Assembly: GCF_000711695.1 (NCBI RefSeq)
Contig: NW_013546905.1
Coordinates: forward strand, 1-54,454
Source of the DNA: Tilletiaria anomala UBC 951
Lineage: Eukaryota; Basidiomycota; Exobasidiomycetes; Georgefischeriales; Tilletiariaceae
Direction: 5' to 3'
Length of the DNA stretch: 54,454 bases
Shown here: piece after piece, positions 1 to 54,454 of the stretch
Layout of the letters: each line of letters starts with the position of its first letter
How positions within the stretch are numbered: position 1 is the stretch's first letter
Position numbers and translations under genes: made by a program
Notes under the pieces: model-generated
What the model was told of the DNA's origin: nothing
Database searches by the model: none
What the model saw: the letters and a program-made list of their open reading frames with translations, nothing else

Positions 1-199
1 TTTGCGTCAAGCCTATTGTGTGTTCAAGTCAGACGGGGGGTTTGGGCTCATAGCCTATTGAAGGGGTGGCTCATTGCGACCAAAATAAGATGCTCATGTG
101 AGTAATACGGAAGGCTGAGGCATATCATCTTCCCAGAGGGAACGACTGTGGACTGGTGCCGCTTGTCGATGAGAACTTGGGTGAGTTAATTGCTGCTGT

Positions 200-3060
200 C
201 CTGGAAGATGACTATTTACTCGTCGAAATCGTCTTCAGCTTCGCCTGAGTGACCACCATAATACCGATAAGGTCCGTCACCGAGCCTGAGTCGTACAAGA
301 CTTCGGTGTAAGTTATCCATTCCCAGCGGAGATCCTTGAGATTGAACTGGTTCAGCTGGGCAGCCTCCTTGCAAGCCCATGGGAAAGCGTCTGTTATCCA
401 CTTCCTTGACATAGCAATCTCCATTTACGCCTTTACAACCATTTCTCAGCCGCTTATCATTCACCTTCATGTGATTACTCCCGGAGTCGAACGTCACTGG
501 AACTCCCTGTGATTCTGGATCTGGTGCCTCCTTGAACTTGCGTTCCCGCCGCAACTTCACTAGAAAGCTACTGGCGACGCAACGTTCTCGTCGCTCATCT
601 GCGAGTCTTCATCCTCGGAAATAGCTATATAGTTCGTTAAATGTGAGTACGGTTCGTCTGAGAAACGCCTCACCTACGCCACAGTGCATGTTCGAGCCAA
701 GCCCAGACTGCACCTTCGTCCTCTGAGTCCTGCTAGGGCTCAGTAGATGCTACATTGGACCAGTATCTTGGCGCCAGAACAATGCGCAAAGTGTCAGCGA
801 TGCATCATTACAATGCAAAGGAGTCCTGCTCTGCTTACAACGGCATTGTATCAACCGTGGTAAATGAGGCGAATGAAGCTTCGAGCACCCACAGAAGCTC
901 GGGCAAGTGCAAAGATAAGCCTTAGGAATAGACCACATTACTGAAAAGAGGTATGGTAGCGAATACAAATGAGATCATCTGGCAAGCCGCCAACGCCTCT
1001 GCCTCTGCCTCCGTTTCCTAGGAGACTGAATTGAAGAAAAAGGCTATGCGGATGGATATAGCGCCTGCGCCAAGCTCTAGCAACTGAATACATGTCCCTT
1101 GCGAAAGCGGCCAAGAGAGTCTGTGTGCCAGATCAATCACGCTGAATCCGACGGCGTTCCATCTGTAGGAGATGAGCATAGTGTAAATATCCAAGCGGCC
1201 AGTGTCCATGGCGTCAGTGTGTTTCGACTCTGTGTGTATCCCTTCAGGCCGGGTGCCCTCTCCAAAACTGCGATCAATGTTCCGTAGATCGTGGGGAGCG
1301 GACCCTTGGTGCGGCAGCAGACGCTCTCGTTTTGGGTCTTGGCTGGTTTCCTTCAGCCGCGGGAAATTCGGCGCCTCAACATTAGGCGAGCTTTGGCCAA
1401 GGCAGTGGGACGATGAAAGAGAGGAAAGCGGCGCGTGAGCCTTACAGGATGGTGACAAGATATCCATTCTGCACCACATCGAGGCCTAGATTGTCGGCGT
1501 TGTACAGCAGCAGGAGTGGGACAAGGAAGACTTGAAATGACTCTTCAAATAAAATGACGAGCGCAAGGTTGAGGCGTCACCTGTCGCGTCGCCTACGAAC
1601 GGCGTCCTCGTTTCTTGCGCGTAGATTGCCCTTTGTGGGTCGCAGTAGTCCCAGAGTCGCAAAAAGTCGTACCACGGGCCTGAAGTGACGAAACTGGCAG
1701 AACCGTCTTGGCTTCTGATGAAATGTGCGTCTGTCTCGTTTGTTGCTGCTGTTGCGCTTTCGCCTTCAGGCAAGGTCAGCTGCTCAAAGATGATACTTTG
1801 ATTGCGTGTTTTGCTTTCTGGAACAAGGGCCAAGGTGTAGAACAAGGCTGTCGCAAAAATGCATTGGTTGTGTAACAGGGAGCACTGACAGAGTGCGTTG
1901 CCGCTGCCAGGACTCCGCGTAATGCGCTTGATGGAAATGCGCCAATCACCCGAAGCATTCGTTAAAGCTCAAGGTGTGCCTATGTCGCTCTCCTCTCTGG
2001 TGTCAACGACACATTCCTGGATTGCGACCCGAAGTAGAGTCCCTGGCGAGGCCTTCAAGATGATGACAGCGATAAAGAGGATGACGGCAGCTGTAATCGG
2101 TAGCAAGAGGATGCTGATTCAAAGGCAGAGTAGCCTGCAGCCACGAAGAGAACCGTGACAAGGAGTAGACTCTTCCTCTCAAACCGTTCTGTCAAGTGTG
2201 TCACACGTTCGAGGAGAAGCAGGGCAGAGAGCGCCCCAATGGTTGGCATACCTGGAGAATACATGAAGTGGTGTGCTGAAACCCATTGAGAGTTGCAATG
2301 CGGCTGAGTGACAACTCTGGCGAGGATGTGAGAGTAGTGAAGCTGGGTAAGCTCTCCCGCACGCGATCATCGTAAACCCGGCAAATGATATTGTAGGCTT
2401 TGAACATACTCGCCGATTGTAGGCCTTGGCCAAAGTTGGTAAACAAAGCGACCACAGCCATGCGATAGGGCCTCCGCTGTCGTTCGTAGACGGCGGATAC
2501 AGTCCTTACCAGCCATGACCTGCGTCCGCCTGTAGGATTGTCCATACTGCCGTCTGAGTGTCTTTGAGCATGGATTTGCTCAGTCCAACGATCTGAATTG
2601 TGGGCCGAATCGTTGCTGTGACTGCCTTGACTGCGGAGTCATTGCGGTGCCGCGAAGGATGTATGGCGTTGCACGCGAAGAGGAGATATTACCGTGTGGC
2701 AGCGGCTCATTGCTGGTGATATCCACTAGCGCGACATCTGCAGCGCCCCTTGCATGATAGCAAGTCAAATATGATGCTACTTCGGTTGCATCCAGTTTGC
2801 GTTCATCAGTTTCCTGTGTGCACCAGGCCGACAGCTTGCAACAGGAGCATGACAACATTTGCATGTCCACGGGCCATCGTGACATAAAAATCCTCGTGCC
2901 GCTTGAGAGCTTGAGCGAGGATGCCAAATAATGCGTAATCGCACGTGTGTTTCTAATAATCAGTCGGCGAGAAGTCCCCGATAAATATACTGGGATTTTT
3001 AGCCTTTGCAACTTGATCTCATGCATTCGGCGGGTCAACAGTAGGTAATGTGCCATTCAC
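200..3060 (-). other. Unresolved coding-like region, possible multi-exon membrane protein gene
   Basis: I could not build a complete gene here. On the minus strand several stretches read like protein. Around 2230-2490 there is a segment containing RRPYRMAVVALFTNF. Around 2060-2264 a segment contains IGALSALLLLERVTHL and ERKSLLLVTVLFVAAGY, followed in another frame near 1960-2130 by a strongly hydrophobic run (LLLPITAAVILFIAVIIL). Around 1560-1950 a segment contains FATALFYTLALVPES and then a soluble part with SGPWYDFLRLWDYCD. A further piece lies at 2580-3056 and another at 212-560. Frames change between these pieces, which fits short introns but could also mean a decayed gene. The hydrophobic runs suggest a multipass membrane protein. 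I do not recognise the family. Confidence that something coding lies here is moderate; confidence in any model is low. Confidence 0.3.
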
Positions 3061-3373
3061 ACTCCTCACACGAAGTCACAGAGGGTAGCGAAGCTTTGCG
3101 TGCAGCGGCCCCGAGACAAAGATATGTCTGTGTTGAACATGACGTTTCCTTCTCTTTGTATAGGCCTGTAGGAGGGACGGGCAAGAATTACAGTCCACCA
3201 TCCAACCTTCACCGCGCACTCATCCTCTTTTTTTGGCCCAGGCTATTTCAGGGAAAGCGCGATGCAGTTGGGAGGTTCTCGTCATCGAGAAAATAGGGTA
3301 CACGTGCGTGACTGTTGCACTTTAAAGTACAAATCATTGGATCTGTGACCCCAACAGCGCATGCGCTCTGGCA

Positions 3374-4636
3374 TTAGCCGAAGACTTTACGGTTGGAAAG
3401 CTCATCCTCAGGTAGCTGCAAGGCAGCTCGCTTCTCTTCGAGAGCGTTCTGCTGCTTGACCTTGTCTGTGAACTTCTCTCCCTTCTTTCTGCGCATGGCA
3501 TGCCGAACTGCGTTGGGTGATACGTATTCTGGAGCAACAGGAAGCGAGACAAACGTGTGAGCAGGTGAACCACCCACCAGCAGGATTCTAAAAAAGATGA
3601 AAAAGGCACATCACGTACCTGGGTTGTCAAAGAGCGTCGCCCCTCCAAAGCTGCCTTCAAAAATTTTGATGGGGACCATGACGAACCGTGGACCGATCTC
3701 AATCAGGGTGGGCGGCTTAGCATTCTGATCTTTCCCCTTTTTCGACTTGGAGGCACGGTCTTTCGCGTTTTCAAGAGCTGCCGCTGCCAGCTCCGATGCG
3801 CTCTCGTGTGCCAATGATTCAGTAATCTGAAAGTTGCGGAACCATATTTTCCCGTCCAGGTAGGAGAAGGATAGTACGTGGTCGACGAATGGTTTTGTTC
3901 GCCGCGATGTCCGTGGAACGGCAAAGATCTGGCATGGCAGGCACAAATGAAATTCAGTTCCATAGTCATCTATCACCGCCCCTCCTGGAATCTGGCCTAC
4001 CTGCGTCAGAAGTTCCTTCATGAGCATCGTGTGAGGAGCTAAATCGAATCCTTTGTCAAAGCTGACAACATGCCGGCTACCCTTGAGACAATTGCCGGTC
4101 ATTTTGAGCTCGTCCATCGTGTGAATGTTCTGCACTTGAAGCTTGACAGAAGGGCCATTGGGAGTCTTGGACATCCACAAGTACAGGTCTGTGTGCTTTC
4201 TCGCTTCAAAGTAGAGTGTGTTCTTTCGGCGAGGCTCACGTCAACCAAGAGACTGTAGGCAATAGCAATCATTGTAGAGCTCTCACATTGCAATTGTTTA
4301 ATTCGGCAAGCTCATTTAGGATGTGCAGATTTGACTTGGAGTCGAGCTTGGAGTCTACGTGAAGAGGATTCTTAAAATCTCATTTCTCTTCGACAGAAAG
4401 AAAGACTGCAGCTCATGCGACGTACCCTTCTTCGAGTGCGGCAGCAGCGATTCGATATCATTGATGAGGTGGCGCATCTGTGAGGTGACGCCGCGTGAGG
4501 GAAGAACAAGAACGCGCTGCCTGTTTTTCCGTAGGGCCGGCGTGGTTGAAGCAGCGATCTCTTCATCCTCCTCCCTGAGCTTTCTCTTGCCCTTTGAGCT
4601 GGTGGCCTGCGCCGCTGCCGCAAGTCTAGTTGCCAT
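3374..4636 (-). CDS. BRX1: Ribosome biogenesis protein BRX1
   Basis: BRX1 is a nucleolar Brix-domain protein needed to assemble the large ribosomal subunit. I read four exons: 4636-4426, 4354-4287, 4222-3619 and 3528-3374 (345 aa). The spliced protein has the family signatures in order: RVLVLPSRGVTSQMRHL and LLPHSKKDSKLD near the N-terminus, then NELAELNNCN-NTLYFEARKHTDLYLWMSK, GNCLKGSRHVVSFD, the Brix segment IEIGPRFVMVPIKIFEGSFGG, and EYVSPNAVRHAMRRKKG at the C-terminus. The first two joins restore conserved yeast-like motifs across frame changes, which supports the splice sites. The tail is basic and lysine-rich, as expected for an rRNA-binding assembly factor. The gene is divergent from RPN12, with about 770 bp between start codons. 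Identification is secure. Confidence 0.95.
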
Positions 4637-5406
4637 CTTGCCAAGGATTTTAAAAGGTGGATACCCTTTGTGATGTGCTGCTCCTGCGAGCGATCCGTCA
4701 ATCCGCTATCCTTTGGAGCCCAGTTAATGCTGTGAAGGTGTTATCAGAGAACGCAAATGTGCTCTCAGTCCAACTTTGCAAGGCTTTCGAGATCAAACGT
4801 CTCCAGATCTTGCATGGACAACCAAGACGCAAAAGATTTTTTGGCCAACAGTACACAGGTACCCAAGCAGTCTAGAATTTCCTTCAAGGCCGGCCGCTGA
4901 CTATGACGCGTTCGGTGCAATCCCCCTCTTCAAGTCCTACGCGTCCGAAAGGTGAGAGTTGAACGGTGTGGACTGCTGGGGCAGAGAGAATCAAAGGGAT
5001 GGCGCAGAGACAGCTGCAGTGCTCGCCTTCTAGCCCTCGCAGAGGGGGCTGACGTGTGTTGCTTGCCGCACTCACCGTTCAACCAACACGGGACTCAACA
5101 CTCGAGCGCTCCGTCATAACATACCATCGAAGACTTCGACTTAGGTAGCGGCTCACCCTCCAGGACAACGTATGCGCTGCTGAATATTCAGCAAGTGTTC
5201 TCGCAGACTCCCTAGACCCAACGGACGAAGCGAACCACCCCCTTGCTGTAGGGCCTCATAAGGAGACGTCGCCTTGACCAACCTCCCTCTAACCCTCCAT
5301 CGCACGTCTGGCTCTTTTCATCTGGGACGCATTTGCACAAAGGTCGACGCAAGATCCCAAGGCAGCACACGGGTGCAGCCAACTTTGATTCGCCTCTTTT
5401 CACTCT
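4637..5406. promoter_or_regulatory. Shared upstream region of BRX1 and RPN12
   Basis: This 770-bp gap separates two divergently read start codons and must hold both promoters. I see no convincing open reading frame and no obvious TATA box or proteasome-type PACE element (GGTGGCAAA). Confidence 0.5.
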
Positions 5407-6713
5407 ATGCCACGCAGAAAGGTCCCGGAGACAGAGGCCACCGACCTTCCGAAACAAGAGCAGCGCGCCAAGCGTCAGCGTTGTGGAAACACAGACACTG
5501 AGTCAGCTAAACAAGATACAGCTCCCGATCAGCAGCCTCCCACGCTTTCCGTCGCCAAAGAATTGGACAATTACCAACTCCCCATCGCAAAGACTTCGTC
5601 GTCAGCTGGTGCTGCCTCACGCAATCACACGGACGCAGTCGTGATGGCGGCGCATCTCAAGGAAGCACACGCAGAACTCCTGCGTACCTTTCAGTCAAAT
5701 TCATCCGATACAACATCTGTCCGATCTCAACTGACCAAGCTCAAAATTGCTCTGACAGAAGCTGGCCTGCTGGTGCCTTCCTTTTCAGTCACTACTTCCG
5801 CGGGCGGCACCAGCGATGGGGCGTCAAGAGCACAGCTTCCTGCAGATGTGGAATCATTGGTGATGGCCAGGGATGTACTCGAGGTTGGTGCGCTTTTCAG
5901 CATTCGAGTAAAGGACATCAATTCTTTCGACCGATACATGAACTTGCTCAAGGCCTTCTACAATGACTTTAGGTCAGTTCGCTTCCTAGTAGCAACCAAC
6001 CTATGTCATCTTTGCTGACTCGTGCGCATGCCTCCATCATCAGCTCCCAGTTGCCGCCATCAACCAACCATGAGCCTTTGCTCGGACTATCGCTTCTCCG
6101 GTTGCTCTCTTCGAACGCTATCGCATCGTTCCATACAGCTCTAGAAGCACTGCCTTCAGATCTCGTTCAAAAATCACCTTACTTGCAGCATCCAGTCAAC
6201 TTGGAACGCTGGCTGATGGAAGGCAGTTATTCAAAGGTGTGGCGTGCACAGAAAGAAGCGCCCCGGGAAGAATACAAGTTCTTTGTCGATAGCTTGATGG
6301 GCACTATTCGGTGAGCACAGCAGCAGCATTGTCAAAGTATCAAGCACGCGCGCACTAAGCAGAATGGGCTCCACTCTTCGTTCTTTACAGGCATGAAATC
6401 GCCTCATGTGAAGAGAAGGCTTATGACAGTCTCCCACTGCGCGATGCTGCGATGCTGCTCTTCTTCGACAATGCGCAGGATGTCATGAATTTTGCGAATG
6501 AAGTGAGCCCGACTCGGTATTCTCACCTTCATGCGAAACCGGCACACTGACGCTAATGCTTTCCTTACGCAGCGTGGGTGGATCATCAATCCAACAACGC
6601 AAACTGTGCATTTCCCCAATGCGGCTCCCGACTATAGCAAGACCGAGATCCCAAAGAAGAGCATCATTGCACTCAACTTACAGTTTGCAAAGGAATTGGA
6701 AAGTATAGTGTAA
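5407..6713 (+). CDS. RPN12: 26S proteasome regulatory subunit RPN12 (PSMD8)
   Basis: RPN12 is a lid subunit of the 19S proteasome regulatory particle, the last to join during lid assembly. Exons are 5407-5972, 6044-6310, 6391-6502 and 6573-6713 (361 aa). Family motifs appear in order: LVMARDVLEVGALFSIRVKDINSFDRYM, then PLLGLSLLRLLSSN, HPVNLERWLMEGSYSKV and the CSN8/PSMD8-type stretch EIASCEEKAYDSLPLRDA. The C-terminus contains RGWIINPTTQTVHF. Roughly the first 90 residues are polar and poorly conserved, making the protein longer than the yeast version (about 274 aa). An N-terminal KRQR-type basic patch is visible. All three introns are 70-80 nt with GT-AG ends. The 3' end lies 120 bp from the convergent deaminase gene. 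Confidence 0.95.
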
Positions 6714-6833
6714 TGTCAGATATACATGTGGCGCGCAGACTTGGAACAAATGCGATGCATCCGGAGGGGCGTGATCGAATGAGGTGTGCAACAGCATTTG
6801 AGTTTCCTTGCTTGATTCAAATATGTCTCAGCG

Positions 6834-7862
6834 TCAGGTTTCCTTGGGCCGTTTTGTGGACGGTAGAAGGCCCTCCTCTGATGCCCTTTTCCCTTTTCCT
6901 TGCGCCTCCCCCACAGCATTCATATAAGCATCATCATCGTCATCTTCACATGCGGCCCCCGCTGTGTCTTGCTCCTTTGTGTTTAGACTGATTTGCGCAT
7001 CTGCCTGATTTGAGGGCTCGTGCCGATCGTCCTTGCCTGTCGAATTCCTGTTGGGGCCCAATGTGCCAGTCGCGAGAAGCGACTTTTTCTGAGGGCGACG
7101 AGCTGCCGAGGTGCCAAAATGGGCCTGTAGGTTCCTAACAGCGGCTTTGTTGCTCGTCATGAAATTGGTCCACCATCCGTTGACCCTGTTCCGAGTGACC
7201 ACTGTTGTCTCGCCTATTGAGTCCCAGAATTCTTTGGTCTGTTCGTCACGTTTGCCATCCGCTGCCTTCTCCTGCGAGAGCGAAACAAGATATTGCTCGT
7301 CGGAGACACCTGGTCGCTGTTGTTCTGACGTCCCGCACATCTCTATGCCATGAACGGCTGCAGTCGCCAAGACCGCCTCGCCAGACGGGTAGCGGATGTT
7401 CTTGCGATACACACACCTCTTGATGCCTGCTGCAACGATGGACTTGAAACATTCATTGCAGGGCGGAAAGGTTATGTAAATCGTGCACCCGGCTGTACAA
7501 CGTCCCAGTCGGGCAGCTCTGGATATGCACAAAGCCTCCGCGTGGATCTCTTGCACTTGCTTAGGGCTCGAGTTGAAGAGAAGTGGCGTGTTATTTGCAT
7601 AGACCACGACTCGTTCTCTTATTGCGCCAGGCGTGAAACGCTTGCCTGCATCTGCGGGCGGTAATGGGCGCATGCAATTGCTGGGTACCTCATCATCTTG
7701 CTGATGTGGCCTGACAAGGATGGCGCCCATGTGACCCTTGCGAGAGACTGAGAAGCGAGCTAGCGCCTGCGCCCAAGCCAAAAAGTTTTCGTCTTCCGAG
7801 AGTTCCTTGTCAAAGGGAAAGTCAGGGAGATCCCAGGGCTCTATGACCGACATGGGCGCCAT
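6834..7862 (-). CDS. Zinc-dependent cytidine/deoxycytidylate deaminase-family protein
   Basis: A single-exon gene. The frame is open back to an ATG at 7955, but I prefer the ATG at 7862 (342 aa), which has a good context (GCC before ATGG). The catalytic signature of the CDA/dCMP deaminase superfamily is clear: HAE at residues 107-109 (zinc-binding His plus proton-shuttling Glu), then PPCNEC with cysteines 135 and 138. The segment FLAWAQALARFSVSRKGHMGAILV matches the start of the fold. About 55 extra residues lie between that strand and HAE. After the fold there is a polar tail of roughly 150 residues ending in basic KRASEEG and TKRPKE patches that could be a nuclear signal. The substrate (dCMP, free cytidine or a base in nucleic acid) cannot be told from sequence. 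The 3' end converges on RPN12. Confidence 0.75.
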   Translation of the reverse strand: MAPMSVIEPWDLPDFPFDKELSEDENFLAWAQALARFSVSRKGHMGAILVRPHQQDDEVPSNCMRPLPPADAGKRFTPGAIRERVVVYANNTPLLFNSSPKQVQEIHAEALCISRAARLGRCTAGCTIYITFPPCNECFKSIVAAGIKRCVYRKNIRYPSGEAVLATAAVHGIEMCGTSEQQRPGVSDEQYLVSLSQEKAADGKRDEQTKEFWDSIGETTVVTRNRVNGWWTNFMTSNKAAVRNLQAHFGTSAARRPQKKSLLATGTLGPNRNSTGKDDRHEPSNQADAQISLNTKEQDTAGAACEDDDDDAYMNAVGEAQGKGKRASEEGLLPSTKRPKET

Positions 7863-9181
7863 GGCGTCAAGACTGTGCAGTGCAGATCCGAGAGTGACAG
7901 TTATCAAAGTGGGGGATATTTGCGGTCCGAGTCCGCGAAGCCGTCCGAAGGACACGGTCGTGGCATTCCTTGTGGCCCTCAGCAGTTTCGTTGTGGCTGT
8001 AAGCTATCCGACAGGCAAGCCGCAAGGCCACGAATGCAGGGTGAATGTGCACGCTGTGAGAAAAAAAGATGAATGTCAAAAGTCTCCTAAAGCCATCTTG
8101 CTTCAAAAGGACAGTGAGACTTCAGTAACATGATAGATATGGGCGGAAGGAACTAGGTAGCCATGCTTCGTTTCGGCTTCCGTCGTCGAGAGAGCCTCCA
8201 TTTCCCCGCCTGGTCAACAGTATTTGCAGCCCAGTGCCAAATCCAAGCATAGCTCTATGATAGCAATGGGTGCGATGTCTCATGCGTGCGCCCGCCGGCT
8301 CAACATTCTAAACTAATCCACAATTTGGTTTCTTGATACATCGGACAGAATGGATGTACGCCTCCCTCATGACCCTCGACGCCCACAGCAGCCCTCGAAT
8401 GTAGGGTAAGAGCGGCCAGTGCCACAGCTTCACATAGACCCACCCTACTCAATAGCCCCCGAACCCTACGATGGATGGGAATGACGTGGACGTGACCGCT
8501 GGGGCAGTGCGCAATACCATTCACGATATTCACGATTAGGCAGCACTATTTTTACTTCGAGCGCAGCTCCTTCGCGGTGGCCCGACAGGCGAGCTCCATA
8601 GGGCCGCCCAGGAGGAATCGCTAGTAAATTCCATAAGGAGTCTCGCTCTAGGAGAGACCGAGCCATCTTATTTAGATCGCCAAACAGAAGCCCACACTTC
8701 AGCGTTTAGATCATCTATCACGGCTCTGAAATATCGAATAGAGCCGGCGACAAGCCATACGGAGGCACTTCGAGAGCCACGAAGACCCTCGCTGCGGCAA
8801 AAGTCACCATCTATTCACATTGAAGCACAATCGAACGCCAGCGATTGGCAGCCCAGAGCCAGCTTGACTCAGTCTGTATCTTCTGATTTGCTCAGCCGCT
8901 TGGGCGAGAGAATATCTTTGAAAACAGCGTCTCCGGCTGGCTCCCCTTCTGGTTTCAGAGATTAGAACCCGTCAGTCGAGCTTGATCGACCCTCGTGCCC
9001 CGTCCCACCAACTCATCGGAGTGAACCTTCATCAGCCCATGCTAGGCATGACCCAAACGCATATATTTCCAGTCATACAAGAGATTGACACTCTGCGCAT
9101 GATCACACACGGACGCGGGATTACATATTTGATCGCCATCAATCTGCGTCACGGCATTCCCGCGAATCCGACCCTCCCCTT
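7863..9181. promoter_or_regulatory. Divergent intergenic region, deaminase / thiamine pyrophosphokinase
   Basis: About 1.3 kb lies between two divergent start codons. Nothing in any frame looks like a conserved protein. It may contain a 5' exon or leader intron of the kinase gene that I cannot identify. Confidence 0.4.
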
Positions 9182-10661
9182 ATGGCCAGGGGATACGGCA
9201 AATACCCACTGCTGCCACGACCGATGCTGACACGTGAAATGCCCGAGACATCGTCAATTCAGGCGCCTCCTGGGAGGCCGCCTGCAAACCCCCAAGAAAA
9301 TGGCCCCTTCGTTGATCACGGACCCCACATGGTGCACGCTCAAGTCCCCGGCTCGGAAACCCACAGAACATCCGCGTTAGCCCCAACTTCTGCACCTTTG
9401 GTTGAAGGTACGAAAGATCCTGCCTTTCGGCGGCCGGACGTGCTGCCCAGCGAGGGGAACCCAGCTACAGATGCAAAGAAAGCAAGTGCAGAAGGAACGC
9501 CAAGCCAAGGGGAGCATAGTGTTGGAGCAAAAATGATTGCAACCAAGGTTGCAGAGAAAGCGAGCCCTTGGGCCGAGAAGAGGCTACTTTCGCCACCTCG
9601 CAAATACTTGGGCTGGTGGAGTCCAACAAATATATTATCGCCTGAAGATCTGAACCCCTCATACTTTCTGGTCATGGTCAATCAAGCGATCCCTCGGGCC
9701 CACGAGAGCATGTTCGAACGTCTATGGCACCGGGGTAAGCACCAAGAGGTGCCTCCCTTCCCTGTGAGCAAGTTTCTGACGTCCCATCTTTGCAGCCGTG
9801 TACAGAATTTGCGCTGATGGAGCGGCGAACAGACTGTTCGATGCTCTGTCATCTCGAGGCTTTCGCGATTTTGCAGAAGCTGGCCCTGTTCCAATGTCGC
9901 CGTCCGAAAAGGGCCAATTTGTTCCACCGAATGAGATCGTCGGTGACCTCGATTCCCTGCGACCCGAGGTGCGACAATTCTTCGAGCAAAGGGGGACTCA
10001 AATCGTGCAGCGGCCATCACAATATGCCACTGACTTGCAAAAATCGATCCAGCGAGCCGAGGACATGGAGGAAGAGTCAGGAGGCTGGTTGCGTGGGGAT
10101 TTGTTGATCTACGGCGGATTATCTGGGCGTTTCGATCAGACTTGCCACACTCTGCATGTGCTGTGGCAGCTCGCCGAGGGTGTAGAAACGCCCAAGGGCG
10201 TTGACGACCCCGACAGCGCAGAGCGTGGTGGTAAGGTGCGCAAGCGCAATCGGGCGTGGGTTGTCAACGACGACAGCGTCACGTGGTTGCTGCCGGCTGG
10301 CGAGCACGACTTGCAGATGTCACAGCGCGTTATGGGTAAGACATGTGGCGTGCTTCCGTTGGGCATCGGCGTGCAGAATGGAGGGGCACGCGTAGTGACG
10401 AATGGTCTCCGGTGGAATTTGAGTGAGTAACCGAGCCTTGATCCGTAGTCCGAGGGATGTTCCAACAAGGCAGAGCGCTGACCTGGTTTCGTGTTTTGCA
10501 CAGATGCGGACACTGGCACGCACCTGGGAGGGCTGCTCTCCACTTCCAACCATATGGCCAACGAAGATGGCATCGTTAAGTTGCAGACGGATCAGCCGGT
10601 CTATTGGACTGTCGAGCTCAAGTCTGATGCGGAGATCGCCAGCGCTAAGCGAAACTTGTAA
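9182..10661 (+). CDS. THI80: Thiamine pyrophosphokinase
   Basis: This enzyme transfers pyrophosphate from ATP to thiamine, making the cofactor thiamine diphosphate. Exons are 9182-9734, 9796-10422 and 10504-10661 (445 aa). The catalytic core starts near residue 155 (PSYFLVMVNQ) and carries the family landmarks ICADGAANRLFD, PNEIVGDLDSLRPEV, SQYATDLQKSI (acidic ATP/Mg-binding positions), LLIYGGLSGRFDQTCHTLHVL and the C-terminal substrate-binding domain with GLRWNLNAD, LLSTSNH and PVYWTVEL. The last two introns are confirmed by these motifs. The first 150 or so residues are proline- and charge-rich, with no counterpart in the compact yeast enzyme. Translation may instead begin at a later methionine such as that in MIATKVAEK. 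Confidence 0.93.
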
Positions 10662-10894
10662 AAAAGCAAGATAGGAAGGAGCACTCACCTTTTGCGATGT
10701 ATTCGGGTTCACCGTATCATACAACAATCCATCATGGTGCCATCATATGAAGCTGAAATGACTGACGTTAGAGAGACCATTTTGCTTGTATGGGAATCGA
10801 TGCACTTGGTGGTATCTTGCGTGCTCGAACAGATATGTGATTCGTGAATGCTTGTCATTTGTCGATCTGCAGGTTCGCCACTGGCGGCTCTAGC

Positions 10895-12367
10895 TCAGGT
10901 GGTGCTTTTCGCTGACTCAGCGTTGACAGCGGTCTCTTCACAACCTTGTGTGTCAGCTTTGGTAGGGTCGATGCCCAGCTTGACTTCTGCCGACTTTAGC
11001 GGCTGACTGCCCTTTACAACCAATGCAGGAACCGTTGCACGGTTGAGCTCAGGGTGCGCGCTTGTTGCCGCTGCCACGTCATTCGAGGGCTCCGACGCCG
11101 AAGCTGCTGCTCCTGCTCCTGTTGTTGTTGGTCCTTTGCTGTTGGCGCTAGCATCTGAGGTTGCTGAGTGCGAATGCATGGGAATGATTTTGGTTGTTTG
11201 GGGGGAATGGGAACTGCTAGTGCTGCTGCTGCCGCTATTGCTGCGCAGTGCTTTTTTGCCTGTAGCGGCTGATTTTACGCCGGATGAAGCCCTCCCAGGT
11301 GCTTTGGGAGCACTTGGCTTTGTGCAAGATGTGCTTTTAGTATGTGCCGCATTCGAGTGCGAGGAATGCGAATTGATGCGTTTGGACGGTACCCTTTCAC
11401 CAGCAACACTAGCAGCAGAACCAAGCTGCAAAGACGAAGTATTTGATCGGATTTGCTGCATGGCCATCATTGTCTCCTTTGCGCGCTGTCTGCTGGCTGC
11501 TGTGGAGGCGTGCACGCTGCTGCTACTGCTGCTGCTGTGGATGCTGTTGATGCTACAACTTCTACTCTTGGTTGTGCTGGTGCTGATGCCGGGCTGAGCC
11601 TGCGCTTTGGGTGGCGTGCTGGTCGACGCGGCCGGTCGCATATTGCCTCCTGAGCACGATCGGCCGATAGTTGCCGCGTCCTCCTTAGCAGCCACGGCGG
11701 GTGCAGTTTTCCGCAACCGAGCAGAGTTGCTGCCCACGCTGTGGGCTCTGGCGCACGAGGCCGTGAGGGTGGTGCTGCTTTTCTTGCCTGCTGAAGCTGC
11801 TGCGGGTTGCTGCTTGGACGGATATGACTTTGCACGTGATGATACAGATATTGATGAAGAGGACTGTGCTTGGGCTTGTGCTTGCACTGGAATTGTCTCC
11901 TTTCCTGCGCCTCTGCTCTCTATAGCATCACCGTCGCCATTGAGCGAAGCATCGCGCTTCGTGCGGTCTCGCATGACGGGGTAGGCCAAGTGTACATAAT
12001 CTTCGCCTCGCACCTTATTTTCGGGGGAAGTACATGCTGAACGAGCACCGCTCTGGTTAGGGTCAGACTGATGATTTGACTCAGCGCTTGGGGTTGCAGC
12101 CTCGAGATCTGGGTTGGGGTCTTTCCCAAATACATCGTCGTTGGCAGGCCAATTCGGGTGCGCAGTCTTATCCGTGCTCAGAGAGCCATTGGCGGTGGAT
12201 CTAAGCGAAGATGAACGGTGCAGCAGCAGCTTGGACACACTTCCGGTGGTCGTTGCCGTCAGCGATGGCGCCGGCGCTGCGGCATCATCGTTCTGATCCG
12301 CATGCTGTTGCCATCTCTGGATGAGTGCCGAAACCTTTGTCTGAGGGGACTCGTCCGGTAGCGGCAT
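10895..12367 (-). CDS. Ser/Ala/Thr-rich disordered protein of unknown function
   Basis: An intact 490-aa single-exon frame. I do not recognise it. The N-terminus has a short helix-like segment (TKVSALIQRWQQHAD). The middle is dominated by serine, alanine, threonine and glutamine runs interspersed with basic residues, typical of an unstructured phosphoprotein. Near the C-terminus VPALVVKGSQPLKSAEVKLG is the only other stretch of ordinary composition. The long frame, its clear start and the empty flanks argue it is a gene. It is convergent with the thiamine pyrophosphokinase gene and shares a 550-bp upstream region with the CC1-box protein gene. Antisense frames of up to 184 codons here are composition shadows. 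Confidence 0.65.
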   Translation of the reverse strand: MPLPDESPQTKVSALIQRWQQHADQNDDAAAPAPSLTATTTGSVSKLLLHRSSSLRSTANGSLSTDKTAHPNWPANDDVFGKDPNPDLEAATPSAESNHQSDPNQSGARSACTSPENKVRGEDYVHLAYPVMRDRTKRDASLNGDGDAIESRGAGKETIPVQAQAQAQSSSSISVSSRAKSYPSKQQPAAASAGKKSSTTLTASCARAHSVGSNSARLRKTAPAVAAKEDAATIGRSCSGGNMRPAASTSTPPKAQAQPGISTSTTKSRSCSINSIHSSSSSSSVHASTAASRQRAKETMMAMQQIRSNTSSLQLGSAASVAGERVPSKRINSHSSHSNAAHTKSTSCTKPSAPKAPGRASSGVKSAATGKKALRSNSGSSSTSSSHSPQTTKIIPMHSHSATSDASANSKGPTTTGAGAAASASEPSNDVAAATSAHPELNRATVPALVVKGSQPLKSAEVKLGIDPTKADTQGCEETAVNAESAKSTT

Positions 12368-12917
12368 TGTCTCGTTTCCGAGGCGTGCACGTCATGCGAT
12401 GGGCTGAGGGAGCGAGGCGTCAGCCAGCGAGATCTGTATGGGGGGCCCGCGAGGTCTCGCGTGACAGTCCGGGGGAAGGGTAAACGTTGCGAGGCAGTTA
12501 TACAGGCAGGCAAGGGGCGCGCACTGCTGCCGAGGCCAAGACGCTGTGTGCTGCCGTACAAACGATGGTCCCAGAAGCGTTACAGAGATGCGCGCATGCA
12601 GATGGAGATGATGTGAGAGATTCAAGGGCACCACAAACAACAACACACTACAAGCCACACGCCCCGTCGGTCGGCGACTTCTCAGCGATATGAGAAGAAA
12701 GTCGCCGACGAAAAGTGGACGGAGGACAGGTTGCCGATGGCCTAAGCCAAGCCAAAGCACCAGCACCAGCAGGAACAACAACAAACAGAGTCTCATCAGA
12801 TAGGGTGTCCCATTGCATACATCCCTCAAGCGACACACACCGTCTGCCGTACCGCTGGTCACCGCAGTTATCCATCTCGCAGCACTGCGGGCACCCGCAC
12901 TTGCCTTGTGCAGGGCC
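12368..12917. promoter_or_regulatory. Bidirectional promoter region, Ser/Ala-rich protein / CC1-box protein
   Basis: A 550-bp gap between two divergent start codons, rich in CA and CAACAA tracts. An in-frame ATG at 12813 could extend the rightward protein by 35 residues. I prefer the ATG at 12918 because its context is GCCATGG. Confidence 0.45.
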
Positions 12918-15900
12918 ATGGCGGCCCATCTGTCCTCGTCGGAACATGCCGTCGCCGCCGCCATCCCCGGAGCCGCCACCGTCGAGGAGCTGAGCCGCGT
13001 CCTGCACGATCTCAAGCACAGCACCGGCAGCATCCGATCTTCCTACGAGTACCATGACAACAGGCAGTCCGGATCATCATATTCATCGCTCCGCATCAAA
13101 TCCTCCGGCGCAAGCCTGCGATCAGCATCCGGCAGCGCTCGCCCTCGCAGTCGCAGCCGTGCCACCAGCAGCAGCAGCTCCGGTAGCAGCAGTCCCCCCG
13201 CCTTGGACAGCCCGGGAAGGACTCGTTCGCGGACAGTCAGGCTATCTGAACGCAGCTCCAGCGCCAGCACGCTAGGCTCCAGCGCGACGGCCAGCCTCCA
13301 TCGCCCATCGCGGCCTGCTTCCGCCGCCTACTGGGACGACGCAGCATCCAGCAGCTTTCACTCCGATGCCGGAGCAGCAGGGCGTGATGCGAAGCACAAT
13401 GCCGGCTCTGGCTCTGCTTTCCTCATTCCACACCTTGCCAAACGTGCACGCAGAAAGGAGAGGCGCAACTTAGGCAGCATCGCCCCTGGCGGCTTTGCCG
13501 ACGGTGGTGGTGGGGTCGGTAGCGGTACAGAAGAGGACAATGAGGATTCTTGGCCATATTGTACGTGCTGCTGCGACAAAGAAGACTGTCCACGTGCTAC
13601 AAGAGCTGCAAGAGAGTGGTCTGATATGCAAGAGGATCTACGACTGGCAGCAGGTGAGCGGCTCTCCCCTCCTCTCTCCCCCTTTTCCGCTTCTCTGAAC
13701 GCTTGACAACGCTGAATTGCAGAGATTGGCCAGGCGCTGCTCAAGAAGCATGACGAAGCTGTAGCGCGCTCCGCCAAAATCGAAACAGACTACGGTGCGC
13801 AGCGCGATGCTCTGATGAGTAAGCTGTCCTCCAGCATCAAAGAGTCCTCCTCGCTGCAACGCCAACTTGCGCAATCCAACTTGAACCTGGAAGCAGCCGA
13901 CTCGTCCAACCGCATTCTGCTGCATGAACTCGACGAAGTCCGCAATGCACTTTCCAAAACGCGAAAAGAGCATGCCAAGTGCGCGCTCACCGTGGCGAGA
14001 GCCGAAAAGCTCAGCAAGGAGCTCGAAGATGTCCGGCAAGAGAGCATCGCCATGCGCAAACGCGAAGAGGCAAGCACTTCGCTCGCTAAGCGCATCGGCA
14101 GGCGCAATGAAGAGCTTGTCGAGCAGCTGAAGCGCAAGGTGGAAGAGCTCGAGGTGCTCAGCCGCAGGGACCGGCCAGTAGATGTCGGCAGCGACGCAAT
14201 AGAGCGCGCAAAGGAGCGCCTGCGCATGGGTGCAGATGTTCGTGGCAGCGGTGGCGCAAAGGTTATGCGAGCAGAAATGGAAGCGACTGAGGATGCATAC
14301 CAGGAAATGCTGCAGATGTTAGTACAGGAGAGCGAATCTCTCAAGGAAGAGAATCGCTATCTGAAAGAGATGCTCGAGGCCAAGAACGAAGAGACCGCCG
14401 TGCTCAAGGAGGCACAGATGCCACGCTCATTTGGATCCACGCACGGCGCTCATCGACGCAGCCTCAACTTGGCGACTTCAGCCAGCGTCGCTTCGCCTAC
14501 CACTGTGTATTCGCCTGCTGCGACCGCATACAACGACAGTGCACCGCTTGGAGATGAACTGATGGCTGCCGCGGCTACTGCCCATACCGTGTCAAGTGCG
14601 GTTGGTCAGCAGCAGCAGCAGAAAAGGACGGACAGTCCAAAGCCGGCACTGCTCGTGTCACCGCCCAGTCGCACTTCCTTGCTGCCCGATATGCCGAGAG
14701 CGCCAACACTGGCGTCCAATGCAAGCGACCGCAGCTCAACCAAGGAGAAGGAAGGTGGCGACGACGACTCAGAATATGCAGCAGGTACTGGTGTTGCTGC
14801 AGCTGCTGCCTCTCCTGCTCCAGCGCAGACGCAGGCGCTGTCCGACTTGTCCTCGCAGCTCTCCCGCAAGGGCTCTCTCCTCCCTCGCAGTGGAGAGAAA
14901 GACACGCGCACGCAGCAGCTGAGCAACCTGCTCGACTCTGTGCAGCGCCTTTTCACGCGCCTCTCCACCGCCGACGTCAATACGCTCAGTCGGCGCTTGC
15001 AGCGCCAGCACTTGACAGGCGACGTCGGACATCTGGCGCGCACGACGCTTAACTCGATCATGCGCGATGTCGAGGGATTGCGCGAGCACTTCCGCCGCCT
15101 TGTGGAGCAGGAGGCACGAACGAGGGACAAGGAGAAAGATAAGGAGAGGGAGGACTGCGGATCCAGCACGACCAGTGGCAGCAACAACAAAGCAGATGGC
15201 GGCAGTGGCTCGTCGGAGAGCTTGCTTGCGCGCAGAGAGTTTTTTGCGCTGATCAAGACGTTCAAGGATCTATTCGTTGAGATCGGCAGACTGAGGACGT
15301 GCGTCAATGAAGTACATCTACAGCCGAGTCACGCGGCCAAGTTGCTGCAGGAACACCTTGGTCTCGAACCCATGGAAGAGAGAGGCCTGTTGCCTGGAGC
15401 TGAGTGGCTCAGCAAGATGTGGGCGGGTGCCTCGGCACCTCTCGGCGGTGGTGGAAGTGCTAGTGCTGGCGCTGGGGTCGCGGGTAAGGCAGGCAACACT
15501 ACCTTGTCTGCCGGGTCCGGGTTGCAAGGTGCCTCAACAGGAGAAATCGAGCGCGCCGCCGCGAACTCTCCGCTGGCTGCTACCCAATCTTTTGCAACCA
15601 GGGCCGTGACATTGCGCGGCGGCGCTTCCGTACGAGCTGCGCCGCGTGCCGAGGCATCTGTTGTCTCTACCACAGCCGTTGCCGTTGCCGTTGCCGCGAA
15701 CAGCGCGCCAGCGAACGAGGCTGCTGCCTCATCCCCTTCAGGATCGACCGACCCATCCGATCCGACGTCACTCAATCAGCCGCGGCTGCGCCCCAATCCG
15801 AATCTCGGCCGCAAGTCGCTGACGCGCGTCCAGTCGCGCAACCTCAGCGGCCTCTTCGCGGGCTCTGTCGCCCTCTCCAGCCCGACTGCGGGCGGGTGGG

Positions 15901-16862
15901 ACCTAGTGGACAGGCGAGAAGCGAGCAGCGCAGGTACGAGCGCAAGCGCAGCGCTCTCAGCGAACGCTAGGCTCGGAGCGGGCTTGATTCCAAATCGAGG
16001 TGGGCCGATGCAGCGCCCTCTGTCGCGTATCGTCGATGACGACGAGGTCAGCTTGCACCACGGCAGGTCGGGGCATGGTGGCTCAAGAGCAGATGATGAT
16101 GGGTTTAGAGGGGCGCTGCTGGAGCGGACCTTGCGGCCTCGTGGTCTTTCTGACTCGAGCATCCACTCAACCTTTGTGGAACACGGTGATGCGAGTGCCT
16201 CAGGCACATCAGCCACGCTTGCCGCTAGCGCAGCTGCAACAGCAACCAGGCCCTCGCCCATCTCGCGCCTGATCACCGCGTCTAGCTTGGCATTGCAAGT
16301 CTCTTCCTCTGGTGCACATGCCACCGCACGGGCCATCCGGGCCGACGAAGTGGCGAGGACGGACTCGCCGGCGTTGTCGGAGGACTCGGCGTCTACGACA
16401 GGTATCTTCAGCGGCTTTGGTCCAAGCGCTAGCGAAGGCAAGCGAGGTGGAGACGCTGTGAACACCTCGAGCAGCAGTAGCACCGACGGCAGCAAGGCGC
16501 CGTCCAGCTCGACCGCTTCTTTCTTCCCTTCGCTCGCTTCGTTGCGGCCGACAGCCAGCTTGGCCATCCTGGGCCTCTCGCGCACAGGCGCAGCAGGAGA
16601 AGCAACTGGAGCTCAGAGCTCGTCCACGTTGACAAACACGTCTTTCTCGACGTCCCCTTCGACCTCCGCTCACGCTTCGACGTCACTCCTCGCTCCTTCA
16701 TCGCCTGTGGACAAGCAGATGGGGAGCAGCGCTAGCAGTACGGCCAAGGAGATTGCGATGCCGAGCAGGAAGGGGGCGCGCCATGCGCGCAAGTCTTCGA
16801 TCGGAGACCAGGCACTCAGCCAGAGTTACGCTTACAAGACGATGCATCGCACTCAATTTTGA
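12918..16862 (+). CDS. Large coiled-coil protein with a CC1-box (HAP1/BICD-like) motif; candidate dynein adaptor
   Basis: Exons are 12918-13653 and 13723-16862 (1291 aa). The first 230 residues are Ser/Arg-rich and probably disordered. Splicing joins DLRLAA to EIGQALLKKHDE, giving AAEIGQALL at residues 244-252. This fits the CC1 box (AAxxGxxLL) by which BICD, TRAK/HAP1 and Spindly bind dynein light intermediate chain. A long coiled coil follows to about residue 440, then alanine-rich linkers with a Gln run near 14608. A second helical block (about 630-830) contains LSDLSSQL, REFFALIKTFKDLFVEIGRL and HAAKLLQEHLG. Its LFVE at 762-765 resembles the Spindly motif LFxE that contacts dynactin. The C-terminal 450 residues are low complexity and end in basic KGARHARKS. 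No PH domain is seen, so this is not a plain Num1/ApsA. The dynein role is inferred from motifs only. Confidence 0.8.
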
Positions 16863-17071
16863 TGAAATCGAGAGCTGCGAGAGCGATCAAAAGGGGCTTG
16901 CATGTTCGTCAGCGTACATGCAGTTAGTGTACCTCGTATTTGCAAGCAAGTGGGTGCGCAAAGATGGAGAATGAGAGATGTATGAGAACACCCATTTAGA
17001 GCGAGCCCAGCTAAGAGTACAACAACGTTAGACAAAGCATTAGGTTTTGCTCTTGAGGTTGGTCGCACGCA

Positions 17072-17716
17072 TCATTCTTTGACCGCTGCGATGAATTGCC
17101 TTATCACATCCTCTGACAGGAAACCACTGAATTGCTTGACGCGCTTGCCCTTGTGGAAGCCAATGACGGTGGGCACGGCGGAAATGCGGAACGCGCCAGC
17201 GAGCTCCTGATACTTATCTATGTCTACTGAAACGAGTGTCACTTGTGATTCCGGGTCCCTTGCGATCCTGTGGAGGGTGGGAGCGAGCAGCTTGCATGGG
17301 TGACACCAGGTTGCAAAGAAGCTGTGCCACAATGCAGTTTTTATTTTTGGTGGCGTGGTGGGAGAAGGGCGCAAGTCAGTGTCAGGTCCATGATGACGGG
17401 AGAGATGCAGGGCTCACTCTACCAGGACCGTCTCCGTCTCTGCGCCGCCCTCGGTGAGGACGAGCTGCTTGAACTGGTCGGGGGAGACGTCTTCGTGAAT
17501 GCCACCCATGGCTTTAGCGCTGCTGTGGAACAAGCGAGGCGTTCCTGCTGCTGCCGCTGCCGTGTGCTTTGGGATGGTGACGCCATGATGACGGCGCTGG
17601 TTTGCCAAAGGCCTGGCAATGCTGCTGCTATTTCTGGATGAGGAGAATGCCACGGAAGTGCGAGTTGCGAGCGTGACTGGTTTGGCTGCGGTTCGGGCAG
17701 ACCTTGCGGACAGCAT
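17072..17716 (-). CDS. Thioredoxin with putative mitochondrial presequence and WCHPC active site
   Basis: Thioredoxins reduce protein disulphides, using electrons from thioredoxin reductase. Exons are 17716-17418 and 17321-17072, with a 96-nt intron (182 aa). The intron join gives VLVDFFATWCHPCK, the classic thioredoxin active-site strand, with cysteines 106 and 109. The usual WCGPC is WCHPC here. The rest of the fold follows: VTLVSVDIDKYQELAGAF, the cis-proline loop ISAVPTVIGFHKGK, and FSGFLSEDVIRQFIAAV. The first 69 residues are rich in Arg, Ser and Ala with almost no acid, and RLFHSSAKAM resembles a processing site, so mitochondrial import is likely. A second methionine (about residue 70) would give a cytosol-sized form. 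The gene is convergent with the CC1-box protein gene. Confidence 0.92.
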
Positions 17717-17733
17717 GATGAGCGGCGGGCCTA

Positions 17734-17741
17734 TATTTATA
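17734..17741 (-). promoter_or_regulatory. TATA box (TATAAATA) upstream of the thioredoxin gene
   Basis: Read on the minus strand this is TATAAATA. It ends only about 17 bp before the first thioredoxin ATG at 17716, closer than usual for a TATA element and start codon. Confidence 0.4.
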
Positions 17742-18008
17742 CGTCAACACCCAGGGTGGATCGTGCGCTGGAGTCGCTTCTGGGGTATGGTCGGCGATGC
17801 TTCGCGAAGGTTGTGTTCCGACCCTCTGGAAGAATGGGATGGGGTGGAGTTGCAGTTGCGGCCCCCTGGGTTTGTCAAACGGAGCATCGCGAAAAGCTTT
17901 CTCGTGGATGAGAGGCATCATACACCACATCATCACATCGCTCAGCAATGACGAAGAGAAACGGACATAGAGCTGAGAAGACGCCGATTAGTTGCCGAGC
18001 CCTGTAGA

Positions 18009-18016
18009 TGACGTCA
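18009..18016. promoter_or_regulatory. CRE/ATF-type palindrome TGACGTCA
   Basis: A perfect eight-base palindrome about 290 bp upstream of the thioredoxin start. TGACGTCA is the binding site of ATF/CREB bZIP factors, which in fungi control oxidative-stress genes. Function is inferred from sequence and position only. Confidence 0.35.
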
Positions 18017-19922
18017 CCGATGGAGGAACCAGGTCTGTGGCCAAATAGGGTTGGTGATGGTGGAGTCATTACGTGAGCCAATTCCGCCCGCCAGCTCTCC
18101 GCATTCCAAAGGCCTTGGGCTGCAGGAGTCAGGAGCCAGGACCGTTATAGGCAGAAACCAGCGCCTCCTCTTTTCTCGGTCGCTGCTTCTGCGCGCCCTT
18201 GCTTCTGGATGCAGGCCAGCCACATATTTGGCGATGGTCCGTTACTCTTGCTGCTAAGCTCCCTCCGTGGCTCTGTAAAGCATACTAGCGCTGCTCGCTC
18301 TCTCTCCCTGGTGTATGTATGTATGCACGCTGCCCCTTCTGACCTGACCTTCCTCCACTCGATCCTCTGGCAGTCTCCAGTCATTCAGCATCTTGTCCTG
18401 CGGCCTGCAGGGGGAGGCGGTATGTTTAGAAGAGGTTCTCAGAGTTTGCACAGTTCAGGACTGTCCAGCGTCCACCTGCAGTCCTACACCCTAGGCAACA
18501 TGCTGCACGATGCACATGCCACATGCACGTCCAGTTGAGTAGACTACAGTCTCCACACTTAACGCGGAGGGCGGCTCCGAACTCGATTCGCAAGCAAGTG
18601 TGGCAGATGCTTTGCTGAGACAATCCCTGGCACTTCCCTGGTCTGTGGAAGTCTATGAACACGGAGCTCGTCTCGCCTGATCTCGTCACGACCCCCTGGT
18701 CCCAGCGTCACAACTCGATTACTCCTGTACGTTTGCAGCTTTTCGGCTGTCTTTGAACGCAGAATACAGTGCATTTGGCACTTCAGGTGGCGAACAGGAA
18801 TCTGTTCGGTGTGGCATCTCGATTCTCGACACTGCTTCGACCTAATACAATCATGCTAGTCGCTCGGTGTCGCACGGGCGTGATTCGAAAGTGTGGGCTT
18901 GATGTCTGTTCTGTTCAGCGCGAAAAGCAGACAAACATACTTTTGGACACTTTTTGGACCCCGACCTTTGTGTGGACGTGAGACTTGGGAGGCCTTTGCT
19001 GCTGAACACAGTCTTGCTTGCTCTGGCGTTTGGTTGATGTGCCAGCTTTGGTCAGCAGCAATGTTGCCTATCATACACTCCCCTCCCTCTCCGGTTGCTC
19101 ACCTTCCACATCGCCCCGCTGATCACCGCACCAGTCCAATACCTCCCCACACTCTCCAGATCTCAGGTAATGGTCAGCGTCTCGGGAGTCTTAGTCTTCT
19201 GACCAATTCTGCAGTTGATCCCAAGAAGGGGCCGCCGCTCTCCCTGGCCGCTGGACCCAGTTGAGATTCTGCAAATGTCAACTTTCTTGCTCTGACACGT
19301 TGCAAGCGGGCTCCGTACTAAGCCTGGCACTAGCTTCGTGCTTTCGAAGTCGCTCATTCAGCTCAGCCTTACCAAGATTCATGCCAGCCTGTCACGCGCC
19401 TTTGGTCATGGACTATTGACCGCTGACGGAGACACCTCGTACGGGTTATGTCTTGCAACTCACAAATGTGTCGTAGAAGAACCGCTTTGACTTCAGTTAA
19501 TGTACATACTGTGCAACTACTGTGCAGAACGACAGTCTACGACACACAAAGCAAGCGCCACCCGACATCAGCGTCACCATTCGCAACCCGTGGATTGTGC
19601 ATTGCAGGCAGCCAGTGAATGCGATCAAGGCGAGGCAACCATCACCGTCACCGCCAGCCTTCCACACGCACCGCTTGTGCCCCATTACTCTTCCTCCGTC
19701 GCCAGACGCCAACGCACGCAGCGTTCGATAAGGGTGATTCCTCAAGTAACACAAAAGGAAGCTCGACGTATATACTCCACATGACTTGATCCTTATCGAG
19801 TTACTAATAGCTCCGGTCACGCAAACGTTCGTCCTTCTCACTCTTCGTCAGTCTCTCTTCTCTTCGCATCTTGCAAGCTCTCCGTCAGGTTTAAAAGTCT
19901 GACTTTCCAGGCGCAGTTGACG

Positions 19923-21749
19923 ATGGTTCTGGCAAGCGCTGCCGACACCTTCTCAGCATCTCACGCCCTCATCTCGGCTTCGTCCGCTTTCGTCATGTCT
20001 TCTGCCGTCATTTCGGGCTCAGCAGCCCAGCCAGGCCCATTCAGCGTCCCCCGCGCGAGTCAGCAGTCGCTTTGGCAACGGAGACTCGACTCAAGGGGAC
20101 CATCCTCGCCGTCGATCGAACCAGCCAGCGTGATGTCTTCACCGTCGGTCGGATCAGGTCCTGTGGATGGCATGTTTGTCTTCCCGTCCTTGACAGAGGC
20201 ACTGCATAATCGCAAGCAGATGAAGCGGCGGCCGCCGAGCTCGCTCAAGCTCGTTGATCGCTCGTCAAGCACTACTTTCGCACTTGGGCCAGCCACAGCG
20301 GCACCAGCCTTCTCAGGCAGGCCGAACTTGAATCCGGTCGGCTTGCTCAACCTGGAGCAGACATTCCACTCGCTTCCCAACACGCCGACATCTCTCCTGC
20401 CTCCTTCCAGTGGTCCAGGCTTTCCGTCTCCTTTCTCAGTACCACACGCGCTCCCTCCTTCCCCTGCTAGCATATCGAAACAGTTCGCGGAGCAGGTGCC
20501 TCATTCATCATCATCACCTCCAGAAAAGTCGCCGCAGTTCTCGCCTACTTTCTCACGGTCTTCGACCTTCGCCTCCTCAGTGATGTCTAGGCCAGCACCC
20601 AAGCAAGATATCAATCACCATGCCGCGCAAGTAGCCACAGAAGTAGCTCTTTCGGCTCTCGATCTTGAAGATCTGACAGATGGCTTCGAAAAAGAGTTAC
20701 AAATTGTGGATGCTCAGCTTCGACTCCCCATCCCTTCGTCCCGACGTCGCTCCGTCCCAGTGGGCGACAAGAATAATATGCTCGTCTGGGACCCGATGGC
20801 CGAGCGAAGAGCCAGCGCCGACCACGCATTGTCAGAAGACCTTATGCCCAGCTCGGAGCCTGCCGACGGTTCGCTAGGTGAGACGGACGAGGCACCGCGT
20901 CGGAAGGGTAGGGCTCGGATGAGTCAAGAAAAGCGCCGCAGGTTGGCGCGCCGGAGGGAACGCGAGGCAGCCTCGGCCCTGCAAGCATCCGCCTCGGCTG
21001 GGGTGCCGCTTCACCAAGCTTACGATTACGTCGTTCCTCGTTCAGCACCACCTTACGTCACTACGTTCGATTCGCGCATGGGCACCGTCGATGAACCCAA
21101 GCCTCGCTCGCCATCCATGCCGTGGTCGCCGACGACGGTCTGGGCACCGCCGTGTACATCTTCTGCCTCTCAAAAGCATTTCTCTGGAGAAAGACCGATG
21201 CAGGCCCGCCCCAGCATGGACTCGTTCCGCGCCATGCATTTCAACAATGCCAGCTCACCTTCTCTTGCCCATGCTCCCACGCCGGAAGCATTCAGTCAGA
21301 GCCCGCTCGATTTTGACTGGGCATACTCCAGCCCAGCACCATCTCTGAGCCCGTCGGGCAGCTCGGTGTCGTCGCCGTTCGACAAGGCCTTCGAACATGC
21401 TTCCGTCACAGGCCACGGCGCTCAGCAGCGCCATCTGCCTCAGCACAACAGTGCGAGCACGCTCCGGGCTCTGGACCTTGATGCGTCCTACTCTTCGGCT
21501 TCCGCTTGGACGCCGGCTCCGCCGCCTCGCGTTCGCGTCGTCATCCAGCCGCCGACGCCACAGGATGCCGCGGCAGTCGCTGGCAAGCTTGGCAGCCTGG
21601 CCGCCACTGCCAGTGGCGAGAGCGACATCCGGTCTGCCAAGCGGCTGTCGCAGATCTTGTCGCCGTCGCCCGAGCCAATTGCAGAGCATGAAGAGAGTTT
21701 CTTTGCGGCGCGTGCCATGTCAGACAGGCTCCGGCCGTCGCTATACTGA
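19923..21749 (+). CDS. Proline/serine-rich disordered protein of unknown function
   Basis: A single-exon frame of 608 residues from the ATG at 19923, which follows a pyrimidine-rich leader. I do not recognise it. It is dominated by Ser, Pro and Ala. Short stretches of ordinary composition stand out: MFVFPSLTEALHNRKQMKRRP, PVGLLNLEQTFHSLPN, and VATEVALSALDLEDLTDGFEK, which looks helical. A very basic helix near residues 336-355 (MSQEKRRRLARRREREA) could be a nuclear localisation or nucleic-acid-binding segment. The C-terminus contains RVRVVIQPPTPQDAAAVAGKL and AKRLSQILSPSPEPI. The composition suits a nuclear regulatory protein or signalling scaffold, but no function can be assigned. Confidence 0.7.
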   Translation: MVLASAADTFSASHALISASSAFVMSSAVISGSAAQPGPFSVPRASQQSLWQRRLDSRGPSSPSIEPASVMSSPSVGSGPVDGMFVFPSLTEALHNRKQMKRRPPSSLKLVDRSSSTTFALGPATAAPAFSGRPNLNPVGLLNLEQTFHSLPNTPTSLLPPSSGPGFPSPFSVPHALPPSPASISKQFAEQVPHSSSSPPEKSPQFSPTFSRSSTFASSVMSRPAPKQDINHHAAQVATEVALSALDLEDLTDGFEKELQIVDAQLRLPIPSSRRRSVPVGDKNNMLVWDPMAERRASADHALSEDLMPSSEPADGSLGETDEAPRRKGRARMSQEKRRRLARRREREAASALQASASAGVPLHQAYDYVVPRSAPPYVTTFDSRMGTVDEPKPRSPSMPWSPTTVWAPPCTSSASQKHFSGERPMQARPSMDSFRAMHFNNASSPSLAHAPTPEAFSQSPLDFDWAYSSPAPSLSPSGSSVSSPFDKAFEHASVTGHGAQQRHLPQHNSASTLRALDLDASYSSASAWTPAPPPRVRVVIQPPTPQDAAAVAGKLGSLAATASGESDIRSAKRLSQILSPSPEPIAEHEESFFAARAMSDRLRPSLY

Positions 21750-22835
21750 AGGCCAGAACGTCCGGGCTCGTATCAAGTACTCGCATACCCAAACTCGCAA
21801 TTGCACGCGCGGGCCTGCTCGCCATCCATTGGCGCACATGCCACATTGCGTCTCACCATTCCCGTCAGCATCCATCTCTGTAGCAATACTCTTAAGTCAT
21901 TTTACTCTAGCACATGTAGCCAACATGTTTTCTACATCTAACAAACAGCTTGAATACCCAAGGCACTTCATCCGATACCACCGCACCCAGCAATATCTGT
22001 CCTCCTACATCCTAAAAATACAATCAGTATCTCCCCATTTTACATGTCCGCTTTTCCGCCGTGGCGTTGGACAAGACGCATCGTCACTGGTCACAGGGTG
22101 CCACCCTGTACTCGCATGAGCGAATTGGGTGCAGTCCTATGACCGATGGCAGAGAGATGGAGAATATGCTTGCGCTATATATATGGGCTCTGAGCGGGGC
22201 CCAATTGGCTTGAGGGGCTTGACTAGCAGCTGACTATGGGGAAAGTGGGTGGAGAGGCACAATACCTTTTCCCGGCGTTTTCTCCACGCGAGGGAGGCGG
22301 GGTCGTTGCTGGGCTACTCTCCTGCTCCTTCGCTTTTGTTCTCTGAGTCGCGCGCGGCGCCAACCCGCTCACGGCTGGCTTGCTGCACATGAACTCTCTC
22401 CCACCAATCTGAGACATACATCTTCTCATCAGCGAGGCCCTGTTATGTATACTCGAAAGCACTGTACATACTTGCATATCCTCCAGGACTGTTGACCGCA
22501 AATCCGCGATCACTGTTAGTGTTGGGTCGGGTCGGCTCGGACCATATCCTGGCAGAATCCAGGAGCTCTGATAGGTGACGTCCTCTTTTAGAAGGAGTGT
22601 GTGTCATCTGTCGAGTGTCGAAGCCGCCGCCCTCCATATAGTAGTAGCTTTCCACAGGGGACGAGTGCCGCAGCTGCAACGGGACCCGCTCGGCGCCCAC
22701 CGCGTTCACGGCTCGCCCAGCTTCGAGCTGGCATCGCATCCTTCTATCTTTAACCTCGCTGCGCATGCAGGGGCTCAGCGCTGTCACGCTCCATGATCGT
22801 GCCGGCGCAACCCTCATAGAGCAAAAGTTCTCAAA
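21750..22835. other. Intergenic region upstream of the RasGAP gene
   Basis: About 1.1 kb between two rightward genes. It holds a TATATATAT tract at 22176-22184 and no convincing coding frame. It should contain the 3' end of the orphan gene and the promoter of the neurofibromin-like gene. Confidence 0.4.
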
Positions 22836-25800
22836 ATGACTATCCCGCTGGGAGGCGCTGGGCCACCGTACGAGCCGGACAATGACGTCCACAGCAGTCA
22901 CCACGACCATGCCTCCCTCTCCTCCAGCTCACACTTTGGCAATGCTGGCCACGGTCGAGTGGGCATCGCCCAAAGAGAAAGCAGCAGCTCGCTCCCTCAC
23001 AGCGCGCACGGCATGATGGGCGGGCCCAGCGCCTTTGCTCACAGCAGCAGCTCTAGTACCGCTGCCCTTCATGCTGGAATCCCGGCAGACCACTCCGGCA
23101 GCTTCATACCAGGTGTCTCGTCTGCCGTACCGCTCGAACTTCCGGGCAGGGTCAGCTCAAGTGGGAGCACCATCGGCACGGAGAATATGATGGGTTCTGC
23201 CGGGCAGATGCTCATCGGCAGCATTCTGAGCAGGTTTGTCGAGAGGGTGAGTTGCGCCAGACGCGAGGTAGGGGTAGCTCCGCCGCCTGTGCATCCATCC
23301 TAACAGACACTCCCACTTCGTTATAGCTGCCCTCAACCTGTGGCTGGAGGTTAACTACTCTAGAAAATGATGAGATGATCCGAACAAGCATTGCAAATCT
23401 CGTCAGCCTCAGCGAGCGTCAGATTTCCATCATCCTCAAAGACATCCTAAGTCATTTGGAGGGCTTACAGAGGGTGAGTCCGCTTTGACTTTTAAAGTGC
23501 CCGAGAACTTTGTTGACCTCATGTCTCGACGCTTGTGCCCCAGGCTGCACAACATGTGTCAGAAGAATCGATATCTGGCATGGATTTGTTGGCTTCTCAA
23601 CTTTTCTTGCTCAAGGTCCTCGTTGCTTGCTTGTTCCAACACTGGAAGTCAGTCGGGCAAACAAAGCCTGCCGACTCCCAGTGCCGAGATACGAGCTCAC
23701 AAGGCCCTTGGATCGATCCTCCGCCGCTCGATGACGCTCTCGCAAAGCATGCACTGAGCACCATGACGATCTATCTCAAGCTCACCATCGCGCGCGAGGA
23801 GGCTGGGCTCTTTTCATCGTTCCCAGCCGCCGAGGTCCCCGAACGCGGGTCTGATCACTTGAAATCGCCGCAAAATGGTACCGTTGGCGGGAAGAATGCG
23901 GATCGCGCCTTGGGATTGCCGAGGGATGCGTTGAAGTTCGGTTCTTCAAGAACCGGAAAGGAGAAGGAGAAAGAGAAGGATCGTGACAAGGGAAAAGACG
24001 GGGACAGGGACGATGCAGAGGGGAGAGACGCGGACAACGGAGACAAAGCCTCTGATGCCTGGTCTCCTTCGAATCTACTGCTGGTCGAGGGCAGCCCACT
24101 CTTCTCCATCTTCCCAACTTTTCCTCCAACACTCTCGCCATTCGGCAGTGCAGGGATGCGATTTCACTCCAAGGGCAATTTTCCACCAGAGTTCAATCGC
24201 GACTGGCACCTCGCCGATTTGCATGGCAAGACAACACAAGAGGCTGTAGAGCTCGGCGAGGTGGATGACCTTCCGTCATTGATGACGAGCATCTATCGAC
24301 ACGCGAGCATGGTCATCTTCTACCTCAGTTCGAGCAACTGGGCGGTGGTGTTCGCCAGGATCCGTAACCGCCTTGCCTATCTTAGTACAACAATAGAGGA
24401 AAGCCCGAACACTGCGGAACTGCGTCTGCTCGAATGCAGCAATTTGCACCGCCAACGATTGGGTTCAGTGGTATCGGAGCTCTGCACCACCTTCTTGCAT
24501 CTCAAGCGATCGGCTCAACAGACCATCGCGGTCGCACTGCGGCGAGGCATCTGGAACTGGATCTACTACCACCCAGAAGAGTTTGCGCAGATGTATGCGA
24601 CTGGCAGAAGGCTCGAAGGCGCCTCAGATGTGCTCTTCGATCAGGTCTACAATCTCGCGGAATCGACACGCAAGAAGCTCTGGTTCTGGCCCATGCTTAA
24701 CTCCCTCTTGATGCTGTGTCCCGATATCGTTGGGCGAGCAGCCATCGGCGAGGGAAGAAAGAGCGGTAGCGTGGCAAAGAAAGTGCAATTCCTCGAAGGA
24801 CTGCGAAAGAGTCTGCGCACCAGCAAGCTGAGCGATGTCGCAGCGGTTTGTTGCGTCGATCTGGTCCGGGCTGCAGCATTCACACAGCGGGCGGAGTCTG
24901 GCTTGCGGCTCGTCGTGCCGGATATCGAGCGCGAGCTCCGCGAAAAGGTGTTCGAACCAATGCGAACTGCCGCGGGGACACCCCGTGCAGAGGAAGTAAT
25001 CTTAGCGACAGACCTGATGCACTCGTTCTACTGCCTCGACCCTCACAAAACCATGAAGGAACTCATCCCACCTTTCGCCGCGGAGAACGGCTCAATTTCA
25101 GCCAAGGTCGTCTTGGCCAAAGCTTGCATCCGCGTCGCATCAGGCTTCGGCCGGCTGCCATGGCACCCGCAACTGCGATTGCTGTATCCACAGCTGGCCA
25201 AGACATTCCGCTTCATCTTCAAAGACACTGCATTCAAGCTGAGCCGCCAAAGCGGTGTGGCGGTGGGAAAGCAGGAATCCAAGCGGCCGCTATCGCGTGG
25301 AGGGTCGCGGACTGCATCCAATCCGTCCGACCAGATTTTTGCTCGCACCGAGCTCGCCAACAACATCCTCAATCTCTGGTGCGCAGATCAGGACATGTGG
25401 AAATTTGGGCTTGGAATAAGCGAGACTCCACAGCGGAACCCGGATAAGAAGGCGGTCTACACGGAGAGCTTCCTCATCGAGTGTCTCAACACAGACACAT
25501 ACCTTGCGCTGTTTTGGTCCACCGCCTTCTGCATGCATGCCCCAGGGATGGAAGTCACTGCATTCCGCGCGTTGGCTTTTTGCCTGTACCCGTCATCGAG
25601 AACGATGCAGTCGATGACACGCGGTGACATTGTCGATGAGCATGCGAGGCTGGCCCGAGGAACCGTTTCCCCCACAACACTAACCGGACTCTTTGAACGC
25701 CTGATCTGGGGCGACTCTCCAGCAAGCTTCAAGTTCCACGTCGGCATCCTTAGACCATTGCTCTTAGGTCGCGCGCGTTATTACGCTGCGCTCAAGCCCC

Positions 25801-28800
25801 AAGATCGAAGAGAGTCTCCGTGGAGCAGCTTGGAGCGAGAACGTGCGGCGGAGGATGTGACCGCCGAAATTGCAGTCTTGTTGACGATCTGCAATTCCGA
25901 GCCGGATATCTGCCACGGGGCAATGCAACTAGGGCGTTCCTTTGCTCAGGGCCATGATGCATTCGCGGACGTCTACAGCAGTCAGAACCCGAGCAAGGAG
26001 TGGAGAGACTTCTATTACAAGCTTGCTGAAGATTCCAGCCTGTTCGTGGGTCGGATCGCCCAGCAAAAGAAAGTGCGAAGTCTGCTGCGCACGATCAATT
26101 CGCCCTCACCAGCCAGCTTGGCGGCATGGAAAGAGGCATATCGGCGCTGGGCGGCCCTCACGCAGGTGGTTGCACGACCTCTTGCTGCAGATACCAGCGA
26201 TACCGCCCAGGAGAAGGCCGCATACTGGTACAACCTCTCGGGGTTCCTCTCGGCCCTTGGCGGTGCTTGCGCGATCGAAGACGCCAACCTGCTTCCCAGC
26301 ACTCTTCAAGACACTCTGCTCAACCCCAAGCTGGTCAACACTAATCCACCGGTGCCGATGATTGAAAGCTTCATGCAGGAGATGGTGGATCTGTTGGTAT
26401 CAGACTCCATCTGGGTACGCGAAAAGGTCAAAGAGACCCTAGGCACCGACCTCAGTCCTCGGTTAAATGGTATTCTGTTACGGCAAATCCACGCGGTTCT
26501 CAGCGACTTCTTCGACAAATCTACTGGGCTGCCAAGACCTGCTGAGATGTTCACCGTCTTCGTGGAGCAGTCGATCAGCGTTGTGCAGATGGTGCTGAAT
26601 CGCATGAGCGCTCAAGCTGATGCGACGACAAATGTTGACATTGGTTCCTTGATGGTGCTCTACGTTGAGTATGTCAACTCTCTCGGTCGAAAAGATCAGG
26701 CGCTGCGCATTAAGGTCGCCATGTGCCAGCTTTGCGAGACATTGATGTCAAAGAAGGCGGCATTCCTGTTCTCCAACGAGCTCCGAGTTCGCAATCGACT
26801 ATTCCAGGCGCTAGTTACCTGGACCTCAGATTCGGTGAGCAGACACATGCAAGGAAGCTCAGACTCCTCCCACACTTTAGTGCTAACCCTTATTCATTCA
26901 TATCGCAGGCCGATGACGCTGGCGGCAGTGAGCGGTCCGAGCGTCTGCAGCGTGACTTGGATGTGATTTGCCTCAAGACAATTGCTAGTCTGCTCGACCG
27001 GCTACCGCTCATCCTGGCAGACGATGCCTTGTTCCTCGACGATAAGGTGGAATGGGCAAAGTCTCGACAATTCTCAATGTACTTCAACTACTTCCTCAAA
27101 GTCCTCAACCGCACACGCGACCTCGAAGCCAAGTCAATGAAGAGCGAGAAAGGTAGAGATTCGCAGAGTGACAGCGCTGTCATCAAGGATTCCGCAATCC
27201 TCGCCTTATCGAACTTGTTGGCATCCAATATCGACTCTGGCCTTCAGCACTCTCTGCCGCTTGCGTACAAAGAAGACCCACGGATCCGCACAGCCTTCAT
27301 GCAAATTATGACCAACGTCATCTCTCAAGGAGCGCAATTTGAAGACCTCGAGCGCTTGGCTGGCACTCAGCAGCAAAACAAAATGGTCGAATTGATCTGC
27401 GAAGGTGACATGCAGCTGGCCCTGTCCATCTGCCAGATCTCCCGCGGCTTCGACGCAGACTCGCTCGACTATGTTCTGCTCAACATCTTCGACTCGCGAG
27501 GCGAAGTCATGCGCTTTCTGGGCTTGGCTCTTGAGGAGGAAGTCGAGCGCACACCTTCGGAAGAGATGGTGTTCAGGAGCAACTCCTTCCGGACTCATCT
27601 GCTGTCAGTCTACGCCAAGATGCACGGCTACGAATATCTTCGGTCCGTGCTGGAGCCGCTTGTCGTGGATATGATCTCTCGCTCCAGAGGGGTGTCTTTC
27701 GAGATCGATCCGCAAAGGATCGAGCCGGGCGAGAGCGTCGTAGTGAACCAAGCACGTCTAGAAGAGCTAGCACAATCCTTCATCGATGCTATCTGTACCT
27801 CTGCGCACCGGGTACCTGCCGTGTTGCAAGAGCTGTGCAGGCGAATTCGTGTCCTGATGGATGCGAAGTTCCCCAACTCGCGCTACCAAGGCGTTGGCGG
27901 CTTCATGTTCCTACGCTTCATCAGCCCCGCCGTTGTCGCTCCGCAACTGATCGATCTGGACCTCGGCTCCTCGACCAAGGAAGCTCGACGCGGGCTGTTG
28001 CTGGTCAGCAAGATTCTCCAAACTCTGGCTAGCAACAATCTCTTCCCGACGCATAAGGAGCCGTTCATGACGAGTCTCAACGACTTCCTGAAGAGGAACG
28101 TCTGGAGGGTCACCAACTTCCTGGATCAAGTATCGGATGCAACCTCGGAACTCGATCGAGCATCAGCTGGTCAGCACAGCATCTTCGCCCTAGGGTACAC
28201 TTTGAACGAATCAGACCAGCGATCGCTCCATAGGTTTTTGTATGACAACGTCGACAAAATCGGGAAGGATCTGCTTTCAAGGAGCGCCAGTTCGCGCGCC
28301 AAAGGCGATCTCGCGGCCTCTGACGAAAGCAAGAGGATCTATGAGAATCTCTGCATTGCGCTTGCGGAGATGGGTGATTACAGCGTTTTGGCCCCAGTGG
28401 TATTAGCACAGCAGAATGTTGGTGTCGACAATCGTCAGTCGTACGAGGACTTCATGAGACGCAACGTCAACCGGCACCTGGATCCACAAGCTTTTGCCAA
28501 GGTTTTCCGGATCGGGCCGCCTTCGAAAGCTGGTAGACCAGTCGTATACTACACGATAAGCAGCATTCGTGCCGCAAGCTTCGACTTCGAAGCTCTCATT
28601 GCGCATGTTCTACAAATGCTACAACCCCTCTTCAACAGGGAGTTCGATCTTCTGCTGGATATGACTGGAATGTCGTCTGAGCATTGGATTCCGCCACAAT
28701 GGCTGTTATACTGGACCTCGCTCCTTCCGTCGGAAGTGCGGCGTGGCCTGCGCAACCTGATCGCATTCAATCCCAACAGCTCTACAAAGGAGTCGCTTCG

Positions 28801-31800
28801 TCCTTACTTCTTGCATGAGATTGAGAAGCTGGGCCCACTTGACAATGCATTGGCTGCGCCAGCAAATCTCGACGTTCACTTCTGCACCTCGCTTGCTGAA
28901 CTCGAAGCATTCATCGCACGCAAAGACATCGACCTCAATGCATCAACAATGAGCATCGCAATGGCTCCTGTGGAACACACATTCCCCAACGCAACGCTTA
29001 TCAGTCATTACCGAGCACTTCTTCCGGTGTCTTTCCGGCTAGGGAGCGATCACCTGCAAATCATGTCACTCAAGCTACAAGAGATGTTCATGGGACGTTC
29101 ATCATACACGAATGAGGTCATCCACTTCGCCGACATCGACGACGTTCGGCCAGTAACCAATCGAAGCGAAGAAACAGCGTTTATTCTGACGTGCAAAGGT
29201 GGCAGGTCTGCTTTCCTTTTCCTCAGCAAGGATCGTACGGAGATTGTGCAATCCTTGCGCCAGGCCAAGGCACGTGTTGGGCGGACAGCCGCTACTAAAA
29301 CAGAGCGGACACTCATGCCCAGCGACGTTCCTGGAACCTTGCTCAACATGGCCTTACTCAATATGACCAGCACCGACTACATGCTAAGGGCCAGCGCGTA
29401 CAACCTCCTTTGTGCTCTCTCAACTTCATTCAATTTCGGCACCAGCAGTGCAAAGCGTCGCTTGCTCAGTGTGCAGGGTGAGTTGGCATCGCGCGCATTG
29501 CTGGGCATGTCACTAACGCGATCTTCTCGAAACAGGCCTCGCCCTGCCGGCGAACATGACCACATTTGTTGCAGACCTGAGCAAGGACTTCGCTGTGGCG
29601 GCTCCTGGTGTTTCGCTGGAATTCCTCATTTCTTTCTTCGAGGGATTTGAGGCATCAGCTCCGAGCCAGCGGCCTGCATGCTTGCTGTATATGGTTCCGT
29701 GGCTCTCCAACCTTTCGAGCTTCATGCACAGTGCTCGTGAGCAGCAATCTGAGTATCTCAAGAGGATTAAAGAGGTCTTGGGGCATTTAATCAAAATCAC
29801 CGTTCAGCATCCGGAGGCAAGTTGGCGATCGGTGGGCCAATAGACTTCGTACTGACATGATGTGCATTTGCAGCTTTACGCCACGATGCAACGCAACGTC
29901 TGGACGCATTTTAGCAAGCTTGATGGTCTTTTACCGATTGTCTTAGAAGTCTTCACTGAGGCTGCGGTAGACTCCGGGCTGCAGACAAGGGCATTCGAAG
30001 CCGTGCTTGACACTATGGTGTCCTTCACTTCCTTCAATCTCCGGGGCAAGCTGTTATCACGTCTGCGGAAGGTGAGTAGATCCATGTCCCTGCTTGCTGG
30101 ACATTGCTGAAATCTCCCTCACCGTCAACAGGCTATCGCGAGGACCGCCAAAGCTCCCAGTGCGACGCCACTTACAGACAACGCTGCATGGGTTGAAATA
30201 GCAACGCTCGTCCGCATGAACATGGTCCTCTCCTTCACCAATCGCATGGAGGTCATGCTTTACCTGCCGGAGCTCTTGCACGTACTGTTGCTCCTCGCAG
30301 GTACTGGCTCGGACGCAATGCGACGAGCCATCCATGGTTCGGGCATCAATCTCATTCACTCCCTCTGCACCGAAGACCCACGTGAGGCAAAGAGCGAAGT
30401 GGATGCTGCCCTTCCTCCCGGGACTACCAAATTGCGAGCTCTTCTCGCCACTTTTGCTGGCGACGAGGCTCTCAAGTTGTTCGGGCTGCGCAGCGGGGAG
30501 CTTGCACCCTTTGCAGGGTCAATGGACATATTCACCGAAAGCCCGACCAACGAGCAGATTGAAGTGCTAGCTCTCCGAGTTTATCAGATCGCAGAACTTG
30601 CGGCGCCGACTGTAGACACTGCCAACAGTTGGCGAGCGCGATTGACCAGCCTGATCACGAGCACAGCTTTCCAGTACAATCCCTTCATCCAGTCGCGCGC
30701 TTTCATCTTGCTCGGCTGCTTGGCGCAAGGGGAGATCGATGACGATCTCCTATATCAGATTCTGGTGTCTTTGCGGGGTAGCATCTCCGAATGGGGAAAC
30801 AACGGGAACGACGGGCCAATGATTAGCATTCTTGCTTGTCTGAGCAAAGTCGTCAAGATCCTACCGCGGCGCTCTCGATACTTGCCTCAGATGTTCTGGC
30901 TTGGCATATGCATGGTCCAGTTCGGACACATTCCCACCTTCCGGGCTGGTGTCGAGCTCCTGCATTCTGCACTGCAGACGATCTGGGATCGCAATCTTCC
31001 TCAAGAGAGCGGCAGGGATCTTCCGACATTCCTGCTCGAGGCAAGAACGGAATTTAGAGAATCTTCTTGCCGCCTAGATGATGAGACTGGCGTCGACTTT
31101 GAGCTCGACTTTGGCTTCGCCATGGCGGCTTTGTTGGTCAAGGGTCTCCGCTCGGAACGGACGCAAGCCGAGACGATCGCGGTGCTGCGCTCATTGCTCC
31201 GCTTTACATCCTATGACATCGATGGACGACCTCATGCGCGCGACGGTAAGCTGTCATCGTATCATCTCGGCTACTTCGTCGCGCTTCTCCCAACTGCAGT
31301 CTCATCCGAAGATTGCAGCTCCTTGCTCGAAATGACAGGAATCGATGCCGATGTGTCAAAGCATGTCATCGATGACCGAGAGAAAGGCAGTTGGAGTCTG
31401 TTCAGCCTGTTCGGAGCGGCGGATAAGAAAGAAGCATTGCTCATCTCGACGCTTGTCGCCGCTCTGTTGGAGTACGCAACGTCGGACGACGAAAAGCTGT
31501 TGCTCTACACGCTACTTGCCGACGCCGCTTTGGCTCGGCCCGCCATTGTTTCCATTCTGTAAGTGCTGACCTGTACGCTCCATGCAGCTGAAGCGTAAGT
31601 GACTGAGCCTGCTTCCTTCATGGTACTTGTAGCTACGATTGGCTGTCACCTGGAATGCAGGACGTCTTTGTCAAATCGCAAAACCCGCAGGTGATCAAAG
31701 CCGTCCACTCCATCGCGAGCATCGCAGTCTGCGAGCCCGTCTTCGCGGCGCAAGCAGCAGAGACGGCACGGCGCGGCGGCCCGTCTGCGTACCTGGAGGA

Positions 31801-31927
31801 GAGCGGCTTCGCGTCCTTGCTTGACTGTGGCTGCTTCCACGGTCGCATCGACGATGGGCAGCGCATCATGCTCGCTAGACTTTCCACTGCTCTGCTTACT
31901 GGGTTGATCGACGCAGGGGCGCAGTGA
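22836..31927 (+). CDS. IRA1: Neurofibromin/IRA-type Ras GTPase-activating protein
   Basis: This protein accelerates GTP hydrolysis by Ras and so restrains Ras/cAMP signalling. I read eight exons: 22836-23246, 23327-23473, 23544-26834, 26909-29477, 29536-29816, 29874-30071, 30132-31558 and 31633-31927 (about 2872 aa, close to human NF1 and yeast Ira2). The first 130 residues are Ser/His-rich. The GAP domain is near residues 1400-1700: MVFRSNSFRTHLLSVY holds the likely arginine finger at about residue 1506, and GGFMFLRFISPAVVAP is the FLR signature. A Sec14-PH-like module follows (RPVVYYTISSIRAASFDF to FLFLSKDRTEIVQSLRQAKARV, about 1825-2080), the NF1-specific arrangement. The C-terminal part is helical and repeat-like. 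Intron 5 appears to use a GC donor. Confidence 0.95.
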
Positions 31928-32421
31928 AGCATGTTCCCTTCCATCACCCCTTCCATCAGCAGTCTCGAGGCTGGACCTCTCCACTCCATCGCGGCTCAAC
32001 CCATCACTCTGACAGTTCGCTCACATACGCAATTCTCAGCCTCGTTCGGATACCTTGGGCTGAAAGCAAAGATGTGTTTTATGATGCTTGCTAATGATTT
32101 GAATCTAATGAATGCAACGGAATGAACCCTTCTTCCTCTTTTGATGCGATACCATCCGTCATTTCAACTTCCAGGCTCCCTAGTCTAGCAGCAAGGTGAA
32201 GCCTTGTATTATAAAGGGTCGAAGCTGGGCTTTCTGAAGATTGATGCATGCGTTTATGGACGGGGTACAAAGATATACATGGTGAAGATGGTTTTGAACT
32301 AAGAGAATGGTATCGCTTGCTGCTCCCCTTTTACCGAAACTTCTGTTACACGGGCTGGGTGTGTCGATACATCAGCCCATTAGCGAAAACAAAGGGAGCC
32401 ACAGGGGTCGCGCGGGCCTTT
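31928..32421. other. Convergent intergenic region, RasGAP / VTC1
   Basis: 494 bp between two stop codons. It is AT-richer than its surroundings and should hold both 3' UTRs. No coding sequence is seen. Confidence 0.4.
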
Positions 32422-33182
32422 TCAGTCGTTGAAGCGGAGGATGAAGTTGACTAGGACGGCGATGAGGAGCATGATGGACAGCGCCGTGGGTCCGAGGCGG
32501 TCATCGTAGGGCCCAGAGCCGCGGTTGCGGATGGCGTGCGCGCGCCAGTGGTAAGTGACCAGCGCGTAGATCATGATGGCCATGGCGACGAAGCTGAACA
32601 TGCCAGCGCTGATGCGGCCAATCTGGTCGCCGAAGTTGAGCAGGCCCGCGGCGAGTGCAGAGAGCGTGACGGTGAAGGAGAGCCATGATAGGACTTGTGT
32701 CGTGGGTATTATGCGATGCCAAGAGGGAAGAATTTGCAAAAGGTCAGCTTGAGTGTGGCGACTCAGCAGCAGCACAATTACCACGCCCGCCTCGCCTGCC
32801 GCCATGTCCTGAGTGGTCATGTGAAAAGGCTCTACAGACTTCCCCGATGATGGAACGTAAAACGCACCCGTAGGGTACACGACGATGCAGCACGACCATC
32901 GACGACATCCACGTGGAGCTTTTATGCCTCACAATCGGAGACTTGTAACTTGATCCATTCGCAGCCCCATCTCGGTTCGAAACAAAGCCAGGAGAGAACA
33001 CCCTCACCCTCTCTCCTCCCCTCGCGTGCAAGAAGGACGGACGCTCGTCTGGCACCAACTCGATTGCAAAGGGTTCCAAACTCACATGTTCGCTCGTTGG
33101 CAAAGAACACCTTAGGCTCAACACGGACGGGGAGCGCAATGCGCTTGCCGGCTGTGCGCTGCAGGAGCGGCTGTGTAGACAT
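32422..33182 (-). CDS. VTC1: Vacuolar transporter chaperone complex subunit VTC1
   Basis: VTC1 is the small membrane subunit of the VTC complex, which makes polyphosphate and moves it into the vacuole. Exons are 33182-33086 and 32693-32422 (122 aa; yeast VTC1 is 129). The protein opens [32 protein letters not shown], and the intron join restores [12 protein letters not shown], the invariant start of the DUF202 fold. Three membrane segments follow ([47 protein letters not shown]), separated by [10 protein letters not shown] and the basic [21 protein letters not shown] loop. The single intron is 392 nt, several times longer than any typical intron here. Two CACGTG boxes lie upstream and one inside the intron, which fits phosphate-responsive control. 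Confidence 0.96.
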
Positions 33183-33915
33183 CTTTGATTGTTAGGGCTC
33201 TTGTCACTTGAATCAAGGTTCAGCTTGGCCGCGCATCCGCGTTCGTCCAGCGGCGTGTTGCGATGGATCCTGTTCACTGCGGAAGCCGTCAGTCCGTCTC
33301 GGATGTCGTTGTCGTCGAGTAAGGAAGAGATATGTGTGTACTGCGTGTCTGTGCCGAGATGGAGATCTGTCAGCAAAGGAATCATTGAACTGCAGTAACA
33401 GAGAGATAATCGCCTTTCTCGAGTGTTCAGCGTCGAGGGACCCAAACTCGCACAGTGCCCCTCGTGCTTGCACTCCCGGCTCGCACGTGCCCGCCAACTG
33501 CCAAATTGCAGACTCCGCATATCGCATATTCCGGGGCGTGTCTTCGCGTTCCGGGATATTCAGCTACAACTTGTAGAAATTGCGAAGTTCTTTGCGGCTT
33601 TCAGAATGCAAATCGCCAGCGCTCGCAGACCAAAGGATGGCATTTGGATGGACGGCGGGAAGGACGGACAGAAGGCCACTGGCAGCGTCACTTGTATGGG
33701 CTATATCGTGTGTAACTTTGAGGCAATCGTAGCTAACAATCACAGAGCGTGCCGACTTCAGAGCATATAGGCGGATGCTCAGATCATCCACGTGTCTGGC
33801 CAAAGGCGGGAACGGTCTGCGACCAAGTCCAGCGAGGCATGCAAGCTGAATAATGACAATGCATAGAAATACAGGCGGTGGCTTCAGCTGCAACAACAGA
33901 GCACAGCGCAGCGCA
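33183..33915. promoter_or_regulatory. VTC1 upstream region with two CACGTG boxes
   Basis: 733 bp between the CENP-K-like gene's stop and the VTC1 start (both leftward). CACGTG occurs at 33484-33489 and 33789-33794, about 300 and 605 bp upstream of VTC1. CACGTG is the core site of the Pho4 bHLH factor, known to control VTC genes in yeast. No gene is seen in this stretch. Confidence 0.5.
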
Positions 33916-35376
33916 TCACCGCACACCCTTCTGGAACGGCACGAGGCAAAGCCGGCGCGAATCGCGTGGGTGCTCCTGAGCGACATGCGCTCGCACCAGA
34001 AACGACGCGAGCGATTTGGGGTGCTTGTCGATCGTAATGTACGGGTCAGCGGGGGCGTCCCATGCTTGGTTCATGAGCGCCTGTGGTGTGCGTGTAAGTG
34101 TGTTCCGTGCGTCAGTTGCATGCAATGAACAAGCAATGGAAGCGATTGCTCACATCGAGGAGGCTGCGCAGTTGGACGCGCAGCCGGGCGTCGTCGTCCG
34201 AGAAGAGGTCATTTGAGGTTCGAATCAACGCATTCAGCAGCTCGCCGAGCTGCTCCTCCTCTGTCCGTAATTTGGTCTTCAATTGTCTACATAAAAAGTA
34301 GGCATGAGGGAAAAGAAAACTCGTCGTCTGTCAGCGTACACCCCTCTTGGATTGCTGGCAGACCCGCTACTCTGCTACGCACTCAATCACTTCTTCCTCG
34401 GTCAATTGTGTCGATTTGCGCTCTAACTGCCGCTGCCGCATCTGCATACCTTGTTCGATGAGCGTGAGATCCGAAAGCAGTTGCTTTTCACTGACGAGAA
34501 AGCGGAGCGCAGCCATGGGGTTCGTAAAGGGTGTCAGATCGCGCGAAAGATGCCATTCTTGTGTAAGAGCTCACCTCTGCAACGATTGTCGAGCGCGAGC
34601 CACGTCTGCCTCCGCGTCGATCAAGACATCTTGCAATTGAAGGATCACATCGGACAGATTCCCGCGCGCCTTGACGTCGCGTACGAGAGCCGACGTATTT
34701 GGGCCCAGATCAGCCACCTCTGGAAGGTACACAAGCAGTCAATCACGGAAAGGATGATATGATCGGTCAGCCAAAGAAGCCAATAAGCTCATGGCACGAC
34801 GCCTCCGAGGAGTCGACCCACTCTCGTCCATTCGCTGGATGTGATATTCTATCTGGGCCAGTTGGATCTGAGCAGAGAAGGAAGCATACTATCCTGTTTC
34901 AGTCCTCTCGAACGGGTGCAACCCTTCGAGCTCAGTGACCACCAGCGCCGCACCTCTTTGTCGCGTATTGACCGCTTCATCGCGGCATCTTGCGCATCAG
35001 AAGCGCCGCTGACACGTTTGCCCAGTTTCGTGAGTTCTCGCTGCACGATTTCCCATTCTGCATCGTTCCTCGCCTTCTCGTCTCGCAGCGCGTTGAGCAG
35101 CTTTGTGTGCCTCTCCTCCGCGTCCACGCTGAGCTCCTCGTCGTCGACCGCCATGCTGGTCTGGGCGGTAGTATCGGCGAAAGATTTGCTGCCGCCGCTG
35201 GGCCCATCGTCGGGTGCTGGAAGAGCTGCCTGACTCTCCAGCTGCTGCGCCTCCCTCTCACGGAACCGCCGCGCTGCTTCTCGCAACGCGGCCGCTCGGA
35301 CGCGTGCAGCGAGGTCCGAGGCAAGGTGGAGCGGGGTGCCGCCCGTAGGTGCGGTGCTTGTTGAAGCGGTCGACAT
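33916..35376 (-). CDS. Inner-kinetochore protein, CENP-K (Sim4/Mcm22) family
   Basis: CENP-K is a coiled-coil subunit of the constitutive centromere-associated network. Six exons resolve cleanly: 35376-34954, 34867-34822, 34719-34575, 34490-34383, 34286-34154 and 34080-33916 (339 aa). The N-terminal half is Ala/Arg/Glu-rich. The rest is nearly continuous heptad-like helix (ERHTKLLNALRDEK, IEYHIQRMDEKVADL, SEKQLLSDLTLIEQ, LTEEEVIEQLKTKLRTEEEQL). The end is the most diagnostic part: LLDALMNQAWDAPADPY then FLVRAHVAQEHPRDSRRL-CLVPFQ resembles the C-terminus of animal CENP-K as I recall it (a DPY segment, then RHPxDPxRIRLxxF). The assignment rests on that recalled pattern plus the coiled coil, not on an alignment. 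A longer N-terminus is possible, since the frame is open upstream. Confidence 0.65.
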
Positions 35377-35730
35377 CTCCACCGCTCTTCTTTTTCGTGC
35401 TTTCCGTTCACAGCTTGCGTCCGTCCGTTCGCTTGGCCTTGCTCTGGCCGTGATTATGGGTAGCGACCGCTGGTGATACTCATGACAACAGACTGGCCGA
35501 GAGTCAAGTGTTGGCATCAAGTCGCGTCGCGCTCACGCTGCTCTTTCTTTTTTTTCGCAGAAAAACAATAATGCCGGCGGTTTAAAAATGAATGTTCTCT
35601 AGAGCGGCGACAAAGAAGAAAAGCATTTTTGGTTCATTCCATCGAATGCGTCGTTTCGACTGCGACGATCACACGAGCTGGCAACGTCGACATCCTCGCT
35701 CGCACTGCACTGAGATCCGTCTCACCTAGG
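35377..35730. promoter_or_regulatory. Divergent promoter, CENP-K-like / mitochondrial uL5
   Basis: About 350 bp between divergent start codons, with poly-T/A tracts near 35550-35600. No other feature is seen. Confidence 0.4.
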
Positions 35731-36885
35731 ATGAGTAACGTGGCGTCTACATCTAGACAGGTGCTCCGCAGCAGCGCCCAGGGCGGCGCCTGCGGAGTGA
35801 GCTCTGTATCCAGAGCTGCTCGCGCTCCGGCCTGGTTCCTGCAGTCAACGCCGGGCTACTCCCCAATAAGCGCCTCGACATCCCGCGGCTTTGCTTCCTC
35901 TTCGCGGAGGTCTCTGGATCATGTGCCACCACGAAACATCTTTTCTCCGCTTTCCGTCGAGATCGGCCCGCTCGGTCTGAACCGCCTGGAGGAAATGTAT
36001 CGCAACACGCTCGCACTGGACCTGATGTACATGACGTACGATCACATTTCACCGGAGGATGCGGCAGCGGAGCGGGAGCGCAAGATTAACAAGCATAAGC
36101 GGGAATGGGATCCATCAGATCCTTACACAAAGAACCGTCCCGCTCGTCCGCTACGAGGAAATCGTCGCCCCCCGCCAGGTCCGACGCACATCATCACAGA
36201 GGATCCGGCTCGGAACCTCGTCAAGCTTGACCGAGTCATCATTACATGCTTTGTCAAAGACGCGATTGTCAACAAGAACCTTCTCGTGCCCCTTCTCTCC
36301 CAGTTCAGAGCCATCACTGGTCTGCCTGTTATCGGGTCCAACGCCAGTCCCGCAGATTTGAATGAACGCAACAGCACGCAGGGGCACATCCAGATCATCC
36401 GTGCCAAATCAGGCGTGGCAGTTTTCAAGTTGCGCAAGGGCATGCCAGTAGGCGTCAAAGCCGTCCTGCCAGGCCCCATAGCGCACAGTTTCATTGACAC
36501 CCTGGTCAACTTTGTCCTGCCGAGACTGAGGACATTCAACGGCTTCCTTTTGCCACCGCCCAATCAGCCGCCCATGAGTCCCGCGGCGCTTAGTGGCGTT
36601 GTGTCCCTCGGCATTGGCCCCGAGGCTCTCCCGCTGTTCCCGCAGCTCGAGGTGAACTGGGACTCGTATCCCGGCAAGAGCTACGGCTTCCAGGTAAGGG
36701 TACCCTGCGACCAGCCGACGCATATCCGGCTGGCTTTGCTGACGAACAAGCCGTTGTTGTGCGCTACATTTTGCCCACAGATCGACTGCGTGACAAATCA
36801 GCGAGGAAAAAAGGCAACAGACAAGGCGAGAACACTTCTCAGTGGCATGGGTGTGCCGTTTGTGCGCAGATCAGATCTGCGGTGA
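35731..36885 (+). CDS. MRPL7: Mitochondrial large-subunit ribosomal protein uL5m (MRPL7)
   Basis: A structural protein of the mitochondrial 54S subunit, binding 5S-region/central protuberance rRNA in the uL5 family. Exons are 35731-36693 and 36781-36885 (355 aa). The start is the first ATG of the frame. The first 60 residues are rich in Ser, Arg and Ala and contain SRGFASSSRRS, a likely import presequence. The uL5 fold is evident: NPAR-type NLVKLDRVIITCFVKDAIVNK, AITGLPVIGSNAS, FKLRKGMPVGVKAVLPG, DTLVNFVLPRLRTFNG, LGIGPEALPLFPQLE and finally SYGFQ-IDCVTNQRGKKATDKARTLLSGMGVPF, which spans the intron. The 87-nt intron is a multiple of three and has no in-frame stop, so unspliced message would still be open. 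The stop lies 28 bp from the stop of the convergent thioesterase gene. Confidence 0.93.
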   Translation: MSNVASTSRQVLRSSAQGGACGVSSVSRAARAPAWFLQSTPGYSPISASTSRGFASSSRRSLDHVPPRNIFSPLSVEIGPLGLNRLEEMYRNTLALDLMYMTYDHISPEDAAAERERKINKHKREWDPSDPYTKNRPARPLRGNRRPPPGPTHIITEDPARNLVKLDRVIITCFVKDAIVNKNLLVPLLSQFRAITGLPVIGSNASPADLNERNSTQGHIQIIRAKSGVAVFKLRKGMPVGVKAVLPGPIAHSFIDTLVNFVLPRLRTFNGFLLPPPNQPPMSPAALSGVVSLGIGPEALPLFPQLEVNWDSYPGKSYGFQVRVPCDQPTHIRLALLTNKPLLCATFCPQIDCVTNQRGKKATDKARTLLSGMGVPFVRRSDLR

Positions 36886-36913
36886 ATGTGGATTAGCTTC
36901 TGGTGCTTTATGT

Positions 36914-38313
36914 CTACATCTTGGCTTTATCGCCCGACTGCTTTTCCTTATTCTTATTCTGCGCCAGATTGACGCTCAGCGGCAGGGTCAGCGCAATCTG
37001 CCTGGAGATGCAGAGGATCGTGCTGTCCTGTCCTTGCGGCAGACCGAGACGCTCAGCATCGTCCGGGTGGGAGTAGACTTCGACATCGAGCTCGTTCTGC
37101 CCTTGATAGACATGCCGGCTGGTAGAATAGAGCCCTACTTTCATGACCGGCGCGTCCCACGGCACGGCGCGCTTGAACTCGATGGCGAGATGCAGCGTTG
37201 GTAACCACGCATCCCTATTTTCTCCGGGTATTGATAGGCTGATGTTGTCTGGTTCCGCGAACGAAAAGTCATCATTGAGACATGTGAGCAAGGACAAGGC
37301 GCTATGGGCTGTTTTGATCACCAGTGCAACGAACCTCCAAAGTCTGCAAAAAAGGGAAGCGAGGTTGCTCCTCGCCCCACAGGTAATCGCTCGTCATTCA
37401 TTTCGTTCGTGATCTCGAGCCAACTGACGCGTTGATAATTCCCATTCTCTTGCATTATTCGCTCTGTGTAGCCGGGTAGATCATATCCGATCATACGATC
37501 ACGCATGTTCATCTTCTTCGCCTTAAATCGATTCGATGGCTTGAAGGTACGGATGTGAGGGATGGGACAAGACGGATAGAACGGGTCGCCGAAACGCAGA
37601 GTCGGCTTTAGAGTGGGGTCATTAATGCGTTCTTCGAAGTTGCACATGATGATGATGCAGTGGATGCGTGTGACGGGCTTGCCATCTTCATAGGACTATT
37701 CATATAAGTCGCTCATTCACGTCAGCCTGGGAAGTTGCACACTTGGTGGACAACACCTTACCGGCTGTGTGAGAGTTGCTTGCAGCGAGCTCAACCCTCT
37801 CCCCTTCTTCAAGAGCTTGATCTCAACCGTGTAAAGCTGTAGACACATAGTAGCGACGAGAAATGATGCCGAAATGTGCATGGGATCATGATGCTTGATC
37901 TCATGTTGTTCCTGCTCCGGTCGGCGCATAAAGTCCATCGCCGCGCTCAGAATCACCGACAGCGAGTAGCCTCCTTGAGGTATGCTGCCAATCGACCATT
38001 CGGCATCCAGCGAGTGCCCGCCGTACGTCGCTGTACCATCGTGGCCATCGCGCTGAAGTTGGGAAAGCACGGCCTGCAGAAATGCGCCCATCGATGGGCA
38101 ACTTCGAGCAGTAGGGGAGAGCGAGACGATGGGGGAAGGGTGCTTGGGCTCTCGGTAGATGCTGGGAGACAAATTGCAAGTGAGGCTGCCGTAAATCGTC
38201 TAGAACCTATCTCTTGTGATTTTACCAGCGCCACAAAGTGTCACTCGCGCTTCAGCTTCTCCAGCATGTATTTCAACGTCAGATGAAGATGTTCGAACAC
38301 CCCGGAGGTCCAT
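36914..38313 (-). CDS. Acyl-CoA thioesterase-like (double hot-dog) protein
   Basis: Likely hydrolyses acyl-CoA thioesters. Exons are 38313-38245, 38199-37762, 37695-37322 and 37238-36914 (401 aa). The first hot-dog half has the family run HSLDAEWSIGSIPQGGYSLSVI, then HHDPMHISASFLV, EIKLLKKGRGLSSLQATLTQ and TRIHCIIIMCNFEE. The second half has SLPFFADFGG, WLPTLHLAIEFKRAVPW and YSTSRHVYQGQNELDVEVY, ending with STILCISRQIALTL. The join between the last two exons (TG|gtgatc...cag|C) keeps the frame and places FFADFGG directly before the PTLHLAIEFK strand, as in the family. The first intron is only 45 nt. The C-terminal residues KDKAKM-like tail give no clear peroxisomal SKL signal. Substrate chain length is unknown. 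Confidence 0.85.
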
Positions 38314-38772
38314 CTTAGGTCATTCTATATGTATGGACTAGGGAGGACTTGAGAGAGCGTATGTGCGCCTCTGAGTGACTACACACCGAAGCCCAAAACC
38401 AGATTTTAAGCCGGAAGAACTCTTCGGGTATCGGCGCATGGAGACCGTGGACCCGGCTTTAGATGATCGCCAGCTTCCGGCAGGTCGAAAATAAGTCACG
38501 TGCACGTCAACCGTATTGTCACGTGATAAATACTTGCGAGTGGGCGCAATAAAATTTCAAACTCACCACCTGCAAGACTCGGTTGAGCCCACCCTTCATC
38601 CAAACCATCCGTACCTTCTTTACTTTCGCCTTTGACTCCTTCCCACGACTTCAAGTCATTGACTAAGGTATCGTGAGTGAACTCGACGCTATCTGCTGTT
38701 GCGCCAGAGAATGCTGACTGTCGCTCGCCATATCCCCTCATTCCTGCCTTTTCTCTTCCTGTGTCTAGCATC
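38314..38772. promoter_or_regulatory. Divergent promoter, thioesterase / ribosomal protein L10a, with paired CACGTG
   Basis: 459 bp between start codons. Two CACGTG boxes lie at 38497-38502 and 38520-38525; the second is in the context GTCACGTGATA, the full Cbf1/CDEI consensus. A probable leader intron of the L10a gene lies at 38673-38768. Confidence 0.55.
38673..38768 (+). other. Probable 5'-UTR intron of the L10a gene
   Basis: A GTGAGT donor at 38673, a GCTGAC branch-like sequence near 38715 and a pyrimidine-rich TCTAG acceptor ending at 38768 sit just before the ATG at 38773. Leader introns are common in fungal ribosomal protein genes. Not confirmed by transcript data. Confidence 0.5.
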
Positions 38773-39506
38773 ATGTCGAAGATTGCAGTGTCAAGCGTGC
38801 GAACCCAGCTCCAGGTCGTCCTGAAGGGGACTGAGGAGAAGAAGAGGAACTTCGCTGAGACGATCGAGCTCCGTGAGTAATACTGCGTCTACCTCCTCAT
38901 GGATCGTTTCCCGCCAGCGTTGCTCACTCTGCCCACCGCATCCGCTACCTCGCAGAGATCGGCCTCAAGAACTACGACCCTCAGCGTGACAAGCGTTTCA
39001 GTGGCACGATCAGGCTGCCGAACATCCCGCGCCCGCGCATGTCAGTTTGCATTCTTGCCGATGCCGCCCATGTCGACCAGGCCAAGCTGATCGACCTCGA
39101 GTTCATGACGGTCGAGGACTTGAAGAAGCTGAACAAGAACAAGAAGCTCGTCAAGAAGCTCGCCAAGAAGTACGACGCTTTCCTCGCCTCTGAGGCACTC
39201 ATCAAGCAGATCCCCCGTCTGCTCGGCCCCGGGCTCTCCAAGGCGGGCAAGTTCCCCACGCCGGTCTCTCATTCGGAGGACCTTGAGAAGAAGGTCAACG
39301 AGGTCAAGTCGACGATCAAGTTCCAGCTAAAGAAGGTGCTCTGCTTGGGTGTCGCCATCGGCAACGCTGAGATGAGCGAGGACCAGCTCCTCGCCAACGT
39401 CATGCTTGCTATCAACTTCCTCGTCTCGCTGCTGAAGAAGGGATGGCAGAACGTTGGTTCGCTCCACTGCAAGAGCACTATGGGCCGCCCTCAGCGCCTC
39501 TACTAA
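38773..39506 (+). CDS. RPL1: 60S ribosomal protein L10a (uL1)
   Basis: uL1 forms the L1 stalk that guides exit of deacylated tRNA from the ribosome. Exons are 38773-38872 and 38956-39506 (216 aa, the normal eukaryotic length). The protein reads [19 protein letters not shown], then [20 protein letters not shown] across the intron, [47 protein letters not shown] (the uL1 signature region), [19 protein letters not shown] and [27 protein letters not shown]. Codon choice is strongly biased towards C-ending and AAG codons compared with neighbours, as expected for a highly expressed gene. Identification is secure. Confidence 0.98.
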
Positions 39507-40038
39507 GCAATATCAGGGTTTTGCTGTGCTGCAGCTAGTGCGCCAGGCTTGCCAATGCTACGCCTGCTGGTACAGCTCAGCTTAGCTTTGGACTTCTGCA
39601 AAACTCAGGACGAACTTCCAATCGATTGAATCAAGAGCAGTTCGCACGCTTACACCCAGTTACTGTGTCCAGCGCAGACGGCATTGACATTTCTTGAATG
39701 CCATGCTGCTGCTTGGTCGGTGATGAGGGGAGCTCGATTGTAGTCTACATGCCTGGGAGAAACAAACCTTGATGGTCAACGCATGTGTGCATTCCTTGCT
39801 TCCAACCCAAGCTTGTTAGAAGCTTACGTTGCTCTGATCGACAACAGTGTGCTGCTGCTTGGTTTCGTCATTGTAGTTGGCACTGAGGGCACTGTCGTTT
39901 GGGAGCCAGTGGCGCAGGTTTTGCGTGGTTAAATTGACGATGCAGATGTCTAGTTAACTTCCGATGACATCAGAAAAAAACATGAGTCGTCTATACAACT
40001 CCTTTCCTGTTTCACAAGCGTCATCGACGTGCGCCACC
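39507..40038. other. Convergent intergenic region, L10a / CFA-type methyltransferase
   Basis: 532 bp between stop codons. The stretch is AT-richer and contains no coding frame of note. Both 3' UTRs are expected here. Confidence 0.4.
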
Positions 40039-41690
40039 TCAATCTCGCTTGGCAAAGAGGTAATGCCCGACACCCCACTCCTCGCCTTTGACGCCGTGCT
40101 TGTTGGGCGTGTTGAAGAACTCGGCACAGGCGAGGTAGAAGACGCGGAAGCGCCAGAACGTCTTGGCACCCTCGGACGCGGGGACGCCCTTGGCGACGGC
40201 GTCAGCGCGCAGGAAGTCTATCGCTCCGCCGCTGCCGCCTTTGCGCGCTGCCGCGGCGTCTTGCCGCTGCAGCCAGTGCTCACAGGTGCGCGCGTAGTGT
40301 GTGCCGTTGAGCCTGACGAGAGGTGGCGAGAAGAGAGCGGAAATGGGTGAAGGAATATGTGTCAGTACGAGTCGAGAAAGAGAGAGAAGCCCAGGGATGC
40401 GAAGCATCACCGCTCCGCAAGTACTCCCAACCACTCACCACCAGCGATCTTCCAACACGACATGCTGCTGGAAGTGCAAGAACAGATCATGGCTCGGCAT
40501 CGTGCCGCCCGTGAAGAAGTTCTTGGCCATCCAGCCGTCAGACTCTTCAAAGTGGTACGGCATGTTGTGGTGGCAGAAAATGTGAATGAACAGCTTGGAT
40601 GAGTCGTCGTCGCTCTTCGAACGCGATTTGAGCCAGCGGGATACTTTCTCGAAGAGTTCCAAGTAGTTCTTCATCTGCACAGGTAGTGTTTACGGGGATA
40701 TATTGTCATCTGTATATCCCTTGAAACGGCACCAGATAGGTGCAAAGGAACGCAGCGCAGACCCTCACATGCTCAAACATCTCGATGCTCAGGACGCGGT
40801 CAAAGCGATGATCCTCGCCAAACTCGAATTCCTTAACGTCTCCCGTGAAGACAGTGAGGTTCTTGAAGCCTTTCTGCTTGGCGACGCCGTCGATGTGTAT
40901 CTTCTGCGTCTTGGAGTTGGACAGGGCGCGGATGCGCGAGTTAGGGTAGCGCTCGGCGAGGTACAGGCACAGCGAACCCCAGCCGCAGCCGAGGTCGAGG
41001 ACGTCTTGACCGTCGCGCAGCTGGGCTTTTTCGCAATACAAGTTGAGCATTGCCTCTACACATGCATAGGTGATACGTTTGGGGCAGGGCCGGCTTTATT
41101 AGGTGAAAGAATCGCTGAATAGGAAAGGGTAGCCAGCCGGCACCCACCTTCTGCTTCGTCAAGCGTCTCCTTACCCGTCTCATACAGGCAGCAGCTGTAC
41201 TTGGCGCGTTGACCCAAGCAACTCAACATAAAGTCCGTGTTGATTTCATAGTGCTGAGCGTTCGCTTTTTCCGTCTCGATCGCGATGGCGCCGTTCTCAA
41301 AGTTGGTAGAGAGCGAGGAGATGTAGGCGCGCTTGTACGCTGCTTCTGAAGTGTATGTCTTGGCGTGCGCCGCGAGCGAGGCGAGGCGCTCAGCATTTAG
41401 GTGGCGGATTGCGAGACGCTATTTGCATTGGAGAGAGAGTTGAAGCATGAACGTGACGAGTATGAGCCATGGTCAAAGTGGCAGAGCAGAAGCGTGGAGA
41501 CTTACCAGCAGAAAGTCGGGGATATAGCCATTGTCACTGGGAACAAACGGGCCAAGGATGCTGGATGAGTGTGTCGCAGTATGAGATCGAGCCAGACTGG
41601 CCGAATCACGCGCATCAAGCAGCATGGACAGGAGGCCGTAGATTTCTTCGAATCGCAATTGACTCACAGAGCACGGTAGACGTAGTCCAT
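40039..41690 (-). CDS. Cyclopropane-fatty-acid-synthase-type SAM methyltransferase
   Basis: A methyltransferase of the CFA synthase/mycolic acid cyclopropanase family. In bacteria these act on unsaturated acyl chains of phospholipids; some eukaryotic relatives methylate amines. Six exons: 41690-41668 (23 nt), 41536-41506 (31 nt), 41418-41148, 41055-40769, 40674-40439 and 40312-40039 (373 aa). The start MDYVYRALDNGYIPDFLLRLAIR is assembled from three exons and matches the family. Core motifs follow: QHYEINTDFMLSCLGQRAKYS, the SAM loop VLDLGCGWGSL at residues 127-137, ALSNSKTQK, VLSIEMFEHV-MKNY, and MPYHFEES, EDRWWLNGTHYARTCEHWL and the closing EEWGVGHYLF. No membrane segment or targeting signal is visible. 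The exact substrate is uncertain. Confidence 0.9.
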
Positions 41691-42431
41691 GGCTGGATGT
41701 GAACCCCTAGCAGTTGCATTGGGGGATGCGAGGATCGAGAGGCCCGAGGTGGGGGACGGAGGAGCGACGAAAGCGAGGGCCAAGATCGAACAGGGAAGGA
41801 TTGCTTGGACGACGCTGACACAGATGGGTTAGGTGCTGCCGAAGGAAAGGAAGAAGACCACCGGCGCGGTAGGAAGAAAAACGGAGCCTTCAACCCTTGA
41901 AACAAACAGTAGCTGTTCCGAACATCACCCAGCACAGGCCGGGATGGTGATCAGCATTGCGCCGCAAGGCGCAGCTGATCTCGATCATTCGACAAACCTT
42001 GTCTGAAACACTTGGTGGCCACTGGCTGGCACAGGGAATTACGTAATCCGGCCGACAGCGGGTGTCGGCCCGGACATGGACAATCAGGCAGCTGTGGCGC
42101 ATTACCTTCAATTCGGTGCAACATGCCGTCGGGAGCAGTTCCGGCCCCCATACCCCAACGGACACGCATCCGCAGGAGTGTGGCCTTTTCCGCCTTGGGA
42201 ATACCATACACCAGTGGTTTCCATGACATGCAGTTGTGCGGCGGCAGATTGGGTCTGCATACAGCTGCGAGACTTTGGTCGAAGGAACCCCTTACCGTGT
42301 CGCCGACTGTTGGCCTCCTCGTAGTTCTCAAAGCGTGCTCTCTCCTGCTTGTTTGCTTGCTTGCCTGCCTGCCTGTTGGCCCTCCCGTCTGCCCGCGCGC
42401 CAAAACTGCGCCGTCGTTCCTACTGTCGCCA
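41691..42431. promoter_or_regulatory. Divergent intergenic region, CFA-type methyltransferase / alpha-beta hydrolase
   Basis: 741 bp between start codons. It contains a short tandem CTTG/CCTG tract (about 42347-42375). Long open frames on both strands (including 274 codons on the minus strand) have no protein-like conservation and look like chance frames in GC-rich DNA. One rightward frame extends the hydrolase start upstream, but I do not favour it. Confidence 0.4.
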
Positions 42432-44483
42432 ATGGACGCGGACCCAGAGGAAGAAGCGCGCGCAGCATTTGGAGCTTTCGCAAGTCCTTCTTCTTCTTCC
42501 TCGGCGCTAGCTTCAGAGCGGCCCAATGGGCCTGCAGCAGCCAAGTCAGCTCCTGCGGCTGCAGCGCCTTTACTAGACGAACATCGGCTCGAAGTGATGG
42601 CCAAGTCGCAGACCAAACCGCTTCCGGCGATCGGACAGAGAGATACGCAAGGGGTGCTACTGCTTCTTGTTTTTATACATGGGTGAGCGCAACGAGCGCT
42701 GGTACGGGTCATTCGGAGCGAAGCTAACATTTCATGTTCCGGTGCCCTACTTGCTCTTGCACGCGGCAGCTTCAAAGGCTCTGCCGAAACGACGTTCGAG
42801 GACTACCCCTCACGCCTCGCTCACATCCTCCGCGAAACATACCCTGCCCTTTCAGTGGAGACGCGCGTTTACCCCACGTACGATACGCGCGGTCAGCTTT
42901 CCACCGCCGTCGAGTCCTTCACCGAGTGGCTCATCGCGCTGTGTGTCAACTTGGAGTCCAAGCCGCTGCTCGATGAGAAGTCCGGCAGGCCCAAGGACCC
43001 CAAGGAGACGGGGCGCGGGGGCGGTGCGGGTAGCGTCAAGGTCATACTCTGCGGTCACTCTATGGGTGGACTCGTAGCGGCTGACGCAGCGCTCAGCATC
43101 GCCAACGAAGGCGGGCTGCGCGACGGCAAGCTATGGCCACGTGTCTGTGCCGTCCTGGCGTATGACACACCGGTGCGTCCTACCCTTTTCACCTTTCTGG
43201 CCATTTCCATTGACCTATGTTTGTTCTTCTGCCTCCCTGCAGTACCTCGGTGTACACCCAGCTGTCTTCAAACACAGCGTCGACAAATACAGCGGTTACG
43301 TCAAAGTCGCATCGGACGTCTCGTCCGCGCTAGCTCCGTTCGGCGCCGCGCTCGGTGCATCGCTCGGCTTCGGCGCAGCATCAACAGCTGCAGGCAGCAA
43401 CCGTAGCAACCGCTCTGGCAGCAGCGGCTGGGGGCGCTGGGCCACGACGGGTGCCGCTGCCCTAGCCGCAGGCGCGGCGGGCGCGGGCCTCTACGCATCG
43501 CGCGGCACGCTCGGCAGCTCGTACACCTGGATCAGCTCGCATCTCGACTTTGTCGGCACGCTGTGGGACCGGTCAGGTAGCGATCGTCGCATCGAAGAGC
43601 TGGGAAAGCTCGAGCAAGTCCTGTTTCATTGCTATTACACACGCTTGGGGCCCACCTCGAATGCGGTTTTCAGTAGTGGTGCGGGAGCTGCCAATGCCGG
43701 GACAAGCAGGGTATTCATCATCTTACCACCGGCGGACAAGGAAGTGGCCAAGTCCTTCACGCCTTGTGTCAACACGGTTAGTACTTTGCGTCGAGAGGTG
43801 CCCTTGGCTTGATCTGAGAGGGTTATCGATTTCGCTCACACCCTTCCTGGCTTTTCTGATCTTGTTTGGGTCGCATCAACAATAGCGAGCAAAGGATGAA
43901 GGTGAGCTCGCTTACATGTCGGCGCGGTGCAGGGAAAACCAAAGGGGTTGACTGACTCGTCCCTTTGTGTTCGATTTCTGCTCTTGCACAGTCGATGCAC
44001 ATATCAGCATGTTCAACCCCATGAACAACGATGATTACTACCGGATGGGGCAAGGTGCGTAGTCTGCACGGGAACCCTTTTTGAATGAGAAAAAGCTCTT
44101 TGCTGATGTGAAATTTGTCGGCTTCTGACCTGGCTGCATCTCGGCGATGCGCAGTATCCGCCCTGGTGATCGGCCGGTCGCTTGCCTCGGAGCGAATGAC
44201 AGGCACGCAATCGCGTTCGCAACGCGAAACGGACGCCGACGAGCCACCCCCGGACCGCATGCAAGGTTCTCGGCAGGGCGATCCAGAGATCCTAGCAGAG
44301 CAAGAGGCGCAAAAGGTGCAGCTGCAGGAGGAGGCGAATGCTGCTGCGGAGGAGGCGGACAAACAGCAGGAAGAGAGGGACCGGGAGATGGAGCGCAGGC
44401 GACATCTGGAGGCGTTAGAGCGGGGGACAAACGAGCGGCAAGGGCCTTCCGTGCCGCCGGAAGAGCCGAGTCCGTGGGCGTGA
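42432..44483 (+). CDS. Alpha/beta-hydrolase (lipase-like, GHSMGG serine hydrolase)
   Basis: Six exons: 42432-42682, 42770-43172, 43243-43776, 43886-43901 (16 nt), 43992-44054 and 44155-44483 (531 aa). The chosen ATG has context GCCAATGG. The fold starts with VLLLLVFIHGFKGSAETTFEDYP (oxyanion-hole HGF), followed by the nucleophile elbow GHSMGGLVAADAAL. The residues after it include AYDTPYLGVHP. The likely catalytic histidine is in VDAHISMFNPMNNDDYYRM, encoded across the micro-exon and the next exon. An Ala/Gly-rich hydrophobic stretch (TTGAAALAAGAAGAGLYA, near residue 300) could be membrane-associated. The C-terminus is a charged Glu/Gln/Arg coiled coil (EQEAQKVQLQEEANAAAEEA). It resembles fungal DUF676/PGAP1-type hydrolases. 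The substrate is unknown. Confidence 0.85.
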
Positions 44484-44594
44484 AGCCTCGCTTCTTTCTC
44501 TCCTTTGCATTTTAACCATCTTTCTCTTTTTGCAATACTGCACTGTATCATAGTACAAGCGTCATCTGTCACCTACGGAGTCCTCGGCACGATG

Positions 44595-45590
44595 CTACCG
44601 CTTCTGGCCATAGGCTTTGCCCGTCGCCGGATTCCGCAAGTCCTTGCCCACGGCGCCACCCATTTTGGTACGTTTGACATAGGCCTCGTAGCGATTATTA
44701 CTGGCCAAGAGTCGGTCTTTTCGATACCCGATATCGACATGCTGCGTGTCCTGTGCCTTCTTGATCCGTATCGGCCGCGAACCCACGTACTTGCCGTCCA
44801 TTTCCTTCCATGCTTTGAGAAAGTCCTCCGGATCGGCAAACGCGACAAACCCATAACCTTTGGATTTCAAGTCGCCCTTCTTGCGCACAACACGGGCTTT
44901 GGCGAAGGAGCTGTACTTTTCGAAGGCCGCAGTCAGGACTTCATCTGTTACGTCATTGCCCAGATCGCCAATGAAAAGTCGTTTGTGTGCTGAAAGTGAA
45001 CAGCCGGCACACACCATGGGTCAGTATGCTTTGGACATGGGCGCAGTGCTGATCAAAACAAGTAGAAGGAGTACGCACTCGGATCCCATTCTAGCAGGGT
45101 TGGATCTTCCCATATCTTCCCCGCTGCTTTCCTCAACACTGTTGTTCTGGTTTCTCCCTTCTGCAGCTTTCCAGCAAGCGGATTGCCATCCGCATCTTTC
45201 GGCCCTGGAACGAACTTCTTTGGCTTTCCGTCAGCATCCGTGGCAGCTGCTACTCCTGGCGTGGCACTTGCGGTTCCTGAAGTACTAGCATAGCCAGCAG
45301 CGTCGTAATTGTAAGCTGAAGCCTGCGTGGATAGGTCCGCGGCACTGTACCCCCCAGATCCATCGGCCGCCGCGGGGTATGAGCCATAAGCCCTATAGTA
45401 GCCGTCGTAGTCGAAGGTCCACTGATTCGTCGTGGCATCCCATGAGCTGCAAAGCAATCCAAGCGTTGTCACGAATACAACATATCTCGTATTTCTCCTC
45501 TAGAACTCACTAAAATGCAGCGTATGGATCTGTCGAGCTCCCGGCTGCGCTGCTTTGCGCGTACGAATAGTCGTACGGCTGGTAAGACAT
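44595..45590 (-). CDS. RNA-binding protein, RBM42-like (single RRM)
   Basis: Exons are 45590-45511, 45446-45079 and 44989-44595 (280 aa). The start MSYQPYDYSYAQSS opens a Tyr/Ser/Ala-rich N-terminal half, followed by KPKKFVPGPKDADGNPLAGK and VLRKAAGKIWEDPTLLEWDP. The intron join gives WDPTHKRLFIGDLGNDVTDEVL, the start of the RRM, with RNP2 LFIGDL near residue 155 and RNP1 KGYGFVAF near residue 200. EMDGKYVGSRPIRIKKA closes it. The WDP-x-H-x-RLF-x-GDLGN-x-VTD lead-in and the KYVGSRPI end are characteristic of RBM42, a factor linked to splicing and stress-granule mRNPs. The C-terminus is basic. The gene is convergent with the hydrolase, 111 bp between stops. Confidence 0.9.
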
Positions 45591-45965
45591 TCTGAAGGCT
45601 CTCTTGTGTGACCTTGTTAGTTGCGGGAACTATCTTTTGCATAGTAGATGGAGACTATATTGGCCCGAAGGAGACGAAGCATATGGATCTAGCACGAATA
45701 CTTACTAAAGGTGGACAAACGAACCCGATCGAAAAATGCGCTTGGCGAAAAGGGACGACGTCACGTTGGGTTATCGCAATAGTCGCGACGCAAAAAAGGT
45801 TGAGCTGCAAGCATAATTTCTGGGAGACTGGGTTGGTCGCTGACCACATCGTATGCAGCCTTTCCCTACACCAGCTCGTGCGTAGACTGTGGTACCCAGG
45901 ACAGCGTCGTAAGTGCTGCAAGGAGCACGGACTAGGCACGTCAGGGTGCTTGAGAGCAGCATGGC
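45591..45965. promoter_or_regulatory. Divergent promoter, RBM42-like / mitochondrial-like protein
   Basis: 375 bp between divergent start codons. No specific element stands out. Confidence 0.35.
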
Positions 45966-47229
45966 ATGGCACGCATCTTTGGCAGGCAACTGCTCAGCTA
46001 TGCATCCGCAGCTCTCGCACCATCTGGCCCGAACACGCTTTCGAACCATGGACGGGCAGCTGCGGCAAATCTCCCCGTTTGGGCGAGATATACAGTCTCT
46101 CGAAATATCAGCTTCCCTTCTGTGATACTGCCTCCCGAAGAAGCTGAGCTGGCCGAAGGAGAGTTGGATCTGAGCTACATTCGAGATGCTGCCCTGACAT
46201 CTCGTGAACGGCGATGGCTTGCGTACGACGGCCGGACACCCGATGTGCAGGCTCTTCTCAGGGATGTAGAAGCCGATTGGAAGCGCAGCATCCACTGTGA
46301 GCTCTTTCGCTATGGGTTCCAGATAGCTACATGCTCATGTCGCGCCTCTTCGCAGTAAATTTGCTGGCCACCCCGTTGAGAAGATGCTCCATCACGAAGA
46401 CGATGCTTCCGAGTGGTGAGGCAGACGGGGCAGAAAGGGTATTTGTTCCCTGGATGAGTGCTCATCGTCGCTCGCTCTTAATAGGACTCATGCTCAAGTT
46501 GAAGTTCAGACCCATACAACATGAATCCGCTATAGCGAGCAGCACCGCCGGCGGCAAACGAAACAAACACAATGGCGAATCAGTTCTAACCTTGAGACAG
46601 CTTGAACTGGTCCCAACTCCCTCTCTCTCTCAGCAGAAAGGATTCGTGGGCAAGAGTGCCTGGATCTTCTTACACTCAGACATGCTGGAAGCTGCTGTCA
46701 CGAAAAGTACGTGAGGCGGGGGAGAATACAAACGAGCGAGGCCGTGTCTCTCATGTCAGTTGTCTCCCTTTGCTGTTCAGGCATTCAACGACGCATTCGT
46801 CCGAACGGAACATCCGTGAGCATGCCTAGTGCGGATACGCTCGCTACGCTTGCGCACGCCGCACTCAAGCAAGATGCGCTGCAGTGTGCTGGCTTCAGCG
46901 AGGCCGATGCAAGCTTTGTACACGCCAGTCGCGAGCAAGCGGATGACGCAGGAGACGGCATTGCCCCAAAGATCGAATCCGAGCACTCTCCAAAATCGCA
47001 TCTGATAGGGAGGGCATCTGCGTTGCTGGCCAGCATTCCGGATTCACAAGAGGGAGAGGCAGTCCAAGTCGGCGAAGGAATGCTGAAACATGCGGAACAG
47101 CTCATTCGCCATGCGCGAACGCAATCGCCGATCGTAAATCACGCCGAGACGTCTGAAATCTCGCACAAGCAGCTGATGACCACAGCGATGGCGCTATGGC
47201 GGCTTCGCATGTGGGCAGTGGGCCCTTGA
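45966..47229 (+). CDS. Putative mitochondrial protein of unknown function
   Basis: Exons are 45966-46296, 46356-46706 and 46781-47229 (376 aa). I do not recognise the family. The N-terminus (MARIFGRQLLSYASAALAP, then Arg/Ser-rich to WARYTVSRNIS) looks like a mitochondrial presequence. A soluble domain follows with LDLSYIRDAALTSRERRWLAYDG and DVQALLRDVEADWKRSIH. The middle contains VFVPWMSAHRRSLLIGLMLKLKF and GFVGKSAWIFLHSDMLEAAV. The C-terminal third is helical and acidic (ADTLATLAHAALKQDALQC, GMLKHAEQLIRHART, QLMTTAMALWRLRMWAV). All three exons join in frame at good GT-AG sites, supporting a real gene. A competing frame in exon 2 (FAGHPVEKMLHHEDD) also looks protein-like but does not fit the splice phase. 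Confidence 0.7.
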
Positions 47230-47318
47230 ACCGCGCGCGAACGGCATGTATTAAGCAATCTTAGAATAAACGTGAGCATTACACGGTACGCTTGCGTGAA
47301 GCTGCACAGCTCTGTCAT

Positions 47319-48164
47319 CTAGCTGGCGTAGTTCCTGTACGCCATCCAGAGGCCGAGGAAGACGAGTGGGAGGAACATGAGAAGCGGGCTGAGTTCAAAG
47401 CGAAAAGGGAAGGCGAAAAAATGGGGGGGGGGTCAGCAGTCTTGCCTTGGGCGCGAACACGCCGATTGCGAATTCGAGAAAGGCTCACTTGCTTGCAGAT
47501 GCCGCTGTTGGGTCGACGGAAGCGGACTTGGGCTTCTGGGGTGCGATCTGTCGGGAGTAAAAGGGCAAGAGCAAGCAATGTGAGCCACATCTGCTGGGTT
47601 CGATCAGGGTACCCAGCGACGAATCTGTCGAGGAGCAACTCCTTCGTTCCCCGCCGAGACCGAGAGCTGTTCCCAACCGCTCAAAATGACAGCCCTGGCG
47701 GACAGAACAAAGCTGATGTCACAGCCTCTACCTATGCACTGATGCAGACGTACCTTCGCGCCCTCGAGTTCGCCAACGAGCATTGGTCCCAGCAACTCCC
47801 GTGCGTCTTCCGAGTGGCCAACATCCTCGAACGCCTCCGTAGCATCCTTGCCGCCCTCTGTGACCAGGACCTCGTCACCACCTGGGTGCTCGTCCATGAA
47901 TTTGGAGACATCGTAGACTGGAAACAACACAAAGGTAGCCGCAGAAACAGGATCAGCGATACGATGGCCGACACATGAACTACTGGCCAGAGCTGCCTCG
48001 GAGAGGGAGACTCGAAGCGCCATCGTGCCTGCGTAGGGGGGTAGCTTCTGGCAGCATATCACACACTAACCTTTACCACCGATGCTCAGCCACAGGTCAC
48101 CGTGATCCTTGTGCTGCTGCAGCTGCTCCAAGGTGATCTTCTTCGTGCCGCCGTTTTCGGACAT
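47319..48164 (-). CDS. CYB5: Cytochrome b5 (tail-anchored)
   Basis: A small ER haem protein that passes electrons to desaturases, sterol enzymes and P450s. Exons are 48164-48071, 47917-47754, 47547-47489 and 47388-47319 (128 aa). It begins [39 protein letters not shown] and has both haem-ligand histidines: H42 in [10 protein letters not shown] and H66 in [21 protein letters not shown] ends the haem fold. A short linker ([17 protein letters not shown]) leads to a C-terminal membrane anchor, [21 protein letters not shown], encoded by the last exon. That exon also places the stop in a position typical of the family. Introns of 153 and 206 nt are longer than usual here. A run of G residues lies in the last intron (near 47422). 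Confidence 0.95.
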
Positions 48165-48773
48165 TTTAGCGAGTGTGCGTGGGAGGGCGTTTGGGCGGGT
48201 CGGGTAAAAGCTGCGCGACAGAGCGAGGGTCCTGCTTCCGGCTGTGCAATCGAGCAGGAAAGCCTATCTGTCAAGAAGAGAGGTGCTGATTGTGGGGAAT
48301 AGAGGGGAGGTGATCCAAGTTCGTCGACGATGGTAGTATGGACATGGAGATCTCACGCCGCCAGAATTTCATTTCTCTGCTGACAATTCTTCAGTATATC
48401 GCCTGGCGCTGCAGCGCTCGCGGGGTACTACGGGTAACGGGCCCACTCTCTCACACGGATGCACTTCCCAAGCGCACTTGTGTGTGTCTCTGTCGCGTCG
48501 GGGACCGAGGCCTGTGAAATGTGCAGCCACAAATAGAGCGCAGATCGGATTTACAAAAGATGCACAGAGTCCCTCTCGGCCGGGAATGCCGCTTCACAAG
48601 CCCACGTCGCCGCTGACATTTCCTTCGCATGAGGGACCGTAGTGTGCACAAAGGCAACATCTCGCTTGAATGTGCACCAACTGATCTGTCCTGACGATGC
48701 ACAGCACTCAAGCCTATTCCAAGGGAAGCAAAAGTCTGCACGCCGCTGAGCATGTCTGCGTAGCCGCGTCGCT
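48165..48773. other. Intergenic region upstream of cytochrome b5
   Basis: 609 bp between the CTNNBL1-like stop and the cytochrome b5 start, both genes leftward. It should hold the cytochrome b5 promoter. No coding sequence is recognised. Confidence 0.4.
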
Positions 48774-51219
48774 TCAATCTTCATTCAGCAGCTGATTGAC
48801 TAGATCGACAATGACCTCGCGCTGAGTCGGCTGCTCCGCCTTCCCCCCACCGCTGTCTGTGTCTGTGCCGTTGTTCACCTTGCCTGCGGCGCCATCGACC
48901 ACGTCGTCCTCACCGTCTCCTAGATCGTAATAATACGCCTGCAGATTCTCCGCAACGTCCTTGCTGAGTCGTTGCCCCCGTCGCAAGAGAAGCATCTTGG
49001 CATAGTCCCGTACGCCGTCATCTTCGACGCAGACCCATGCGAGGATGTAATCGCACAGTTGCAATGCGAACAAGCCTGACTCGAGACGCTCGAGATGGAG
49101 CAATTCCTTGGCTTCCTGTTCGTCCTCTCCTAACTCGAGCTGCTTTTCAAGGAATAAGAAGAGAAAGAAGAGAAAGTCAGCGCCAAGCTCGTCAGGTGGG
49201 GTGTGCAGCCTGGCGCGACTTACCCTCCCTGCCGCAGACTGCTCCGCGTCCGCGCGGGCGAGTCGTTCCCTGAATCGTTCTCGCAACTCGAGCAGACGAT
49301 CTAGCTTCTCGTAATCCTTCTCGACAAACTTGGCTAGAAATCGTATCCGCTCCATGCTATCCCGAGGCAGTGCGTTCAGCAAGGAGACCATGATTGACAG
49401 AACATGCTCTTCGTCTTCAGCCGTAATGTCGTGTCCTTCCCTGCGTTTGCCATTGTTCTGCGTGCGGGACAAGAGAGGAGAGGGTCAGTTGTAGCTCGCG
49501 AGCGTTGAGAAAAAAAGCGTTGGCCCTCACCCTCGCCATGAGTAGCTGGAATAGACTCTTTAGCCCAAGAGACTCAACGAACCGCAAGCAAGCCACCTTT
49601 CCCTTTGGCCCCGACATGGCATGATCGAGCACTTTGACAGCCTTTAACCTCGAAGAAAGCTTGGAGCGCGACATGATAACCATCAGCTCTACACCCTCAT
49701 TCTTGAGAAAGACCTGCTTGTTGCCATCGTCCGCGAGCAGCGCGCACAGAGCGTCGAACAAGTTCTCCATGAACTCCGTCTCGTCGGCATCGACCGGATC
49801 TCGTTTGCGGAAAGCAGAGAGCCCCCTGAGCAGGCCGTCGATCGCATCCATTTTGCCGCCGACGACCTTCTTCGCATCTGCGCCGCTGTTTTGCGAAACG
49901 TGCTGGCAGAGGACAGCGAGCAACTCGGCTGCGTAGCCCTTGTTCTGCGAGAAGCCTCCCTTGGCGTTGACGAGCTCCAGGAGACGGTTGACGAGGCGCT
50001 CGTTGGTTGCTAGCTTGCTTGCGACGTTGCCATTGAGTCCGATCAAGTTATCCAGCGCGGCAAAAGTGTGGTAGATACCTTGCTCATCTGCATCTTGCTC
50101 TGCCCCGGACTTTTTGACAAGGTTGATGAAGCGGTCCAAATTCGAGAGTAGAAGGTCCAGGATTTGATTCTTGAGCTGGACAGCCGCGATAGAACATTTA
50201 GTAGGCTTGGCTTGTAAGTCCTGAAGTAGGACAGAGACTCACCAAGGCATCAACAAAGATTGACATCGCCGACTCTGCCATCTGCCGTCCATTCTCCTCG
50301 GCGCCTTCCAGCACATCGTCATCCGTCAGTTCCTCAATGAGGGTGACGACGGCCACGACGATGTCTTCGTTCTCGTGCGACATGAGCGAGCACAACGATG
50401 CAGGTATGTCGTTCTTGATTGCCTCCTTGTATAGTAGCGCTGGATTTGTGGTGAGGATGACGAGTGCCCGAATTTCGCCGTCCAAGTCCGCTTCTGATTC
50501 TATAAACCTGCGACACAGCGTATTTCCAAGCATGTGAGCTGCTTGCAGTTTAAAGTCTATTCCAATACGTTGAGCTCACTTCTTTGGGTCATCAGCGTGC
50601 TTCATACGCATCTCTTGATTACGATTGATAGTTCTCTCGAAGCGCACAAGCTGCTTCTTGAGAACTGAGATCTCTGTCGACTGCCATGGGTTGCACATTG
50701 AGCATCGCGCTTTTTCTATCACTCAATTTGGTGTTGGAATTGACTCACCTGACTGGCCGGCCCCGAGTCCTCCTCCTGGTCAAGAATGTCCAGTATTCGC
50801 CTCTGCTGATCCGTCAGTCCACCACCAAAGAACCTGCTGTCCTCTTCTTCGTCGCCTTGCTCCATCGCCGAGTGGCCTTCTGACTCCATCGAACCCATGG
50901 AAGGTCCGTACACGTCCTCGTCATCATCGTCTTGCACTGTGGCTCTCAGCGTCGGCCGGGCCCGCGAAGGCCCAGCGACACCATCCTGCTGATCAGCATC
51001 TCGAAGACCTGTGGCCTCAACTGCAGATTCGCGCGAAGCGTGTGCAGCTGCTGCTTCGGGCGTCCAGCTGCCCTTTTTGAGCGCCGAAGCGGGTAGGTTT
51101 GGTCGCTTTGAGCGTTGGGCGTCCGTCCAAAACGCTCGTCAGTTGTCAATGCTGAACGCGGGACCAGCAGCGGCCTGAGCCGCGCGCAGACTCACCTTGA
51201 AGAGCTTGTCGATATCCAT
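48774..51219 (-). CDS. CTNNBL1: Beta-catenin-like protein 1 homologue (CTNNBL1, Prp19-complex-associated)
   Basis: CTNNBL1 is an armadillo-repeat protein associated with the CDC5/PRP19 spliceosome complex. Seven exons: 51219-51196 (24 nt), 51105-50749, 50680-50580, 50507-50243, 50175-49531, 49457-49224 and 49142-48774 (664 aa). It opens MDIDKLFK, then a polar region with acidic runs. The conserved part starts LKKQLVRFERTINRNQEMRMKHADDPKKFIESEADLD and continues with SHENEDIVVAVVTLIEELTDDDVL, MENLFDALCALLADDGNKQVFLKNEGVELM, SRLKAVKVLDHAMSGPKG and RLESGLFALQLCDYILAW, all clear CTNNBL1 landmarks. The acceptor of exon 2 (CAAAG) is weak and less certain. Intron 6 (81 nt) is a multiple of three with no stop. 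Confidence 0.94.
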
Positions 51220-51762
51220 CTTGCGGAGTGTGCGGGTCTGTACGCGCCTACAGGTCGCGTCGCTTCTCAATCGTCCGCGGCAAAGCTGACGGGAGGCGGG
51301 TCAGCACTTGAGGATCTCCACGCGGATGAGCTGGAATGTGTTTGGTCAGGCAGACCAATCGACTGGGAGAATGTGCGTGCAGCCTGTTCCCGGTTGAATG
51401 CAGGCAACAAGAGACACGAGAGGCTTTAACGGACGCCGAGAACCAACGAGGCACACCATCTCGCGCAGCGACTTGCGATGAGATGAGATCAATAAATTCA
51501 CTCGGCCGAGAGTTGCCTCGGGGAGGGCTCCACAAGGACATCTCGTGAAGAGCTAGATGTAGATTGATTTTAAGCAATGTGGGCAGAACTCAGAAGCAAG
51601 CGACAAAGCTCGAAACGACAAAGGGCAAACAAGCCAACCAGCCAGCCCGGGAGCAGCGGCGGCGGCGAGACGCCTGTGCGGTATATGTCTGATGCTGTCG
51701 TGGGACCAAAAAAATACAACGTGAACAACCCATCACAAGTTCCCTCGTTTCTAAAGACTAGA
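51220..51762. other. Intergenic region upstream of the CTNNBL1-like gene
   Basis: 543 bp between the sugar-transporter stop and the CTNNBL1-like start, both leftward. No coding sequence is recognised. Confidence 0.4.
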
Positions 51763-54006
51763 CTATTTCGAAAAATCGTGGGTGGCCGTCTGCACCCCGC
51801 CAACTGCGCTGGCATGATCCTTCTCCTCGGGAGTCATCTTGCCGGAACTGGTGCTGCGCCGCGCGAGGTCATCGTTGTCACTGTCCTGGCCGTGCTGTAA
51901 GTGCCGTTGGCGCATGGCCTGCTCAACGTCCGCGCCCCCGCCGCCGCGGGCGTCGTGCGGGATGTCGGCGGTGCCGCCGACGCGCGCTAGGAGTTCTTCG
52001 CGGAAGCGACGGCGCTTGGCGAAGCTCATATCCGCGATGGAGCGGCGAATGATGTTGCCCTCGAAGGCGTAGTGCATCGTCTCAAGCGTCAGCCCGGCCG
52101 GTTCGGGCAGGAAAAAGGTCGCAAACGCAACGCCGAAAAGCGTGACGGTTGCAAAGATGAAGAAGACACCAAAGCCGCCAGTGGTGATGCGCAGGCGCGT
52201 GAAGGTGTAGCTGCGGAAGCGGGTGCGGTTGCGGCATATGTCAGTACGGGCACTGTAGTATGTAAGCAATCGCACCGCCAAACTCGAGCGTCGCACGCAC
52301 GCAATAGTAAAGTTAAAAAGCCACTGTGTCATGGCAGCGATGGAGACGGCGAGGCCGCGGAGGTGGTTTGGGGCGACTTCGGCAGACATGCTCCAGCAGG
52401 TGCCGCTCCAGCCGAGGCCGAAAAAGGTAACGTAGACGTAGACTAGCACGATGGCTGCGTAGCCGCCTGCGGTGGGCGTCGCCGACGCCGACGTGGAGGG
52501 CCCGGCGACTTTGAGATAGGCACCGATGTAGATCAGGCACAGCGCTTGGCCGAGGCCGCCGATGACTAGCGCCCACTTGCGGCCAATCTGCTCGATGGCG
52601 AACATCAGGAAGAACGCCGTCGTCACGATCTTGACTACGCCGTAGACCCCCGTCGCCAGCTGCAGACAGCAAGAGGGTGGCATCAGCAATTCCGCGCATG
52701 ACGACTGTGCCCCCCGCCAAAACATGCGTCCGAGCTCACCAGTCCGCCAGAGGTGCCAGAGATACCGAGACTTTGGAAGATGATCGGCGAGTAGTAGGTG
52801 ACTCTGCGCACATAATAGAGGGTCGGGTCAGGATGCGCTATGCGGCAACAGGGGGTACGGGCGAAGCGACGCACGAATTGGCACCGGTCCACTGCTGGAT
52901 GGTCATACTGCAAGGGCCCAAAGCGCGCAAAGAAGGATATGGATCAGCAGCTGCAAACGAGTAGCATATGCGCGCTTGCACGCACATGGACATCTGGATG
53001 CCGACGGTGCGGTAGAAGAGGCGCTTATCGCTGATGACCTCACGGAAGAGCTGCGCCTTGTTCATATGCGGTCGTGAGTCGAGGTCTGCCTGGATCTCGT
53101 TGACGATGCCCTGTACCTTTGGGTGGTCCACGGGGAGGCGGTGGAGGCGTGAGAGTGCGCTCTCGGCCTCGGCGCGCCGGCTACGCGTCAGGAGCCAGCG
53201 CGGCGACTCGGGTTGGAAGAGCATGCCGACGAACAGCAGGACACCGGGGATGCACTGCAGGGCGAAGCTCTTCTGCCACATGGCTGGGTCGTACTGGTCG
53301 CGCGTATGGATCTGGATGCCATAGTCTAATGCGGTGGTGAGAGAGGCAGGAAGGTCAGCATACACCCAGTGCACACGTGTGCAGGGATGCCAGCTGGCCC
53401 AAACCACTCACTGATGAAATAGGCAAGACAGATGCCGGTGACGTTCAAGAGCTGGTATAAGCCTCCGACGCGGCCGCGGATTGCCTTGGGAGCGCACTCG
53501 GCAATGTACGTGGAACACGTTGCGGACGTGAGGCCGACGCCGAAGCCACCAATGGCGCGGCCTGCGTACAACTGTCCGAGAGCGGTGGAGCGGGTCTGTC
53601 CATGGAGCGCAGAGGTGGTTTGGATGATGGATCCTACGAGGAAGATGATCGAGGCGACGTGGAGGACCCGCTTGCGACCGAGGAGATCCGGAAGGAAGAG
53701 GCCTGAGGCGGCACCAAAGAAGCAGCCTGCGATGAGCACTGAGACGATGTTGGATTGGAGCGCGGCGAGGACGATGGGGCCGTCTGCCTGAGCCTTGTCG
53801 AGACCAAAGGAGCGCTGGAACGAGTCGAACTTGAGCACACCGCCAATCAACCCCGAGTCCCAGCCAAAGGCGAGGCCACCAAAGGCTGCGCAGACGGCAT
53901 TGAGGTAGATGCGCCAGTGCTCGCGCGCCTCTTGGATCCCGCCACGGAGGTAGCCGATGGAGGGCTCCTGGTTGCGCAGGTCGACGCCCTGTTTCGTGAC
54001 GGTCAT
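51763..54006 (-). CDS. MFS sugar-type transporter (hexose/quinate permease-like)
   Basis: A 12-helix proton-coupled sugar porter. Six exons: 54006-53412, 53325-52986, 52907-52875 (33 nt), 52803-52740, 52659-52301 and 52210-51763 (612 aa). Sugar-porter signatures appear in order: FGWDSGLIGGVL in helix 1, LPDLLGRKRVLHVASIIF (the D-x-x-GRK loop), YAGRAIGGFGVGLTSATCSTYIAECAPKAIRGRVGGLYQL, QPESPRWLLTRSR after helix 6, IMTIQQWTGANS-VTYYSPIIFQSLG in helix 7 (spanning three exons), EQIGRKWALVIGG, and FFLPEPAGLTLETM at the end of helix 12. The cytoplasmic tail is long and charged (AMRQRHLQHGQDSDNDD). QQWTGxN-x-x-x-YYSP resembles quinate/hexose permeases; the substrate is not settled. The start was chosen at the first ATG before the conserved N-terminal segment. 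Confidence 0.92.
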
Positions 54007-54454
54007 GCTGATTCGCTCGGCGGTGGTGGACGGGGCGTTGTGCGGGCGTGCTCCTCGACCAGAATGAGCTTGTCCCAAGGTTGTACTTGTATTTGTACTC
54101 GTACGTCCACGGTGGTGGTCGGTGCTTCTCGGTCACGACTCTTGAGGGGGCAGCTAGGCGTGCAGTGGGCGCAGCCAACCGTCAGCGAAAGAGCTGTGTG
54201 GGGGGGGTTAGGGTGAGCGTGCCTGGGGGAGAAGGGAGTGGGCACCAGGCCGCTGTTGCTCGTTACTCTTTAGCGTAGTTTTGGCCCACTCGCATCAGGC
54301 AACGCACCGGGACGGTCACAACGCGGGGGAGGGGGTAGGTGTGGGGGAGAGCATGTACATGGAAACATCACAGCAGTCTAGTCTGGGTCTCCTTCCAAAT
54401 GACACTCAATACGTACATACATACATACATACATACATACATACATACATACAT
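54007..54454. promoter_or_regulatory. Upstream region of the transporter gene
   Basis: About 450 bp upstream of the transporter start, containing G-rich tracts (54199-54208, 54327-54335) and ending in a microsatellite. No gene is seen before the window edge. Confidence 0.4.
54414..54454. repeat. Tetranucleotide microsatellite (TACA/CATA)n
   Basis: About ten uninterrupted copies of TACA run to the end of the window, so the full length is unknown. Such repeats mutate quickly and are useful only as markers. Confidence 0.95.

Follow-up and report, generated by a model that had tools for sequence, protein, structure and literature searches.

Gene model and features of the locus

The gene lies on the forward strand of the window (the whole stretch of DNA that was analysed, 54,454 nucleotides) and is read as two exons separated by a short intron (Table 1). 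The spliced coding sequence (12918-13653 joined to 13723-16862) translates into 1291 amino acids followed by a stop codon, and this frame is otherwise free of stops; the other two frames contain 24 and 33. Retention of the intron would give LAA, then 17 more codons and then a stop. The intron ends read GTGAGC...TTGCAG, and close to the 3′ end there is a single branch-like site of the YTRAY type, TTGAC. At the level of sequence this establishes the gene model, in which the removal of 13654-13722 is a predicted splice. The initial annotation had claimed that a 69-nt intron is spliced so as to create AAEIGQALL at residues 244-252, and that LFVE is found at residues 762-765; the coordinates and residues are correct in both cases, the second string extending to LFVEI (762-766). 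Also, a cluster of cysteines (CTCCCDKEDC) was noticed in the translation upstream of the CC1 box.

A Pfam scan of ten further open frames in the window gave matches to, among others, a thioredoxin, a RasGAP with CRAL-TRIO, a mitochondrial-type L5 protein and a CTNNBL protein. The best match of the L5 protein in PDB was 6ywe, followed by 5mrc and 3j6b, which are fungal mitochondrial ribosomes; a fungal origin of the window is likely.

Table 1. Coordinates of the gene, its predicted structural parts and the motifs considered in the text
Feature	Position	Strand	Residues, description and basis
Exon 1	12918..13653	+	Residues 1-245 and first base of codon 246; first Met of the open frame starting at 12804
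Intron, 69 nt	13654..13722	+	Phase 1, in Glu246, splitting the CC1 box; GTGAGC donor, TTGAC branch-like site, CAG acceptor
Exon 2	13723..16862	+	Residues 246-1291 and stop; stop-to-stop open frame of 1048 codons
Cysteine cluster CTCCCDKEDC	13560..13589	+	Residues 215-224; translation
CC1 box EDLRLAAEIGQALLKK	13632..13748 (intron within span)	+	Residues 239-254; TRAK2, HAP1_N, shuffles, profile
Predicted long helix, from the middle of the CC1 box onward	13723..14165	+	Residues 246-393; single-sequence AlphaFold2
Predicted second long helix	14253..14414	+	Residues 423-476; single-sequence AlphaFold2
LGDEL, weak Spindly-like string at TRAK-like distance	14547..14561	+	Residues 521-525; Gly at the required hydrophobic position
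Predicted helical region	14895..15356	+	Residues 637-790; predicted structure of 628-835, mean pLDDT 59.6
LFVEI, Spindly-like string	15270..15284	+	Residues 762-766; translation, shuffles, model; no better than chance

Similarity of the box to known adaptors

The feature by which the CC1-box family (BICD, BICDL, Spindly, TRAK, HAP1) is recognised, an AAxxG box near the start of the first coil, is found in this protein. It is a short helical motif with which cargo adaptors of animals hold the dynein motor. The box, EDLRLAAEIGQALLKK, is identical to TRAK2 at 12 of 16 positions and to BICDR1 at 9 of 16, and DLRLAAEIGQALLKK is identical to BICD2 at 6 of 15. A 25-aa query of PDB (177,635 distinct sequences) returned TRAK2 as the sole match, aligned box on box (E 0.3), and a 69-aa query returned three matches, with TRAK2 third (E 0.48) after two proteins named as designed. 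With E-values of 0.3 and 0.48, these matches to single proteins are weak.

Against Pfam (24,736 families), a 64-aa segment, sliced after the motif was already known, matched HAP1_N (PF04849) alone (E 1.5e-4, 21.5 bits), a score that stays 12 bits short of the curated cut-off of 33.9 bits and so falls below it. A 48-aa piece ending in the box also gave HAP1_N as its only Pfam family (E 0.02). Nine fragments were compared on HAP1_N, of which four came from known adaptors and the other five from our protein. Among these five only the piece containing the whole box matched; a tile of 64 aa that begins within the box, at IGQALL, had no match to HAP1_N, nor had three tiles further along (0 of 4). 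Of the reference fragments, TRAK2 scored 4.1e-29 and BICDR1, a proven adaptor, 6.2e-7, the latter also under the curated cut-off; the BICD2 and Drosophila BicD fragments had no HAP1_N match, which is an unfair comparison as both began at the box (BicD minus its first Ala).

Longer queries were less specific. The 262-aa coil matched Rab11-FIP3 (E 0.025), ANAPC2 (0.85) and HAP1_N (0.97) in Pfam; the Rab11-FIP3 match is absent for the 64-aa segment and was taken as generic coil. In PDB the same 262-aa coil found no adaptor, its two matches being CEP63 (0.072) and one protein named as designed (2), and the full-length protein matched no Pfam family. We do not class the protein as a member of HAP1_N, Num1 or Hook.

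Is the box expected by chance?

AAxxG is seen three times in the protein against a mean of 2.03 in residue shuffles, and on its own it is unremarkable in such an Ala-rich protein (the composition is Ser/Ala-rich, with 14% alanine). Such an expectation of about two occurrences suits an alternative that we consider unlikely, in which the gene encodes a structural coiled-coil protein, for example of the cortex, septum or spindle pole, whose AAxxG is a product of chance or serves the coil and does not bind dynein. The longer forms of the motif speak against it. AAxxGxxLL was found in 1.4% of 2000 shuffles of the whole protein and in 0.12% of 5000 shuffles of residues 228-485, and DLxLAAx[IL]Gx[AS]LL, a pattern composed only after the TRAK2 match had been seen, was found in none of 7000 (0 of 2000 and 0 of 5000, respectively).

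A control for coil composition was provided by class-preserving shuffles, which retain the pattern of hydrophobic, polar and charged residues. For residues 228-300 the observed score was matched in 2 of 2000 such shuffles against TRAK2, 1 of 2000 against BICD2 and 24 of 2000 against BICDR1. Against Drosophila BicD, whose fragment was without the first Ala of the box and was omitted from the class-shuffle and profile tests, the likeness of residues 228-300 is not above chance (238 of 1000 plain shuffles reach the score). Also, a CC1-box profile made from TRAK2, BICDR1 and BICD2 gave 17.5 bits for the whole protein and 15.4 for the box alone, while for residues 228-485 the highest value among 5000 class-preserving shuffles was 15.0 bits. 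By these comparisons the similarity of the first motif to the CC1 box is beyond chance, and the claim of a CC1 box in the initial annotation is borne out by the PDB searches, by HAP1_N as the sole match of the 64-aa segment and by the class-preserving shuffles.

The same does not hold further along the coil. A likeness to TRAK2 over the whole coil was hinted at by plain shuffles of residues 263-485 (2 of 1000, with 11 of 1000 for Drosophila BicD) but failed both the class shuffles, of which 123 of 2000 reach the score, and reversal, the reversed sequence scoring higher than the true one (105 vs 86). Past the box, the resemblance to TRAK2 is that of one coiled coil to another, so that it is the box with its close neighbourhood that carries the claim. 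This generic character outside the box, together with the lack of any adaptor among the PDB matches of the whole coil and of any Pfam family for the full length, is in favour of a structural coil; on the other hand, short segments searched against two libraries lead to TRAK/HAP1.

Predicted helices, register and the HBS1 pattern

For residues 245-500 a single-sequence AlphaFold2 monomer predicts a long helix at 246-393, a short helix at 403-415 and a further helix at 423-476. Block pLDDT for the first of these is 90-98 up to about residue 384, and as the model starts at residue 245, inside the box, the upstream end of the helix is outside its reach. The long coiled coil that was claimed to follow the box is thus matched by a long helix predicted with high confidence. 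Its unbroken length of 148 residues corresponds by arithmetic to ~22 nm in this single-sequence monomer. This falls short of the coils of BICD2, BICDL1, HOOK1, HOOK3 and TRAK1, which measure 35-39 nm in models, and is near the ~20 nm of the JIP3 and RILP coils (all from PMC9481740).

In the published structure of BICD2 with LIC, core position d is taken by the first Ala of the box and core position a by the Gly (A43/G47), where they help to form the cavity for the LIC helix (PMC7655957). Ala and Gly are unusual residues for the core of a coil (PMC7655957). This last point also argues against a purely structural coil here. The corresponding register in our protein (A244 at d, G248 at a) places W234, M237, L241 and L251 in the core, and it is the best of the seven for residues 227-276, narrowly (0.47 vs 0.40 for the next), while it is beaten for 234-293 (0.44 vs 0.47) and for 253-300 (0.29 vs 0.46). 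It is consistent with the published BICD2 geometry and is no proof of it.

The HBS1 pattern, QxxY/H followed by a glutamate patch, was searched for in residues 241-480, and no QxxY/H was found. This would fit a structural coil, but HBS1 is present in some adaptors only (PMC7615804), and its absence is compatible with an adaptor function.

The candidate Spindly motif and the C-terminal half

The initial annotation had further proposed that the string at residue 762 is a Spindly motif. In adaptors of this family such a motif follows the coil break and binds the pointed end of dynactin. The Spindly consensus is given as L-Φ-x-E-Φ (PMC9481740, PMC7615804), and LFVEI fits it exactly. However, LFxE is present in 11.9% of whole-protein shuffles and at least one LΦxEΦ in 56% of them, so that the match is at chance level. 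Also, three strings in the protein fit LΦxEΦ, of which two are in the coil, one being the LAAEI within the CC1 box itself, and LFVEI is located inside a predicted helix (751-775) in a region separate from the coil. Neither the spacing nor the helical setting refutes the motif by itself, since in JIP3 a 197-residue disordered gap precedes the Spindly motif and the motif docks as a short helix (PMC7615804). As judged from its frequency in shuffles, LFVEI is no evidence for a working Spindly motif, and the proposal is left unsupported. The original reading, an adaptor whose CC1 box is joined by a functional Spindly motif at 762-766, would agree with the exact fit of LFVEI and with a long disordered gap of the JIP3 kind (PMC7615804), but we hold it to be highly improbable in view of the shuffle frequencies, the two further LΦxEΦ strings and the helical position. 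Of the two motifs said to occur in this order, the CC1 box is supported and the Spindly motif is not.

An alternative site was sought at a TRAK-like distance from the box. TRAK2 has LAAEI at 374-378, 245 residues beyond the first Ala of its box; we identified this as its Spindly motif ourselves, in keeping with constructs that are described as without the motif when ending at 360 and with it when ending at 400 (PMC10011603). The string at a comparable distance here, LGDEL (521-525), has Gly where a hydrophobic residue is required and is retained as a weak candidate only. These observations bear on a special case of the adaptor reading, namely a fungal TRAK/HAP1-type two-way adaptor that binds both kinesin-1 and dynein. 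It would be in line with TRAK2 and HAP1_N being the nearest matches; but the likeness to TRAK2 beyond the box is not significant, the HAP1_N cut-off is not reached and TRAK2 LAAEI has no convincing counterpart, and we consider it improbable. The lack of a supported Spindly motif also goes with a structural coil.

Within the C-terminal half, helices are predicted at 637-673, 679-725, 751-775 and 780-790, followed by a low-confidence helix at 803-815. Region 637-790 matched no Pfam or NCBIfam family above cut-off, the four NCBIfam matches (E 0.068 to 0.67) all being far below their cut-offs. The model of 628-835 drew 76 matches in a fold search that admitted E-values up to 10, but not one was at or below 0.001, and residues 640-812 had four matches among PDB sequences, none significant (best E 0.13). 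Region 637-790 is a possible cargo-binding part.

Interpretation and comparison with known systems

Taken together, the protein is probably a CC1-box adaptor of a fungus that would grip the dynein light intermediate chain (LIC) by its CC1 box. This estimate rests mainly on the sequence match and less on the register. In the mechanism that we propose, the protein would dimerise, the CC1 box would grip LIC, the two long helices (246-393, 423-476) would run along dynactin, and a cargo would be held by the C-terminal helical region 637-790 with the disordered tail; the motor may become activated.

With TRAK1/TRAK2 and HAP1 the protein shares the CC1 box, here ahead of a predicted long coil, and it differs from them in having no significant likeness past the box, in missing the HAP1_N cut-off, in having no convincing Spindly motif and in a C-terminal half that matches no family. 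BICD2 and BICDR1 (BICDL1) likewise have the AAxxG box before a long coil, whereas our protein is without the QxxY/H of HBS1 and has a shorter modelled unbroken helix. In JIP3, too, the coil is shorter and the Spindly motif comes after a long gap, but JIP3 binds the LIC helix via an RH1 domain and not a CC1 box (PMC7615804).

Among fungal proteins, Hook (HookA, Hok1) is the adaptor described for endosomes (PMC7649786) and is likewise a coiled-coil protein proposed as a dynein-cargo link; the N-terminal Hook domain of that family was not found here by Pfam on the full length. Num1-type cortical anchors are also fungal and have a coiled coil for which dynein binding is proposed (PMC6297085). Proteins of the Num1/ApsA type carry a C-terminal PH domain, which is absent here, as had been claimed, since Pfam gives no family for the full-length protein.

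Relatives were looked for in viral contigs (two queries) and in prokaryote contigs (coil region), and none was confirmed, a result with no bearing on fungal orthologues. Literature searches, which covered few subscription journals, found no paper joining the CC1 box, the Spindly motif, dynein and fungi, and none joining the CC1 box, Num1 and dynein; among papers that mention two or more of the terms CC1 box, Spindly motif and LIC1, none deals with a fungus as judged by titles and the openings of abstracts. This absence does not show that a fungal CC1-box family is undescribed.

Passages of PMC7649786 name Hook proteins and Num1-like anchors as dynein linkers of fungi, and passages of PMC7655957 name animal proteins as CC1-box members, the 100 CC1-box sequences of that paper being placed in its supplement. 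A fungal CC1-box protein, if true, would widen the known routes by which fungal dynein reaches its cargo and could offer a CC1-box adaptor that is genetically tractable. It is conceivable, though we lean against it, that there is a whole fungal CC1-box adaptor family sharing an ancestor with TRAK/HAP1/BICD, with a fungus-specific helical cargo region (637-790 in this protein); CC1-box adaptors would in that case be older than the animal-fungal split and not an animal set. The presence of such a protein in a fungus would, if true, suggest that the CC1 box arose before animals and fungi parted.

Neighbouring frames and further features of the protein

The frames with RasGAP and divergent CRAL-TRIO are presumably neurofibromin/Ira-like, and the one after them gave a weak match to MOR2-PAG1_C, below the cut-off of that family. 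For the Ser/Ala-rich frame, no family was found in the Pfam scan at E 0.001.

Features of the 1291-residue coiled-coil protein and neighbouring frames
Feature	Position	Strand	Residues	Remark
Ser/Ala-rich open frame, 498 residues	10898-12391	-		divergent arrangement
KRARRKERR, basic run	13440-13466		175-183	
CTCCCDKEDC, cysteine cluster	13560-13589		215-224	about 15 residues N-terminal of the CC1 box (motif by which animal cargo adaptors grip dynein)
Predicted helical region	14895-15356		637-790	low-complexity flanks
Long open frames (RasGAP, divergent CRAL-TRIO), then one more frame	23517-31559	+		Pfam scan

Within the protein, the basic run resembles a nuclear localisation signal in its sequence, and the cysteine cluster may serve for lipid attachment or as a metal site. 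The predicted helical region matched no family; it is perhaps a second conserved domain of the protein.
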